Assembly: GCF_004944975.1 (NCBI RefSeq)
Contig: NZ_SPQG01000013.1
Span: 32,340 to 96,339 of the forward strand
Origin: Halorhabdus amylolytica
GTDB taxonomy: Archaea > Halobacteriota > Halobacteria > Halobacteriales > Haloarculaceae
Length of the DNA: 64,000 nucleotides
Direction: 5' to 3'
Both the position numbers and the translations under genes were made by a program. Shown one piece after another: positions 1 to 64,000 of the stretch. Below the pieces are notes generated by a model. It was not told the origin of the DNA and did not search any database. It saw only the letters and a list, made by a program, of their open reading frames with translations. Positions within the stretch are counted from its first letter, which is position 1; each line of letters begins with the position of its first letter.

Positions 1-1479
1 TTTGATCGACCTGTACCCACTCTCGATCTCCCAGCGATAGCCGTACTCCGTAAGGTGACCACTACCGCGATTCGTCATGAATACCGAGTACTGCCGGTGA
101 TCGTCGTGCTCGGAATCTTCTTTTCGACGATAGATCAGCGTCGTCTCGTGCCACTCGTTTTTCCCGAGATGGAGGTTCCGGTTAGTCTCGTACCGGTCTT
201 GATCATGTCGAAGCAACCGCTTGGCCTGGGCTTTCTCGCTGGTCTGCATCCGCTTGGGAACGACGTAGGAGAGTCCACGCTGGCTGATCATCTCCAGAAC
301 GTGCTGGCTGTCGAACTCCCGGTCCATTAGCACGTTATCGACGTGGACGAGCTCTTCAGCCGAATCCAGCAAGTTCTCGACTATCTCCTTGCGTGACTCG
401 CCTTTCCGTACCGGGCGGGCATCAAGCACGAGCGGAACGGCGTTGCCGACCAACTGGACTGTCGCCCATTGGTAGGCGTACTCGTCGGTGTTCTCTTTCG
501 TTCCGATGATTTCGTCCTCGTGACCCGTGCGGTCGCCTGTGAATGGGTCGGCTTCGGTGATGTCGATGGCGACGATCCCTGCGCGGAAGAACTCCTCCGT
601 CTCTGCGACCTCGTTGATGAGTTGCCGAATTGACTGTCGGTACATCTCTCGAACTTCCGGTATCGAGAGGTTGCGAATGTGGTCACGATGAGCGTGCCCG
701 AGTGGTGTCCGCTCCCGAGTCGACTCGTAGACGAAACTGCGAGCCCCCTCATTTGCAGCGAGACTCTCACGAAGTCCGAGATATGTCTGCAGGCCCCAGT
801 AGGCGTTCTCGTGGATTGCACAGCCCTCGCCACGGTCCAGCGAGAACGCCGGGAAAACGATGCGGCTGACGTGGTCAGTGATCTTCTCTGCCTGCTTCAA
901 CGTGGTTTGATCATCCGGGTCTGACTCACCAGACTCGTTCCCGTGGTATTGGAGCTTTCGTGCCGGCTCACGCGGAACCGCGACACCCGCATTCTGGGCT
1001 TTGATGAGGATGGTTCGAGCCGCCGCCTCAACTGTTTCCCTGAGGTCAGCAGTGAACCGATCGTGCCAGCTCCGCCACAGTGTTGACTGGTCCGGAATCG
1101 ACTCGAAACCCAGTTGTTCGCAGAGTTCAGGGTGATTCTTGAGGTAACTGACGAGTGCTGTTTCATGCTCCCATTCATGAAGTTCTTTCAGTACGAACAC
1201 GCGAAGAAGGGTTTCCATATCATAGTATGTCGAATTCTCATAGCAGTCGTGAGATTCGAATCGGAAGTAGGTTAGTGGAAGTTCACAGACGAACTGCTCA
1301 ACCGAGTCGTGACTCGGATGAGTAAACCAGACCTCTGAAACGACTCGGACATCCGATTCCAGCGCGGTGAGAGAAGCACGGTCGTACAGCGGCGTCGAAT
1401 TGTATGCGGGCCAGTCTGTGTACGGCTGACGAGCTATCTGCCGAAAGGTAATCTGGCGAGATCTGAGTGTCGGAGCCAC
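1..1479 (-). CDS. DDE transposase of a haloarchaeal IS element (3' end outside window)
   Basis: A reading frame of 493 codons is open from a GTG at 1479 to base 1 and continues past the window edge; an ATG at 1218 is an internal Met. The protein has an N-terminal helical region (WEHETALVSYL, about residues 100-115) and then a DDE core: first Asp in AIDITEADPFTG (about residue 305), second Asp in VLMDREFDS (about 390) and Glu in YRWEIESGYRSIK at the edge. The spacing and the YRW-x-IE-x-GY-x-SIK motif fit IS4-superfamily transposases of haloarchaea; I cannot name the subgroup. The frame is intact as far as it can be seen, so the copy may be active. Terminal inverted repeats were not identified. 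Confidence 0.85.
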   Translation of the reverse strand, partial: MAPTLRSRQITFRQIARQPYTDWPAYNSTPLYDRASLTALESDVRVVSEVWFTHPSHDSVEQFVCELPLTYFRFESHDCYENSTYYDMETLLRVFVLKELHEWEHETALVSYLKNHPELCEQLGFESIPDQSTLWRSWHDRFTADLRETVEAAARTILIKAQNAGVAVPREPARKLQYHGNESGESDPDDQTTLKQAEKITDHVSRIVFPAFSLDRGEGCAIHENAYWGLQTYLGLRESLAANEGARSFVYESTRERTPLGHAHRDHIRNLSIPEVREMYRQSIRQLINEVAETEEFFRAGIVAIDITEADPFTGDRTGHEDEIIGTKENTDEYAYQWATVQLVGNAVPLVLDARPVRKGESRKEIVENLLDSAEELVHVDNVLMDREFDSQHVLEMISQRGLSYVVPKRMQTSEKAQAKRLLRHDQDRYETNRNLHLGKNEWHETTLIYRRKEDSEHDDHRQYSVFMTNRGSGHLTEYGYRWEIESGYRSIK

Positions 1480-1565
1480 TAAGAGATGCTGGCAAATACA
1501 TAAATAAGAACTCGTCTATCCGAATGATTTTCCACGTATGGATCGTCAACTACTACATATATTGA

Positions 1566-2474
1566 TTACGCAGTTTGCTTGTTTGCTATCTCCACGAACG
1601 CATCCTCAATGGTACCTTGATCGACATCAAATGAACGAATAGTCGCTCCAGTTTCTTCAAGCACATCAAGGATACGATAGCGGAGGTCGCGGGGGCACGT
1701 CACAACAATATCTCCACCCGCTTGGGACACACGCTCGACCCCGTCGATCTTCCGGATAGCGGTTAGCGCAGTGTCGTCGCCGTCAGTCTCTATTCGGAGA
1801 TGACTTTCGACCCCGGCCATGTCGCGGAGTTCTTTCGGTGTACCCTCAGCGATAAGATGGCCCTCGGCGAGCAGACCTACTCGATCACAGACACGCTCGA
1901 CTTGATCGAGAACGTGACTCGAGAAGAAGACAGTCGCCCCGCGCTCTCGTTCGGTGGTGACGACCTCCCGCACGAGTCGTACTCCGTAGGGGTCGAGCCC
2001 AGAAAAGGGCTCGTCCAGAATGAGCAGGTCTGGCTCGCCAGCAATCGCCATCGCGAGGCCGAGACGTTGGCGCATCCCTTTCGAATAGCCACCAGCACGC
2101 TGGTCAACTGCGTCACCGAGACCGACACGTCCAAGAACCGTCTCGGGATCACCGCTCGCGTCGTTCGCATCGAGGATGTACTCGACGTGTTCACGGCCGG
2201 AAAGCGAACCATAGACCCCGAACTGATCGGGGAGAATACCAGTTCGTGCGTGGATCGTACTGGCATCCTGGCGGGCATCCATCCCGAGAACGATTGCAGT
2301 TCCTGTAGAGGGTCGCGTATAATCCATCAGCATATCGATGGTCGTTGATTTGCCAGCGCCGTTCGGGCCGAGGAACCCGTACACTTCACCGTCCTCGACA
2401 GAGAGGTCGAGGTCGGAAACAACGGGTTGACCATCGTAGCGTTTTGTGAGCCCTGACGTTTTGATTGCAGTCAT
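1566..2474 (-). CDS. ABC-2 type transporter ATP-binding protein
   Basis: 302 aa ATPase of the CcmA/NosF-like class that powers ABC-2 exporters. Visible motifs are Walker A GPNGAGKST (about residues 37-45), signature YSKGMRQRL (about 130), Walker B LLILDEP (about 151) and the switch His in FFSSHV. A C-terminal alpha/beta extension of about 85 residues is typical of this class. The start ATG at 2474 gives the usual N-terminus, MTAIKTSGLTKRYDG. The divergent permease gene starting at 2680 is the obvious partner, with a shared promoter region of about 200 bases. The substrate is unknown. Confidence 0.9.
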   Translation of the reverse strand: MTAIKTSGLTKRYDGQPVVSDLDLSVEDGEVYGFLGPNGAGKSTTIDMLMDYTRPSTGTAIVLGMDARQDASTIHARTGILPDQFGVYGSLSGREHVEYILDANDASGDPETVLGRVGLGDAVDQRAGGYSKGMRQRLGLAMAIAGEPDLLILDEPFSGLDPYGVRLVREVVTTERERGATVFFSSHVLDQVERVCDRVGLLAEGHLIAEGTPKELRDMAGVESHLRIETDGDDTALTAIRKIDGVERVSQAGGDIVVTCPRDLRYRILDVLEETGATIRSFDVDQGTIEDAFVEIANKQTA

Positions 2475-2679
2475 CGCACTCGGAGGGGGCTACTCGCCGA
2501 CTGTAACACCGGAATATCGTTCTGGAGGACCATACCAGCGGTTCGTAGAATACCTGTAAAAACATTTGGAACGACTGTCCTTTTCAAATCTATGCTTATT
2601 AAACGTCGTCCAGACAGAAGCGAAGTCGCAGTGGACTGTTTCGGGAGTATTACATCAATGCAATGACGACCCAGTATCG
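2475..2679. promoter_or_regulatory. Divergent promoter region between ABC ATPase and permease
   Basis: About 205 bases separate the two divergently transcribed transporter genes. The part near 2555-2610 is clearly AT-richer than its surroundings and could hold archaeal TATA elements for both directions. No confident operator was found. Confidence 0.35.
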
Positions 2680-4557
2680 ATGCCCTCCACCTCCGTCATG
2701 CGGACCGAATCCCGGCGCTATCTCCGCGGGAAGACACCGTGGATTATCGGGTTGTGCTTCGTCCTGGTGAGCGGATTGCCGACGCAACCGGACGCAGACG
2801 TTGTCCAGGTTCTCGGTGATGCAGTCGTGTTCGTAGATGCCCAAGTTGCCGTTGCGGTCACCGTGCCATTCGCTGCGGCCGCGCTCGGCTTTCGATCGAT
2901 TATCGGCGAACGTGAGAACGGAACTGCTCGGGTACTTATCGGGACCCAGCTTACTCGACGTCAATTCGTTCTCGGCAAAACACTCGGCCGTAGCGCAGCT
3001 CTCGCCGTCCCAATTGTCGCTGGAACCATCGTCATCGTCGGCTCTGATGTCTTCCAATATGGCCGTTTCTCGGTCCCACTACTGGTCGGACTACTACTCA
3101 TTTCCCTCGGCTATGTGTTTGCATGGGTCGGGGTGACAGTGGGGCTATCGGCTGCGAGTTCGTCAACGGCTCGTGCTGCCGTAATCGTCTTCGGTGTAAC
3201 GCTCTTTCTCGGTGGTTTCTGGAACTCTCTCACGCTCCCATTCCTCTGGCAGTTTGTAACCGGCTCCGCACCGAGCAACCAGATGGCAAATCCGGCAGCC
3301 TTCGAGGCTGCAAAGTGGCTCTCGCTTCCGAGCGCGTACTACGCCCTTACCGACTGGCTTCTCGGCGGGCCTGTCGGGCCCACGAGTGCAGCTTCCCAGG
3401 TCTCCGATGCTCTTAGAAAAACTGGGCAGGCCACATCAACGGGTCCAGTGATTCCTCTATGGACTGCCGTTATAATCGCCTCTGCGTGGCCGGCGATAGC
3501 TCTGTGGAGCGGTACAGCGGTCTTTCGACGGAATGATCTCGCCCCAGCCAGCGAGACGGGAATTCTTCAGAAGCTCTGGAATCGATCCCCGTCACACCTC
3601 CTGTTGGGTCGGTTCCCATTCAAATGGATACCCGGCCAGAACGGTGTCGTTGATTCACTACCTGGGTCGTGGCAGCCAGTAGCTCGCCGCGAGTTCCGTC
3701 GTCTCGTTCGAACACCTGGCGTGTGGGTGCTCGGCGTTCTCGTTCTCGGTGCTGGCGTTTTGAGCCTCTCCCCGACCACGCTCGTTCAGGACTCGCTTGG
3801 TGCCCGTGTCCCTCTGACAGGGCTTCAGACGCCTATCGCTTTGCTGGGCGGTGTTGGTATCCTCTTTGGCACTTTCCGGACGGTCACACGCGAACGCGAT
3901 ACTGGGACCATCCGGGTGACTGCAGGCACCGCGGCCTCACGGACAAATACCCTTGTTGGTCTCGTTCTCGGCCGTGCGAGCGCGTTCGCCGTTCCAGTCG
4001 TCGGTGCTGTTCTTGGGACCTGTCTTGTTGCAATCCCTCGATACGGGCTGGTTCCCTTTGGTACGCTTGCCGGCTTTCTGGCAGTTACTCTCGTCTTTGT
4101 TGGCTGTATGGCTGGACTCGGCGTTGCAATCTCAACAGTCATACGGAGCCAATCCATTGCTGGAACAGTGATTCTCGTGTTCACCGGGCTTCATTTTGCG
4201 TGGTTCCCAATATCGAACGCAATCTACAGTGTTGCCACTGGTACGAGTGTCGACGGGTTCGCTCCACCGGACAATCCGATATTCGTGTTCGTACGCTGGC
4301 TCCCACCGCTCCGACTGTTCAATGTCGTTACAAACCCGATTCTCGGGGTCCCGAATTCGGCAGCATCAGCGGCCGGCGTTATCCGCGATCTGCAGGAGAA
4401 CGTGTTCTCGAATATCGTGGTCGTACAATCAGCCTATGGCTCGAACGTACCTGTGTGGTACCTGCATCCAACAGTTGCGTTCGTCGAGCTCATCCTCTGG
4501 TGTGTCATCCCGTTCGGGGTTGCACTCGTCCTCTATCAGTATCGTAGTGTTGACTAA
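2680..4557 (+). CDS. ABC-2 type permease, tandem two-domain
   Basis: 625 aa if started at ATG 2680; the frame is open further upstream to 2566 but that part is unlike a permease N-terminus. It is a polytopic membrane protein made of two similar halves. Each half begins with a cytoplasmic Arg-rich segment (RTESRRYLRGKTPW and ARREFRRLVRTPGVWVLG, the latter near residue 335), followed by membrane helices and a conserved GER-x-NGT or RERDTGT motif typical of ABC-2 permeases (RENGTARVLIGT and RERDTGTIRVTAGT). The duplication could supply a complete pore from one chain. The ATPase is encoded divergently. Export of a drug, lipid or peptide is plausible but not shown. Confidence 0.85.
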   Translation: MPSTSVMRTESRRYLRGKTPWIIGLCFVLVSGLPTQPDADVVQVLGDAVVFVDAQVAVAVTVPFAAAALGFRSIIGERENGTARVLIGTQLTRRQFVLGKTLGRSAALAVPIVAGTIVIVGSDVFQYGRFSVPLLVGLLLISLGYVFAWVGVTVGLSAASSSTARAAVIVFGVTLFLGGFWNSLTLPFLWQFVTGSAPSNQMANPAAFEAAKWLSLPSAYYALTDWLLGGPVGPTSAASQVSDALRKTGQATSTGPVIPLWTAVIIASAWPAIALWSGTAVFRRNDLAPASETGILQKLWNRSPSHLLLGRFPFKWIPGQNGVVDSLPGSWQPVARREFRRLVRTPGVWVLGVLVLGAGVLSLSPTTLVQDSLGARVPLTGLQTPIALLGGVGILFGTFRTVTRERDTGTIRVTAGTAASRTNTLVGLVLGRASAFAVPVVGAVLGTCLVAIPRYGLVPFGTLAGFLAVTLVFVGCMAGLGVAISTVIRSQSIAGTVILVFTGLHFAWFPISNAIYSVATGTSVDGFAPPDNPIFVFVRWLPPLRLFNVVTNPILGVPNSAASAAGVIRDLQENVFSNIVVVQSAYGSNVPVWYLHPTVAFVELILWCVIPFGVALVLYQYRSVD

Positions 4558-5216
4558 CCGCGACAGTATGTACATAGCAAACAGATACTGGGTGCGGGGA
4601 GATCAGGGTTGCTGTAGCTCAATTCTCTGTCTTATATCTGCGTTCGCAGCTTTACCAAGCACCTGGTTCAGTCACCATCTCACTAAATAGGACTCGTGAT
4701 GGCAATATCGTATGCATTAGGCGTACCAGTCTCAACTACTGGAACGCGATATTGATATATCATCATACGATTTATCGCCCTCAACCAGGCGAAACAACGG
4801 GCAGCGGTGGGAGCGAGACGACCCCGCCGGGACACCAGGGGACAGTCTCGCTAGGGACAGCAAATCCGGGAATAGCTCGAAACCGACGGCCCGGAGATCT
4901 GCTTTTGCGTGTGAGTGCTCGGCGTGGATCCAGATACGGTACAGGCACGGTACCGGCCTAACAACTCCCCGCGCTCACGACGGGTCCGATCAGACTTCCT
5001 CACGAAAACGCCGTTGGTGACCGGGGCCACCACGACTGGGCCAAAGGAACAGACAGGCCCGTATCGATCCGGAACTCTGTCGAGGGGAACAGATCTCCAG
5101 AACCTCCGTCATCCTCGAGTTTCCAGAGCGGCCCTCGGGGTTCGGAGTGCTGGCGATCAACCGACCTGTGGCGATCCGACTACTGCCTCTATAAACCATA
5201 TACGACCATATTGAAC
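4558..5216. other. Gene-free stretch between convergent genes
   Basis: About 660 bases between two converging genes. Only short frames with poor composition are present on either strand and none was recognised. The first 200 bases are AT-rich; the end carries an AT-rich patch (5192-5213). It may be a remnant of a deleted gene, but nothing in it can be identified. Confidence 0.5.
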
Positions 5217-5849
5217 TCAGCTTCGCCGCCTGAGTCGACCACGCACGAACGGCCGGACCGGCGTGACGCCGAGTTCGAATCGATCCATCTCGACGACGTC
5301 GAACGCGTCGTCGCTCGCGAACCGCGAGGCCGTCCGACGCGTGAGGTGACACCCGCCGGCGAGTCGCTTCCAGACAGGTGCGACGGTCGTCTGTACCCGT
5401 TCTCGCCAGCCGTCGTCGGCGACGTGTTCGAGAAATCGGAACTCCCCGCCCGGCCTCAACACCCGCCGGACCTCCGAGAGCGAAGCCGCGAAGTCGTCCA
5501 CCGTACAGAACACCATCGAGGACACCACGGCGTCGAAGTGATCGTCAGGGAACGACAGATCGGCCGCCCCGGAGTCGTGGAGTTCGACGTCGAATGCAGC
5601 GTCTTCGATCCGCGAACGTGCTCGACGGCGCATGTGTGGATCGGGCTCGGTGGCGTGGACGGTCGCCCGTTCGTCGAAGTATGGGAACATCGCGCCGGTG
5701 CCTGCGCCGAGATCCAGCACGGTCCCCGTGAGATCGTCCGCGAGGTACTCCCGGTGGGGTTCGAGGATCATCCGTTCGGCGTGGGTCATCGCCGGATCGT
5801 AGATCGCAGCGAACAGCGGATGGGCGGGCGTGTCGTCCTGGGTCATCAC
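5217..5849 (-). CDS. Class I SAM-dependent methyltransferase
   Basis: 210 aa soluble enzyme of the UbiE/Methyltransf_11 type. Motif I is VLDLGAGTGAMFPYF (about residues 45-59), followed by the acidic ribose-binding loop ATEPDPHM, the post-II motif FDAVVSSMVFCTVDD and the conserved LRPGGEFRFLEHV strand-loop. The domain composition resembles the METTL7/UbiE-like group that methylates small molecules; the acceptor cannot be read from sequence. It stands alone, with a divergent gene starting at 5953. Confidence 0.9.
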   Translation of the reverse strand: MMTQDDTPAHPLFAAIYDPAMTHAERMILEPHREYLADDLTGTVLDLGAGTGAMFPYFDERATVHATEPDPHMRRRARSRIEDAAFDVELHDSGAADLSFPDDHFDAVVSSMVFCTVDDFAASLSEVRRVLRPGGEFRFLEHVADDGWRERVQTTVAPVWKRLAGGCHLTRRTASRFASDDAFDVVEMDRFELGVTPVRPFVRGRLRRRS

Positions 5850-5952
5850 CCCTGGTAGACGGGCCCGCAGTGAGTGTCTTGGTTTCCCGGCTGTTCTTTC
5901 TCACCGTGTCCCCTCCCCCGAACGATTTCTGCCGTCGGTGTCTACGAGGACC

Positions 5953-6483
5953 ATGGAGTGGCTCAACGAACCTGCTGAGTGGCAAGGGGACGACGACCGG
6001 CTCACTGTCGGCGTCGAGCCCGAAACGGACTGCTGGCGCGTGACGGCCCACGACTTCGTCGCCGACGACGCGCACTTCTACCACCGTACGGTGGACGGGG
6101 ATTTCACCGCCACGGTGACGGTCACCGGTGGGTACGCCGAGCAGTACGATCAGGCAGGACTGATGGTCCGCGAAGAGAAATCTATCTGGCTGAAGACCGG
6201 CGTCGAGTACGTCGACGGGGTACAACAGGCCAGTACCGTCCTCACCAGGGAGTTCTCCGATTGGTCGGTCTCACCGCTCGAAGACGATCCGAAGTCGGTA
6301 TCGGTTCGCGTCGAACGCACCGGTGAGACCGTCGAGACGTCCCTCTCTCTGGATGGCGAGTCGTATACGATGCTTCGCCAGGGGTATCTGACGGACGCGG
6401 AGTCGCTACGCGTCGGGATGATGGCAGCGGCTCCGACTGGCGATGGGTTCGAGGTGACCTTCGAGGACTTCACGGTCGAGTGA
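5953..6483 (+). CDS. DUF1349 (concanavalin-like fold) protein
   Basis: 176 aa from ATG 5953; upstream in-frame codons to 5830 overlap the divergent methyltransferase gene and are unlikely to be used. The pattern of F-x-ATVTVTGGY, DQAGLMVREEKSIWLKTGVEY and SVRVERTGETVETSLSLDG matches the DUF1349 family, a beta-sandwich related to the regulator-like YesU proteins. No catalytic residues are known for this family, so a carbohydrate-related or binding role is only a guess. Confidence 0.85.
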   Translation: MEWLNEPAEWQGDDDRLTVGVEPETDCWRVTAHDFVADDAHFYHRTVDGDFTATVTVTGGYAEQYDQAGLMVREEKSIWLKTGVEYVDGVQQASTVLTREFSDWSVSPLEDDPKSVSVRVERTGETVETSLSLDGESYTMLRQGYLTDAESLRVGMMAAAPTGDGFEVTFEDFTVE

Positions 6484-6552
6484 GCGGCGTGACGCGATCG
6501 TCCCCCAGTAGTGAACCGGTTGCTTTACTACCTGGAACGCACAGGCACGGGT

Positions 6553-6762
6553 ATGAACGGATTCACGGACCGGTTCGCCGATCGACTCGAACCGCTAGGC
6601 GTCACAACGGGCGCCTTTCTCGTCGTCGTCGCGCTCGGAACGATCGCGGGGATGCCCTGGACGACCAACGGCAGTGTGCTGGTATCGGCCGTGCAGTTAC
6701 TCGGCGTCGCGGGCATGATCGCGATCGGCGTCGGCCTCGCCTGGCTTGCCCGTCTCGAGTGA
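6553..6762 (+). CDS. Small two-helix membrane protein
   Basis: 69 aa from ATG 6553, or 83 aa from GTG 6511. Two hydrophobic segments (about residues 18-36 and 44-64) are separated by a short polar loop with WTTNGS. It resembles numerous small haloarchaeal membrane proteins of unknown function. It converges with the gene ending at 6779. Confidence 0.6.
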   Translation: MNGFTDRFADRLEPLGVTTGAFLVVVALGTIAGMPWTTNGSVLVSAVQLLGVAGMIAIGVGLAWLARLE

Positions 6763-6778
6763 TAATCGCCGGCTCGTT

Positions 6779-7837
6779 TTACCCTTTCACGGGGAGGTAC
6801 GCCAGTCCAAGCAGCAGGATCGCGGCGATCAGACTGAGGATCGTCACGCCCCAGAGGCCGAGCATGCGTTCCCCGTAGTAATCTATCTCCTCGAGTTGTT
6901 GCTGGTAGGACTCGTAGGCCTCGCCGTGGGGGAGAATCTGGACGGACGAATCGTCGGGGAAGTGTGCGAAGTACGACTGCCCGGCCAGCGTGATATTGGC
7001 CCCCTCCGAGAAGGTGATCGTGTTCGTCCGCTCGTCCGTCCAGGAGAGGGGGACGGTCCCGGCCGTGATGTTGCCGACTGTGACCGTCGATCCCTCGTAT
7101 GTCAGGGAGTCACCCTCGGAGAAGGACGCCGTGTCCGGTTCGGGTAGATACGTCTCGAGCGGGATCGTCGAATCGTTCGAGCGCCAGACGACCGATTCCA
7201 CGCCGTCGACCGTGACTGTCTCGTTGTAGACGGCCGGATCGTTCGCCAGCCGGGTCGAGACATCGAGCTGCTGGCGGAACGTCACCGAGTCCGGGTCCGA
7301 AGCGTTCGGAACGGACACGAGGTACGACTCGCCCCAGGTCAGCGTCACGCCCTCGGCGTCGACGGCCGTCACCGTCGTTTCGTTGCCGCGGAACTCCAGG
7401 GTATCGCCGACCGCGATCGTCTCGGTCTCAGAATCGTTCTCAACGGGTTCGAGCGCGGCCGTCGGCGGATCGGCCGACGCGTTCACCCCGATCTGGACCG
7501 TCCCGTCGGCGGTGGATATCTCTGTGCCATCGGCGAGAGTGGTCGACCAACGGGCCACCTGGCCGTCCCAGGTGAGCGTCAGCGGCGAGACTGTCGTTCC
7601 GTTCTCCAGGGTGGCCGAGAACTCGGCCGACGGATCACGCCAGGTGAGTTCACCCGAGCCGTCGTCGACGGACCCCACGGTGTACGTCCGGTCCTGTACG
7701 GTCAGGGTATCCCCGGCGGTGTACGTCTCGCCGGCCAACGACACCGAGGGTTCTTCGGTCAGTCCCATGAACCCGTAGGCGCCGGCCCCCACGACGAGGA
7801 AGAGCGCGATGTAGACCGCCGCTGCGCGTCGTTGCAT
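6779..7837 (-). CDS. Membrane-anchored beta-repeat protein of unknown function
   Basis: 352 aa with one N-terminal transmembrane segment (residues 6-25) and one C-terminal segment (about 325-347), so most of the chain is extracytoplasmic. The body contains at least three related units with GETYTAGDTLTVQDRTYTV-like, VGDTLEFRGNETTVTAV-like and EGDSLTYEGSTVTVGNI-like strings, each followed by LTW or LSW. These look like repeated small beta-barrel domains. It lies downstream of the iron-type lipoprotein genes on the same strand but is separated by about 170 bases. No family name is assigned. Confidence 0.7.
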   Translation of the reverse strand: MQRRAAAVYIALFLVVGAGAYGFMGLTEEPSVSLAGETYTAGDTLTVQDRTYTVGSVDDGSGELTWRDPSAEFSATLENGTTVSPLTLTWDGQVARWSTTLADGTEISTADGTVQIGVNASADPPTAALEPVENDSETETIAVGDTLEFRGNETTVTAVDAEGVTLTWGESYLVSVPNASDPDSVTFRQQLDVSTRLANDPAVYNETVTVDGVESVVWRSNDSTIPLETYLPEPDTASFSEGDSLTYEGSTVTVGNITAGTVPLSWTDERTNTITFSEGANITLAGQSYFAHFPDDSSVQILPHGEAYESYQQQLEEIDYYGERMLGLWGVTILSLIAAILLLGLAYLPVKG

Positions 7838-8010
7838 ATCACGTCGATGCGGTGGGGCGCCCGGTAAACGTTACGACACCGGGAAAAATCGATCGATAAC
7901 GCCCGGGCCCCACGATCATAACGCCCGAGTCACCTGGCCCCCGACGCTCACGAGGCGAGCAGATTCAGTAGTCACGATCCGTGGCGCGCGAAAACTCGAT
8001 AGCCGCCGAT

Positions 8011-9300
8011 TCATGCAGGCCGAGGGCTCGGTAACACCCGATGACGCCGCGGCGGCACCAGAAAGTTGCCCCGGTGAGTAGTGAAAATGTACTCCAGGAT
8101 CCCGTTGTTGACCCGCTGGCGGATCGCCGGTTCGTCGGTCAGATCGGTGCCGTTCATCGCCCGCCGGACCTCCTCGAAGGCCGAGATACCCTGTTGCAAC
8201 GACGGGAAGTGCAACGCGGCGACGTCGCCGTCCGTCGACTCGACGTGGCGTCGCAGCAGTCGGACGTTGCCCTCCTCGTCACGGTTCGCCCGGGCGGCCT
8301 TCTGGGCATGGCCGACCCGTCCGAACTCGCGAGCGTGTTCGCGGACGTTCTCGATCATCTCCGGCGTGAGCCCGCTGTCGCTGCCCAGGTTCTCGCCGAC
8401 GCCCTCGACGAGGCCCTCGGCGGCGTGGGCGGGACTGAACAGTTCAGTGACGCGGTCCTCGAAGTCCTGCTCGACGTACCAGTCTTCGAGACGTTGGCGG
8501 AGCCGCGAGACGTGCTTGGTCGTCCCCCCGGCGAACGGGCCCGAATCGATCGTGACGTAGTCCTCGGTGGCCTGGTTGCCCCGGAATCCTGCCTCGAAAC
8601 CCATGAACAGCGGAGCGGCCTCGGGGACTGGCTCGGTATCCGGGATCCCAGCGACATCCTGTCGGTCTGCCGGCATCCCGGGCCCGACGAACCCCGATCG
8701 GCGATCGTCGACGGTCAGTGCGTCCGTGATAGACACGTCGACGGCGACGCCGTTGACCTGCTCGCGCTCGCCCTGCAAGGCCGCCTCGGCTTCCAAAATC
8801 ACCTCGGCGCGGTCGCTGGCGAGGTGAAGCAGGGCATCCTGGGTGTCGAACTGGGGTTCCTCGAACGGCGAGAGTCGCCGCGGCTGCGGTAGATCCACGC
8901 TCGCCGGCAGTGGTTCGTCGAAGCGCTCGAAGTACGCCGGCGAGTACGCGATCGAATGGATCAACCCTTCGTTCGATCGTTCGTAGGCGCGGTCGAGCGT
9001 CCGGAGCGCGCCACCAACGACCTTGCGGTCGGCGTCAGTCGGCGGTCCGTCACGGTCGAGTGCCAGGTACAGCAGCGACTGGTGACGCGGGAGGGAAACG
9101 TTGCCGTACTCGTCGGATCGGACGCGGTCGTTCCAGGCGTGCTGTCGGTCGGGCAACGACGACGGGTCCCCGACGCCACCCGGAACCTGCTCGTCGCTGA
9201 TCTCGAGACACGCACTCAGTGCGACCGTCCCACCCGCAGCCACGGCAGTCTTCAGGAACTGCCGGCGATCGTAGCCCGGTCGAGCTTCCATCGCCTGCAT
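8011..9300 (-). CDS. DyP-peroxidase-like Tat lipoprotein
   Basis: About 429 aa from ATG 9300 (another ATG at 9291; the longest frame starts with TTG at 9318). The N-terminus is a Tat signal with a lipobox (YDRRQFLKTAVAAGG, then LSACL). The mature part resembles the dye-decolorizing peroxidase fold: SGFVGPGMPA, PLFMGFEAGFRGNQATED, and a late conserved His in VGHAQKAARAN that may be the haem ligand, followed by GISAFEEVRRAMNG. Bacterial EfeB, a DyP-type protein, works with EfeO in iron uptake. Here the neighbour at 9355-10398 is a Tp34-like lipoprotein, so a role in extracellular iron or haem handling is a reasonable inference. The haem ligand assignment is tentative. Confidence 0.65.
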   Translation of the reverse strand: MQAMEARPGYDRRQFLKTAVAAGGTVALSACLEISDEQVPGGVGDPSSLPDRQHAWNDRVRSDEYGNVSLPRHQSLLYLALDRDGPPTDADRKVVGGALRTLDRAYERSNEGLIHSIAYSPAYFERFDEPLPASVDLPQPRRLSPFEEPQFDTQDALLHLASDRAEVILEAEAALQGEREQVNGVAVDVSITDALTVDDRRSGFVGPGMPADRQDVAGIPDTEPVPEAAPLFMGFEAGFRGNQATEDYVTIDSGPFAGGTTKHVSRLRQRLEDWYVEQDFEDRVTELFSPAHAAEGLVEGVGENLGSDSGLTPEMIENVREHAREFGRVGHAQKAARANRDEEGNVRLLRRHVESTDGDVAALHFPSLQQGISAFEEVRRAMNGTDLTDEPAIRQRVNNGILEYIFTTHRGNFLVPPRRHRVLPSPRPA

Positions 9301-9354
9301 TTGACGGGCCGAAGCCAAAACCGCGTCGGCATCGGCGAACCAGGTCCCGTTCCC

Positions 9355-10398
9355 TCACAGCGACAGCTTCGCCGTTGGCACGTCGAAAAAGGCCGTCTCG
9401 TAGCCCTCGTGACGGGCGACCTGAGGCGGGGTGTCGACGGTGATCGACAGTTCCGCGCTGTCGACGGCGGGGACTGTGGTGCCGTAGTGGTATCCCAGGT
9501 CGGGGTCGATCGTCCGGGTCAGTTGTCCGTCGGTCACGGTCTCGTCGTCTTCGAGCGTCGCCGAAAGTCCCATCCGCGAGAGCGAATAGCCGTTGTACCG
9601 CGTTCGTGGCGAGACCGCGAGGTATGACTCCTGTCCGTCGACTCCAGCGGGCGGATCGACGAGCGACGCGACGTAGCGGATGTCGTCGGCCATCGTCGTC
9701 GCCGTCCTCCCGGGAATTGCTTCGGGAGCAAGGGCGACGCCTGTTGGGACCGCGTCCATCGACATCCCTTCGAGCGCGTCGCGTTCCCCGGCGCGATCGA
9801 GGCGTTCGAACCGGATCGCCTGCATGGCACTCGTCTCGAACGTGAACTCGAACGTCGCCGTCGCCGGTTCGTCGAACCGGCCGGTGAACGTGCCAGTCGG
9901 ACGACTCGCCGTGGCTCCGACGGCCACGCGAACCGCGTAAGTCTCGCCGTCGGAGAGTCCGGTGAAGTTCCCGCCGTGATGGACGCCCATCGGCTGGGAG
10001 AGCATCGCATAGACGGTCTCCTGGGAGACCAGCGATCCATCCTGCGTGATCTCGATCGAAACGCCCACGTCAGGGAGGACAAGCCCAGTCTCGGGGTCCC
10101 AGACAGTCGCCATCAGGTGCACCGAATCCGTCTCGTCGATCGAAGTTCGCTCGCGCTCGTTGCCGGTGATCGTCCAGAAGCGATGGGGATAGCTGTAGGA
10201 GAGGCCAACAGTGTACTCGCCGGTGGTTTCCGTCCCGACCAGGTCCATGCCCTCGACGTGACCCGGGACGTAGATCGCGTCGGGCGGATCGTCGAGAACT
10301 GGCGGGACGTCGATCGCACGGGACTCGAGAGAGCCACAGCCTGCGATCGTGGCGGCCCCGATCGCCGATCCGCCTGCGAGAAACTGCCGTCTGAACAC
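9355..10398 (-). CDS. Tp34/iron-transport-type Tat lipoprotein
   Basis: 347 aa exported lipoprotein: FRRQFLAGGSAIGAATIAGC gives the Tat motif and lipobox Cys at residue 21. The first mature domain contains HLMATVWDPETGLVLPDVGVS and AMLSQPMGVHHGGNFTG with a paired His, the pattern of the Tp34/P19 periplasmic iron-transport family (immunoglobulin fold with His/Met metal ligands). A second beta-rich domain follows to the C-terminus. It is upstream of the DyP-like gene by 54 bases and 49 bases downstream of a small membrane protein gene, so the three probably form an operon. Confidence 0.65.
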   Translation of the reverse strand: MFRRQFLAGGSAIGAATIAGCGSLESRAIDVPPVLDDPPDAIYVPGHVEGMDLVGTETTGEYTVGLSYSYPHRFWTITGNERERTSIDETDSVHLMATVWDPETGLVLPDVGVSIEITQDGSLVSQETVYAMLSQPMGVHHGGNFTGLSDGETYAVRVAVGATASRPTGTFTGRFDEPATATFEFTFETSAMQAIRFERLDRAGERDALEGMSMDAVPTGVALAPEAIPGRTATTMADDIRYVASLVDPPAGVDGQESYLAVSPRTRYNGYSLSRMGLSATLEDDETVTDGQLTRTIDPDLGYHYGTTVPAVDSAELSITVDTPPQVARHEGYETAFFDVPTAKLSL

Positions 10399-10447
10399 GG
10401 TCGCGGTACGCGGCGATCACCAAAACGGGTTGCGTTCGCGGCCGGCG

Positions 10448-10795
10448 CTACCGCGAGGCGGGCGAGCCGGCGGTTCCGAGCTCGCGTCGTCGTGTCCGGG
10501 CGGCGTACAGCGTCGCGACTGTCAAGGCGATCATCGCCGCGTCGAGGACGTGTTCGAGCGCGTGGAACGAACCGGCCCCCAGGCCGGCGAACGCCAGCCC
10601 GGTCCTGCCGGCCATCACCACCAGCACTGCCAGGAGGAACGCACGGATCCAGGCCCCCTCCGGCCGCTGACCGACCGCCAGCCTGGCGAGTGCAAGTCCC
10701 GCGAGCGTCCCGCCAGCGACGACCGCGACCGTCAACCCGCCGTCGATCGTCCCGGTCTCGGGAGCGTGTAACAGCCACGAACCGAACGCTACCAT
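10448..10795 (-). CDS. Small polytopic membrane protein
   Basis: 115 aa with about four hydrophobic segments (residues 1-12, 20-40, 50-68 and 78-95), a His in SFHALEHVLDAAMIALTVATLY and Arg-rich cytoplasmic ends. It is first in the apparent operon with the Tp34-like and DyP-like lipoproteins. It is too short for an FTR1 iron permease and lacks its REXXE motif. Its role in the operon is unknown. Confidence 0.65.
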   Translation of the reverse strand: MVAFGSWLLHAPETGTIDGGLTVAVVAGGTLAGLALARLAVGQRPEGAWIRAFLLAVLVVMAGRTGLAFAGLGAGSFHALEHVLDAAMIALTVATLYAARTRRRELGTAGSPASR

Positions 10796-10908
10796 GGTTG
10801 GGTCGACGTCGGCAGGTGTACAAACGGTTTCGGTTCGGCCGGTCGAATGTGAACTGAATGAATGGATTCGGTCGGAATGTCAGATCGTTATTAATAACGG
10901 TCGCTACG

Positions 10909-11067
10909 TCAGGCCGACCGTTCGGGACGGACCACGTCGGCACAGTCCAGACAGGTCGCGTACATCGCCTGGTCGCCCTCGCGTTCGTAGCGGATGAGGA
11001 CGCGGCCGGGCGTGATCGGGGCACCACACCGGGGACAGCGACCAACTGGACGGGTGTCTGGATGCAT
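10909..11067 (-). CDS. CPxCG-type zinc-finger microprotein
   Basis: 52 aa, start ATG at 11067 and stop at 10909. Two CxxC knuckles are visible: CPRCGAPITPG (residues 11-21) and CLDCADVVRPE near the C-terminus, which together make a single zinc ribbon. Small CPxCG proteins are abundant in haloarchaea and several have phenotypes in Haloferax, but the function of this one is unknown. It lies between the divergent membrane protein and IMPACT genes. Confidence 0.75.
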   Translation of the reverse strand: MHPDTRPVGRCPRCGAPITPGRVLIRYEREGDQAMYATCLDCADVVRPERSA

Positions 11068-11250
11068 GTACTGAAAGGGGAACGACGGAGCGTGCGACTG
11101 CGTGTGAACAGCGACGCTCCAGTTCCGACTGGATCGGGAAAGGGTAAATAATCAATCCCACCGGGGTGAAAGTGAAACTATCCGACGACGTCGCAATGGC
11201 GGGTATCGAGTCGCGAAACTGGTTTCACCACGCCCGCCAAAGCCCCCGCA

Positions 11251-11868
11251 GTGAGCGACGAACGCTATCGAACGGTCACCGGCCCCGGCGAGGCGCGGTT
11301 CACGATATCGGGCTCGCAGTTCATCGGCCACGCGCGACCCGTCAAGACCGTCGAGGCGGCGGAGGCGTTCGTCGAAGAAGTTCGGGCGGAGTACGACGAT
11401 GCGACCCACAACGTCCCGGCCTACCGGGTGCGGGCCGATCCACTCCGAGAGTGGGCCAGCGACGACGGCGAGCCCTCGGGTTCGGCGGGCAAGCCCGCGC
11501 TGAACGTCCTCGAAGGCCAGGATCTGGAGAACGTAGTCGTCGTGGTAACGCGGTACTTCGGGGGGACTGAACTGGGCGTCGGCGGCCTGGTGAGTGCCTA
11601 CTCCCGGGCGGTGAAGGAGGCGATCGACGACGCCGGCATCCGGGAAGAGCGTCCGCACGAACGCCTGGCGATCGAAGTCGAGTACGACGATTCCGGGACT
11701 GTACGTGGGATTCTGGAGAGTGAGGGCGTGGAGTTCGAGGCCAGCTACGAGGGGCGCGTGCGGTTCGTCGTGCGGGTGCCGACTGCCGAGTCCGATGCGC
11801 TTCGTGATCGGATCGCGAGCGCGACGAGCGGACGGGCAACACTCAAAACAGTGAACGACAGGGCTTGA
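11251..11868 (+). CDS. IMPACT/YigZ family protein
   Basis: 205 aa starting at GTG 11251. The UPF0029 (IMPACT) N-terminal domain is clear: SQFIGHARPV near residue 20, HNVPAYRV, SDDGEPSGSAGKPAL (conserved DGEP and GTAG-type loop), VVVVTRYFGGTELGVGGLVSAYS. The C-terminal domain is the ferredoxin-like DUF1949 type. The family is found in all domains; bacterial YigZ is poorly defined and the eukaryotic relative regulates Gcn2. Nothing suggests a special role here. Confidence 0.92.
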   Translation: MSDERYRTVTGPGEARFTISGSQFIGHARPVKTVEAAEAFVEEVRAEYDDATHNVPAYRVRADPLREWASDDGEPSGSAGKPALNVLEGQDLENVVVVVTRYFGGTELGVGGLVSAYSRAVKEAIDDAGIREERPHERLAIEVEYDDSGTVRGILESEGVEFEASYEGRVRFVVRVPTAESDALRDRIASATSGRATLKTVNDRA

Positions 11869-11873
11869 GCGGA

Positions 11874-11920
11874 TTTACAGGCGGTCAAGGCGAATGCCCC
11901 AGGGCTGGACCCCGAGGCGA
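11874..11920. repeat. Copy A of a dispersed repeat, possible IS200/IS605 right-end relic
   Basis: The 25-base segment 11874-11898 matches 21168-21192 with two differences. It continues into a GC-rich imperfect hairpin (GCGAATGCCCC through GGGGCATTCGC-like pairing with the CCCCGAGGC part). The string resembles the conserved ends I remember for haloarchaeal IS1341/TnpB elements. No tnpA or tnpB is nearby, so this would be a solo end. Confidence 0.45.
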
Positions 11921-11921
11921 T

Positions 11922-12596
11922 TCACGTCGTCCGGAACGCGCGATCGCCGGCGTCACCGAGACCGGGGACGATGTAGCCGTCGTCGTCTAAGTGGTCGTCG
12001 ACGGCGACGGTCAGCAGTTCGATGTCGGGGAACTCCTCGCGGAGTCGATCAAGGCCCTCGGGCGCGCTGACCGCCGAGAGGACGATCACGCGCTCGGGGT
12101 CGGCACCGTCGAGTATTTCTTCGAGGACCGCACACATCGTCGAGCCGGTCGCGAGCATCGGGTCGGCGAGGATGAGGGTGTCTTCCTCGTGGATCTCGGG
12201 CATCTTGACGTACTCGATGGAGATGTCGAAACGGCCCTCGCGGTCCATGCCGCCCTCCTCGTCGCGGCCGGCACTGATGACACCCTGCTTGGCGCGGGGG
12301 AAGGCCTTGAGCAGGCCCTCGACGAACGGCGTCGCCGCCCGGAGGACGTTGACGATCACCACGTCGTCCATCTCGCCGACACGCTCACCCTCGGTGGTTG
12401 TCAGGGGCGTCTCGACGGTGACAGTCTCGCTTTCGAGCAGGCCGTCGACGATCTCGTAGCCACAGATCCGGCCGAGTTTTACGAGACCCTTCCGGAAGGC
12501 GACTTGCTCGGTTTCCACGTCTCGAAGTCGCGTGAGCGTGTCACGCGCCAGCGCGTGGGAGACGACTTTCGCGTGTCCGTGGTCTTCGATAGTCAT
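11922..12596 (-). CDS. upp: Uracil phosphoribosyltransferase
   Basis: 224 aa from ATG 12596 ([12 protein letters not shown]); an in-frame ATG at 12614 is possible. The enzyme makes UMP from uracil and PRPP in pyrimidine salvage. The PRPP-binding loop is [13 protein letters not shown] (about residues 141-153) and the uracil-binding C-terminal region includes [14 protein letters not shown]. Length and motifs are typical of UPRT. It is a single gene here, converging with the IMPACT gene and dispersed repeat copy A. Confidence 0.96.
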
Positions 12597-12753
12597 CGTC
12601 GTCACTGAGAACATCCCGCGTCAAAGGCGTTGATATTCGTATCCGGGCCGTCGGGTCGGTAGAGAGTCTCACACGCCGACAAGCCTTATGGACGAGCGCG
12701 CCAAATGCCCGCCACTAATGGGAGCCATCCCGGAAAGCGCTCCCGGATAGCCA

Positions 12754-13443
12754 ATGGAAGAGAGCGTCTCCGGCTTCAAGGTTCGCGGCGACTGGATCGA
12801 TATCGTCGAACACGGCGAGCGCCTCATGCGGGCCCTCGAGGAACTCGCCGACGAGTACGACGTCGACACCGAGGCCCTCGCGGAGTTCGACGAGTGGCGA
12901 CCGAAGAGTCACGAACGCCTCGACGAGGACGTCAACGAGAAGACCGCAGAGCAGGCACGCGTCGACGAGGGCGAAGGCGAAAAAAAGGGGAAGGATCCGG
13001 ACGACGACCTCCGGACGGCCGGCGAGAAACTCGCCGATTCCTACGAGAACTTGGACGAACCCGACGAGGCCGTCGACGCCTGGGGAGAGTCCATCGACTA
13101 CGTCGCCCGCGCTGCCGACTCGGCCGGCCGGAAAGCGATCCGGGCTGTCGAGGACCGGGTCTACCGCAACGTCATGACCCGGATGGCACCCTACTACTTC
13201 GACAACGACCTCATCAGCGCCAACGTCCGGCGGATCGACGACGAGAACCCGGAGTACGTCCTCGAGGTGAACGTCAACGACGACGACCTGAAGATCCGCG
13301 TCTCGAACAAACTCGCCGACTACGAGCAGACTGTCGACCGCTGGCACGTCGACACCGAAAAGGAAACCGAGGCACCCCAGGCCGCAGAGGGCGTCGAGGT
13401 CCCATCGAACGACGACGACGAAATGGACGCCAAGACTAACTAA
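12754..13443 (+). CDS. DUF5828 family protein
   Basis: 229 aa, very acidic soluble protein. N-terminal FKVRGDWIDIVEHGERLMRAL and central YVARAADSAGRKAIRAVEDR and RMAPYYFDNDLISANVRR match a haloarchaea-specific family (DUF5828). Between them is a charged low-complexity linker (EGEGEKKGKDPDDD). No catalytic motif is visible and the function is unknown. The PiT permease gene follows 88 bases downstream on the same strand. Confidence 0.8.
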   Translation: MEESVSGFKVRGDWIDIVEHGERLMRALEELADEYDVDTEALAEFDEWRPKSHERLDEDVNEKTAEQARVDEGEGEKKGKDPDDDLRTAGEKLADSYENLDEPDEAVDAWGESIDYVARAADSAGRKAIRAVEDRVYRNVMTRMAPYYFDNDLISANVRRIDDENPEYVLEVNVNDDDLKIRVSNKLADYEQTVDRWHVDTEKETEAPQAAEGVEVPSNDDDEMDAKTN

Positions 13444-13531
13444 CTTCGACATCGTGGAGCGAGTGCTGAGTCCTTGCCGAGAACAACCGACATCAGAGGG
13501 TATTACCGGATACAGGGAGAACGGGGACCAA

Positions 13532-14716
13532 ATGGGATTGCTGGTGACGTTGGGGACCCTCGTCGTGGCGGGTCTGGCGAGTCTTTTCATGGCGTGGGCG
13601 ATCGGTGCTGGCTCGTCCGGTTCGACCCCCTTCGCCCCTGCGGTCGGCGCCAACGCGATCTCCGTGATGCGGGCTGGACTCGTCGTCGGCGTGCTCGGCC
13701 TCGCCGGCGCGGTCCTCCAGGGCGCTGCCGTCACCGAAACGGTCGGTCGCGGTCTCGTGATCTTCCCGGAGGGTAGCGGGTTGACGCCGACTGCAGCGAT
13801 CCTGTTACTCCTGATCGCCGGCGGCCTCGTCGCCGTCGGCGTCTTCGCCGGCTACCCGATCGCGACAGCGTTCACGGTGACCGGCGCGGTCGTCGGTGTC
13901 GGTCTGGCGCTAGGCGGCGATCCGGCATGGGGAACCTACCAGGGGATCGTCGTACTGTGGATCGCCGTTCCGTTCGTCGGCGGCGGCGCGGCCTACGCGA
14001 CCACGCGATGGCTCCGGAGTGGTGCTGGCGGGGAAGCCCGTATCGTGGCAGTCCTCGCGGGACTGGTCGGGGCGATCCTGGCGAACGTCCGGTTCAGCGT
14101 CCTCGCCCCGGAGGGCGAACAGGCCTCGATCGCGACCGCGACCACCCGAGCGTTCGACGGTCCCCCATGGATCGGCGTCGTCGTCACCCTCCTCATGACG
14201 ACGATCGCGGCTGGACTGCTCTACCGCGGGGCCAGTCGGGACCGCGAGACGAGCCAGCGGCGGTTCCTGCTCGTGTTGGGCGGGTTGGTCGCGTTCTCCG
14301 CGGGCGGCAGCCAGGTCGGCCTGGCGATCGGCCCCGTCCTCCCGGTCGTCGATCCCTACGACATCCCACTGATCGCCGTGCTGTTCGGCGGCGGTCTGGG
14401 ACTGCTCGCGGGTTCCTGGACCGGCGCCCCCCGGATGATCAAGGCGCTGAGTCAGGACTACTCCTCGCTTTCTCCACGCCGGTCGATCGCGGCGCTGATC
14501 CCCGCGTTCGTCATCGCCCAGACCGCCGTCTTCTTCGGGATCCCCGTCTCGTTCAACGAGATCATGGTCAGCGCGATCGTCGGGAGCGGTCTGGCTGCCG
14601 GCGGCAGCGGGATCAGCAGACGAAAGATGGGCTACACCGTTCTGGCCTGGATCGGGTCGCTCGTGCTCGCGCTAGTGGTGGGATACGTCGGCTATACGGT
14701 GCTGGCGATGGTGTGA
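13532..14716 (+). CDS. PiT-family inorganic phosphate permease
   Basis: 394 aa integral membrane protein from ATG 13532; the longer frame from 13454 adds a non-hydrophobic tail that is unlikely. The first repeat has the family signature AWAIGAGSSGSTPFAPAVGA then GANAIS; the second half carries a corresponding PVSFNEIMVSAIVGSG element near residue 350. About ten membrane segments are visible. PiT proteins move phosphate (often as metal phosphate) with a cation. The window also contains C-P lyase and PhoU-type regulators far downstream, but there is no direct linkage. Confidence 0.85.
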   Translation: MGLLVTLGTLVVAGLASLFMAWAIGAGSSGSTPFAPAVGANAISVMRAGLVVGVLGLAGAVLQGAAVTETVGRGLVIFPEGSGLTPTAAILLLLIAGGLVAVGVFAGYPIATAFTVTGAVVGVGLALGGDPAWGTYQGIVVLWIAVPFVGGGAAYATTRWLRSGAGGEARIVAVLAGLVGAILANVRFSVLAPEGEQASIATATTRAFDGPPWIGVVVTLLMTTIAAGLLYRGASRDRETSQRRFLLVLGGLVAFSAGGSQVGLAIGPVLPVVDPYDIPLIAVLFGGGLGLLAGSWTGAPRMIKALSQDYSSLSPRRSIAALIPAFVIAQTAVFFGIPVSFNEIMVSAIVGSGLAAGGSGISRRKMGYTVLAWIGSLVLALVVGYVGYTVLAMV

Positions 14717-14737
14717 GTAGGCGCCAGATCCCCCACG

Positions 14738-16141
14738 TCAGACGTCCTCGTCCGTCCCTTCGTCGGTGTCGCCCGCGGCCTGGACGTCACCCGCGAGTAT
14801 CTCCTCGTCGGGCCGGGTAATGCGGGCCTTCATGATCCGGGTGTTCTCGACCTGTTCGACCCGAATCTCGACGCCGTCGTACTCGATGGATTCGCCCTCC
14901 TCGACGAGTCTGCCCGCACGGTTGAAGACGAACCCGGCGATGGTCTCGAACTCCTCACCCTCCGGGAGATCGATCGAAAGGGCCTCGTTGACCTCCTCGA
15001 TGTTGACCTCGCCTTTCACGATCGCGGTGTCGTCATCGAGGAACTCGATCGGATGTTCCTCCTCGCCCTCTAAGATCTCGCCGACGATCTCCTCGGTGAG
15101 GTCCTCCATCGTCACCAGCCCCTCGGTCGTCCCGAACTCGTCGATGACGATCACCATGTGGAGACGTTGATCGCGCATCTCCGTGAGGAGTTCATCGACG
15201 TTCTTGCTCTCGGGGACGTGTAACGTCGGTTCGATAAGGTCCTCGAGTTCGACGTCGTCCCTCCCGCCGTACTGGGCGTCACGAACCAGATCACGGATAT
15301 TGACGACCCCGATGACGTTGTCGAGACTGCCCTCGTAGACCGGCAGCCGCGTGTGGCCGCTGTGGATGCACTCCTCGATCGCCTCGTCGATCGACGCGTC
15401 GGCCGAGATGGCGTCCATGTCCAGCCGCGGCGTCATGACCTCCTTGGCGATCGTCCGGTTGAACCGGAGGGTCCGCTGGAGCATCTGGCGCTCCTCCTCG
15501 TCGAGGACGCCCTCGCGCTCGCCGGTCTGGATCATCTCTCTGATCTCCGATCGGCTAAGGTACGACGACTCGATGGCCGGGCCGCCGCCCGTGAGTTTGT
15601 TGACGAACTGCGTCACGTAGTGGAACAGGGTGATCAGCGGCCACAGGATCTTCTCGACAATCTGGAGGATGGGCGCGACCCGGCGGGCGTGTAACTCGGT
15701 GTTGTCGACGGCATAGGACTTGGGTGCCGTTTCACCGAATATCAGAACCAGTGACGTGATCCCGAACGACGAGACGAGCACTGCCGTGCCTGGATCGAAG
15801 TAGAAACCGACGATGGTCGTCGAAATCGAGGACATCGTGATGTTGACCATGTTGTTCCCGACGAGGATCGTCACAAGCAACCGGTGGGGGTCCTCCTTCA
15901 GAGACTTGATCGCCTTCGCACCACGGAGCCCCTGCTCGACCATCGGGTCGATCCGGTGGGCCCCCAGCGAGAACATCGCAATCTCCGAGGACGAGAAGAA
16001 CCCCGATCCCAAGATGAGAAACAAGATCATGAGGACGCCGATCATCGTGATGCCCGTCTTCGACAGTTCGACACCGACGATCGGCACAGTGTACAGTTGG
16101 ATACCGACTCCTGACACTGCTGTAAGTACAGATATACCCAT
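14738..16141 (-). CDS. CNNM/HlyC-CorC family membrane protein with CBS pair
   Basis: 467 aa from ATG 16141 (GTG 16147 in frame). An N-terminal CNNM/DUF21 domain with about four membrane segments includes the conserved SSSEIAMFSL and FGETAPKSYA motifs. It is followed by two CBS domains (MTPRLDMDAISADAS and HMVIVIDEFGTTEGLVTMEDL) and a C-terminal CorC_HlyC transporter-associated domain. Family members are linked to Mg2+/Co2+ efflux or sodium homeostasis. The older name hemolysin has no support here. Confidence 0.93.
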   Translation of the reverse strand: MGISVLTAVSGVGIQLYTVPIVGVELSKTGITMIGVLMILFLILGSGFFSSSEIAMFSLGAHRIDPMVEQGLRGAKAIKSLKEDPHRLLVTILVGNNMVNITMSSISTTIVGFYFDPGTAVLVSSFGITSLVLIFGETAPKSYAVDNTELHARRVAPILQIVEKILWPLITLFHYVTQFVNKLTGGGPAIESSYLSRSEIREMIQTGEREGVLDEEERQMLQRTLRFNRTIAKEVMTPRLDMDAISADASIDEAIEECIHSGHTRLPVYEGSLDNVIGVVNIRDLVRDAQYGGRDDVELEDLIEPTLHVPESKNVDELLTEMRDQRLHMVIVIDEFGTTEGLVTMEDLTEEIVGEILEGEEEHPIEFLDDDTAIVKGEVNIEEVNEALSIDLPEGEEFETIAGFVFNRAGRLVEEGESIEYDGVEIRVEQVENTRIMKARITRPDEEILAGDVQAAGDTDEGTDEDV

Positions 16142-16269
16142 CAACACCCTTTGTTGCCATGCCGGGAAATTAACTCTTGTGTGGATTACGGTATGATCGT
16201 GACGGTTCGGGGTCGACCGAAAAACGATCCGCCGACAGACTTAGCCGGAGCCGTCCCCAACGGTGAACC

Positions 16270-16572
16270 ATGTCAACGAACGATCCGTCGATCACGCTCT
16301 ACCGGCTGCAGGCGTGTCCGTTCTGCGAGCGGGTTGTCCGCGTCCTGCACGACCTCGACCTCGAATACCGCTCACGGTTCGTCGAACCGCTGCACTCCCG
16401 ACGGAACGCCGTCAAACGACTTACCGGCGCCCGGACGGTCCCCGCGATCGTCGACAAGAATACAGGCGTGACGATGAGCGAGAGCGCACGGATCGTCGAA
16501 TACCTCGAGCGAACCTACGGCGAAGGCGCCACGGCCGAGACGGCGACCGACCGTGCGGGAGGTGAGGCCTGA
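16270..16572 (+). CDS. Glutaredoxin-like / GST N-terminal domain protein
   Basis: 100 aa thioredoxin-fold protein with a dithiol CPFC motif at residues 16-19, a TVPAIVDKNTG cis-Pro loop (about residues 55-65) and the MSESARIVEYL helix that in this family binds the gamma-Glu end of a thiol. It may use gamma-glutamylcysteine, the major haloarchaeal thiol. Its stop overlaps the start of the next gene by one base (TGATG), so the two are translationally coupled. Confidence 0.88.
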   Translation: MSTNDPSITLYRLQACPFCERVVRVLHDLDLEYRSRFVEPLHSRRNAVKRLTGARTVPAIVDKNTGVTMSESARIVEYLERTYGEGATAETATDRAGGEA

Positions 16573-17084
16573 TGGACCTCGAATTCGATATCGTCGACCT
16601 GCCGGAGGACGATCACGTCGCCGAGGGCGAGCAGGCACCCGGGTTCACCCGACCGCTGGTCAACGAGGAGTACTGGGAAGACGTCCCGCTCGCTGAGCTG
16701 CTCGAACAGCCACCCGTCGTCCTGGTGTTCCACCCGATGGACGGATCGTTCCCGGCAACGTACGTCTGGAACGAGATCGACGACCGCGAGTGGCACGAGG
16801 CCGCGACCGTCGTCGGCGTCTCGATCGCAACGCCGTACGCACACAAGCGGCTCATCGAGGAAGAAGCCCTCGCGGATTATCGCCTCTATTCGGACCCCGG
16901 TAACGATGTCGCACGGGAATACGGCGTCGTTCACGACCTCGACGGAATGGCCGGCATCGAAGAACCACGCCCTGCCGTGTTCGTCCTCGACGGGGACGGC
17001 GTCGTCGACTACGCCTGGGTGGCAGGCGAGTGGCCCGAGTTCCCGCCCTACGACGAGGTCGAAGACGCACTCGCATCGCTATAG
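16572..17084 (+). CDS. Peroxiredoxin-fold protein without cysteine
   Basis: 170 aa with an AhpC/TSA thioredoxin fold: GEQAPGFTRPL, VVLVFHPMDGSFPATYVWNEI, GVSIATPYAHKRLIEEE and RPAVFVLDGDGVVDYAW follow the peroxiredoxin pattern. The position that normally carries the peroxidatic Cys (FxPxDFTFVC) reads SFPAT, and the whole protein has no Cys at all. It therefore cannot act as a thiol peroxidase. It is coupled to the CPFC gene upstream and followed after one base by sua5. A chaperone-like or binding role is possible; unknown. Confidence 0.85.
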   Translation: MDLEFDIVDLPEDDHVAEGEQAPGFTRPLVNEEYWEDVPLAELLEQPPVVLVFHPMDGSFPATYVWNEIDDREWHEAATVVGVSIATPYAHKRLIEEEALADYRLYSDPGNDVAREYGVVHDLDGMAGIEEPRPAVFVLDGDGVVDYAWVAGEWPEFPPYDEVEDALASL

Positions 17085-17085
17085 C

Positions 17086-17682
17086 ATGTCCGGCGGGCCA
17101 GATCTCGCAGCCGCGGCGGACGTCGTCGCGTCCGACGGGCTAGTCATCTATCCAACCGAGACAGTCTACGGACTCGGTGCCGACGCGCTCGAACCGGACG
17201 CCGTCGAACGTGTTTTCGAAGCGAAAGGCCGCGATCGTTCCAAACCTCTCTCGCTGGGTGTCCCGGATGTCGAGCGAGCCCTGGAGTACGTGCACGCTTC
17301 TGAGCGCGAACGGCAGTTCATGCGGGCGTTCCTCCCCGGCCCCGTCACGGTCGTCCTCGAACGACGCGAGACCGTCCCGGACATCCTCACCAGCGGACGC
17401 GAACGTGTCGGGATCCGCGTCCCCGATCACCACCTCGCGCGCGAACTGCTCGCCCGAACCGGCCCGCTGACCGCAACGAGCGCGAACGTCAGCGGACGAC
17501 CGAGTGCGACCCGGGTCGCCGATGTCGATCCGGAGATCCGCGAGGTTTCGGGGGCGATCCTCGACGGTGGCGAGACGGCGGGAACGGCGAGTACGGTCGT
17601 CGACGTGGCTGCGGGGGAGATCTACCGACATGGAACGAGCGTGGACGCGGTCGAACGCTGGCTCCGGGAGCGTTCAGAGTAG
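17086..17682 (+). CDS. L-threonylcarbamoyladenylate synthase (Sua5/YciO/YrdC)
   Basis: 198 aa from ATG 17086, one base after the stop of the previous gene. It makes threonylcarbamoyl-AMP for the universal tRNA t6A37 modification. Visible motifs are VIYPTETVYGLGADAL (residues 21-36), KGRDRSKPLSLGV with the KR...SKP set, LPGPVTVVL and the TSANVSG nucleotide loop. It lacks the extra C-terminal Sua5 domain, so it is the short TsaC type. Its 3' end overlaps the convergent solo cas4 gene by nine bases. Confidence 0.94.
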   Translation: MSGGPDLAAAADVVASDGLVIYPTETVYGLGADALEPDAVERVFEAKGRDRSKPLSLGVPDVERALEYVHASERERQFMRAFLPGPVTVVLERRETVPDILTSGRERVGIRVPDHHLARELLARTGPLTATSANVSGRPSATRVADVDPEIREVSGAILDGGETAGTASTVVDVAAGEIYRHGTSVDAVERWLRERSE

Positions 17683-18321
17683 CGATCGAAACGAACGCGT
17701 CCGGACGCCACACTCCTCGCGGTAGTTACACGATTCGCATTTCCGTCTGTTGTCGACCCGCGAGGGCGGGCCGTCGATCGAGGCGACCGTCCGCATCGTC
17801 GCCCGATAGGTCGCTCGTCGATGAGCGGACAAGTCGATACGGCGAATGACGCCGTGAGCCGGATACTCGGCGAACGCGATCTCGACCGGACGCTCGCGCT
17901 CGTAGGACAGTGCTAGCGCCGCCGCGACCAGACGTACGGACTGTGGCCCCCAAATCCCAGTCTCGGGCGGCTCGCCGGCGAACACAAGTGACGGCGCCAG
18001 CGGCTCCTCAAGTACCTTATGGGCGATGCCCCGACAATCCCTCCCTTCCAGGAAGACATCCCGTCCGGCGGGATCGACGAGGCGATCCCAGGAATCGAGA
18101 CGCGCCTTGGCTCGGTGCAATGTCGAGCGATACTGTGTCCCAGTGACGGCTATGGGCTCGGTGGAGAGATCCGACTCGACGAGTAAACGCGGGTACTCGA
18201 AAGCCAGCGCACGCGTCTCCACGACCGCTTCGGGTATCTCGGGATCCTCGTCCACCAGTTGACGATAATACAGCTGGCGAGGGCAGTAGGCAGCAATCGC
18301 CAGGTCGTGAAACGTGGGCAC
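17674..18321 (-). CDS. Solo Cas4-like PD-(D/E)XK nuclease
   Basis: 215 aa RecB-family nuclease with the Cas4 iron-sulfur cysteines: one Cys near the N-terminus in AAYCPRQLYYRQ (residue 13) and three near the C-terminus in CESCNYREECG. The catalytic core region includes GTQYRSTLHRAKARLDSWDRLVDPAG and VEIAFAEYPAHGVIRRIDLS. No other cas gene or CRISPR array occurs in the window, so it belongs to the stand-alone Cas4 group seen in many haloarchaea. A role in DNA end processing is likely but unproven. It starts 72 bases from the next gene on its strand. Confidence 0.75.
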   Translation of the reverse strand: MPTFHDLAIAAYCPRQLYYRQLVDEDPEIPEAVVETRALAFEYPRLLVESDLSTEPIAVTGTQYRSTLHRAKARLDSWDRLVDPAGRDVFLEGRDCRGIAHKVLEEPLAPSLVFAGEPPETGIWGPQSVRLVAAALALSYERERPVEIAFAEYPAHGVIRRIDLSAHRRATYRATMRTVASIDGPPSRVDNRRKCESCNYREECGVRTRSFRSLL

Positions 18322-18393
18322 GCCGGTTTTAGCTGCGTTCTGGCACTTGAACCGACGGAACGGTCGAAACTGGATGGAAAAAGATGGGAAACG

Positions 18394-18996
18394 TCAAAAG
18401 GAGACGTCCGTCTCGATGTCGGCGACAGCCTCCTCGAGGCCGTCCTCGGTCACGTCCGCCGTCAGTCGGTCGGCGAGGTCGGCATCGGGGAGGACGTCCC
18501 GGAACGCGCTCCGGAACCGATGGCTCACCCCCCTGGCCTCCTCGCGAGCCACGAGGACACGTCGGTAGCGAGCGACCGCGTCACGATCAAGGCCCAGTTC
18601 CTCGGCCAGGGCCTCGTCGTTATCCTGCCTTTTGAGTCGGCCCCGGAGTGTCTCCCAGTCGATCGGCGCCTCGTTGTCCGAATCCCGAAAGAGATGGAGT
18701 TCGAGTCTGGCCGCCACGACGGTCCTCTCGTCGATCGACAATCGGTCAGCCAATTCGACATCGGTATCGCCGCGATAGAACCTCCGGACCAACTTCACCC
18801 GCTTGTCATCCCCGAGGTCGGTCTCGAAGGAGAACCGCTCGCGCATCTGATCGACGACCCCCCGGAGCTGTGCCTCGACGGTCTCCTCGTCCGGATCAGA
18901 TAGCGCGCCGTGGGCCACTTCCTGATCCTCCGTGACGGTATCGGTCCCGGCCACGTCGACGAACAGTTCCCGAAGATCGTCCGTCTTCTCGTCCAT
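18394..18996 (-). CDS. Conditioned-medium-induced protein 4-like HTH protein
   Basis: 200 aa from ATG 18996 (MDEKTDDLRELFVDVAGTD). Two sigma-like helix-turn-helix segments are visible: DVELADRLSIDERTVVAARLELH (about residues 82-104) and ALAEELGLDRDAVARYRRVL (about 130-150). The end reads EDGLEEAVADIETDVSF. This architecture matches the haloarchaeal protein named conditioned medium-induced protein 4, a probable DNA-binding regulator of growth-phase response; I rely on memory of that family for the name. The solo cas4 gene follows 72 bases downstream. Confidence 0.75.
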   Translation of the reverse strand: MDEKTDDLRELFVDVAGTDTVTEDQEVAHGALSDPDEETVEAQLRGVVDQMRERFSFETDLGDDKRVKLVRRFYRGDTDVELADRLSIDERTVVAARLELHLFRDSDNEAPIDWETLRGRLKRQDNDEALAEELGLDRDAVARYRRVLVAREEARGVSHRFRSAFRDVLPDADLADRLTADVTEDGLEEAVADIETDVSF

Positions 18997-19146
18997 TGCG
19001 ATCGAACTATTTGACCTGCAGACCATTGTAGGTGACGGGACCTGACTGTCGACGACGACTGATACGGATTATTGTAGATTATTTCCGGATAAACGTACTG
19101 ACGTAACCGAAAACCCAAAGAAGATCGCCCCCTGGAACACCGGTAC

Positions 19147-20469
19147 GTGCGCGTCCCGCCCTCCATCACCGATTCGCTGTCCACCGTCCCCTCGCTTCAT
19201 GCTCTGCCTGTCGTCGGAGGGAATCTCATTCCGATCGCTGGCGTCCTCTTTTTCGAGTGGTCGCCGACAGCGCTGTTGCTCGTCTATCAGGCCGAACTGG
19301 CCGCAATCTGCGTCTGGACCGTGGTCAAGATCCCCTTCGCCCACAAGCGACCCAACAACGCTATCGACGACCGATTCAGACTGCTCGGCCCGCTCCAGGA
19401 AAAACGCGGCGCAGTCGGGTTGCCGGGTCCGCTGCCGCCTGTATACCCGCGAAACGTCCCGACGCTCGTCTTTGCAGTCGTCATCGCGCCCGTCGTCGTC
19501 GGACTGGCCTTCGTCGTCTTCGCCTTGACGCGACCGACGGTCACCGAGGCCGACGCGGCTGCCTTCCTCTTGGGCGGGGCCGTGGTTTTTCTCACCCGCG
19601 GGATCGACAGCTACCGCGAGTACTTCCGTGCGAACGAGTATTGCGAGCACTCCCCACGGTCACTACTGCTCGTCCCCTTCAAGTACCTCTTCGTCGTCGG
19701 CCTCCTGTTCATGGCGTTTTTCGGCCTCGAATCGACCGTCGAGACGACCACAATCCTCGATCCCAGGCGGTCGGTACTCGCCCTCGCGATCGGGAAACTC
19801 GCCTACGACATCCGGGCGAGCCGACTGGAACATGACGACGACCGCCGGAGCCTGTTCTCGCTACTCTATGGGAGTAAACGCACCGAGATCGAACCCGTAC
19901 CCGTCGAGACACCGGATACGGAACCAGATCTCCGGACGTCGATGGGTCGGAAAGAGCGGGTCGTTGACGCTGTGGTTCACGGCGTCATCTACCTTGCGGG
20001 TGCGATCGGGTTCGTTACCGTCCTGATCGTCGGCTTTGGCGTGGTCGCGTCGAGTGTCGCCATTGTCCTCGTCGGCCTCGGTTTCGGCGTGTTCTTCGTC
20101 GCATTACGAGCGATCACACGCTACCTCCGATACGGGACGGTTGAATACCACTGCTACGACGACGTGCTCGTCGCGTACGACCGGCTTCTCGAGGAACCAC
20201 AGGCGAAAGTAGAGAATTACGCGGTCACCGACATCACGATCACGAACGGACTGGTCGATCGACTGCTCGACAGTTCGTCACTCGATTTCGACGTGTATTC
20301 GACGGACGACACGACGATGGAGATGTTCGTCCCAGCCCCCGAGAGAGTCGATACTGACGACGATGCCAACGAGAGCGTCGCGATGGACGTGCCCCATCTC
20401 ACGGATCCCCGATCGATTACGGAGACGCTCGGTCTCTCGTGGCATCTCGACGACAGCGCGAGTAAGTAA
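19147..20469 (+). CDS. DUF6498-type multi-pass membrane protein
   Basis: 440 aa, start GTG 19147. The first half has hydrophobic segments around residues 20-40, 105-145, 175-195, and another pair around 275-315, with a conserved KIPFAHKRPNNAIDDRF loop. A soluble domain follows (TVEYHCYDDVLVAYDRLLEEPQAK and VTDITITNGLVDRLLDS), similar to bacterial PH-like domains (bPH). The C-terminal tail is acidic. The N-terminal part resembles DUF6498, a haloarchaeal membrane family of unknown function. Confidence 0.75.
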   Translation: MRVPPSITDSLSTVPSLHALPVVGGNLIPIAGVLFFEWSPTALLLVYQAELAAICVWTVVKIPFAHKRPNNAIDDRFRLLGPLQEKRGAVGLPGPLPPVYPRNVPTLVFAVVIAPVVVGLAFVVFALTRPTVTEADAAAFLLGGAVVFLTRGIDSYREYFRANEYCEHSPRSLLLVPFKYLFVVGLLFMAFFGLESTVETTTILDPRRSVLALAIGKLAYDIRASRLEHDDDRRSLFSLLYGSKRTEIEPVPVETPDTEPDLRTSMGRKERVVDAVVHGVIYLAGAIGFVTVLIVGFGVVASSVAIVLVGLGFGVFFVALRAITRYLRYGTVEYHCYDDVLVAYDRLLEEPQAKVENYAVTDITITNGLVDRLLDSSSLDFDVYSTDDTTMEMFVPAPERVDTDDDANESVAMDVPHLTDPRSITETLGLSWHLDDSASK

Positions 20470-20592
20470 ACGGTTACGTGACGATCTCTGGGCACTATCC
20501 GGATCGTCGCTGAACGTGGCTCAAACGTCCCTTTGATCTTATGTCAGGATTATGGACGTGGGTCGAACACTGTGAAATGCGGAGGTATCACG

Positions 20593-20706
20593 ATGCCGCT
20601 GCTGAAATGTTCCAACTGCTCCGGACGGTTCGACTCGCTTGCCGACATGCGCGAGCACGTCTCGCGCTCCCACGAACGAAATACGCCACAGAGCCACAGG
20701 GGCTGA
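20593..20706 (+). CDS. C2H2 zinc-finger microprotein, copy 1
   Basis: 37 aa from ATG 20593. It carries a classical C2H2 finger: CSNC, then twelve residues (SGRFDSLADMRE), then HVSRSH. A strong Shine-Dalgarno sequence GGAGGT lies at 20581-20586, seven bases before the start, which is unusual in a haloarchaeal genome dominated by leaderless messages. A second, similar gene follows 132 bases downstream at 20839, so the two arose by tandem duplication. It could bind DNA or a protein partner; function unknown. Confidence 0.75.
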   Translation: MPLLKCSNCSGRFDSLADMREHVSRSHERNTPQSHRG

Positions 20707-20838
20707 TGGGGCGCCCCAATACGGAAATCAGTTTCTCGGAGAGTGGGGCGTGGTCATTCCGGACTGTTTCGCGTCCAGCAATCCTGCGTCCCCGTTGATG
20801 TCTCACCGGGCCAAAGAGTGCCTCACGGAGGAGTACCC

Positions 20839-20946
20839 ATGGCACTCCTGAAATGTTCCAACTGCCCTCAACGATTTGACTCGCTCACTGATATGCGTGA
20901 GCACGCCTGTCGTCACCGTCAACAGAAGGAACGTGAATGGCATTGA
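20839..20946 (+). CDS. C2H2 zinc-finger microprotein, copy 2
   Basis: 35 aa from ATG 20839 with Shine-Dalgarno GGAGGAG ending six bases before it. The finger is CSNC, twelve residues (PQRFDSLTDMRE) and HACRH. It shares LLKCSNC, RFDSL and DMREH with copy 1, and the DNA identity extends into the ribosome binding site but not into the third-base positions, which is a sign of selection on the protein. The tail KEREWH is different from that of copy 1. Confidence 0.75.
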   Translation: MALLKCSNCPQRFDSLTDMREHACRHRQQKEREWH

Positions 20947-21167
20947 GCGCAAGATTTTCGGGTACATTCGAGAAATTCGATTAGCGTTCCTCGTGACGTG
21001 AGGGGAATCCCCGGCGTTTCGCGCCTGGAAACACTGCATACGACTTGATTATCCGTCGCCTCGCAACGCCTCATGCCCGCCCAGGTCGGAGGCGGGTTTT
21101 GACTTTCCACTCCCGGTTCCCCCGCCGGTTGTCGCTTCCCACCCTACCCGACCCCCTTTTCGTTCTG

Positions 21168-21192
21168 TTTACAGGCTGTCGAGGCGAATGCC
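21168..21192. repeat. Copy B of the dispersed repeat
   Basis: 25 bases that match 11874-11898 with two differences, then diverge into GGGGTTGTCCGG. This copy sits in a gene-free stretch rich in hairpins (20947-21562), consistent with the remains of a mobile element. Confidence 0.5.
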
Positions 21193-21256
21193 ACGGGGTT
21201 GTCCGGAAATCGGAGGTTTTCGTGATGAGAATTTGATGTTTACAACGAACCTGCGA

Positions 21257-21319
21257 GCGGGCCTACGGCCCGCAATCAGATCACGAGAATCGAAGATTCT
21301 CAGTACCCCACAAAGGTAC
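21257..21319. repeat. Array of three tight hairpins
   Basis: Three hairpins in a row: a perfect 7-bp stem with loop TAC (21257-21273), a perfect 7-bp stem with loop GAA (21285-21301) and a 5-bp stem (21303-21307 with 21315-21319). The surrounding 20947-21562 has no gene that I recognise. A similar array occurs at 25666-25740. Confidence 0.6.
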
Positions 21320-21689
21320 GGTACTGATAACCGCAACCGCAAACGAGCGGCAGTCTCTCGAAAAGCCTGTTAGTTGAGAGGTCTTTCAGTGAGGCGCAAA
21401 ATTCCAGCGAACAAGCCACCAGACGATCGGTTCACCCGGTAGATATCGACCGGGAACGCCTAACTTCGCAGTGGTAACGCTGTCGTCGACTGCAGTCGCC
21501 GACTCGACAACAGTCACCAGTCATGGGTTGGTCAGAACGCTACTCGCCATCTTTCTTCGCCATCAACGGCGGCCGTCTGCGGTTGCGGCTGCGGATTCAG
21601 TACCGAACTTTGTGAGGTACTGAATATGGTTCACCTGGTCACGTTCATCGGCACTCCTGGCGACTACCAGAGGGAGGAGTACTTTGTAG

Positions 21690-22568
21690 TCAGATTCGTC
21701 CGGAACCGCGGCCAAACGAACCGGCGGTCGAAGACGAGCTTTCTGTGCCCAGTTCACCGAAGTCCATGTCTTCGAAGTGTTCGGGCGCAGTACGTTCGGT
21801 CGCGTAGACGTAGAGGGCAGTCTTGGCGATTCCGCTGAGTGCCTTGCCGACCAGCAGTCCCACGACGACCACGGTCCCGCCGACCGACAGCGTCGCCACC
21901 AGCTGGACGGTCCCCAGGCCTGTCGTCGCGACGTATGTGATCGCGCCGAGGACGACGCCACCCAGAGCCAGCAGGACGGTCACCACGTCGATCGCACCCA
22001 TCGCGCCGATGGACTCGCCCCAGGTGTCCTTGAACGTCCTCGCGCTCTCTCTGAACATCTCCGTGATCGAGGGGTCCCGAAAGACGATCACCGGGACAAC
22101 GAAGTACGTCATCACGCTCCAGGCGACCGCGAAGACCGCAGCAAGTAGGTGGGCAACGAGGTTGTCCTCGCTCTCGATCGCGCGGAGGATCACGCCGACG
22201 ATGGCGGCGACGACCGACCAGACAAGCAGTGGCAATTTCCGCTGCCAGGCGGCCGCCAACGCGGAACGAATCGACGGCTCATCGCCACGGAACGCCGTTC
22301 GGGTCGCTACGACGAGCGCCGCCGTGAAGAACGACGCGACGAACGTCTCGACGAGGTACGCGACGAACAGCGCGGCGAAGATCGCCGGGCCGGGCTCTTC
22401 GAAGAACGGGCCGGTGAAAGCGAGACTCCCGAACAGCGTCGCGAGGAACGCGAGGCCCGAAAGCCCGCCGATCAGCGGGAACAATAATAGTTTCGGATGA
22501 GCTCGGAGCACGCAGACGCTCCGGCGTGCCATGCCGAACCCGATCATGAGACGTTTGATCACTCCCAT
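21690..22568 (-). CDS. DUF6159 family membrane protein
   Basis: 292 aa from ATG 22568 (MGVIKRLMIGFGMARRS); upstream in-frame codons to 22856 overlap the divergent lipoprotein gene. There are about six membrane segments, including ALFVAYLVETFVASFFTAALV and VMTYFVVPVIVFRDPSITEMF, then FKDTWGESIGAMGAID near residue 190 and a soluble Ser/Gly-rich C-terminal tail after residue 260. The pattern matches DUF6159, found in bacteria and archaea without known function. Confidence 0.8.
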   Translation of the reverse strand: MGVIKRLMIGFGMARRSVCVLRAHPKLLLFPLIGGLSGLAFLATLFGSLAFTGPFFEEPGPAIFAALFVAYLVETFVASFFTAALVVATRTAFRGDEPSIRSALAAAWQRKLPLLVWSVVAAIVGVILRAIESEDNLVAHLLAAVFAVAWSVMTYFVVPVIVFRDPSITEMFRESARTFKDTWGESIGAMGAIDVVTVLLALGGVVLGAITYVATTGLGTVQLVATLSVGGTVVVVGLLVGKALSGIAKTALYVYATERTAPEHFEDMDFGELGTESSSSTAGSFGRGSGRI

Positions 22569-22716
22569 ACCCGGGTTTCCGGGCCACAACCGATAAAACA
22601 GCTTGCCATTGTCTCCGACTCCGAAACGCTGAACAACCCGTATATCCCCCGCTGCCAAACGGGAAACCAGTCCGAGATGATGATGCTGAAAACACATGTG
22701 AAGGAAAGGACTGGAG

Positions 22717-23148
22717 ATGATGCGTAACAGACGGCAGTTTCTCGCGGCAGTGGGGAGTACGATTAGTATCGCGTCAGTCTCGGGCTGTCTCGGAGTCCTC
22801 TCCTCCAGTGGGACCGACCCAAGATACCCGGGAGGGACCGTCGTAATCGAGAACAAGGGCGATCAGTCGCTGGCCGTCTCAATTACGATTGTCGAGGACG
22901 AATACGACGCGACAATCGAAACGTCAGTGCCCGCCGGCGAGACCTACGTTCGACGAGAGTTCGTAGATGCCGACGCAGGCGAGGTCGTCACGCTCTCGGC
23001 ACGCCTCGGCGAGAGTGGTGATCCGGCAACGTTCGAGTTGCTCCCCGCCGGCGGAGAAAACAACGCTCGACCGGAAATCGCGCGACTGGCGGTGCAAAAC
23101 GCTGTCGAGGCAAGTGCTCAATGGACTGCGGAACGTGGTGAACGATGA
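22717..23148 (+). CDS. Tat lipoprotein of unknown function
   Basis: 143 aa. The N-terminus NRRQFLAAVGSTISIASVSG followed by CLG gives a twin-arginine signal and lipobox (Cys at about residue 24), so the mature protein of about 120 aa is anchored outside the cell. The remainder is beta-rich (GGTVVIENKGDQSLAVSITIVED) and looks like a small immunoglobulin-type domain. It is divergent from the DUF6159 gene. Confidence 0.75.
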   Translation: MMRNRRQFLAAVGSTISIASVSGCLGVLSSSGTDPRYPGGTVVIENKGDQSLAVSITIVEDEYDATIETSVPAGETYVRREFVDADAGEVVTLSARLGESGDPATFELLPAGGENNARPEIARLAVQNAVEASAQWTAERGER

Positions 23149-23237
23149 TTGCACCAGACAATCTCTTTGGAGACCACCCTTTCTCAGCGTGGAACCTCGC
23201 CATGACTCTTAAGTACAAAAGTGCCTGACGGACGTGT

Positions 23238-23378
23238 ATGGTTCCCAGCATCGTTCACACGCTCCGAAGCCGACTCACGCTTCGGCGGTTGCTCCCCCAT
23301 GCAGCATTCCTCGCCCTCGCCTACGGTGTGACCAGCAGTCGTGACATCCTCCTCTCTAACAGTTATAACAGGCCGTAA
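23238..23378 (+). CDS. Possible 46-aa hydrophobic small protein
   Basis: ATG 23238 to TAA 23376-23378. The peptide has one hydrophobic stretch (LLPHAAFLALAYGVT, residues 18-32) and a basic N-terminus. It may be a small membrane protein or the start of a broken gene. The rest of 23149-23512 holds nothing recognisable and is AT-rich after 23350. Confidence 0.3.
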   Translation: MVPSIVHTLRSRLTLRRLLPHAAFLALAYGVTSSRDILLSNSYNRP

Positions 23379-23512
23379 GACCTCTTCCCACCCCTGAACA
23401 GTAAGAGATGGGATTCCAAGGGCCAGCTAACAGACAGTATTTTATATTAGAACCACTAACTCGAAGTTAATATTCTTCATGAAAGCGATATTAGGGCCGA
23501 AAACGAGGTTCT

Positions 23513-24809
23513 GTGAGATCCCACGCTCGTCTACTCCTACATCTCTGTCCCCGTACTGAAACTTGTGAGGTCGTCGATGCGTTCTTCGAGGGCCTCGATC
23601 TCCTGGCGGAGTTCGTCGGGGCAGACCACGGCTTCGCCAGCGACGACTACGACGACGCACTCCGAACGCTCTGTACGACGGACACAGACCTCGAATTCTG
23701 GCTGGAGCAACTCGATGCACGTGTGTCCGGTGTCACACTCGACGCAATACTCTCGGGGGAGTTGTCCTCGGAAATGGACGACCAGCGAGATAACACTGAA
23801 GATAGCGGCGGTACCTCCGACAGATCAGCGAGAGACGACGATTCCACGGGCCATTCCGAGCGGACGGGCGACGTTCTCCATGTGTCATATTTCACTGATG
23901 GACCACTCAGCACCGACAATTTCACCGGTGGCGCAATAGATGTCGAACACGTGACCGTCTGGACACTGAAACTCGAGTACTTCGTCGGTGACGCGTTCGA
24001 GGAGTTACGCGTCGATGAACCGACGACCGTCGAGAAACACTAGCGTCGAACCAGCCAAATCAGGGACGACCGACACGAAGATATCGTCGTCACTCCAGAA
24101 GCGGCCGATATTCTCGACCTATGTCTACATCCTTGAGGAACTCGGTCGCGAAGACGCCCTCTCGCAACTCCACGAGGAGATCTACCTCGAAAGCAAGCGC
24201 TTCTGCGAGGAGTACGCCCGACAGCTGATCGACGAAGGTAACGAAGACCGTGCGATCGAAGTCGTTGAGGACGGTATCCATACGTTCCGATCGGATCGTA
24301 CCCTTCGCTGGCTCGCTGCCGACCGCTACGAGGACCGGGATATGGACGAGTACCGTGCCACGCTGAAACAGTTGTTTCTCGATCATACGGAGTGGGCAGC
24401 GTACGACGACCTGAAGTCGGTCTGTGACGATCAGGAGTGGCAGTCGATCTACGAGGAATTCGAACGGCATTTCGAACGGGACGATAGAAAAGACCTCGTC
24501 GCACTGTACGTCCACGACGACGACCTCGAAAAAGCGTTCGTCGAACTGAAAGACGGGGCGGATCTCTCGTCGGTTCGCCAGTACCGTGATCCAGTCACAA
24601 CCACTGCGCCGGTCGAGTACTTCGAGCTCTACCGGGAACTTCTCGTCCCGTTTGCCGCTGGCGACACCGGACGACACTACCGAGACATCGCCGACCACCT
24701 AGAAGAGATGCAGGGGTTGGTCCCCGAAGCGCGGTTCGTCGATTTCCTGAAAGACAATCACTCGAACCGGCCAGCGTTTCTCGACGAACTGAACAAGGCC
24801 GGGTTTTGA
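23513..24809 (+). pseudogene. Decayed SWIM-type zinc-finger family gene (C-terminal part)
   Basis: The frame from 23513 (AFFEGLDLLAEFVGADHGF, DDYDDALRTLCTTDTDLEFW, ... FVGDAFEELRVDEPTTVEKH) ends at TAG 24041-24043 but continues in the same frame with IRDDRHEDIVVTPEAADILD. It then shifts by one base near 24119 into YVYILEELGREDALSQL and remains open to 24809. The last part is a helical repeat domain (RAIEVVEDGIHTFRSD ... NRPAFLDELNKAGF) like the C-terminal region of haloarchaeal SWIM zinc-finger proteins. The N-terminal SWIM motif is missing. So this is one gene with a stop, a frameshift and a lost 5' end. Family name is from memory. Confidence 0.6.
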
Positions 24810-24866
24810 GCAACTCCGTGCTGTACGCCGAACGTTTACTCGTGATAGCGATCCCAGCCCTGATCG

Positions 24867-25369
24867 GTGGTCAAAAGCAGAGAGAAAGGTCCGATTCCAA
24901 CAGCGATCCTTCGGGATACGCGCGAACAGCGCCCGTGGACGTTCAATACCCTCTGGTCGAGACGTGCGACGTGACACTCTCGACCGGAGACTATGCCGCC
25001 CCAGCCGACTGTACACACGACCCAGGGGCAAACACCTATCAGCCATAGTTCGCGGTCGAACGCAAGTCCTGTCAGGACTTCCTCACTGCACTCACGTGGG
25101 AACGAGACCGATTCATCTCCGAGCTACAGCGGGCCGCGGAGTGGCTACAGCCCCTTATTGTCGTCGTCGAGACTTCCTGGGAAACCCTGCTTCGCAATCG
25201 CGGCTGTATGACGTGGCGGGACATTCATCCGAATCAAATCGTGGGCACCCTCTCGGCATGGACTCGTCACTACAACGTTGCGTTCCATTTCGCCGAGTCA
25301 CGCCGACGAGCCGAACTGTGTGCGTATCTCCTCCTCGTTCGTCACAGTTTGCTCCGACGACGTGAGTAA
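24867..25369 (+). pseudogene. Decayed ERCC4-type nuclease gene
   Basis: A GTG at 24867 opens a frame reading IPTAILRDTREQRPWTF, the first strand of an ERCC4 nuclease. After a frameshift near 24935 the sequence continues as VTLSTGDYA and meets TAG at 25046-25048. It resumes in the same frame with FAVERKSCQDFLTAL, which contains the catalytic ERK-x3-D motif of XPF/MUS81-type nucleases, then LIVVVETSWE, HPNQIVGTLSAWTRHYNV and SRRRAELCAYLLL to TAA 25369. All blocks of the family are present in order, so the gene was full-length and has been inactivated by at least two lesions. Confidence 0.8.
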
Positions 25370-25481
25370 GTCCGACACGACAACTTGTTCGGTTGAGCTT
25401 TCTGTCTACTTTCCGATATACCGACGTCAAAAGCGAGACGCGCCAAGACATCGTCGTCTTGGATTTTAGGGAATGTGTGAG

Positions 25482-25557
25482 AGCCAAGGGCCGGATTTGA
25501 ACCGGCGATGGGCGGCTCTGCAGGCCGCTGCGTTCGGCCGGACTCTGCCACCTTGGC
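25482..25557 (-). tRNA. tRNA-Cys (GCA)
   Basis: 76-nt cloverleaf. Acceptor GCCAAGG pairs with CCTTGGC with discriminator U; the anticodon stem GCGGC/GCCGC holds loop CTGCAGA with anticodon GCA; the T arm is GCCGGTTCAAATCCGGC. CCA is not encoded. In many haloarchaea tRNA-Cys is the last gene of the rrn operon. Here it lies about 820 bases beyond 5S and beyond a terminator, with an AT-rich TATA-like box (CATAAATC) about 30 bases upstream, so it is probably transcribed on its own. Confidence 0.95.
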
Positions 25558-25665
25558 GCGTATAAAACTCTTCGACGCAACGATTTATGAGTTGTGTTCT
25601 GGCCGACATCGCGTTTGATGCCGGCGATTGGTGGCTGTCGCACGCGATGAAAGAGCGCGCGACGT

Positions 25666-25740
25666 TGACAGACGAACGAAGTGAGTCTGTCAGAACGAAG
25701 CGAACGCAACGTTCGCGAAGGTCGGAGCGCTTTGCGCTCC
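25666..25740. repeat. Second array of three tight hairpins
   Basis: Perfect stems of 8 bp (25666-25673 with 25685-25692), 7 bp with loop CAA (25700-25716) and 7 bp with loop TTT (25724-25740) follow one another directly between tRNA-Cys and its partial copy. Confidence 0.6.
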
Positions 25741-25744
25741 GGAA

Positions 25745-25784
25745 CTGCAGGCCGCTGCGTTCGGCCAGACTCTGCCACCTTAGC
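25745..25784 (-). pseudogene. Truncated second copy of the tRNA-Cys 5' half
   Basis: 40 bases identical to the first 40 bases of tRNA-Cys except for two positions; the match stops in the anticodon loop (CTGCAG). Upstream similarity to the real gene is weak but includes a TATA-like GTATACA. No 3' half is attached, so it cannot make a tRNA. Confidence 0.85.
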
Positions 25785-25984
25785 GCAGTATACACTCACC
25801 AGTCTGTCGAGTGAGGTTTTCGAGTAGCGACCGCCGACAGTGAACGAGTGACGATTGCGTGAGAGATCACTATCCCCACCAAAAGCCCGCTATCCCACTC
25901 AATCCCCAACAATTGAACACAATCGACCCAAATTTATCAGGACGTAAAAACGTTCTTGGGCGTTCTCCCCATAGGGACGCGTAC

Positions 25985-26197
25985 ATGTCGACACTCGACC
26001 GAACGTTCCCCGACGAGCATAGTACGTCGCATCTGATCGCGCTCGGTGCCGTCCTGATCGTCGCGAGCCTGGGCGTTGCCGGCTGGCTACTGAGTACTGG
26101 TGACATTCCCGGCGGCCTCAGTACGTTGCTGTTGACTGTTGCCGGCGGCCTCTTCGTCGCGATTGGTAACGCAGAAGATTCTCGAGCGAGTGCCTAG
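25985..26197 (+). CDS. Small two-helix membrane protein
   Basis: 70 aa from ATG 25985. Two hydrophobic segments (LIALGAVLIVASLGVAGWLL, residues 17-36, and LSTLLLTVAGGLFVAIG, 45-61) are joined by a short STGDIPGG loop. An AT-rich element near 25931-25940 is a plausible promoter. It sits between the rrn terminator and tRNA-Cys on the opposite strand, which suggests insertion into the original end of the rrn operon. Confidence 0.65.
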   Translation: MSTLDRTFPDEHSTSHLIALGAVLIVASLGVAGWLLSTGDIPGGLSTLLLTVAGGLFVAIGNAEDSRASA

Positions 26198-26310
26198 TGG
26201 ATTTCTCGTCGTCTGTTGACCGTTACTTCCCGCGCTATCCACTGCTTGTCGGTCATGTTGTTGCTCACGAGGCGTCGGTAACATCCAGAAGAGTCGCTGC
26301 TCGTCCATAA

Positions 26311-26357
26311 CGACGAAAAACCCACCCGGAGGAGACAGATGTCTCTCCCGGATGGGT
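26311..26357 (-). terminator. rrn operon terminator
   Basis: Reading the minus strand, a long inverted repeat (26341-26357 with 26321-26337, 17 bases each with few mismatches) is followed at once by a run of five T. It lies 17-60 bases beyond the 5S 3' end. Confidence 0.75.
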
Positions 26358-26373
26358 TGAATGTGGTATGAAT

Positions 26374-26495
26374 GGAGGCGGCGAACCGAATTTCCCAGAG
26401 GGTCTCCCACTCCAGTACTCACCGGAACGCAGGCGGGCTTAACTTCCGTGTTCGGAACGGGTACGGGTGTTGCCCCGCCGCTATGGCCGCCTTAA
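26374..26495 (-). rRNA. rrf: 5S ribosomal RNA
   Basis: About 122 nt, matching haloarchaeal 5S RNA with TTAAGGCGGCCATAG at the 5' end, the conserved CCCGAAC-like loop (CCGTTCCGAACACGGAAG) and 3' GGTTCGCCGCCTCC pairing with the 5' end. Exact ends are uncertain by 1-2 bases. Confidence 0.93.
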
Positions 26496-26550
26496 CGCCG
26501 ATCCGTGGAATCGAACCACGCGAGGCCAGCGATCGGTCGATGCACAACCA

Positions 26551-26584
26551 CGTGTACGTGCGATCCAGTTTGCGCCTGGACGCG
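26551..26584 (-). other. 23S processing stem, 3' side
   Basis: 26551-26568 is perfectly complementary to 29561-29578 (18 bp), and 26576-26584 to 29545-29553 (9 bp), with unpaired bases between: a bulge-helix-bulge for the archaeal splicing endonuclease EndA, itself encoded at 43617-44663. Confidence 0.85.
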
Positions 26585-26607
26585 ACTACGTCGCGTTCAC
26601 ATGCGGT

Positions 26608-29522
<2,915 letters not shown>

Positions 29523-29544
29523 GTCGAGTATGAACTCGACGTAA

Positions 29545-29578
29545 CGCGTCCAGTGGACGCCTGGATCGCACGTACACG
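29545..29578 (-). other. 23S processing stem, 5' side
   Basis: Partner of 26551-26584; see that entry for pairing. It lies just upstream of the mature 23S 5' end. Confidence 0.85.
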
Positions 29579-29726
29579 CGGTGTCATTTACACGCCTGTC
29601 GGTGGCAGTGCGTGCATCAACCCTTCCCATCCACGCCTTGACGCGGGATGGTGCATCGGTCGTCCGTACCCGGAATCGAATGCCGTGACCCACTTAAGGG
29701 GCACGGATTCGATCGGGCACGAAGTA

Positions 29727-29798
29727 TGGACCCACTGGGATTCGAACCCAGGGCATCCTCCTTGCAAAGGAGGCACTCTACCACTGAGCTATGGGCCC
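29727..29798 (-). tRNA. tRNA-Ala (UGC)
   Basis: 72-nt cloverleaf in the 16S-23S spacer, its standard place in euryarchaea. Acceptor GGGCCCA pairs with TGGGTCC with discriminator A; anticodon loop TTTGCAA holds anticodon TGC; T arm CTGGGTTCGAATCCCAG. Confidence 0.97.
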
Positions 29799-29810
29799 AT
29801 CCGCCGTACA

Positions 29811-29861
29811 ATGTTAGCCCTGGTAGTTCATAGGTGCCCGACTGCCTGTCGGCGAACGTGC
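29811..29861 (-). other. 16S processing stem, 3' side
   Basis: 29811-29829 is perfectly complementary to 31464-31482 (19 bp) and 29852-29861 to 31432-31441 (10 bp), with bulged bases between. This is the 16S bulge-helix-bulge precursor stem. Confidence 0.85.
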
Positions 29862-29897
29862 GTGGTGGGCTGGGGCAACGCCCCAGTCCCGGTCAGT

Positions 29898-31368
<1,471 letters not shown>

Positions 31369-31431
31369 GTCTCCCCGGAATGGGGAGGGTTAGGCGGGAA
31401 CACACCCAGAAGGGTGTGATCGCTATCGTAA

Positions 31432-31482
31432 GCACGTTCGCTGACACCCAGTCGGGTGTCACCGAACTACCAGGGCTAACAT
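31432..31482 (-). other. 16S processing stem, 5' side
   Basis: Partner of 29811-29861, in the 16S leader. Between it and the mature 5' end are two further stable hairpins built on repeated ACACCC/GGGTGT strings. Confidence 0.85.
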
Positions 31483-31557
31483 CAGATCCCATCTATACGG
31501 CGGACCGCAGGGGTGGAATCCTCATGTCTTCCGGACCACATCGTAGACCGGGAAGGG

Positions 31558-31565
31558 CTATAAAC
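31558..31565 (-). promoter_or_regulatory. rrn promoter 3 (proximal) TATA box
   Basis: Minus-strand GTTTATAG preceded by CGACTCGAAGG, the same layout as the two upstream boxes. About 190 bases upstream of mature 16S. Confidence 0.6.
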
Positions 31566-31669
31566 CCTTCGAGTCGGCCCCGAACTGACGTTCGGATGGT
31601 CCGTCGCGACCGGGGCGAGTCGAGCCCCGTCCAAGCCGCGTTCGTATTCAATCCGGAATGCCCTGTTAC

Positions 31670-31676
31670 ACTTAAG
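31670..31676 (-). promoter_or_regulatory. rrn promoter 2 TATA box
   Basis: Minus-strand CTTAAGT preceded by TCCGACGCC, the typical haloarchaeal rrn box. About 105-110 bases from each neighbouring promoter. Confidence 0.7.
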
Positions 31677-31774
31677 GGCGTCGGATTGAATCGCACCACG
31701 CGAGTGGCACGACGCGACCGGAGGGGCGCCGACCGCCCTTCGTCGCTGCGTATCTACTCAGATGGGAGGTTAAT

Positions 31775-31781
31775 ACTTAAG
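31775..31781 (-). promoter_or_regulatory. rrn promoter 1 (distal) TATA box
   Basis: Minus-strand CTTAAGT in the context CCTTCGACGGGCTTAAGTA. The repeated TTCGACG-x2-5-CTTAAGT layout marks tandem rrn promoters. The stretch 31785-32056 upstream carries no gene. Confidence 0.7.
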
Positions 31782-32056
31782 CCCGTCGAAGGAGGCCCGC
31801 CACGTCATGCGATTACAAGCATGGAGGGATGTCGTACCGTGACACACCGGCCTCATTTGAGATGGACTAGGCAGTGAATCCACGACTGGTCGATAGCGGT
31901 GTCGCGCGGCCGGAGGTCGGCAGGTCATCTCGTGCGTCGTGCACGGACAGTCGCGCCGAGTGGGAGCCGCGCACTCGAGTTTGTCCGTCGACGGCCGAGA
32001 ACGTATCGGCTCACGGTCGACGCTTCAGAGGAAAATGTGCCGGTGAGACGACCCGA

Positions 32057-32368
32057 TCAGATCTCCTCGAGATGCTCGACGCCCTGCTTGGAGACGTTAC
32101 CCTTCGTGATGTCGCCCGGCATCCAGTCCGGCTTGTCGTCTGGTGCTTCCTCTTCCCACGCCCACCCTTCGTAGACATGGACCTTCTTTGTGCCCTTCTC
32201 GCGGAGCCGAATCGATTCCGGGTCCGCATCGCCCTCGCTCGGTGCCGGTTCGAGCCGACGGGCTGCTTTCAGAGCGGCCTGCCGAGGGGTACCCCCCGAG
32301 AAGACGCTCGACTCTGTACCGTCTTCCTCACGCAGCGCAAAGTTACGCTTGTCCGTATCGCGTGCCAT
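32057..32368 (-). CDS. MC1 family non-histone chromosomal protein
   Basis: 103 aa DNA-bending chromatin protein. DKRNFALREEDGTESSVFSG (residues 6-25) followed by GTPRQAALKAARRL and KVHVYEGWAWEEE is the MC1 signature, with the beta-barrel strands and DNA-binding Arg, Lys and Trp residues conserved. It is more acidic than methanogen MC1, as usual in haloarchaea. Expressed alone; an AT-rich 250-base region upstream (32369-32623) serves it and the divergent AbrB-like gene. Confidence 0.93.
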   Translation of the reverse strand: MARDTDKRNFALREEDGTESSVFSGGTPRQAALKAARRLEPAPSEGDADPESIRLREKGTKKVHVYEGWAWEEEAPDDKPDWMPGDITKGNVSKQGVEHLEEI

Positions 32369-32623
32369 GGTTTTCGACGCTCCATGTCAACTCAGAACAT
32401 GACCCATTATAAAAATACCCCCCGATTCGGGGGGCGGGTGACACAAAGTATTTATCTGATGAACTGACCGTCCGCGATATTTGGCGAAAACGCCCACCAG
32501 AACAGTGATTGCGGCGCTCGCCCGCGCGCAGCAGGAAAAACAGACACCGGACGGCACAAGGGACGGACCCGGCACGGTAAACTTAAGTACGTGGTCCGGC
32601 GAGCCACAGGGTGAGATACCGCG

Positions 32624-32821
32624 ATGGTGCGCAAGAAGAAGCTCAGCCCGAGTGGCGCGAAAGACGAGGACGGGGAGTACCACAACGTCCACATCAATCT
32701 CCACGAGGACGAGCTGGCCGTTGCCGGACTGGAGATCGGCGACGAGGTGTTCGTACGGGTTCGGGACAACAAGATCATCATCCAGAAGGCGAATCCGGAG
32801 GACGTCGAACACGAGTTCTGA
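32624..32821 (+). CDS. AbrB/MazE-fold small protein
   Basis: 65 aa. NVHINLHEDELAVAGLEIGDEVFVRV followed by NKIIIQKA is a single swapped-hairpin AbrB domain, preceded by a basic KKKLSP segment. Such proteins act as DNA-binding regulators or antitoxins, but there is no toxin gene beside it; pyrD starts 31 bases downstream, so the two may be cotranscribed. Confidence 0.8.
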   Translation: MVRKKKLSPSGAKDEDGEYHNVHINLHEDELAVAGLEIGDEVFVRVRDNKIIIQKANPEDVEHEF

Positions 32822-32852
32822 CGCCATCGACGGCACGGAGACGACCCCATCC

Positions 32853-33905
32853 ATGACACTGTACGACATCGTCAAGCCGCTATTGTTCCAGTTATCTCCG
32901 GAAACCGCTCACTGGTTAGCCGACGGCGGGCTTGCCGTCGTCGACGGGACGCCGATCGAATCCGTTCTCGAACAGGCGTTCGTCGTCGAGGACGATCGTC
33001 TCCGGGTCTCGGCGTTTGGCGAGACGTTCCCGAACCCGATCGGCGTGGCTGCGGGCTTTGACAAGACCGCACAGGCACCGGGCGCCCTGCAAGCGTTGGG
33101 CTTTGGCCACGTCGAAGTCGGGGGCGTCACCGCCGAACCCCAGGAGGGCAACCCACGTCCGCGCGTGTTCAGACTCGTCGATGACGAGGCGATCATCAAC
33201 CGGATGGGGTTGAACAACCCCGGCGCGGCCGTCGTGGGGAGGCGCCTGGCCGAAACGGACGTGTCACACCCGATCGGAGTAAACCTCGGTAAGACCGAAG
33301 ACGTGGCCATGGAGGAAGCCGCGGCGGATTACCGAGAGACCTACGAACGGGTGGCTACAGGCGGAGACTTCTTCGTCGTCAACGTCTCCTGTCCGAACTC
33401 GCCGGGAATCCGGGAGTTGCAGAATCGCGAGTCGATGGCCGACATCTTCGCGGAACTGACAGAGGCTGGCGCGAGCCCACTTCTGGTCAAACTCTCGCCC
33501 GACCTTCCCGAGCCCGCGATCGAAGACGCGTTAGAACTGGTTGAGGAGTTCGACCTCGACGGCGTCGTCGCAACTAATACGACGACCGATCGCCCCGAGA
33601 CGCTCACGAGTCCGGACCGCGTCGAGGAGGGCGGTCTCTCGGGGAAGCCCCTCGAGGCCGAGGCGACAGAGATGGTCCAGTTCGTCGCCCGACGGACGGA
33701 CGTACCCGTGATCGGTGTCGGTGGCGTGTTCACGGCAGCAGATGCTTACCGGAAGATCAGGGCAGGCGCGAGCCTGGTCCAGATCTACACGGGTTTCATT
33801 TACCGCGGGCCGACCATCGCCCGAGATGTCAACCGTGGACTGGCGACGTTGCTAGAGAGGGACGGCTTCGATACCGTCGAGGACGCGGTCGGGGCAGACC
33901 TCTGA
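32853..33905 (+). CDS. pyrD: Dihydroorotate dehydrogenase, class 2 (quinone)
   Basis: 350 aa from ATG 32853. Oxidises dihydroorotate to orotate in pyrimidine synthesis with FMN and a quinone acceptor. The N-terminal helical segment YDIVKPLLFQLSPETAHWL is the membrane-associating extension of class 2 enzymes. FMN and substrate motifs include NPIGVAAGFDKTAQAPGAL, INRMGLNNPG, VNVSCPNSPG with the catalytic Ser position, and GVGGVFTAADAYRKI near the end. Confidence 0.95.
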   Translation: MTLYDIVKPLLFQLSPETAHWLADGGLAVVDGTPIESVLEQAFVVEDDRLRVSAFGETFPNPIGVAAGFDKTAQAPGALQALGFGHVEVGGVTAEPQEGNPRPRVFRLVDDEAIINRMGLNNPGAAVVGRRLAETDVSHPIGVNLGKTEDVAMEEAAADYRETYERVATGGDFFVVNVSCPNSPGIRELQNRESMADIFAELTEAGASPLLVKLSPDLPEPAIEDALELVEEFDLDGVVATNTTTDRPETLTSPDRVEEGGLSGKPLEAEATEMVQFVARRTDVPVIGVGGVFTAADAYRKIRAGASLVQIYTGFIYRGPTIARDVNRGLATLLERDGFDTVEDAVGADL

Positions 33906-33941
33906 ACCGCCATAGATCGAAAAACAGGGCCCCAGACGTTC

Positions 33942-34163
33942 TCAGCGGTAGTCACTTACCGGGACAGCGTGTTCGACGTCGACACTGATCCAGGTCGTTC
34001 CGATCTCCGGCCACTCTGCGTCGGCCGGGAAGACTGTCATGATAGTTGGATCCTCGCGTTCGTCGTAGGCTCGATCGATTTCGATCGACGGATCCTCGTC
34101 ACCCGGAGCGTCCGCCGGGGGATCGAACGTCGCCTCTGAACCGGTATCGTCGGTCGTTGACAT
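33942..34163 (-). CDS. DUF7511-like small acidic protein
   Basis: 73 aa from ATG 34163. The first 40 residues are acidic and disordered-looking; the conserved part is REDPTIMTVFPADAEWPEIG then TTWISVDVEHAVPV, like the haloarchaeal DUF7511 family (TTWISAD motif). Function unknown. The region 34164-34457 is AT-rich, carries its promoter and no gene. Confidence 0.6.
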   Translation of the reverse strand: MSTTDDTGSEATFDPPADAPGDEDPSIEIDRAYDEREDPTIMTVFPADAEWPEIGTTWISVDVEHAVPVSDYR

Positions 34164-34457
34164 ACGCTGTGTCTCCTGTCTCACTGTGAGAGTGGCACAC
34201 ACAAATACCGGACTGTACCGGAAATATTGGCCAATCCCTGAGTCAAGAGTCGTATTCGAGTGAAAATCCCATCTTTTGGTGAAAAATAATACACGATACG
34301 TTATATTAATATTCAATAGGGGAAGAGAACGTTCAATAAGTGAGCAGTAGCTGCGCGAACTCATCGATTCCGGAGGGGGTTCGGACACGAACGGTCACTG
34401 GCGGGGAGCCCCTTCTCGCGCAAAACGTGGTCCACGCGGGCGAAGCGAGTGTAGGCT

Positions 34458-34477
34458 CGGGAGCGCTTGCGCTCCCG
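34458..34477 (-). terminator. Hairpin just downstream of pheT
   Basis: A perfect 9-bp stem with loop TT (34458-34466 with 34469-34477), 15 bases after the pheT stop. It has no T-run, so it may only protect the mRNA 3' end or be a repeat-type palindrome like those elsewhere in the window. Confidence 0.4.
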
Positions 34478-34491
34478 GTGGGGAAAACCGC

Positions 34492-36240
34492 CTACCGAAG
34501 CACCGCCAGGTCAAACTCGAAGGCCACCACCGGGAGTTCCAGATCGTGTTCGACGAGAACTGCCGGGTGGAGTTCACCGATCACGCCGACCGCATCGCCG
34601 TCTATCTCCACGGCCGCAGTCCGGCCGTCGATGAACGACGGGTGTGCCGTCGGGGGCGTCTCCAGATCGACACCGAAGTCAGCGACCAGTGCCTGGAGAC
34701 GTGCTTTGGCGTCCTCGTAGGACACGTCGTGACGCGCGAGCGCGCCCGCGACGTGGCGGGCCTCGGCGACGCCTGTGTTCTCCTCATCGTCGCGACGGGC
34801 GACGAACCCGACCTCCGAGAGGTCCTGGGGGTAGCGTCGGTGGGTATTGTTCGAGAGTACCTGCATGATCGAGGGGAGGATCCACGTTCGGACGACCGTG
34901 TAGTCCTCGCTGTAGGGGTTTCTGATCGCCACGGGTTCGCCGCCACCCAGGACGTCAGTCCCCGAATCCAGTCCCATCCGATCGTGTAGTTCCGCCTCGC
35001 TCGTGAGGTGGAAGTTGAGCAGGTCCTGGAACCCGAGGCCGACGAGAGCGGTCCGGACGGCCTCCTCGAGGCGGGCACGCTCGTGTCGCCCGCCGATCGT
35101 TCCGACCGCGGGATAGCACGGTTCGAGTTCGTTGAACCCGTAGGCCCGCCCGATATCGTCGATCACGTCGAAAGGGTGGAGCACGTCGACCCGGTATGGC
35201 GGGATCGTCACGTCGTAGGCCGGTTCGTCGTCGATATCCGTGGCTTGGCCTGTACTGTCGGCGATCTCCCCGTCCAGTCCCGACCGCTCGAGGAGATCGA
35301 TCACGTCCTCCTCTGCGAGTTCGATCCCCAGCGTGCGCTCGATGCGGTCGTGGGCGACCGTCTTCGTCTTCGTCGAAAAGTCCGGCCGGACCAGCTCAGC
35401 ACCGTACTCTGCGGGTGCGTCCTCGTACTCGACGCGGACATCCTCGATCGTGCCGCCGCGCGCGTCCAAGGCGTAGCAGACGACGTTGAGCATGTGGTCG
35501 ATCGTCCACTGGTCGGTGCCGGTCATCTCGATAAACAGGTCCCGCGAGTCGGTCGAGACTTGAGTCCGACGGCCGTTGACCACGGGCGGGAACGAGAACA
35601 ACCCGATCGAGTCGTAGATCGCCGGCACGCTGTCGTACTCGGCAACGAGATCGGCGTATTCCGTGCCGATGTGGTGCTCGAAAAGGACCTCACCTGGCGT
35701 CATCGCTACGTCGCCTTCGAGTGGCACGAACTCCTCGCCGTCGCGGGCGATCCCGGTGTAGCGGATGGATTTCTCGGAATCGCCACTGGCCTCGCCGCCT
35801 TTCAGCATCGTCAGGTCGTGTACCCCGATCGCACCCTTCGCACGCTTGCGACCCATCGTGGCGTGGAGTTTCTCCTGGAGCTGGATCAACGAGTCCAGCG
35901 CCGCGTCGTCGAGATCGAGCCCGCGGACGATCGCACCCGTGACGTACGGGCGTTCCTCAGGTACGTCCTCGACGCGGATGGTCCAGTCGGCGTCGTTGGT
36001 CTTTGGGACGTAGACGCCCCGATCGTCGCCGTACTGGTAGCGCAGCGACCGGGCGACCCCCTCGACGGAGAGACGATCGAGGCGGTCGGGTTCGAACTCG
36101 AAGCGCAATTCGCCCTCGTCGGTCTCGCCCTCGTACTCCAGGCCGAGTTCGAAGAGATCGGCGCGAAGGTCAGCGTCGCTCTTTTCGTCGTGACCGGTCA
36201 GTTCGCGGAGTTCGTCGGTATCGATGTCGACGGTGGGCAT
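34492..36240 (-). CDS. pheT: Phenylalanine--tRNA ligase beta subunit
   Basis: 582 aa archaeal-type beta subunit, which forms an alpha2-beta2 enzyme with PheS. B3/4 editing domain (about residues 90-260, with VVNGRRTQVSTDSRDLFIEM) is followed by the B5 domain and the catalytic-like core (DIGRAYGFNELEPCYP, GFQDLLNFHLTSEAEL, RNPYSEDYTVVRTWILPS). It lacks the bacterial N-terminal EMAP domain and C-terminal anticodon domain, as expected. Its start overlaps the pheS stop by one base. Confidence 0.96.
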   Translation of the reverse strand: MPTVDIDTDELRELTGHDEKSDADLRADLFELGLEYEGETDEGELRFEFEPDRLDRLSVEGVARSLRYQYGDDRGVYVPKTNDADWTIRVEDVPEERPYVTGAIVRGLDLDDAALDSLIQLQEKLHATMGRKRAKGAIGVHDLTMLKGGEASGDSEKSIRYTGIARDGEEFVPLEGDVAMTPGEVLFEHHIGTEYADLVAEYDSVPAIYDSIGLFSFPPVVNGRRTQVSTDSRDLFIEMTGTDQWTIDHMLNVVCYALDARGGTIEDVRVEYEDAPAEYGAELVRPDFSTKTKTVAHDRIERTLGIELAEEDVIDLLERSGLDGEIADSTGQATDIDDEPAYDVTIPPYRVDVLHPFDVIDDIGRAYGFNELEPCYPAVGTIGGRHERARLEEAVRTALVGLGFQDLLNFHLTSEAELHDRMGLDSGTDVLGGGEPVAIRNPYSEDYTVVRTWILPSIMQVLSNNTHRRYPQDLSEVGFVARRDDEENTGVAEARHVAGALARHDVSYEDAKARLQALVADFGVDLETPPTAHPSFIDGRTAAVEIDGDAVGVIGELHPAVLVEHDLELPVVAFEFDLAVLR

Positions 36241-37742
36241 CAGTAACGCACCTCCTCGTTGCGCAGGTACTCGAGATCCACGAGCGTCCCGTGGACGTCC
36301 CGGATGTCCTCGGCCCCGGTGACGAGCATCATAAGGCGTTCGAGGGCCAGTCCCCAGGCCATCACGTCACACTCGACGCCGAGTGGTTCGAGCAACTCCG
36401 GGCGGAAGAGCCCGGAGTTGCCGATCTCGACGACCTCGCCCGTGACGGGATGCTCGCCAAACAGTTCGAAACTCGGCTCCGTGTAGGGGTTATACGTCGG
36501 TTTGAACTCCAGGTCAGTGATGCCGAACTGTTCGTAGAATTCGGTGAACGTGCCCATCAGGTCCCGGACGGAGAGATCCTCGGCCATCACCCAGCCCTCG
36601 ATCTGGAAGAACTCCAGGAGGTGGGTCGCGTCGATCTCGTCGTTGCGGTAGGCCTTCTCGACGGAGAAGAAACGCTGGGGAGGTTCGAGGTCGCCTTTCG
36701 CGACGCCCGCAAGATGGCGGGCAGAGAGTGACGTGGTGTGTCCCCGCAGGTCGACCTGGCGGGCCATCTCCTCGCCCCACGGCGAGTGATACCCCTCGCC
36801 GTCCTCGCCGACCCCCTCGCGATGAGCGCGTTCGACGGCCTCGCGGATGTCGTCAGGTAGGTCATCCATCGGCGGTACATCGAGGGCGAACTGGTCCCAA
36901 TGCGTGCGCGCGGGATGATCCTGAGGCATGAACAGCGCGTCGTTGATCCAGAACTCCGCGTCAGCGTGGGGGCCTTCCATCTCCTCGAAGCCCATCCCGA
37001 CGAGGACCTCCTTGACGCGCTCGGCCATCCCACGCAGCGGATGGACCTTCCCGCCGTCGATCGCTTCGGCGTCGGCTTCGACGTTGTAGTCGGCGAACTC
37101 GACGGTTTCCCACTCGCCGCTGGTGAGGAGTTCCGGCGTCAGGCGATCCACTTCCTGGGCCTCCTCGATCCCGGCCATGAGTTCCGTCACGCCCGCGTCG
37201 GTGAGTTCGACCGACCGGACGGTGCGCTCGGAACGCTCGATCAGTCCGCGCCGGTCCAGTTGATCGAGAACGTCGTCTTCGACGGAGCCACCTGCGTCGA
37301 TGGTCTCAAGGGCGGTCGCTTCCGCGTCGGCGTCGAGATCGACGTCGGGTTCGGCGGTGATCTCGCCCGCGTCGATCTCGCCGAAGCCCTTCCGGGCGAA
37401 GTTCGAGAGGGCAATGTCGACGGCGTCGCCGTCCAGATCGGCGGTCCCGATGACCTCGCCCATCGAGACGCTGTCCTCGTCGACCCCCTGTTCGAGGGCG
37501 GCCCGGTAGAGTCGGTGTTCGGGCAGGCCGGATTCGAGGTACGATTGGCCCTCCTCGGTCAGCGAGACGGTTTCGTCGGTCGTCTCGATGACGGTGACCA
37601 GCCCTTCGTCTTCGAGTTCGAAGGCAGCGCGAGTTACTGCCACGGTGGCCAGGTCCGTCTCCTCGCTCAGTTGCTCGACGGTGCGTCGGTCGTCTGCGCT
37701 CGCGGCTTCGACGACCGCGAGTTGGTCGCTCGGGAGTTCCAT
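36240..37742 (-). CDS. pheS: Phenylalanine--tRNA ligase alpha subunit
   Basis: 500 aa. N-terminal winged-helix tRNA-contacting domains (about 1-190), then the class II catalytic core: motif 2 region HTTSLSARHLAG and FFSVEKAYRNDEIDATHLLEF, Phe-binding TYNPYTEPSFELFG, and motif 3 WGLALERLMML. Start ATG 37742. Transcription seems to begin well upstream (TATA-like CTTATAAC near 37955), leaving a leader of about 180 bases with two strong hairpins. Confidence 0.96.
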   Translation of the reverse strand: MELPSDQLAVVEAASADDRRTVEQLSEETDLATVAVTRAAFELEDEGLVTVIETTDETVSLTEEGQSYLESGLPEHRLYRAALEQGVDEDSVSMGEVIGTADLDGDAVDIALSNFARKGFGEIDAGEITAEPDVDLDADAEATALETIDAGGSVEDDVLDQLDRRGLIERSERTVRSVELTDAGVTELMAGIEEAQEVDRLTPELLTSGEWETVEFADYNVEADAEAIDGGKVHPLRGMAERVKEVLVGMGFEEMEGPHADAEFWINDALFMPQDHPARTHWDQFALDVPPMDDLPDDIREAVERAHREGVGEDGEGYHSPWGEEMARQVDLRGHTTSLSARHLAGVAKGDLEPPQRFFSVEKAYRNDEIDATHLLEFFQIEGWVMAEDLSVRDLMGTFTEFYEQFGITDLEFKPTYNPYTEPSFELFGEHPVTGEVVEIGNSGLFRPELLEPLGVECDVMAWGLALERLMMLVTGAEDIRDVHGTLVDLEYLRNEEVRY

Positions 37743-37794
37743 CAGTTGTTGTCGGATACACTGGGGTTGCTCAGTTAACGGTTCTTACTCGGAG

Positions 37795-37879
37795 CGTGGC
37801 CGAGCGGAGCGAGGGCCACGTTATGACGAGCGGTGACTTCGGAACCGCGAGTCGCGTTGACGGTCAGCAGACCGTCAAC
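37795..37879 (-). promoter_or_regulatory. pheST leader hairpins
   Basis: Two perfect inverted repeats: 37856-37865 with 37870-37879 (10 bp, loop of four) and 37795-37801 with 37814-37820 (7 bp). Both lie between the putative TATA box near 37955 and the pheS start. They could affect expression; not otherwise identified. The rest of 37743-38079 has no gene. Confidence 0.4.
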
Positions 37880-38079
37880 GAGCCCGGCCGATCGGTTTCG
37901 TCCCCGCCCAGTTGGCGTCCGGGTCGGGAAGTCCACCGGTCGTCAGAACACGTTATAAGTCGAACACCCGATCGACTCGCGGCTGGCTGACGATCCACCG
38001 CAACTGGGCGTTCGGTGCCATACCCGTGGGTTGGTAAGCCGCCACACAAAAACGTTCCGTCGTCTGAGCGCCGCGGAAC

Positions 38080-39576
38080 TCAATCGTCCAGCGCCGTCTC
38101 GGGGCGGTACTCCCGGCTGATGGCCTTCCACTTGCCCGTCGAGAAGCGGTAGTAGTTCCCGACAGCGGGGACGAGTGTCTCGCCGAGGAAGGCGACGTAG
38201 ATCCCCCAGACGCCGATCGGTGTGGTCGCGCCGAGGTAGGCGGCAGGGATCGAGACGGCGAACACGCCCAGCGCCTGGTAGACGAACGGCCAGTTTGTGT
38301 CGCCACTGGCGTCCAGGGCCCCGGCGATGGTGCTGTTGACCCCCTGGGGAATGATCGCGAGGCAACCGGCAAAGACCATGCCGACGGCAATGGGGACGGC
38401 CCCGGCCTCGGTGCCGAACGTGACCACAGCCGGGCGCGCGACTGCCGCGACGACCGCCGCCGAGACTGCGTAGGTCGCGACCGCCATCAGGACGATCTCC
38501 CGGCCGTACGTGGCGGCGGTCTCCTCGTCGTCCGTCCCGAGATGCTGGCCCACGAGACTGGATGCCGCGAGCCCGAAACCCCAGCCGGGGACGTTCATGA
38601 GTCCCCAGATCCGTCGGGAGACAGTGTAGGCCGCCAGTACAGTCGTCCCGAACATGCCGACGATGAACAGCATGGGGAAGCGAGCGACCGTCCAGGTCAT
38701 GTTCCGTCCGACGACGGGTGTCCCGATCGAGACGACGTCGGTGATGTCCTCCCGGTGGAAGTACGTCCCGCGTGGCGAGACCGACACCGGGAACTGGCCG
38801 ATACCGGGGAGCCAGCCGGCGATCAGACCGACGACGAACAGCGTCGTGACGAGGATGTTCGCCAGAACGGTCCCCCAGGCTGCACCGGCCACGCCCATTC
38901 CCATCCCGAAAATGAACACGCCGTTGAGGACGATGTTGAGGATCGCACCGCCACCACGGAGTATCATCGGGATCTGGGCGTCGTCGGCACCGATGAGGAC
39001 GCGGCTGCCCACGAGATTGAGCGCAGCGAAGGGTACGCCGAGTCCAAGGATCTTGAGATACGTCGAGCCGTACTCGACGACCTGTGCATCGCTGTTGAGC
39101 AGGCCGATCAGTCGTTCGGGGAACAGCCAGAACGCCGCGCCGATAGGGATCGTCACCGCGACGACCACTACGAAACTCGAACGGACGGCCTGACTCAACT
39201 GGGCGAACTCTTCCGCGCCGAACCGTTGAGAGACCAGAGCGATCGTCCCGGCGGCGAATCCGCCGCCGAAGGCGAAGGCCAGTCCCCAGAAGGGACCGGC
39301 CAGGCCGACCCCGGAGATGGCGTCGTTAGCCACGAGTCCAGAGGCCGCCCCGACCATGGCCACGTCGGCGGCGTTCTTCGACATGCGGGCGATCCCGGTG
39401 ACGACGCGCGGCCAGGAGAGATCCGTCGCTCGGCGTGCCCGCGAGGCGTCGATGAGTCCCAGACGGGCGAGTCCGAGACCGATCAGGAGGATGACGCCAC
39501 GGACGGGATTGGCGCGAGAACCGGCGCGCTTGATCGACTGGACGGCGCTGTCGACCGACGACGGGAGGCGAGACAC
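38080..39576 (-). CDS. MATE family multidrug/sodium antiporter
   Basis: 498 aa from GTG 39576 (VSRLPSSVDSAVQSIKRA). The frame is open up to 39702, but the likely TATA box at 39710-39719 places transcription start after that. Twelve membrane segments in two homologous halves: the first contains MSKNAADVAMVGAASGLVAND and QRFGAEEF, the second TPVVGRNMTWTVARFP and SSLVGQHLGTDDEE. MATE proteins export cationic drugs or metabolites with Na+ or H+. Substrate unknown. The leader has unusual structure (see 39611-39689). Confidence 0.9.
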   Translation of the reverse strand: MSRLPSSVDSAVQSIKRAGSRANPVRGVILLIGLGLARLGLIDASRARRATDLSWPRVVTGIARMSKNAADVAMVGAASGLVANDAISGVGLAGPFWGLAFAFGGGFAAGTIALVSQRFGAEEFAQLSQAVRSSFVVVVAVTIPIGAAFWLFPERLIGLLNSDAQVVEYGSTYLKILGLGVPFAALNLVGSRVLIGADDAQIPMILRGGGAILNIVLNGVFIFGMGMGVAGAAWGTVLANILVTTLFVVGLIAGWLPGIGQFPVSVSPRGTYFHREDITDVVSIGTPVVGRNMTWTVARFPMLFIVGMFGTTVLAAYTVSRRIWGLMNVPGWGFGLAASSLVGQHLGTDDEETAATYGREIVLMAVATYAVSAAVVAAVARPAVVTFGTEAGAVPIAVGMVFAGCLAIIPQGVNSTIAGALDASGDTNWPFVYQALGVFAVSIPAAYLGATTPIGVWGIYVAFLGETLVPAVGNYYRFSTGKWKAISREYRPETALDD

Positions 39577-39610
39577 GAAGTAATAGATCGTAGTCCGTCC
39601 CCTGAAAAAG

Positions 39611-39689
39611 GCCTTCTCATTGGAGAAGGCACGCTGGCAGTAGCCTGCCGATGTCGTCAGGTCGCCTTCGAATTCGAGGGCATAGCGAC
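39611..39689 (-). promoter_or_regulatory. Structured leader with terminator-like hairpin before the MATE gene
   Basis: On the minus strand, three consecutive stems follow the predicted transcription start: 39685-39689 with 39661-39665 (enclosing a TCGAATTCGA palindrome), 39645-39649 with 39636-39640, and 39623-39630 with 39611-39618 (8 bp, loop of four). The last is followed by CTTTTT at 39605-39610. This is the layout of an attenuator or riboswitch, but no known class was recognised. Confidence 0.45.
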
Positions 39690-39738
39690 TTATTCCTACC
39701 AAAGATTGTTATATTTAGTATGTGATGATGACGGTGGA

Positions 39739-41526
39739 ATGGCGCTTTCAGAGCATGATACACGAACAACGCTATTCATCGTCGCGCTCGTGTTGGTGTT
39801 AGTTGGAACTGGAACAGCATACTGGGTGGAGACGGACGGCCAGACGGTAGAGGTCCGGGACGTGCAGTTCGAGGCCACCAACGGAACGATGATGAGTGGT
39901 GAATTGTACATCCCGCCCGGCGTCTCGACGGCCGACCCGGCGCCAGCGATCCTCGCAACCCACGGTTACATCAACTATCACGAGACGCAGTCTCCGTTCG
40001 CGATCGAGTACGCCAGACGTGGGTTCGTCGTGCTCTCGATCGATCAGACGGGTCACGGCGGGTCCGATCCACCGGCATTCGCTCATGGGTTCGGCGGTCC
40101 ACCGGCCCTGGAATATCTCCGGTCGTTGTCGATGGTCGACACGGACAATATCGGACTCGAAGGCCACTCGATGGGTGGATGGGCGAGCGTCGTCGCCGCG
40201 GCCGTCCACCCTGACGGCTACGAGTCGATGGTGTTAGCGGGATCCTCGACGGGATCGTTCGGCGCGCCCCCCGGGTCGCCCGAGTTCCCGCGCAACCTCG
40301 CGGTGATCTACGGGGAATACGAGGAGTTCCGGTACATGTGGGCAGTTGACAAAGCTCAGAATGTCCCGGATAGCGCGAAGCTACAGAACGTCTTCGGGAC
40401 GGATTCGACGATCCAGGAGGATGAGACCTACGGGTCTATCGAGGATGGAACAGCCCGGCGGCTGTATACGCCGGCCCGGACTCACGCTGGATTGCACCTC
40501 TCACCCACTGCGACCGCCGGTTCGATCGAGTGGTTCCAGGAGACCTTAGAAGGAGAGGATCCGTTACCGCCCGGCAACCAGACCTGGTACTTCAAAGAAC
40601 TGGGCACCCTGATCGCGATGTTTGGCGGGATCCTGTTCATGTTCCCGCTCGGGTCGGTGCTGGTCGAGCGGTACGATAGAGCGTCGGGATTCAGCCGAGA
40701 CCTCCCGGATTCAGTCGGTCTCGAAGGTGCTGGCCGGATCGGGACGGCGTTGGTCGCGTTCTTCCTCCCCATCGTCACGTACTACCACCTCCAAGGGTGG
40801 GGATCGAGTACGTTCGCGACGAGTGCCTTGCTCCCTCAGCAGATCACGACCGGCGTCGCGGTGTGGGCCAGTTTCAACGCCATCGTGATCTTGCTTGGCT
40901 TCGTCGCGTTCCACTACATGAACGAGGGGTCTTTCGCCGAACTCCGGGCGTCCTACGGCCTCGGAACAGACGATGGCCTCTGGACGATCGGGAAAGCCGC
41001 CCTCGTCAGTATCGGCATCGTCGGTGGCCTGTACCTCCTGCTGTCGATCACGGAGTACCTGACCGGACAGGGCTTTCGCTTTTGGGTCTTCGGGATCCGA
41101 CCGTTGGAGACCTTCCAGTTCTGGATCTTCCTCCGGTACCTGATTCCATTCATCGTGTTCTTCATCGCACTGGGTATCCTGCTACACGGTGAATTGCGCC
41201 CGCGCGACGGCTACGAGTCCGTCCGCAGGGAAATAGCAACCAACTGGGCACTCGTGGGCGGGCCGTTCGTGCTGTTGCTTACCGTCCAGTACGGGACGCT
41301 GTTCACAACTGGCTACCTGATGGACAACTTCCTGACGGCTGGCGTCGACCTGCTGACTATCGTTGCCTTCCAGTTCCTGGTATTGCTGTCGATCGTCCCG
41401 CTGGTTTCGACGTATTTCTTCCGGAAGACGGGGCGCATCTGGACAGGCGCGTTCACGAACGCGCTGTTCGTCACCTGGGTCATCGTTGCCGGGACGGCGA
41501 CACACCACCCGATCGCGATCTTCTGA
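39739..41526 (+). CDS. Membrane-embedded alpha/beta hydrolase
   Basis: 595 aa from ATG 39739, probably a leaderless message since a TATA box (TTATATTTAG) lies 20-29 bases upstream. One N-terminal membrane segment (residues 10-28) is followed by an extracellular alpha/beta-hydrolase domain: oxyanion region ATHGYINYHETQ, nucleophile elbow GLEGHSMGGWAS (Ser about residue 150), and a probable catalytic His in TPARTHAGLHLSPTAT. The C-terminal half has about seven further membrane segments. Substrate unknown. It shares its promoter region with the divergent MATE gene. Confidence 0.85.
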   Translation: MALSEHDTRTTLFIVALVLVLVGTGTAYWVETDGQTVEVRDVQFEATNGTMMSGELYIPPGVSTADPAPAILATHGYINYHETQSPFAIEYARRGFVVLSIDQTGHGGSDPPAFAHGFGGPPALEYLRSLSMVDTDNIGLEGHSMGGWASVVAAAVHPDGYESMVLAGSSTGSFGAPPGSPEFPRNLAVIYGEYEEFRYMWAVDKAQNVPDSAKLQNVFGTDSTIQEDETYGSIEDGTARRLYTPARTHAGLHLSPTATAGSIEWFQETLEGEDPLPPGNQTWYFKELGTLIAMFGGILFMFPLGSVLVERYDRASGFSRDLPDSVGLEGAGRIGTALVAFFLPIVTYYHLQGWGSSTFATSALLPQQITTGVAVWASFNAIVILLGFVAFHYMNEGSFAELRASYGLGTDDGLWTIGKAALVSIGIVGGLYLLLSITEYLTGQGFRFWVFGIRPLETFQFWIFLRYLIPFIVFFIALGILLHGELRPRDGYESVRREIATNWALVGGPFVLLLTVQYGTLFTTGYLMDNFLTAGVDLLTIVAFQFLVLLSIVPLVSTYFFRKTGRIWTGAFTNALFVTWVIVAGTATHHPIAIF

Positions 41527-41594
41527 TCGGTCGCTTGCCGACTCAATCCCGGCATCTCCCGCGATGGCGCGCCGCAATCGGTCCGCCTCGGTAG

Positions 41595-43241
41595 TCACGC
41601 CCGTTTCCGATCGGAATCGAAGGAGATGTCCAGTTCGTCGAGTTTCTCGGCCCACTCCTCGCGTTTTTCCTGGTGGGTTTCGAGGAACTCCGCCATCAGT
41701 TCGGCGGCCTGCTCCTTGCAGCCCCCACAGAGCCGTTCGCCACCGGCACACTCCTCGTAGACCGTCGTCGCGAGTTCGTCGTCATCATCTGCGAGCAGAT
41801 AGGCGTACAGCTCGTAGACCGGACATTCGTCGGGTTCTCCGCCGAGTTCGCGCTGTTCCTCCGCGGTCTCGCGCCCACCCGTCGTCGCCGCCCGGACTTT
41901 GTCGTAGCCGTCCTCCGGGTCGTCAAGCAGAGAGATATGACTCGCCGGCACGGAGGAAGACATCTTCCCACCGGTGAGGCCAGTCATGAAGCGGTGATAG
42001 ATCGAAGAGGGAGCCAGAAAGCCGTATCCGCCGTGATCGAGTTCGACCGTGCGAGCGAGTTCCTCGGCGGCCGCTCGATCCAGTTCGAATGCGTCGATGT
42101 GTTCGTCGTAGACGCGCTTCTCGCCGTCGATGGCCTCGATCAGCGCCTCGAAGGCTTCCTCGGTGGCGTTGCGGTCGAGGAACCGGACCCGGGGCCGAAG
42201 TGGTTCCTTGCCGGTCTCTCGGAGCATCGTGATGACCCGATCGACCGCCATCGTGTCGGGATCAGTGGCGTCCCGGTCCCGCCCGTTGTCGAGGTAGGTG
42301 GCGGCGTCACCACACCGAACGGTCTGGTCAGGGTGTTGCTCGGAGAGCGTCTCGTAAGCCTCGGCGATGAGTTGGCGTTCCTCGTCGTCGGTCTCGAAGG
42401 AAGCGTAAGCCTCGGTGACGCCGAAATATCGCATCCGGGCGGCCACGTCCCGCGCCAGGCGCATGTGGGGATCCTGGTCCGGGCCGACGGGGATGACGGT
42501 CGGTTTCGGCTCGTCGAGTTGCGGGTAGAGGATGTCGGCGATCTGTGTCACGACGCTTTGCATGTGGCTGACGTCGGTCTCGCCGTCGAAACCGTAGATC
42601 CCCTGGAACTCGGCGAAGCGCGCTTCCGCGCCGAGTTCGAACGCCAGATCCTGCAGTTCGCGGTTAGCCGACTGCCGATAGAGGGTTCCCTCCTCCGGAT
42701 CGAAGCCAAGCGCGAGCAGCGAGAGAATGTAGTCCCTGGCGTGTTCGTCGATCTCCTCCCACGTGAGGCCACGGGCGGCGTGGGCCTCCAGATCGGCAAT
42801 GAGTCCGTAGGCGTCCCCGCCCTGGCGTTGGTGCCAGATGATCTCGTCGAAGACGAGTTTGTGGCCGATATGGGGGTCTCCGGTGGGCATGAAGCCCGAG
42901 AGTACGGCGAAGGGGTCGTCCTCGCGCATGGCCCGGGCGACCGGTCGGTAATCGCGGTGACCGAAGATGACCCCGCGGCGCATCAGGTAGTGGGGATCGG
43001 GCACTTCCGGGAGCACTTCGTCGAACTCCTCGATGCCGAACTCCTCGAAGAGGTTGCGGTAGTCGGCGACCGTCGAGGAGCCCCACGGATCCAGCGTCGT
43101 GTCGTCAGCCCCCTCGGCTCGCGTTCCGCCGTCGGTGCGCGTTTCAGAGTTAGTCGGCTCACGTCCTCGGTCGGCTGTCTGTTCGTCGTCTGTCGGGTCG
43201 CAATCGGTCAGTTCGTCGTCGATGTGTGTGTCTCGCGTCAT
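41595..43241 (-). CDS. trpS: Tryptophan--tRNA ligase
   Basis: 548 aa from ATG 43241. Class I synthetase with PTGDPHIGHKLVFDE (HIGH motif, about residue 115), QRQGGDAYGLIADLEAH and GGKMSSSVPASHISL (KMSSS motif, about residue 420). An acidic, low-complexity N-terminal extension of about 60 residues (DELTDCDPTDDEQTADRG) is usual in haloarchaea. endA lies upstream on the same strand across a 375-base gap that holds a predicted promoter and a short leader ORF. Confidence 0.96.
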   Translation of the reverse strand: MTRDTHIDDELTDCDPTDDEQTADRGREPTNSETRTDGGTRAEGADDTTLDPWGSSTVADYRNLFEEFGIEEFDEVLPEVPDPHYLMRRGVIFGHRDYRPVARAMREDDPFAVLSGFMPTGDPHIGHKLVFDEIIWHQRQGGDAYGLIADLEAHAARGLTWEEIDEHARDYILSLLALGFDPEEGTLYRQSANRELQDLAFELGAEARFAEFQGIYGFDGETDVSHMQSVVTQIADILYPQLDEPKPTVIPVGPDQDPHMRLARDVAARMRYFGVTEAYASFETDDEERQLIAEAYETLSEQHPDQTVRCGDAATYLDNGRDRDATDPDTMAVDRVITMLRETGKEPLRPRVRFLDRNATEEAFEALIEAIDGEKRVYDEHIDAFELDRAAAEELARTVELDHGGYGFLAPSSIYHRFMTGLTGGKMSSSVPASHISLLDDPEDGYDKVRAATTGGRETAEEQRELGGEPDECPVYELYAYLLADDDDELATTVYEECAGGERLCGGCKEQAAELMAEFLETHQEKREEWAEKLDELDISFDSDRKRA

Positions 43242-43320
43242 TGCTATCGTACTTGTGTGGTCGAATCCCGAAGCCACCGGGCCGAGAAAGCGGAGTGAGC
43301 ATCGCCCGCCGGGCGGCGAG

Positions 43321-43401
43321 TTAGGCCCGCCAGCCGGGGACGGCGACACTGTCCACTTCCCGGGGGTGCCAGCGACGGACGTCGGGAGAAGTGGACGCCA
43401 T
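43321..43401 (-). CDS. Putative 26-aa Trp-containing leader peptide upstream of trpS
   Basis: ATG 43401 to TAA 43321-43323, encoding a 26-residue peptide with two Trp codons, in RRWHPREV (residue 11) and PGWRA (residue 24). It follows a TATA-like AGTTAAAC near 43427 and a purine-rich GGTGGAG, and ends 79 bases before the trpS start. An 11-bp inverted repeat (43384-43396 with 43351-43361) lies inside it, and GC-rich stems cover its stop. The arrangement is that of an attenuation leader; there is no proof that it is translated. Confidence 0.35.
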   Translation of the reverse strand: MASTSPDVRRWHPREVDSVAVPGWRA

Positions 43402-43616
43402 GTGCGTACGTCTCCACCAGCAGGGGTTTAACTGTTGTGAGACGACACGCCCGAGAGTAAATCGAAGCTCAGCGAAACGACTCGACGAGCAAGACAACGC
43501 CAGTAAGCCAATATGTCCGGTTGTAGAAACATATGACTCGGTGATCCGTAGCAATCGTATGAACGAAACGAGTCCGGACGACCAGTGACGCGAGGACGGA
43601 CGGCCGTTCAGCGCGT

Positions 43617-44663
43617 CTACGGTGTCAATCGACCGACTTCGAGCCACTCGATGCGGGGCTCACTGCTGGCGTCAGCGTCGGTCACCAGCGCGAAGACCAT
43701 CCGCTTGCGCACGCCGTGGGCCAGTCGGACGTCCAGCGCGAGATCGCGCGGGGTAAAGGCGTGATCGGCGGGCAATACGCGAACGAGTAACTCGGAGTGA
43801 CCCAGCGAGTCGACGCTCTCGACGTCGGCGTACGTCCGGAAGTCCGCGCCGAACTTGTAGCCCGTCTTGGGGACGACCCCCCGGTCCCGGAGTGTCCGAT
43901 ACACCGCCAGCCGGCGATCGAAGCGCTCGCCTTCGACCTCGCGACCGCACTCGACGATCGCGTCTGCGCCACCCTGCACGTCGAGCACACCCCGACCGGC
44001 CAGTGCGGCGGCCTCGACCAGCGAGAGTTGCAGGGGCTTGCCAGTCTCGTCGTCCAGTGGCTGTCCGTAGAACCCCTTGTGATAGAGTGCTTCGGGCGGA
44101 TCCCAGACCAACACGCGATCGCCAAGCAGGTCGGCCCCGACGCCGGTCGGCAGGTCGACCGTCGTCGACCCCTCGATGTCGGGGTGGGCGGTTTCGAGGT
44201 AGGTGATCGCCGACTCCTCGTCGACGACGGCCAGGACGGTATCCCCCAGCGACGCCGCGGAGACGTCTGTTCGCTCGCTTTCCGCTCGCACGCGATAGGC
44301 AACGGCGTCGTCCCAGGGTCCCTGCCCACGGGGATAGACGACGAAGTCCGCCCCTGCCGGATCCTCGACCCAACCCTCGCAGGCTGGTGAGAGGTAAAAC
44401 CCCCGATCCCGGAGGTCCTTGTAGACGAGGACGGCGATCTCCGAGACTGCTGCCGAGGACAGCAGGGCTCGGAAATCCAGGGAGTCGCCGCTTGCGCCGT
44501 CCCGGACGGCCTCGACGTCACCCCGGTAGAGCAAGTGGGCGGCCTCGACGGGTGCCAACACCAGTCCGCTGGCCTCCACCCGACCGTACCCACGCGAGTC
44601 GTAGAAGCGCTCGCGGGCATCGCTGCCCCCGCGGACCACCCCGTTTTCCAGGACCAGTTCCAT
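43617..44663 (-). CDS. endA: tRNA-splicing endonuclease
   Basis: 348 aa from ATG 44663. It cuts bulge-helix-bulge RNA in pre-tRNA introns and pre-rRNA, including the rrn stems in this window. Two tandem domain pairs are visible; the C-terminal half has the catalytic triad: Tyr in ADFRTYADV, His in LGHSELLVRV, Lys in HGVRKRMVFAL. The N-terminal half (residues 1-170) is a degenerate repeat, giving the two-domain form that works as a homodimer. Next to trpS, as in other haloarchaea; haloarchaeal tRNA-Trp has a large intron. Confidence 0.94.
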   Translation of the reverse strand: MELVLENGVVRGGSDARERFYDSRGYGRVEASGLVLAPVEAAHLLYRGDVEAVRDGASGDSLDFRALLSSAAVSEIAVLVYKDLRDRGFYLSPACEGWVEDPAGADFVVYPRGQGPWDDAVAYRVRAESERTDVSAASLGDTVLAVVDEESAITYLETAHPDIEGSTTVDLPTGVGADLLGDRVLVWDPPEALYHKGFYGQPLDDETGKPLQLSLVEAAALAGRGVLDVQGGADAIVECGREVEGERFDRRLAVYRTLRDRGVVPKTGYKFGADFRTYADVESVDSLGHSELLVRVLPADHAFTPRDLALDVRLAHGVRKRMVFALVTDADASSEPRIEWLEVGRLTP

Positions 44664-44767
44664 AGGTCGACGTCCCCGCGGGTGGGCAAAGGGGCTACGA
44701 TCGGCACTCGAAAACCGACGTGAGAGCCATTCCACGAGCGCCCATCAAGATTCGGCCAACACTGTTG

Positions 44768-44823
44768 TCACGGTTCGACGGGTACGGTCGTCACGGTTCG
44801 ACGGGTACGGTCGTCACGGTTCG
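44768..44823. repeat. Short tandem repeat, 23-base unit
   Basis: Two perfect copies of a 23-base unit (44768-44790 and 44791-44813) and a 10-base partial third copy. The first bases of the partial copy form the stop codon of the next minus-strand gene. Confidence 0.85.
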
Positions 44824-45569
44824 GTCCGCACTGCTGTCGAATCGTTCCGCCAAGCTTCGCAAGTCGCATCCAGACAGCGTTTACCCCCGGCGGTTTCGAA
44901 CAGCGGGAGGCCACAGACACACTCCTCTACTACGACGCCTGCCGGAAAGGCAAAGCCGGTGTCACAGTCGGGATAGTGCTCACAGCCCGCCAGCAAACCA
45001 CCCCGGCGGAGGATCCGGAGGTCACCCTCACAATTCGGACAGTCCCACTCGCGATCGAACACCTCGGTAACAGCCTCGTCCATCGATTCACACTCGCGAT
45101 CGACACAGACTTCGAACGCACGACCGCGCTCGACGCGCATCGTCGGAAGGCCACAGTCACAGTGCTCGTCGAGCACCTCGGCGTCCCCAGGCAGTCCGTG
45201 CCGGGCGTCACAGCCCGTACAGACGACGGCATCGGCGACGCGGACGAGGGCGTCCCCGCAGTCCGGACACTCGCCGACCGGCGTCCCGGCAGCGCTGGCA
45301 GGGTAGCGGCCGCTGACCGTCTCTTCGTGGATAGCGACTTCGAGGCGCTGGTCGCCGTCGATAGCCGCGAGGTGGGTGCCCTCGATGGTTACCGTCTCGG
45401 CGCGGGTGAGCCAGGCGACCGGCTGGTAGCCCTCCGCGTCGTGGACCAGGACAGTGTTGTCGGGCTTGACGACGACCAGGACCTGGCCGCGCTGTTCGTG
45501 TTCGCGGACGCGCGAGCCGTCGAAAGTGGTCGTACACTCCCCGGCGACGACGTGAATGCCATCGTGCAT
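44814..45569 (-). CDS. NucS N-terminal-like protein with topoisomerase-type C4 zinc fingers
   Basis: 251 aa. Residues 1-90 resemble the N-terminal half of endonuclease NucS (VREHEQRGQVLVVVKPDNTV, QPVAWLTRAETVTI), the DNA-binding part, without the nuclease domain. It is followed by a series of zinc modules: CPDCGDALVRVADAVVCTGC, CDCGLPTMRVERGRAFEVC, CPNCEGDLRILRRGGLLAGC and CVCGLPLFETAGGKRCLDAT. These are like the C4 fingers of topoisomerase I. A single-stranded or mismatch DNA-binding role is likely; no catalytic site is seen. Confidence 0.75.
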   Translation of the reverse strand: MHDGIHVVAGECTTTFDGSRVREHEQRGQVLVVVKPDNTVLVHDAEGYQPVAWLTRAETVTIEGTHLAAIDGDQRLEVAIHEETVSGRYPASAAGTPVGECPDCGDALVRVADAVVCTGCDARHGLPGDAEVLDEHCDCGLPTMRVERGRAFEVCVDRECESMDEAVTEVFDREWDCPNCEGDLRILRRGGLLAGCEHYPDCDTGFAFPAGVVVEECVCGLPLFETAGGKRCLDATCEAWRNDSTAVRTEP

Positions 45570-45659
45570 ACGCCCGTTGGCCGCCCCTTCCGGTATAAAC
45601 GCGCGGCCGGTGGCGTCCGAGTCCGAAGGTTCCTATCGTTGGCGCTCAACTACCCCGCC

Positions 45660-46274
45660 ATGGACGGTCGTCTCGTGGTCGTGATCGCGTTGGTCGCCCT
45701 CGCGGGCTGTTCGGGGCTGCCGGGCGGCCAGCCCGACGCGACCACAGCACCGCCCAGCGATGCCCCGGTGGTGGAATCCCCGCTCGACGGCGCGACCGCG
45801 ACGACGCTTCCGTCGGGCGATAGCTGGACGGTCACGGTCGTTGACGTGATCGACGGCGATACGATGGAAATCGAATACACGAACGGGACCCGCGAGACGA
45901 TCCGGTTGCTTGGCGTGGACACGCCCGAGCCTTACGCCGGGGTAACGCCCGCCGAGTGGGACGGGATTCCCGAGACGGCTGCCGGTCGTGCGTGGCTCGC
46001 CGGGTGGGCCGATAACGCGAGTGCGTTCGCCCAGCAGCGACTGGCCGGCCAGGACGTCCGGATCGTCACCGACGGGGCAGCGGGTCGACGCGGCGGGTAC
46101 GGACGGTTGCTCGTCTACGTGGTGATAGACGGTGAGGTCTTCGGCGAGCAATTGCTGGAAGGTGGGTACGCCCGACGCTACGAGACGGCGTTCGCTCTGT
46201 ACGGCCGGTTCAGCGACGCCGAGGCGCGAGCGCAGGCGGCCGATCGGGGCATCTGGGGGTTCGGAACGGACTGA
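45660..46274 (+). CDS. Secreted thermonuclease-like lipoprotein (SNase fold)
   Basis: 204 aa from ATG 45660. A Sec lipoprotein signal (VVVIALVALAGCSG, Cys about residue 17) and a Pro/Thr/Ala linker precede the staphylococcal nuclease domain. VVDVIDGDTMEIEY and IRLLGVDTPEPY give the Ca-binding Asp and first active-site Arg (position in RLLGVDTPE), GRLLVYVVIDGEVFGEQLLEGG gives the second Arg region, and RGIWG the end. Probably degrades extracellular nucleic acid, a source of phosphate and nucleotides. Confidence 0.9.
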   Translation: MDGRLVVVIALVALAGCSGLPGGQPDATTAPPSDAPVVESPLDGATATTLPSGDSWTVTVVDVIDGDTMEIEYTNGTRETIRLLGVDTPEPYAGVTPAEWDGIPETAAGRAWLAGWADNASAFAQQRLAGQDVRIVTDGAAGRRGGYGRLLVYVVIDGEVFGEQLLEGGYARRYETAFALYGRFSDAEARAQAADRGIWGFGTD

Positions 46275-46408
46275 TACTCGCCAGTCGAGGTCCGCTGGAG
46301 TGTCCGGCATTGGTTGTCCGCAACATCGACCCAAGACCTGTGAAAATCCGATGGGCGCATCTCAAGGCGGTGGGTGGTTTTAACCGTGCGCGGGGAGGGT
46401 CTATTGAC

Positions 46409-46984
46409 ATGTCCAGCGAGTACGACATCCACGGAATCGAACTACGCGAAAATCGCTATCGCGTCGTGCAGGCCCTGATCCGCAACAAGTACCGGGCCGA
46501 GGACGCCAACGGGAACGTCGTATTGCGGGGCAAACAGAAGATGTTCAAGATGAAAGAGGAGATACCGTTCGTCGACGCCGATGGCAACGACGTTTTCGTT
46601 GTCAAGGCGGGTAGCATCCTCGATGTCGCCGGTGACTACGTCCTCAGCGACGCCCAGACCGGCGAGGAGATCGTCATTCTCGACAACGATTACTCACTCT
46701 TCCAGGACACGTGGAAAATCCGCGACGCTCAGGACGAACGAAAACTCGCCGAGATCAACTCCAGGGGGCCAGCAGTAACGCTAGCTCGGAACCTTGTTCC
46801 CTTCGGCGGCTGGATCCCGCATCAATACGAGATCACGGACGTTGAGGGCGATCACGTCGGGCAGATCGAGGGCCAATTCTCCCTCAAAGACGAGTACGAT
46901 ATCGTCCTCGATGATACGAGTGACGTTCCCAACGAGCCGATCGTGGCCGCCGCGATGGTCATCGACGCGATCCAGGGGAACTGA
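46409..46984 (+). CDS. LURP-one-related (scramblase-like barrel) protein
   Basis: 191 aa from ATG 46409, with GGGGAGGG 10-17 bases upstream. It is a 12-strand barrel of the LOR/Tubby-like type: NKYRAEDANGNVVLRGKQ, RKLAEINSRGP and YEITDVEGDHVGQIEGQFSL, then SLKDEYDIVLDD. The family is found widely, and its role in archaea is unknown. It converges with the HAD gene of the phn operon. Confidence 0.85.
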   Translation: MSSEYDIHGIELRENRYRVVQALIRNKYRAEDANGNVVLRGKQKMFKMKEEIPFVDADGNDVFVVKAGSILDVAGDYVLSDAQTGEEIVILDNDYSLFQDTWKIRDAQDERKLAEINSRGPAVTLARNLVPFGGWIPHQYEITDVEGDHVGQIEGQFSLKDEYDIVLDDTSDVPNEPIVAAAMVIDAIQGN

Positions 46985-46995
46985 GTCGGCGTCCG

Positions 46996-47673
46996 TCACG
47001 CTTGGGCCGTGGCGCCCGAGATGACCGCAGCCAACTCCGTCAGCTCCGAGACCGTATAGGTCGGTTCGACCTGGGACGAATCCGTCGTCCCGGGGTCGCG
47101 CCGGAGGTGAACACTGTCGATCCCCGCCCGATCTGCGGCCACGATGTCGTCTGGCTTGTCGCCGACGTAGACTGCCCGAGTCGCGTCGAGATCGGAAAGC
47201 GCCGCCTCGAGGTAATCGGGTTCGGGCTTGCGCCGTGCGGCCCCAGATAGGGTCGGCGCGCGACCGTAGGCGGTGTCAAAACACTGCAGATCGTGGTGGG
47301 CCAACAGGAATGCGACGGTTGCCTGCTGGTTGTTGCTGACCAAGCCCAGTGGCACGTCGAGTCGATCAAGGGCAGTCACGTCGTCGTAGACGGGTTTGCC
47401 GCCGTTCCGAACGTGGGCTTGCTGGGCGAGACTCGCTTCGAGTTCGCGTGTGTGCCAGACTGCCTCCGGATCGTGACCGTATTCGCGGATCGTCTCGACC
47501 GGGATGGCGTCGTTGAGGACGGTCTTGCGGGCAAACTCACGATGGACATCCATCCCGAAGGATTCGAACGCCGCACAGACGGCATCGACCAAAACGTCCC
47601 TGTCCGTCGGTTCGACGATGACGCCATCCATGTCGAAGACGACGGCATCGTAGGCGATATCGACGTCACTCAT
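46996..47673 (-). CDS. HAD phosphatase, last gene of the phn operon
   Basis: 225 aa from ATG 47673, eight bases inside the preceding gene. Motif I is VVFDMDGVIVEP (catalytic Asp about residue 12), motif II is LVSNNQ, the Lys is in KPEPDY (after AARR), and motif IV is VYVGDKPDDIVAADRAG. Like beta-phosphoglucomutase or phosphoglycolate phosphatases it has a C1 helical cap. By its place at the end of the C-P lyase operon it may dephosphorylate a ribose phosphate product. It lacks the cap lysine motif of phosphonatase (PhnX), as far as I can judge. Confidence 0.85.
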   Translation of the reverse strand: MSDVDIAYDAVVFDMDGVIVEPTDRDVLVDAVCAAFESFGMDVHREFARKTVLNDAIPVETIREYGHDPEAVWHTRELEASLAQQAHVRNGGKPVYDDVTALDRLDVPLGLVSNNQQATVAFLLAHHDLQCFDTAYGRAPTLSGAARRKPEPDYLEAALSDLDATRAVYVGDKPDDIVAADRAGIDSVHLRRDPGTTDSSQVEPTYTVSELTELAAVISGATAQA

Positions 47674-48475
47674 CGATACGCACCACCGGCTCGGGTGGGG
47701 CCTCAGCGCTTGGAACGCAACTCCCGACATCAGCCACGGACTTCATCTCGAAGACGAACTGATCTGCAGGGATCTCTTCGAGGTATCGACCATGATCCGG
47801 AAGCGGTTCGTGCTGATCACTGGTGCCATCGTTCTCGTGGAGATGGCAGACACGAATGCGGTCCCCGAATCGATCGACGAACGCACGCCAGTCCTCGTCG
47901 CTGACTGCAGCGTGGCCAACGTCGAGCGTCACCCCGAGATACTCATCGAGGACATCAACCGAGTCCAGAAGCGTCGCGAGCTCATCGGGCGTCGTGGTGT
48001 AGCGGCGTTTCTCATCGTGGCGTGGCTGGTTCTCGACGGCCAACGGGACGCCGACGTACTGGGCGTACTCGGCACATTCAGCCAGTGATCGGCGAGCCTG
48101 CTCGCGGCTGCATGCACGCACCCAGTCAGGGTAGCGATGGGGAACGGAGCCACCGTGAACGACGACGGCTTCCGCGCCAGCGATGGCAGCGGCCTCCAGC
48201 GTTCGCTTGACCCGAGCTACGGAATCGCGCCGGACAGTGTCGTCGAAGCTCCCGGGGTTCCAGTTCCGGAACGGCGCGTGGTAGGTGATCGAAACGCCAT
48301 ACTCCTCGGCGAGTTCGGCAATGCGTCCCGGGTCGGGCGTGTCTGGGTGGCCTGCCAGATATTCGCGTTTGAACTCGACGTGGTCGAGGCCGAGAGCCGT
48401 GACGTATTCCATGAACCCTTCGACAGTGGTGCCAAAGCGGACGTCCATGGCGGCGCCCACTGACGGGTCCGTCAT
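47666..48475 (-). CDS. TIM-barrel (AP endonuclease 2 / sugar phosphate isomerase type), phn operon
   Basis: 269 aa. Metal-ligand and barrel motifs are ITYHAPFRNWNPG, AEAVVVHGGSVPHRYPD, VPLAVENQP with the conserved Glu, YLGVTLDVGHAAVSDED and IRVCHLHENDGTSDQHEPL. These match the two- or three-metal xylose isomerase-like fold. It overlaps phnM by four bases (ATGA) and the HAD gene by eight. Members hydrolyse phosphodiesters or isomerise sugars. In a C-P lyase operon without phnP, opening of the ribose cyclic phosphate is an attractive role, but this is inference. Confidence 0.85.
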   Translation of the reverse strand: MTDPSVGAAMDVRFGTTVEGFMEYVTALGLDHVEFKREYLAGHPDTPDPGRIAELAEEYGVSITYHAPFRNWNPGSFDDTVRRDSVARVKRTLEAAAIAGAEAVVVHGGSVPHRYPDWVRACSREQARRSLAECAEYAQYVGVPLAVENQPRHDEKRRYTTTPDELATLLDSVDVLDEYLGVTLDVGHAAVSDEDWRAFVDRFGDRIRVCHLHENDGTSDQHEPLPDHGRYLEEIPADQFVFEMKSVADVGSCVPSAEAPPEPVVRIDE

Positions 48476-49650
48476 CGGTCACCTCCTGCTGTCGGATCCG
48501 CACGGTAGACGGGCTGGCCAGCGACGAATGCGCGGGCGACTGTCGGCGCCGGGTCCGGATCGACGACCAGCAGGTCGGCCCGAGCACCGGCTTCGATCCG
48601 GCCGCGATCGGAAAGACCGACTGCCTCAGCTGGCGCTTTGGTGACCCGTCGGAGTCTTCGAGGTAAGGACTCCCCGGTGTCGACGAAGGGTGCGGCAAGC
48701 AGTGACGGCGGGTGGTAATCGGCGACCAGGATGTCCAAGACGCTGGCGTCAATGGCGTCGGCCGTCGCGAGATTGCCCCATTGACTTTCGCCACGGACGA
48801 GGTTGGGGGCCCCCATCGCCGTCGCCATGCCGGCATCGGCCGCTGCCCGGGCAGTCTCAAGTGTGATCGGGTACTCGCTGACGTCGACGCCAGCCGCGTT
48901 GAGGCGGTGGATCTCTGCAGGATTCTCGTCGTCGTGCGAGGCCGTCACTGCGCCGGCACCGTGAGCGGCCTCGATGACACGATCGACTCGCTCACGGATC
49001 GTTTCCATCGAGAGTGAAGACCGGTCCTCGATGAGCGCCTCGGCCTCGTCGAGCGTGCGGTCGTTGTCTACCTGGTAGTACTGCTTGAACGCTTCGACGT
49101 CACGAAACTGGCCCTTTCCGGGGATGTGACTCATCACCGAGACCAGGTCCGGCCCGCCGCGCTCGATCACTTCGAGCGCCGCGTCGACGCTGTGTTGCTG
49201 GGTGACTTCACACCGGGCGTGGAGACGGTGATCCGCGAGGAGATCGTCGGCATCGGCGATCGCGTCGGTGATCGTCGTCGCGAGTTCTGGCGAGCGGTCA
49301 TCCTCCTCGTCCATCTCGAAGGCGATGGCGTGGAACTTGGTTGTGATACCCGCGGAGATCGTCGCCCGATCGGCCGATGCCAGCGCCAGGTCCGTGTCCA
49401 TGCGGGCTCCGGATCGCGGGAAGAGGTGGCGCTCGATGTCATCGCCGTGGAGGTCGATCAGCCCGGGGACGATCAGCCGTCCGTCGGCCTCGATCACGGT
49501 CTCTGCGTCCGCGACGCGCTCGACGTCACCGACGTCGACGATCCGATCGCCGGCAATCGTGACCCCACCGTCGATCACACTGTCGGGTGTCACGACGCGG
49601 CCGCCGACGATCGCACGGATGGGTTCCGTAGTCTGGGTCAGTGAACTCAT
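48472..49650 (-). CDS. phnM: Ribose 1-methylphosphonate 5-triphosphate diphosphatase
   Basis: 392 aa amidohydrolase-fold enzyme that removes pyrophosphate from the PhnGHIL product before C-P cleavage. Family-specific strings are LIVPGLIDLHGDDIERHLFPR (metal His and Asp), GITTKFHAIAFEMDEEDDRS, LHARCEVTQ, VSVMSHIPGKGQFRD, VTASHDDENPAEI and MGAPNLVRGESQWGNL. All match PhnM closely. Overlaps phnL and the TIM-barrel gene by four bases each. Confidence 0.96.
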   Translation of the reverse strand: MSSLTQTTEPIRAIVGGRVVTPDSVIDGGVTIAGDRIVDVGDVERVADAETVIEADGRLIVPGLIDLHGDDIERHLFPRSGARMDTDLALASADRATISAGITTKFHAIAFEMDEEDDRSPELATTITDAIADADDLLADHRLHARCEVTQQHSVDAALEVIERGGPDLVSVMSHIPGKGQFRDVEAFKQYYQVDNDRTLDEAEALIEDRSSLSMETIRERVDRVIEAAHGAGAVTASHDDENPAEIHRLNAAGVDVSEYPITLETARAAADAGMATAMGAPNLVRGESQWGNLATADAIDASVLDILVADYHPPSLLAAPFVDTGESLPRRLRRVTKAPAEAVGLSDRGRIEAGARADLLVVDPDPAPTVARAFVAGQPVYRADPTAGGDR

Positions 49651-50384
49651 CCGACGAGCACCTCCCGATCGAGGGCCTCGACCGGGGCGATCCGTTCGAG
49701 TCGGCCGTCCGCAAGGACGAGAATCCGGTCGGCAACCGTCCGAACCACGTCAGTATCGTGAAAGACACCGATCACGGTCGTCGACTCGTCGAGATACGTC
49801 TCCAGCAGATCGATCGCTGCCCGGCGAGTCCCAGGGTCGAGCGCGCTGGTCGGTTCATCGAGTAAGAGCACGTCGGGGTTCGGTGCCAGGGCCTGTGCCA
49901 GATTGACTCGCTGGCGCTCGCCGCCGGAGAACGTCGCCGGATAGGCATCCCACAGCTGTTCGGGGACGTCGAGCCGTGAGAGAAGTGCCCGCGCTTGGGC
50001 CCGAGCCGTCTTCGTGTCACACCCGTCTTCGATCAGCGGCCGGGCCACGACGTCGACCGCGGGAACTCTCGGTATCTCTTCGAGAAACTGCGAGGCGTAG
50101 CCGATGGTCCCGTCACGCATCGCGATGACCGTCCGGTCGTCACAGGTTGCCAGGTTGACGATCCGGTCGTCGCCGTAGTAGTGGATCGCGCCCGCGGTCG
50201 GTTCGTAGGTCCGGTAGAGGCACTTCAACAGCGAGGACTTCCCGCTGCCGGATTCCCCGACGACCGCGAGGAACTCCCCCTCCCGGACGTCGAACGAGAC
50301 GTCTGCCAACCCGACGACTTCGTGATCGTCGAGCACGTGCATGTCGAAGGTCTTCCCGAGACCGTCGACCGCGATTGCTGTCAT
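49647..50384 (-). CDS. phnL: C-P lyase ABC-type protein PhnL
   Basis: 245 aa ATPase-like subunit required with PhnG, H and I for attachment of phosphonate to ATP ribose. Walker A is VGESGSGKSSLLKCLY (about residues 43-58), signature FSGGERQRVNLAQAL, Walker B DVLLLDEPTSALD, His switch GVFHD. The YASQFLEEIPRVPAVDVVARPL segment is typical of PhnL. Confidence 0.95.
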   Translation of the reverse strand: MTAIAVDGLGKTFDMHVLDDHEVVGLADVSFDVREGEFLAVVGESGSGKSSLLKCLYRTYEPTAGAIHYYGDDRIVNLATCDDRTVIAMRDGTIGYASQFLEEIPRVPAVDVVARPLIEDGCDTKTARAQARALLSRLDVPEQLWDAYPATFSGGERQRVNLAQALAPNPDVLLLDEPTSALDPGTRRAAIDLLETYLDESTTVIGVFHDTDVVRTVADRILVLADGRLERIAPVEALDREVLVG

Positions 50385-51211
50385 AGGACTGAATTGATGA
50401 GCGTCTGGGTGTAGTTGTGGTGTGGATCTTCCATGATGCGGTCGGTCAGCCCCGACTCGACGACCCGACCGTGACGCATCACCAGCGTCCGGTCGGCGAG
50501 CAGGCGGACGACCCCGAGGTCGTGGGAGACAACGATCGCGGCGACGCCCTCCTCGCGCTGGACCCGCCGGAACGTATCGAGGACGCGCGCCTGGATGCTG
50601 ACGTCCAGCCCGGTCGTCGGTTCGTCGAGGACGATCAGATCCGGGTCGGTCGCCAGCGCACGGGCGATCTGGACGCGGCGTTGCATTCCGCCCGAGTAGG
50701 TGTGCGTGGGATCGTCCATGCGGTCGAGCGGGATCTCCGTCTCGGCGAACAGTTCCTCGACGCGCTCGCGAACGTCCGCGTAGGAGCGCCAGCCCGCCGA
50801 GAGGAGCTTCTCGGCGACGTTGCCACCACCTGTGAAGTCCAGCGTGAGCCCGTCCCGAATGTGCTGGTGAACCAGCGCAATCTCACCCGTCCGGAGATCG
50901 TGACGCGTCTGGTAATCGACGTCGAGGAGGTTTCCCGGTCGGTCACCGTAGGACACTGTCCCACCAGTCGTTGCGTCGGGATTGTGCTCCAGCGCCAGGA
51001 GTTCCGCCAGGCTGGATTTGCCCGACCCCGATTCCCCGACGATGCCGAGCACCTCCCCCGCCGCGACCGAGAGATCGGCCTCGGCACAGGCGACGACGCT
51101 CCCGCAATGGGGACACTGATTCGTGCCTTCGGCCGGGCCCGTCGCATCCAGACAGGCCGAACAGCCCTCGCCGTAGACCGTCCGGAGGCCCTCGGCTTCG
51201 AGCAGCGTCAC
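50381..51211 (-). CDS. phnK: C-P lyase ABC-type protein PhnK with a zinc-ribbon-like insert
   Basis: 276 aa. Walker A VGESGSGKSSLAELLAL, signature YSGGMQRRVQIARAL, Walker B LIVLDEPTTGLDVS and His switch VVSHD are all present; PhnK dimers bind the PhnJ face of the core complex. The N-terminus has a stretch between residues 17 and 42 with CSAC, CPHCG and a fifth Cys (VVAC) that bacterial PhnK lacks. It sits between the first strand and the GEVLGIVGES loop. Confidence 0.95.
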   Translation of the reverse strand: MTLLEAEGLRTVYGEGCSACLDATGPAEGTNQCPHCGSVVACAEADLSVAAGEVLGIVGESGSGKSSLAELLALEHNPDATTGGTVSYGDRPGNLLDVDYQTRHDLRTGEIALVHQHIRDGLTLDFTGGGNVAEKLLSAGWRSYADVRERVEELFAETEIPLDRMDDPTHTYSGGMQRRVQIARALATDPDLIVLDEPTTGLDVSIQARVLDTFRRVQREEGVAAIVVSHDLGVVRLLADRTLVMRHGRVVESGLTDRIMEDPHHNYTQTLINSVL

Positions 51212-52341
51212 GTCGAATCACCCCGCTGGGACGCGCCGGCCTCGCTGTCCAGGTCGTCGCGGGGCTCTCCATCGCCGTGGTCGGGTGTCGCCGGGCCCCA
51301 ATCGACACCCGACCGATCGAGGTGGTGGTCCTTCGGAAGATCGGGGGTTTCGCGACGCTTTGCACAGAAGCTGGTGTCGTTGCAAGCGTAGCGCGTTTCG
51401 AAGGCCGCGTCATCTGTTCCAGATTCGTCGTCAGTCCCGTCGTCGGCTTCCGGACCCGCGGTCTCGGAGACCTCCACGAGGAAGGTATCCGAGGAGCCAC
51501 AGGCATGACACGCCTGGTCGGGGAAGCGCTCGACCGTGAACTCCCTGTCCTCGAAGGCCAGCGGATCGACGTCCGTGTGTGGCGGGACAGCGTAGATCCG
51601 GGCTTCTCGACCGGCGGCGAGAATAGAGAGGTGATCGGCGTCGTCGAGTTTCTCGGTGTCCCACCGGGGAATCGGGGAAGGGCTCATCAGGTAGCGGCCG
51701 GCGACCATCACGGGATAGGCCGCGGCGATGTTGATTTCGCCGTACTCGACGACGTTCTCGTAGAGGTGGACCCACATCTTCCCGTAGTTAGCGTGGGCGT
51801 GCCGGCGGCGGTTCGCGGCATCCGACCCGTCGATCTTCCGGAGCGGGTCGGTGATCGGGACCTGCAGGACGAGGATCTGGTCGTCGGTCAGAACCTCCTC
51901 GGGGATGCGATGACGGGTCTGGATGACGTCGGCGGCAGTCGAGTCGGTGGTCGTCTCGACGGCGGCCGTCCGTTCGGCCAGCCGGCGGATATTCGCGGCG
52001 TTGACGCTCTCGTCGGCCCCCTGGTCGATCACTTTGAAACGGTCGTCTGGGCCGAGGATCGACAGTGACGCCTGGATTCCCCCGGTCCCCCAACCGCGGG
52101 CCAGCGGCATCGGTCGCGAGGCGTAGGGTACCTGATGGCCGGGAATCGCGACGGCCTTCAGCATCGCCCGCCGGACCTCGCGTTTGGTGTGTTCGTCGAG
52201 GTACGCGTAGTTGTAGCCGGCGAGACCGTCGCCCTGGACGGTGTCGAGCGCAACACTCACGGAGTCGGTCGGGACCGGCGTGCCACCGTCGCGGTCGTCT
52301 TCGACCGCCGCGGGTCCAGCCTCGGTGATGTCCTCAGTCAT
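51208..52341 (-). CDS. phnJ: C-P lyase PhnJ (radical SAM, Fe-S)
   Basis: 377 aa, the subunit that cleaves the C-P bond. Four cysteines in C-x2-C and C-x5-C (C278, C281, C320, C326) correspond to C241, C244, C266 and C272 of Escherichia coli PhnJ; the first three bind the cluster and the last forms the thiyl radical. The gap between pairs is 38 residues against 21 in E. coli because of an acidic insert (ADDGTDDESGTDD). The core GYNYAYLDEHTKREVRRAML and QVPYASRPMPLARGWGTGG is highly conserved. A 50-residue acidic C-terminal tail is extra. Confidence 0.96.
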   Translation of the reverse strand: MTEDITEAGPAAVEDDRDGGTPVPTDSVSVALDTVQGDGLAGYNYAYLDEHTKREVRRAMLKAVAIPGHQVPYASRPMPLARGWGTGGIQASLSILGPDDRFKVIDQGADESVNAANIRRLAERTAAVETTTDSTAADVIQTRHRIPEEVLTDDQILVLQVPITDPLRKIDGSDAANRRRHAHANYGKMWVHLYENVVEYGEINIAAAYPVMVAGRYLMSPSPIPRWDTEKLDDADHLSILAAGREARIYAVPPHTDVDPLAFEDREFTVERFPDQACHACGSSDTFLVEVSETAGPEADDGTDDESGTDDAAFETRYACNDTSFCAKRRETPDLPKDHHLDRSGVDWGPATPDHGDGEPRDDLDSEAGASQRGDST

Positions 52342-53482
52342 CGTCGCTCACCTCCGCGACCGGTGGCTCTCGCGGCGAATCGACGTCGTCCCGTTCCGCC
52401 CTAGCCACGCGACCACCCGACGACAGCCCGTTCCGTTCGCGGATCGCCCGGATGCGGTCGAGGATCGACTGGAAGGTGACGTAGTGGGGGAGTTTGAGGT
52501 GCTCGATGAAGCCAAAGGACTCCATGCCGTCGATCGTGTCGAGCACGAACTCGGCGTCCTCGGCAGGTTCGTCGCTGCCGTCCAGCTGGATCGAGGCGTC
52601 GAGGATCGTCATGCCGACGGCCTTGCGCTCGTTGCGCCCGAAGGTGAGGCCGTATCCGAAGGCGAACTGCGGGTCGTCGCGTTTCTCGAAGACGGGCACG
52701 ACCGCCTCGGACTCCGTGACGGTCGCGTGACAGACCGTCGCCGGTTCGTCAGTGTAGGGATGGGTGATCCGGACCGGCAGGTCGCCCACCCGGACCTCAG
52801 CGAGCGTGGGATGAACCTGGCCGTATCCCCGCAACGCGGAGTAGCCCAGCGCGGTGACAGCACCGGTCTCCCCGCGGGCGAGTTCCTGCAGGACGGCGTC
52901 CCGGTCCGGCGGGTGCGTGACCGACTCCCGCGTCGTGTCCGTCGGGTCGTCGTCGGTCGGCGGGTCGGGGTCGGGGACGAGATTCTCCGCGCGCAGGAGG
53001 TCCATCACGTTCGTCAGTCGCTCTGGCTCGCCGGCGTCGTCGGGGTCCCAGTCGGCCGTGGGATCGTCGGGGTCGCCCGAGAGGAGATCGAAGTCGAGCA
53101 ACCGCTGGGTGTAGTCCTTGGTCGGACCGAGCAACTGGTCGCCGGGGACGTCCTTGAACGCGGGCGAGACCCGGCGGGTGGTGATCATCTCGCCGGGATC
53201 GGCGGTGACCGGATCGTCGAACCGTTCGAGCGTCGAGCGGTAGGCCCGGAGCAGGAACGCGGCTTCGACGGTGTCGCCCTGGGCCTGTTTGACGGCCAGT
53301 GCGGCGAGTCGGGGGGCGTAGAGGCCGGCTTCGCTCATCGCCTGCCCGATAACCCGGCCGAGCTGTGAGTCCAGCTGGTCGATGCCGATGTCCTCGTCCT
53401 CACCGCTCGTTCGCTGTTTCTCGAAGAGGTCCTCGGCGCGTTCGATGATCTCCTCGCCAGCCGTGACAGCCACGTAGCCCAT
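52334..53482 (-). CDS. phnI: C-P lyase subunit PhnI
   Basis: 382 aa from ATG 53482; a longer frame to 53758 only reads through phnH. PhnI is the purine ribonucleosidase-like subunit that forms the ribosyl-phosphonate with PhnG, H and L. Typical strings are GYVAVTAGEEIIERAEDL, GRVIGQAMSEAGLYAPRLAA, ALGYSALRGYGQVHPTLAEVR, FAFGYGLTFGRNERKAVGM and ESFGFIEHLKLPHYVTFQS. An acidic insert (TADWDPDDAG, TDDDPTDTT) is haloarchaeal. Confidence 0.96.
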   Translation of the reverse strand: MGYVAVTAGEEIIERAEDLFEKQRTSGEDEDIGIDQLDSQLGRVIGQAMSEAGLYAPRLAALAVKQAQGDTVEAAFLLRAYRSTLERFDDPVTADPGEMITTRRVSPAFKDVPGDQLLGPTKDYTQRLLDFDLLSGDPDDPTADWDPDDAGEPERLTNVMDLLRAENLVPDPDPPTDDDPTDTTRESVTHPPDRDAVLQELARGETGAVTALGYSALRGYGQVHPTLAEVRVGDLPVRITHPYTDEPATVCHATVTESEAVVPVFEKRDDPQFAFGYGLTFGRNERKAVGMTILDASIQLDGSDEPAEDAEFVLDTIDGMESFGFIEHLKLPHYVTFQSILDRIRAIRERNGLSSGGRVARAERDDVDSPREPPVAEVSDDD

Positions 53483-54030
53483 CAGGCCACCTCCAGCGTC
53501 GCCGATCGCGGGACGGCGGCGATCCGCGCGTCGCAGGCGAAGATCGCATCGACGCCGCGCGGATACGGATCCTGGGCCGCCGCGAGTGCGTCGAGTTCCG
53601 ACTCCGGGAGTTCGATCGAGAGCCGCCGCCGGCCGTCGACGCCGGGACCGGTGAGTGTGAGCGTTGCGGCGTTCTGGTCGGGCTCCGGGACGATCGTCGG
53701 GACGCGATAGATAACGGTCGCCCCGTCGGCGGGTTCCGAAAGCGTTCCGCGAGCGCACTCACGGACGTCCCACCCGGTGTGATCGGTCGCGTGGACGACT
53801 GCAGCCCGTTCGACAGGTTGGGTATGCAGCCGTCCCCGGCTGGCTAGGGTCTCGCGCAACCGGTCGTCGTCGGTCGCCAGACTCATCTCGTGGTCGACCA
53901 GCGTGGAGACGACGGCACGGTCGGCCGGTGCGGGGACTGATTCGACAGTCCCCGGTCGGCTCATTGCCGAGAGGAGTGCCCGGAACGTGCGGCGGGTGTC
54001 CTCCACGGGATGCAGGCCGAGGGCTCTCAT
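53482..54030 (-). CDS. phnH: C-P lyase subunit PhnH
   Basis: 182 aa. PhnH belongs to the core complex with PhnG, PhnI and PhnJ. HPVEDTRRTFRALLSAMSRPG at the N-terminus (residues 7-27), GTLSEPADGATVIYRV and LTGPGVDGRRRLSIEL are characteristic. The start overlaps phnG by four bases and the stop overlaps phnI by one. Confidence 0.94.
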   Translation of the reverse strand: MRALGLHPVEDTRRTFRALLSAMSRPGTVESVPAPADRAVVSTLVDHEMSLATDDDRLRETLASRGRLHTQPVERAAVVHATDHTGWDVRECARGTLSEPADGATVIYRVPTIVPEPDQNAATLTLTGPGVDGRRRLSIELPESELDALAAAQDPYPRGVDAIFACDARIAAVPRSATLEVA

Positions 54031-54521
54031 TGTTGGTCCTCCATCGTCCGGAAGTCAACCGCAGTGTGGCGTGTCCGGGCCCACTCCTGTCGTCGTTGCT
54101 CACGGTCACGCTCGCCGACAGCCGAGAGCCGCTCGGTCGCCTCGTCGGCGACCGGATGGTCGCCCGCAACCGCTGCGTCGACGATCGCTCCGGAGAGAGC
54201 CGCCCGTTCGGCTTTCCCCGGCACCATCGCGAAGCCGCGCGCGCCGTCGAGGGTGACTTCCGCAGGCGTCGCGACGGCCTCGCCGAGATTGAACGGCCGG
54301 CGCTCGACGGGTTCACGTACCTGGCTGAGGAGCAGCTGGGGCCGAGGCTCCTGACGAATCGAAAGTTTGGGGCCGGTTTCCAGGACAGCGTTCGCCAGGT
54401 CGGCCAGTTCGGCTGGCCCGGCCGCTGCGATCAGTTCGAAGCGGTCGGTTCGATCGGTCGGATCCTCCATACCGGACGGCACCAACAGCGCCTCCATAAC
54501 GGTTCGCTGGGTACTCTCCAT
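54027..54521 (-). CDS. phnG: C-P lyase subunit PhnG
   Basis: 164 aa from ATG 54521, the first gene of the operon. RFELIAAAGPAELADLANAV (RxxLL-like), QEPRPQLLLSQVREPVERRPFNLGE and VTLDGARGFAMVPGKAERAALSGAIVDAA match PhnG. The longer frame toward 54947 crosses the divergent phnD gene and is not used. Confidence 0.94.
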   Translation of the reverse strand: MESTQRTVMEALLVPSGMEDPTDRTDRFELIAAAGPAELADLANAVLETGPKLSIRQEPRPQLLLSQVREPVERRPFNLGEAVATPAEVTLDGARGFAMVPGKAERAALSGAIVDAAVAGDHPVADEATERLSAVGERDREQRRQEWARTRHTAVDFRTMEDQQ

Positions 54522-54690
54522 TCGCCATCGAGAATGTGTGTTCAGTACCCCGCTCGGACGAGTGAGTCCGGACCCGTCTGGACCGAACCGGCAGATTCGG
54601 GTTCGATCCCCGACCGACAATCCGGAATGTGGTCGGCGTCGGACACTACCCAGCCAATCGTTATTCCGGTAACTTGTGGATTCCAGACCG
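54522..54690. promoter_or_regulatory. Divergent promoter region of the two phn operons
   Basis: 169 bases between phnG and phnD must hold both promoters. A TCCGGAC element (54567-54573, within GAGTCCGGACCCG) is followed by a second related GTCTGGACC. The same TCCGGAC core occurs in the regulator intergenic region at 59302-59318. A site for a phosphate regulator is possible. Confidence 0.4.
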
Positions 54691-55767
54691 ATGTCTGATC
54701 GCACTGGCGGCGACGGACGACCGGGACGCACAGGACGGTTCAGTCGACGGGGGTTCATCACGGCCGGGGCCGCAGCCGTGATGGGTCTGGCCGGCTGTTC
54801 GGGCGGCTCGAACACGACTGATAGCGGCGGGAGTGACGGCGGCGACAGCGACGGAACCACCCCAACGCCGACCGTGACCGGGACGCCCGGGCCCAATGCC
54901 GAGGAGATCACGATGCTACTGACGCCCGGGACACCCAGTGACGCCAAGCGACGCTACAAGCCGATGGAAAACCTCATCAGGGACAAGGTCGACGGCATCG
55001 ACCTCACCGTCCGCGTCCCGCTGAACTACTCGGCAATCCGACCGGCGCTCGAAAGCGAACAGGCCGAGATCGGGATGGACGACGTGACGTTGCTTTCGGC
55101 CCCCGACCTCATGGACGTCTACGGGACGACGGTGACCGGGGGATCAGCATTTTACTTCTCGATGATGCTCGTCCCGATGGACTCCTCCATCGACGAGCGC
55201 ACAGACGTGAAGGGCAAAGACTGGGCGTTCGCGGATCGACTCTCGACCAGCGGCTCGATCTTCGCACTGTATACGTTGCAGAAGGCCGGGCTCGACATCG
55301 GCGAGGCTCCGAAAGGTCCCGCGACGGATTTCAACGGCACCTGGTCCGACCACGAACAGGCAGTCAAGCGCGTCGCCGAGGGAAAGGCCGATGGCTGTAC
55401 GACCTACGGTGGCAACGGCATGCCCCACGTGCCCGAGAAGCTCAAGTCCGAGTTCCCGGAACGCGTGATCAACAAAAGCTCGGCCCTCGACACGATCGAC
55501 ACGGAAAAGCCCAAACTGAAGCCGATCTGGTGGTCGTTCCCGATTCCGAAACAGCCTGTGTACGCGCGCTCCTCCTGGGACTCAGCGAAGAAACAGGAGA
55601 TCGGCGACGTGTTGCTCAACTCGGACAAAGAATCGATCAAGCAGTACTACCCGCCGGACTACAACGAGAACGATCTCCCCTTCACGACACTGCAGGACAC
55701 AGCGATCGAGGACTACCAGCCGATTCGAAAGCGCATGAACAAGGTAGGGATCAGTCTCGCACCCTGA
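54691..55767 (+). CDS. phnD: Phosphonate ABC transporter substrate-binding protein
   Basis: 358 aa from ATG 54691 (an in-frame GTG at 54676). Tat lipoprotein: FSRRGFITAGAAAVMGLAGC with Cys about residue 33, then a Thr/Ser/Gly linker. The PhnD/PtxB domain shows MLLTPGTPSDAKRRYKPMENL, DVTLLSAPDLMDVYGTTVTGG and WAFADRLSTSGSIFALYTL, which bind the phosphonate group. Directly followed by phnC with no gap. Confidence 0.95.
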   Translation: MSDRTGGDGRPGRTGRFSRRGFITAGAAAVMGLAGCSGGSNTTDSGGSDGGDSDGTTPTPTVTGTPGPNAEEITMLLTPGTPSDAKRRYKPMENLIRDKVDGIDLTVRVPLNYSAIRPALESEQAEIGMDDVTLLSAPDLMDVYGTTVTGGSAFYFSMMLVPMDSSIDERTDVKGKDWAFADRLSTSGSIFALYTLQKAGLDIGEAPKGPATDFNGTWSDHEQAVKRVAEGKADGCTTYGGNGMPHVPEKLKSEFPERVINKSSALDTIDTEKPKLKPIWWSFPIPKQPVYARSSWDSAKKQEIGDVLLNSDKESIKQYYPPDYNENDLPFTTLQDTAIEDYQPIRKRMNKVGISLAP

Positions 55768-56577
55768 ATGCCAATGAGTACGCTCACTGTGGACGATTTG
55801 ACCAAAGAGTACGGCGACGTGACGGCGCTGGACGGCGTCACGTTCGAGATCGAAGACGAGTTCGCCGTCCTGCTTGGCGAGTCGGGTGCTGGCAAGTCGA
55901 CGCTCCTTCGGTGTGTCAACGGGCTCACCGAGCCGACGTCCGGATCGATCGTGCTCGACGGCGAAGTGGTCACGGAGTCCCGGTCCGACGTCGGGATGAT
56001 CTTTCAGCAACACAACCTTGTCGAAGGCGTCTCGGCGTACATGAACGCGTTGACGGGATCGCTGAGCCACGTCTCGATGTTGCGGAGCCTCATGCAGTGG
56101 CAATCCCGCGAGGACAAACTGCAGGCGCTCGAAGCACTGGAAACAGTCGGGTTGCTGGAGGAAGCCCACCAGCGGGTCTCCCAGATGAGTGGTGGCCAAC
56201 AGCAACGCGTCGGGATCGCACGCGGGTTGGTGCAGGACCCGCGACTGTTACTGGCCGACGAACCGGTCGCCAGTCTCGATCCGTCGAGCGCCGAGACGGT
56301 CATGGGGTACCTGAAAAAAGCCGCGACAGAACACGACGTGACAGCGCTCGTGAGTCTCCACCAGGTCAACATCGCGGCGCACTTCGGCGAGCGGTTTATC
56401 GGCTTACGCGACGGCCAGACGGTGTTCGATGTCCGTCGGGCGGAACTCACACCGGAGTTGATCGACGATCTCTACGGCAACGTTGACACGGTGGGGCTGG
56501 CCGATACCCACGGAGATGGCCCGGCGAGCGAGGAGATAGAGCCCGGGCCGGAAACCGAACAGGTGCTCGCCCAATGA
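55768..56577 (+). CDS. phnC: Phosphonate ABC transporter ATP-binding protein
   Basis: 269 aa, start ATG 55768 right after the phnD stop (second ATG at 55774). Walker A LLGESGAGKSTLLRCVNGL (about residues 35-53), signature MSGGQQQRVGIARGL, Walker B LLLADEPVASLDPSS, switch VSLHQVN. FQQHNLVEGVSAYMNALTG is the PhnC-specific Q-loop region. The acidic C-terminal tail is extra. Confidence 0.95.
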   Translation: MPMSTLTVDDLTKEYGDVTALDGVTFEIEDEFAVLLGESGAGKSTLLRCVNGLTEPTSGSIVLDGEVVTESRSDVGMIFQQHNLVEGVSAYMNALTGSLSHVSMLRSLMQWQSREDKLQALEALETVGLLEEAHQRVSQMSGGQQQRVGIARGLVQDPRLLLADEPVASLDPSSAETVMGYLKKAATEHDVTALVSLHQVNIAAHFGERFIGLRDGQTVFDVRRAELTPELIDDLYGNVDTVGLADTHGDGPASEEIEPGPETEQVLAQ

Positions 56578-57671
56578 GCACGAAACCACACGACGACGCC
56601 CCAGTTCGGACGTATCTCGGCCTGGCCGAGGTCGGCGAAACACCGGCCGAACAGAAACTGACGGCCCTGAAATACCGGAAGACGAAACGTCGGCTACTGA
56701 CCTTCCTGGGTATCGTTGCCACAGCGGTACTGTTCGGGTTGAGCCTGGAACTCATCGGGTTCTCGATCGGGGAGTTGCTCACCCAATTGCCACAGTTCAT
56801 CGAGGCTCTCGCCGAGTACTTCCCGCCGACGACAATATCGATCCCCTTCGTCGGCGTCGGGATCCCGTTTGTGGATCTGGGGCAGTACTGGGCGTTCATG
56901 CTGGAGGAGAACCTGATCCTCACCTACGAGATGGGCGGGAGTTTGCTCGGACTGGGCGTGTTCCCGCCCATGTTCTATGAGGGCATAACGATCGTCCCTG
57001 GTGCGATGTTCGAGACGCTGGCGGTCGCACTCGCCGGCTCGATGCTGGGGATGCCACTGGCGCTGTTTTTCGGGGTCATGTCCAGTGAGCGGGTCATCCC
57101 GTACCCGTTCAATTTCCTCTTCCGACTGACGATGAGCCTCATCCGGGCGATCCCGGGGCTCGTGTGGTTCCTCATCCTCATCCCGCTTGCGGGTGTGACA
57201 ACGTTCACGGCCGCCCTCGCAATCATGGTTGACACGATCGGCTATCTCGGTCGCCTGTTTACCGACGAACTGGAAGAGATCGCGGACGGTCCCATCGAGG
57301 GGATCCGCTCGACCGGAGCCAACAAGTCCCAGGTCGTCTCTTTCGGCATGCTCAGCCAGGTGTTCCGGCAGTTCATCGCCTGGATCGCCTTCGACATCGA
57401 GCACAACGTCCGTGCCGCCATCGGCCTCGGCCTGATCGGTGGCGGTGGTCTCGGGTTGGAGCTGTACATCCAGCGCCAGACGTTCCACTACACCGAAATG
57501 ATGGCGTGTATCATCCTCATCTTCCTGCTGGCCGGCACGGTAGAACTCCTCAGTCAGCGCGTTCGATCCGCGCTCCGTGAAGAAGATTCCGTCGAGAAGA
57601 CGGGTGTCCTCGAAGCCTTCGCAAACGTCCCCAAGAAGCTCCTTGCCTCGACGGTGGGGCGACGATCATGA
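56574..57671 (+). CDS. phnE: Phosphonate ABC transporter permease
   Basis: 365 aa, overlapping phnC by four bases. About six membrane segments; the coupling EAA-type loop GPIEGIRSTGANKSQVVSFG (about residue 240) is typical of PhnE. The FIAWIAFDIEHNVRAAIGLGLIG segment is family-specific. An additional N-terminal cytoplasmic stretch of about 35 residues precedes the first helix. Confidence 0.95.
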   Translation: MSTKPHDDAPVRTYLGLAEVGETPAEQKLTALKYRKTKRRLLTFLGIVATAVLFGLSLELIGFSIGELLTQLPQFIEALAEYFPPTTISIPFVGVGIPFVDLGQYWAFMLEENLILTYEMGGSLLGLGVFPPMFYEGITIVPGAMFETLAVALAGSMLGMPLALFFGVMSSERVIPYPFNFLFRLTMSLIRAIPGLVWFLILIPLAGVTTFTAALAIMVDTIGYLGRLFTDELEEIADGPIEGIRSTGANKSQVVSFGMLSQVFRQFIAWIAFDIEHNVRAAIGLGLIGGGGLGLELYIQRQTFHYTEMMACIILIFLLAGTVELLSQRVRSALREEDSVEKTGVLEAFANVPKKLLASTVGRRS

Positions 57672-58333
57672 GGGACGTCGAAGCGTATGGTCCCAAACGG
57701 TCCGGGACACTCCGACCCGAACCTACAGTGCATGATCCCGTGCGAATGACCGACAGCGAATTGGGTGACTGGACCGAGATCCACGAGGGTAGTCGGCTTC
57801 ACGCCTCCTCGATCAACGACTACACCTACCTGATGGAGCGCGTCCAGCTTGATTACGCACATCTTGGCAAGTACGTGAGTGTCGCGACAGCGTCACGTAT
57901 TGGGCCACCGAACCATCCCATCGACCGACCAACGGCCCATCATTTCACCTATCGGCCAGAACAATACGAGCTGGGCGAAGACGACGAGTCGATCTTCGAG
58001 TGGCGGGCCGATCAGGCGGTCGAGATTGGCCACGACGTCTGGATCGGCCACGGCGCGATCGTGCTTCCGGACGTGACAATCGGCAACGGAGCCGTCGTGG
58101 GCGCGGGCAGCGTCGTTACGGACGATGTCGAACCGTACATGATCGTCGCCGGGTCGCCGGCTAAGCCAATCAGACGGCGATTTCCACCCGAAATCGCGGC
58201 CCGAATCGAGGCGACGGAGTGGTGGCACTGGGATCACGAGACGGTGGCCGAGCGCCTGACGGATTTTCGGGACCTCGATCGTTTCCTCAGTAACCACGCC
58301 CCCGAGGACATCCCGACGGCTAACTCGGACTAG
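57668..58333 (+). CDS. Hexapeptide-repeat acyltransferase of the phosphonate locus
   Basis: 221 aa left-handed beta-helix protein, overlapping phnE by four bases. Hexapeptide repeats run from about residue 45 (SSINDYTYLMERVQLDYAHL) through IGHDVWIGHGAIVLPDVTIGNGAVVGAGSVV, with catalytic His in PPNHPIDRPTAHHF. This matches the acetyltransferase-type family (TIGR03308 in memory) that accompanies C-P lyase genes. It may acetylate aminoalkylphosphonates, like PhnO, but from another fold. It converges on the HTH-PhoU gene with a 4-base overlap. Confidence 0.88.
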   Translation: MRDVEAYGPKRSGTLRPEPTVHDPVRMTDSELGDWTEIHEGSRLHASSINDYTYLMERVQLDYAHLGKYVSVATASRIGPPNHPIDRPTAHHFTYRPEQYELGEDDESIFEWRADQAVEIGHDVWIGHGAIVLPDVTIGNGAVVGAGSVVTDDVEPYMIVAGSPAKPIRRRFPPEIAARIEATEWWHWDHETVAERLTDFRDLDRFLSNHAPEDIPTANSD

Positions 58334-59247
58334 GGTTCGAGATGTCCGGGGGCGATCCCGGCGTGCAACTGCACGGCAAGTTCAGCAGCGTCAACCCAGT
58401 AGTAGATCGCCCGTTCGAGCGCTCGCGTGATCGAGACCAGATAGCCGTAGATCTCGTGATCGTCGGCCGTGACGAGTTCGAACAGTTCGTCGAGACGCCG
58501 ATGAACGGATTCCTCCTCCGCGCGCAACCGTTCGTGGGCAGTGAGTTCACAGTCGAAGAGAATCGCCGTGAAGTGCTCGTTAATACGTCGACCGGACTCG
58601 AAAACGTCCGCCAGCCGATCGGCGACAATCCCGGACGGGTTCGCCCCGTTGCGGTCGACCATGTCGGCCACGAAGCACGCCCGATCACCGACGAGTTCCA
58701 GATCCGTTGCGATTGTCGAGAGGTCCGCAGCGACCCGGTTCCCCGGCCACTCGGTGGTCAGCGTGGCGGATTTCAGCTCCGAGACGACGGCCGACCAGCG
58801 CTCGTTGGTCAGTGATTCGAGTGTCGTCGCGGGCGTATCAATCGGCTCGCCGAGAAACGCGGCTTGGGCGGCTCTGAACTGCCGGGTCGTGACGGATTCG
58901 AGCCGTTCGAGGAGTTCGATGACCGCGGTTCCCCGGTCGAACACCGACCCGTCGACCTCGTGGCCACTGTTCCCCTCCGTGGCGCCAGCGTTGTCCAGGG
59001 GCGAGATCGTCGCGGCGTTGTCGTACAGCGCGCCGTCGTCGACGGTATAGGCTTTCCGCACGATGCCATCGGCCTTCAGGGAGCGCAGGATCTCCGAAAG
59101 ATATTGTTCGGAGATGTCAATCTGCTTGGCCAGGGCGGCTTTTGTCTCTGGCGCCGTGCGGTCGATGGCCTCGACGACTGCCGCCCGGGTCGCTTCGCGG
59201 CCACCGTTGGCTGGCGTAAGCGGGCGTTGCCACGATTTGGGGGACAT
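58330..59247 (-). CDS. HTH-PhoU-like phosphate regulator
   Basis: 305 aa. An N-terminal winged helix (APETKAALAKQIDISEQYLSEILRSLKADGIV, about residues 30-62) is joined to two three-helix PhoU-like repeats (AVIELLERLESVTTRQFRAAQAAFLG and DRACFVADMVDRNGANPSGIVADRLADVFESGRRINEH). It probably controls phosphate or phosphonate genes at the DNA level. It is divergent from the AbrB-PhoU gene, sharing a 194-base promoter region. Confidence 0.8.
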   Translation of the reverse strand: MSPKSWQRPLTPANGGREATRAAVVEAIDRTAPETKAALAKQIDISEQYLSEILRSLKADGIVRKAYTVDDGALYDNAATISPLDNAGATEGNSGHEVDGSVFDRGTAVIELLERLESVTTRQFRAAQAAFLGEPIDTPATTLESLTNERWSAVVSELKSATLTTEWPGNRVAADLSTIATDLELVGDRACFVADMVDRNGANPSGIVADRLADVFESGRRINEHFTAILFDCELTAHERLRAEEESVHRRLDELFELVTADDHEIYGYLVSITRALERAIYYWVDAAELAVQLHAGIAPGHLEP

Positions 59248-59441
59248 ACGCGAGAATAAGGGACAAAGACATTAGACGTAGCCCACGGAGAGTCGGGACT
59301 GGTCCGGATAGTCCGGACTCGGCAGATCGATGTACGGAGCGACCGGGCGGTGACACGAGTCACGTACGGATATGTAGTACTCACTATCGGAATGGACGAC
59401 ACATAGAAACACTAACCCCGTACCTGTCCGGGTGCCCGAGC
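59248..59441. promoter_or_regulatory. Promoter region between the two PhoU-type regulators
   Basis: Contains a 17-base inverted repeat at 59302-59318 (GTCCGGA, TAG, TCCGGAC) that shares TCCGGAC with the phnG/phnD region. The stretch 59365-59415 is AT-richer and could carry a TATA box. Confidence 0.4.
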
Positions 59442-60473
59442 ATGGAGACGCGGAAAGTGCAACTATCGGGAGGAACGACCTATACAGTCTCGCTGCCGAA
59501 GGCCTGGGCAAACGAACACGGGATCGATGCGGGTTCCGTACTCAGATTGCATCCGAATGCGGACGGGTCGCTGCTGGTGGAGACGACGGAGGATCGATCG
59601 CCTACGACGCGATCAACTGACGTCGACATCATGACGGCGAGCGACGACGCGGTGGCCCAGCGGATCCGTGCGATGCACGCCGTCGGCTACGATTCCGTGA
59701 CACTACTGGACAGGTCCGGCCATTCGGCCGACCGTCGCGCGGTCATCGAAGCGGCGGTCGCGGAGTTATCCGGGTTCGAGCTGTTGTCGGTCACGGACAC
59801 GCGGATCGAGTTGACGAACCTCATTGACGCCGAGAACGTCGACGTCCGCAAGTCCGTCCTCCGGTTGCGGCTGGTGACGCTGGGTATGCATCGCGACGCA
59901 GTCAATGCGCTGCTCACGGGCGACGAGGAACTAGCCCGCCGGGTCGTCGACCGTGACAGCGAGGCGGACAAACTTTTCGCGATGGTGACCAGACACTTCC
60001 GTCGGTCATTGACTGACCTCCAGGAAGTCGAGAAGCTGAACGACGGGCGCGAAGTGTTGTTCGAGTACTTCTACGCCAGCCGACAGTTCGAACGCGTCGC
60101 GGATCACGCCGAAAAGATCGCGCAGTTCGCACTCGATGAAGACACGACAGTACCGCCGGATCTCGAAGACAACGTGGAGTCGCTCGCGAACGAAGCCCGG
60201 GGACTCCTCGACGCCGCCGCCGACGTGATCCTCAACGACGGCGGGGTCGAGACGGCACACCGAACGCTTGCGGCTCGCGATCGTCTGACGGCGGACATCG
60301 AATCACTCGACCGTGATCTCTACACCCGCGACGATCCGCGACACGCCTACGTCGTCGGATTAGTACTCGATAGTATTCGACGAACAGCCGAGTACGGGGC
60401 CAACGTCGCCGGTATCGCAATCCAGCAGGAGACACGGACCTGCGGCGACGACGCGCTAGTCGACGCCCGGTAG
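59442..60473 (+). CDS. AbrB-PhoU phosphate uptake regulator
   Basis: 343 aa. An N-terminal AbrB/SpoVT-like domain (METRKVQLSGGTTYTVSLPKAWANEHGI, then GSVLRLHPNADGSLLVE) is followed by two PhoU repeats: RDAVNALLTGDEELARRVVDRDSEADKLFAMV and DSIRRTAEYGANVAGIAI, with the E/D-x3-D metal-binding pattern. This fusion is the usual archaeal PhoU and is often encoded beside Pst or phosphonate genes. Probably a repressor or sensor of phosphate status. Confidence 0.9.
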   Translation: METRKVQLSGGTTYTVSLPKAWANEHGIDAGSVLRLHPNADGSLLVETTEDRSPTTRSTDVDIMTASDDAVAQRIRAMHAVGYDSVTLLDRSGHSADRRAVIEAAVAELSGFELLSVTDTRIELTNLIDAENVDVRKSVLRLRLVTLGMHRDAVNALLTGDEELARRVVDRDSEADKLFAMVTRHFRRSLTDLQEVEKLNDGREVLFEYFYASRQFERVADHAEKIAQFALDEDTTVPPDLEDNVESLANEARGLLDAAADVILNDGGVETAHRTLAARDRLTADIESLDRDLYTRDDPRHAYVVGLVLDSIRRTAEYGANVAGIAIQQETRTCGDDALVDAR

Positions 60474-60535
60474 TCACGCCACTCACGGTGCCTCCGAACC
60501 GCCACGGCTTTGTCCGCGCTGACGAACGGTCGGAT

Positions 60536-61177
60536 ATGACTGCGATCCTTTGTGACATGGACGGCGTAATAATCAGCTCCGAGGCCCACTGGAAGCGCCA
60601 CGAGGGCGAAGACATCTATCCGAAAGTCGTCCCCGACGAGACGGTGCCACCGGAGGAGACGACCGGAATGTACTACCGCGAGATCTACGACTATCTGGAC
60701 GACAATTACGGCGCGGCCATCTCCCGCGAGGAGTTCCTCGAACTGTTCGAGGAAGCGGGCCGGCAGATCTACGGTGAGGAGGCCGATATCGTCGCAGGCG
60801 TTCCCGAACTACTCCGTGACGTTCGCGCGGACGGGCACGGCGTTTCACTGGTGACCTCTTCGCCCCACCACTGGATCGACGTCGTCCTGGATCGGTTCGA
60901 TCTCGAAGACGATTTCGACGCGATCGTCAGCGCCGCCGACGTCGAGGCCGGCAAGCCCGCGCCGGACGTCTACCAGCGGGCTGCGCGGCTGGCGGGCGAG
61001 GACCCCGCCGACTGCATCGCGATCGAGGATTCGACGAACGGAGCGAGCGCGGCAACGGCCGCCGGTGCGTTCACGATCGGCTTCACGGGCGTCCACAACG
61101 ACATCGACCGCTCGGTCCCGGACGTCGTCGCCGAGGACGTCGAGGAGTTGCGGGACCTGTTGCTCGAGCGGCTCTAA
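60536..61177 (+). CDS. HAD-superfamily phosphatase
   Basis: 213 aa from ATG 60536. Motif I LCDMDGVIISS (Asp about residue 7), motif II LVTSSPHHW, Lys in EAGKPAPDVYQRAA, motif IV CIAIEDSTNGASAATAAG. It is of the beta-phosphoglucomutase/phosphoglycolate phosphatase type with a helical cap. It is 62 bases after the PhoU gene, perhaps cotranscribed; a role in phosphate scavenging is possible but not specific. Confidence 0.88.
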   Translation: MTAILCDMDGVIISSEAHWKRHEGEDIYPKVVPDETVPPEETTGMYYREIYDYLDDNYGAAISREEFLELFEEAGRQIYGEEADIVAGVPELLRDVRADGHGVSLVTSSPHHWIDVVLDRFDLEDDFDAIVSAADVEAGKPAPDVYQRAARLAGEDPADCIAIEDSTNGASAATAAGAFTIGFTGVHNDIDRSVPDVVAEDVEELRDLLLERL

Positions 61178-61216
61178 CCGCTATCAACAAGGTTCGTGCA
61201 TTCGAACACCGGAGTA

Positions 61217-61591
61217 ATGACGGATCTCGAAGTCACAGTCGACGATCGAACACTGAACGCCGAGTGGATCGACGACAACCCCGACCTCCGGGGGAGTCTC
61301 GCCGTCGCGCTCCCGGTCGTGAGGCAGGCGATCCGGTGGGGCGATGAACTGTATTTCGACGCGAGTCTGGACGGCCAGCCGGAGACGACGAACGAGGAAG
61401 TCCCGGTCGGAACGATCGCCTACTGGGAGGGCGGCGAGGTGATGACGCTGTTTTGGGGCCCGACGCCGGCAAGCACCGACGACACGCCGAAAGCGGCGGC
61501 CCCGGTCGCGCCGCTGGCACGGGTCGAAGACGTCGATCCGCTGGTGGATCTCGATGGCGGCGCGACGGTGCGGATCGAGTCGGTGGCGTGA
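61217..61591 (+). CDS. Cyclophilin-like fold protein
   Basis: 124 aa from ATG 61217. PVVRQAIRWGDELYFD, EVPVGTIAYWEGGEVMTLFWGPTPAS and ARVEDVDPLVDLDGG match the cyclophilin-like/DUF3830-type family, which is widespread in haloarchaea and lacks the classic prolyl isomerase active site. Function unknown. It follows the HAD gene by 39 bases. Confidence 0.85.
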   Translation: MTDLEVTVDDRTLNAEWIDDNPDLRGSLAVALPVVRQAIRWGDELYFDASLDGQPETTNEEVPVGTIAYWEGGEVMTLFWGPTPASTDDTPKAAAPVAPLARVEDVDPLVDLDGGATVRIESVA

Positions 61592-61610
61592 CGGACGACG
61601 GCGTCCCCAG

Positions 61611-63980
61611 TCACTCCACCACGACCGTCCGCGTCTCGACGACCGGTCGAATCGGGAGTTCCGGGAACGTCACTTCGACGGCGAACTCCAGTTCGTCGGC
61701 GTCGCTACCGAAGACACCGACGGGAAGCGTCTCCTCGCCGAGGTAGGTCTCGCTGCCAGTCATGTCGACGTCGTTGACGGTGACGCGGACGCCGGCCCGC
61801 GTACCGCCGGCCGTGTTCCGGACAGAGATCTCACACATTTCGTTCTCGCCACGGGCGATCGTCTCGGGGAACTCGCCCCACTCGATCTCGACCGCCGGCA
61901 AGTCACGCGCACTTTCGAGGACACGTTCGGCCACGCCCTCGCTCAGGCCCGCATCGACGAGCCCCTCGACGCCCGCACCGACCACGTCGGCGGGCGTCGC
62001 GAAGCCCTCGGCGGCGAGTTTGCTCGCCCGACCCGAGCCGACGCCGTCGACGGCCGTCAGGCCGACCGCGTCGGCACCGATCCCGTGTTCGACCCTGGCC
62101 TCGACACGTCGGGCGAGGTTGGCCGCCCGTGACCCGTCGAACTCGTCGAGGAAGGCTCGCAGTGCCGCGAGGAGACGCATCGCGTTCTGTCGGATGACCC
62201 AGGCGTCACTCTGGAGTTCCGCGGGCGTCGTCCCGCGGGTGCTGGCCTCGAGGATCGCCAGGACCTTCCGCTGGCCCGAATCGAGATCGACGTCGACGAC
62301 CGTTTCGGGATCGCTACCCTCGCCAAGCACTGCACTGACGGCGTCACGTTCGTCGGTCCGGGCGCTGACGCTGTCGAACTCGCCGGCACCCGCGACGACG
62401 GTGAGCACGTCACGCTCGCCGAGTTCCTGCTCGTTCGCGGCCCCGGCCAGATCGGCGAAGTGCCGGGCGGTGTCCAGCCGGAGGTAGAACCGCGAGGCGA
62501 GTCGGCCCAGCGCTGTCGCCGAGACCCGGAGATCGTCGTCCATCTCGACGAACCCGCGATCGACAAGCCCTCGCATCGTCGAACTGGCCTGCTCGCGCAG
62601 CGACCCGGCGGCCTCGTATCGATCGGGTGCGTTCCGTGCGCGGACGTAGTAGAAGGTGGTCTCCAGCCAGTCCAGCACGTCATCGAGGTCCCGAAGCGTC
62701 CCCATCGCGATCTCGGCGTTGAGGTGGGAATCGAGACTCTCCGCCAATCTGGACTCGATTTCCTTGCCGTCCCGGAGGAGTCGCCGGTAGCGATCGGCGT
62801 CGCTGTGGTCGGTGATGACCCAGGCGTAGCCCTGGTCGTCGTAGCCCGGCCGCCCCGCACGCCCGAGCATCTGCAACACGTCCAGCGGACTCATGTCCAC
62901 CTCGCCCTCCAGGGGATCGTGCAGTTTGGTATCGCGGATCACGACACAGCGTGCGGGGAGGTTGACGCCCCAGGCGAGCGTCGACGTCGAGAAGAGAATA
63001 TCGAGTTTCCCCTCCCGGAACCACGCCTCGACGCGGTTCTTGTCCTCACGAGAGAGGCCGGCGTGGTGAAAGCCGACGCCGTCGAGTACTGACTGCCGGA
63101 GCGTGTTGTTGTTCAAATCCGACGCATCGTTGTGGAAGTCGTAGTCGCCCCGGGCACCGACGGGAATGTCTCGTTCGGCGAGTTCGTCGCGGGTCTTTTT
63201 GGCGGCCTGGACGGTGTCCTGCCGGGAGGAGACGAACACCAAGGCCTGGCCGTCCTCCCGGAGGTGGGGTTCGACGAGGTCCAGCGCTCGGTAGAGCCGA
63301 CGGTACTTGTCCGCGAAAGGGTTGTCACCGTGACTGTAGGTCTTGACGTCGGCGTTCAGCGGGACGGGACGATACTCGTCGCCGAAAGCGAAGGTGCTCT
63401 CGGGGGGTGCATCGAGCCACTCCGCGACGTCGTCGATGTTGGTCATCGTCGCCGAGAGGGCAACGATCCGGGGGTCACAGAGTCGCCGCAGACGGGAGAT
63501 CGTCACTTCGAGGACGCTCCCGCGGCGATCGGCGTCCAGCAGGTGGACCTCGTCGATGACGACGCAGTCGACATCGGTGACGAAGCTGTAGCGACTAGAA
63601 TCGTGTTTCCTGGTCGCCGAGTCGGCCTTCTCGGGGGTCATGACGAGCACGTCCGCCCGCTCAGCCCGGCGCGGGTTCAGGTCGCGTTCGCCGGTGACGA
63701 CGTAGACGGAGTAGCCCAACTCCTCGAAGCGTTCCCACTCGCTCTCCTTCTCGTTGGTGAGCGCCCGGAGGGGGGCCAGGAAGAGGGCCGTTCCACCCGT
63801 GTCGATGGTCTTGGCGATGGCGACCTCGGCAACGGCGGTCTTTCCGCTTGCGGTCGGCGCGCTGACGACGACGTTCTCCTCGGTCTCCAGCAGGGCCGGG
63901 AGCGTCTCGGCCTGCATCGCGTTGAATGTCTCGAAGGGGAACGCGTCGGCGAAATCGGGCAAGACGTCGGTGACGGGCAC
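61611..63980 (-). CDS. Hel308/Ski2-like DNA helicase (start may lie outside)
   Basis: 789 aa from GTG 63980; the frame stays open to the window edge. Superfamily 2 helicase: Q-motif FNAMQAETLPALLE, Walker A SAPTASGKTAVAE (about residue 42), DEVH box VVIDEVHLLDAD, SAT motif ALSATMTNI, motif V STSTLAWGVNLPA and motif VI QMLGRAGRPGYD. A winged-helix and a Sec63-like ratchet domain follow, then a helix-hairpin-helix (DAVGLTAVDGVGSGRASKLA) and a C-terminal beta domain (MCEISVRNTAGG) not found in standard Hel308. Likely acts in replication fork repair. Confidence 0.9.
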   Translation of the reverse strand: MPVTDVLPDFADAFPFETFNAMQAETLPALLETEENVVVSAPTASGKTAVAEVAIAKTIDTGGTALFLAPLRALTNEKESEWERFEELGYSVYVVTGERDLNPRRAERADVLVMTPEKADSATRKHDSSRYSFVTDVDCVVIDEVHLLDADRRGSVLEVTISRLRRLCDPRIVALSATMTNIDDVAEWLDAPPESTFAFGDEYRPVPLNADVKTYSHGDNPFADKYRRLYRALDLVEPHLREDGQALVFVSSRQDTVQAAKKTRDELAERDIPVGARGDYDFHNDASDLNNNTLRQSVLDGVGFHHAGLSREDKNRVEAWFREGKLDILFSTSTLAWGVNLPARCVVIRDTKLHDPLEGEVDMSPLDVLQMLGRAGRPGYDDQGYAWVITDHSDADRYRRLLRDGKEIESRLAESLDSHLNAEIAMGTLRDLDDVLDWLETTFYYVRARNAPDRYEAAGSLREQASSTMRGLVDRGFVEMDDDLRVSATALGRLASRFYLRLDTARHFADLAGAANEQELGERDVLTVVAGAGEFDSVSARTDERDAVSAVLGEGSDPETVVDVDLDSGQRKVLAILEASTRGTTPAELQSDAWVIRQNAMRLLAALRAFLDEFDGSRAANLARRVEARVEHGIGADAVGLTAVDGVGSGRASKLAAEGFATPADVVGAGVEGLVDAGLSEGVAERVLESARDLPAVEIEWGEFPETIARGENEMCEISVRNTAGGTRAGVRVTVNDVDMTGSETYLGEETLPVGVFGSDADELEFAVEVTFPELPIRPVVETRTVVVE

Positions 63981-64000
63981 CTCGCGGCTCTCGAGTGGCT

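Follow-up and report, generated by a model that had tools for sequence, protein, structure and literature searches.

Does the short reading frame that precedes the tryptophanyl-tRNA synthetase gene of Halorhabdus amylolytica belong to a regulatory element, and if so, what would that element sense and control? The window analyzed here, a stretch of 64,000 nucleotides, carries on its minus strand a trpS gene (41595..43241) whose 548-residue product is a tryptophan–tRNA ligase of form A (NCBIfam NF008928, 1029 bits against a cut-off of 891). This is probably the sole TrpRS of Halorhabdus, since the other matches stem from one ORF that reads, by eye, as a TyrRS. Close trpS genes are present in seven Halorhabdus genomes, the closest named trpS locus being that of Halorhabdus salina. 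Upstream of trpS on the same strand lies an ORF of 26 codons (43321..43401), which runs from an ATG at 43401-43399 to a TAA at 43323-43321, encodes the product MASTSPDVRRWHPREVDSVAVPGWRA and ends with 79 bases between its stop codon and the trpS ATG (43241). Its Trp codons are codon 11 (43371-43369) and codon 24 (43332-43330); the first lies between the arms of an inverted repeat, GTCCACTTCTCCC (43396-43384) and GGGAAGTGGAC (43361-43351), and GC-rich stems come 3′ of the repeat. The sequence AGTTAAA at 43433-43427, 26-32 nt 5′ of the leader ATG, is TATA-like and, together with the ACAAC that precedes it, forms a predicted BRE/TATA-like promoter (43427..43438, 26-37 nt before the leader AUG). 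An earlier note on this DNA had described the ORF, its two Trp codons, the gap to trpS, the repeat around the first Trp codon, the stems and a start just after a TATA box; on checking, the sequence bears all of these out, the TATA box as a prediction. Elsewhere in the window, between two genes, positions 44766-44823 hold a short head-to-tail repeat with a unit of ~24 bases, cacggttcgacgggtacggtcgt.

The analysis suggests, with a probability of about 0.72, that this region is a ribosome-mediated attenuator with a leader peptide, that it senses charged tRNA-Trp and controls trpS, and that it is widely conserved in haloarchaea. Comparison across genomes supports the leader ORF, its promoter, its Trp (once Ser) codons, a first helix (P1) and the potential for an alternative helix (2:5); from these we infer translation of the leader, termination as the output, the involvement of FttA and the direction in which the system would respond. 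The case rests on the wider family, not on the Halorhabdus copy. When the window leader was folded as a single sequence, no significant signal was obtained (z −1.39), so that the evidence for the element is comparative. Within Halorhabdus, the first Trp codon (43369..43371) is invariant in 7 of 7 genomes, and the second (43330..43332) is not conserved, being Trp in three genomes and Arg in four. The Halorhabdus leader accordingly reads as a reduced version of the family, with one invariant Trp codon and an unconserved second one. Its geometry is also tight, as a ribosome positioned on codon 11 would reach into the first bases of the strand on which the proposed switch turns. The Halorhabdus trpCBA operon was checked as well, and no such leader was found there.

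The family was assembled from 87 trpS loci of Halorhabdus and other haloarchaea. An ORF of the same form stands upstream of trpS in Halorhabdus, Halapricum, Halorientalis, Haloarcula pellucida, Salinibaculum and several MAGs, with leader peptides such as MASTSTDRWRWCWQAPEVDSLAAVTRRA, MPSTSRTDAWRWRWHETEVDSVAFPGR and MAASDGWRWRWQNPPEADSLVTPAAR. An alignment of 16 trpS leaders (A1) yielded a covariance model, R1, with matches in 172 of 392 haloarchaeal genomes, spread over 57 of 95 genera; a second covariance model, R3, had matches in 166 of 376 good genomes. Among the named carriers are Natrinema, Natrialba, Halorussus, Haloarchaeobius, Halosimplex, Halovenus, Natribaculum, Halobiforma and Halogranum. 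With each of these covariance models, over half of the sampled haloarchaeal genomes gave no match; in a scan of a phylum sample, all nine genomes with matches belong to the same order. For the sequence-only model, low-scoring matches on the opposite strand were excluded as an artefact of the palindromic repeat. Many trpS loci that lack the leader (L084, L092 and L075 among them) carry a conserved element resembling GAAGCGAACGCTTTTTGCG, placed ~28 nt 5′ of the trpS start, and in some species this element overlaps the end of an upstream endA-like gene. Its position fits the promoter of a leaderless trpS, which it probably is, and the idea that it forms part of the same leader was dropped.

The genes that follow the element point to tryptophan metabolism. 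Of 90 R1 matches that were read, 88 precede a TrpRS gene: form A, as in the window, in 27, and form B, a different TrpRS, in 61, the form B call having been made for one example by NCBIfam NF008927 and for the rest by sequence motif or by eye. One further match (L146, G021:C166:6141-6273) places the Trp leader MLSAFRSWSWRWYRSGKRTVS before a trpD gene, assigned by NCBIfam, and then a trpF-like ORF, making its target a Trp biosynthesis operon rather than a synthetase; the last is followed by a SAM-methyltransferase-like gene. One and the same RNA is thus found with Trp genes that differ in descent. Some related leader RNAs contain only a few Trp codons or none (L240 and L241 in G055 and G127; L237 and L239 in G443 and G278; L227 and L238 in G193), and the genes behind them encode a GNAT acetyltransferase, an ABC transporter and a SAM methyltransferase.

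The codons of the leaders are distributed as would be expected if they were decoded. These are short ORFs rich in codons for the amino acid that would be sensed, placed upstream of the target: most have two to four Trp codons per ~25 residues, and outside Halorhabdus the position of the first Trp codon holds WRW or WRWRW runs. Counted over 88 leaders, from the start codon to the downstream arm of P1, the reading frame contains 1353 codons, of which 181 are TGG; the two other frames contain 48 and 9. When starts were assigned from the position of the promoter, 81 of these 88 leaders had their Trp run in the matching frame, a conservative figure because the start picker took an implausible ATG in a few leaders, which were then scored out of frame. 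Moreover, two species of one genus (G197 and G174) have the same RNA before serS with a Ser run, SRSRSQSS (MESTSRSRSQSSFWEVDS...), in place of the Trp run (L242:102-1379 on G197:C4, and L256 on G174:C9), and a further copy (L228, G197:C2) precedes a serS-like frame broken by a stop. The leader codons thus match the enzyme encoded downstream. This exchange is the strongest argument that decoding, and not a nucleotide motif, is what selection would have preserved, and it rests on one genus. A pattern search of 195 genomes for further codon-swapped copies gave almost only TrpRS leaders, with 75 places listed, and the reversed control pattern gave 6 matches.

Across the 88 leaders, A/T-rich peaks occur at −36 to −34 and at −30 to −27 from the leader start, positions that fit BRE and TATA, respectively. 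Because a BRE/TATA-like element lies ~30 nt 5′ of the leader AUG, the leader mRNA is expected to be leaderless or nearly so, and that of the window is probably leaderless.

Five segments make up the predicted RNA structure. Segment 1 (43384..43396), which lies within the leader ORF at codons 2-6, is the 5′ arm of P1 and pairs with segment 2 (43351..43361), with the Trp codons between them. Segment 2 can pair instead with segment 5 (43284..43294), a pyrimidine/U-tract, TCCGCTTTCTC, that is the putative terminator; this 2:5 helix would enclose a hairpin formed by segments 3 (43341..43350) and 4 (43298..43306), which pairs in the alignment (100% of cells for segment 3) and in the window is predicted in both states. 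The leader stop codon (43321..43323) sits inside the loop closed by hairpin 3:4; in 71 of 77 leaders the stop falls 3′ of segment 2 and 5′ of segment 5. The inverted repeat of the earlier note corresponds to P1 and stands; the key alternative partner of segment 2 is the segment 5 tract (pairing at 43294-43286), which lies beyond the bases that the note had covered. The two helices are mutually exclusive, and P1 overlaps the control codons. P1 covaries strongly: 96% of its cells in A1 are paired, against 33-53% in slid controls, and four pairs are altered on both sides. All eight pairs of 2:5 are possible in 69 of 85 sequences. In permutation tests, which are inflated by sequence relatedness, the arms of P1 in 89 distinct sequences paired with their own partners at a mean of −20.2 kcal/mol, against −15.8 kcal/mol with permuted ones (0 of 2000 permutations as good), segments 2 and 5 likewise did better with their own partners (5 of 2000 as good), and the control pairing of segment 1 with segment 5 showed no own-partner advantage (1804 of 2000 as good); a more cautious figure is the genus-level Fisher test for the three-way changes at position 58 (U-A-U, C-G-C, C-G-U), with p of 3e-4. 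Variation in 2:5 in the first alignment is mostly G-U exchange, and a purine-rich strand pairs readily with a pyrimidine-rich one, a caveat on this helix, so that its support is best regarded as moderate and weaker than that of P1. The energies of the two states are nearly equal, with a median difference of 2.4 kcal/mol over 82 leaders.

Taken together, these features suggest how the switch may operate. Transcription would start at or just before the leader AUG, and a ribosome would load at the extreme 5′ end of the RNA. When Trp-tRNA is plentiful, the ribosome would clear the Trp codons and finish on the stop codon, inside the 3:4 loop; P1 would then re-form between segments 1 and 2, and segment 5 would be left single-stranded to act as a terminator before trpS, most likely through recruitment of FttA/aCPSF1. 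When Trp-tRNA is scarce, the ribosome would stall at the Trp codons, within the P1 loop, and cover segment 1 but little of segment 2. The latter would then be free to pair with segment 5, enclose hairpin 3:4 and hide the U-tract, and the polymerase would read into trpS.

Segment 5 ranges in many species from CUUUC to CUUUUUUC, and it is similar in form to the terminator of Haloferax, whose T-stretch closes with a C and whose termination efficiency in a reporter was 95% (PMC7237163). Against this role stands the scarcity of consecutive U in certain species (CGUUCUC) and in the window, where no more than three occur in a row. Terminator U-tracts are bound by aCPSF1/FttA (PMC8716108), and the structure of FttA indicates that U-rich RNA is best placed at −30 to −36, counted from the 3′ end of the RNA (PMC11616081). 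Between segment 5 and the trpS AUG lie mostly 47-62 nt, a nearly constant spacing that fits this preference and would leave room for the polymerase to terminate before trpS.

The main rival, which we regard as unlikely, keeps the same leader and switch and makes the output translational: stalling would alter the structure of a full-length mRNA, and thereby access to the trpS start, with no premature termination. The near-constant distance between segment 5 and the trpS start could suit such an output as well, and the final 20 nt 5′ of trpS are mostly A/C-rich among the loci listed. However, a Shine–Dalgarno-like motif is absent in 81 of 83 loci, as it is from the spacer of the window (43242..43283), whose length is nearly constant in relatives; segment 5 lies ~50 nt from the start codon, so that the 2:5 helix leaves the initiation site uncovered, and the tract itself has the look of a terminator.

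Less probable still, and in our estimate improbable, is that the inverted repeat serves as a DNA operator, or as the site of an RNA-binding protein, for a Trp-responsive regulator, and that the ORF is incidental. Such a site would account for a repeat that is strong, well conserved and just 3′ of the promoter, but not for Trp codons that stay in frame with the start between the arms, vary in number along with loop length and become Ser codons before serS, nor for the pairing that segment 2 also keeps with a segment 5 far downstream.

Reversed polarity is very improbable. Here the 2:5 helix and hairpin 3:4 beside the U-tract would be the terminator and P1 the antiterminator, and stalling would turn trpS off. 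A GC-rich hairpin leading into a U-tract does look like the terminators of bacteria, and in a Haloferax reporter one hairpin motif reached 59% termination (PMC7237163). Nevertheless, TrpRS would then fall just when Trp-tRNA runs short; a T stretch is the main intergenic signal in Haloferax, with no clear general structure signal found at its termination sites (PMC7237163), and aCPSF1/FttA works through U-tract RNA (PMC8716108, PMC11616081). Finally, a chance ORF with chance stems in a GC-rich intergenic region, a reading for which the pair of Trp codons among 26 and the fold z of −1.39 would by themselves pose no difficulty, has almost nothing left to recommend it, as the same anatomy recurs over 57 genera, almost always before a Trp gene, and the covariation of P1, the frame bias of TGG and the Ser leader before serS already contradict it.

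The proposed attenuator is therefore the reading that we retain, and the form of attenuation seen in the earlier note is supported by the conserved Trp-run leaders, the Ser version, the covarying P1 and the potential of 2:5. The conservation of ORF and Trp codons with compensatory stem changes that the note had looked to in related haloarchaea is found there, and its doubt that two Trp codons might be chance is dispelled by the WRWRW runs of the relatives and the Ser version before serS.

Ribosome-mediated attenuation is a textbook bacterial mechanism, exemplified by the trpL leader of the Escherichia coli trp operon and by the pheST leader, which controls a synthetase. T-box riboswitches of Gram-positive bacteria also control synthetase genes in cis according to tRNA charging, trpS and serS included, and bind the tRNA directly, without a translated leader. 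The haloarchaeal element shares with the bacterial attenuators a short ORF that carries codons for the amino acid being sensed, RNA structures that exclude one another and a terminator-like element before the gene, and shares with pheST an aminoacyl-tRNA synthetase as target. It differs in its archaeal host, in its probably leaderless ORF and predicted BRE/TATA promoter, and in its layout, with a first hairpin that encloses the Trp codons in its loop and an ORF that spans segments 1-3 and stops in the 3:4 loop; the presumed terminator, moreover, is a U/pyrimidine tract hidden by pairing rather than a hairpin followed by a U-tract. With T-boxes it has the target genes trpS and serS in common, but its reading frame and codon run are conserved. 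A search of positions 43100-43700 of the window against Rfam 15 (4227 families) gave no match to any family at E <= 5, the T-box covariance model and the bacterial Trp leader families included; the element may work as the latter do, but is no detectable homologue of them.

Among archaeal systems, the pyrimidine/T-stretch-C form of segment 5 and its distance before trpS fit FttA/aCPSF1-dependent and U-tract termination (PMC8716108, PMC11616081, PMC7237163); no description of ribosome control of such a site through RNA pairing was found in the literature searched. The endA-trpS1 locus of Haloferax volcanii has the same form of TrpRS beside endA, the two genes overlapping by 4 nt, and trpS1 has its own promoters, located inside endA (PMC7714728); the portions of that paper drawn on here make no mention of a leader peptide. 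The earlier note had remarked that translation-coupled attenuation is not an established mechanism in haloarchaea, and in agreement with this no report of archaeal attenuation was found in the open-licence papers searched. The element is in kind the leader-peptide attenuation known from bacteria, and its host, promoter type, layout and presumed terminator are new as far as the search extends. On balance we favor the view that haloarchaea possess an attenuator family of their own, an independent archaeal invention that would combine leaderless leader peptides with U-tract/FttA termination and set its specificity by swapping the codon run, Trp before trpS or trpD and Ser before serS.

The serS codon swap is a natural experiment that points straight at the sensing mechanism, and the element offers a compact reporter system. 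If the proposed attenuation is true, its conservation in slightly under half of the haloarchaeal genomes sampled would give U-tract/FttA termination a part in regulation and would show that translation and transcription in archaea are coupled tightly enough for termination to be controlled in cis.
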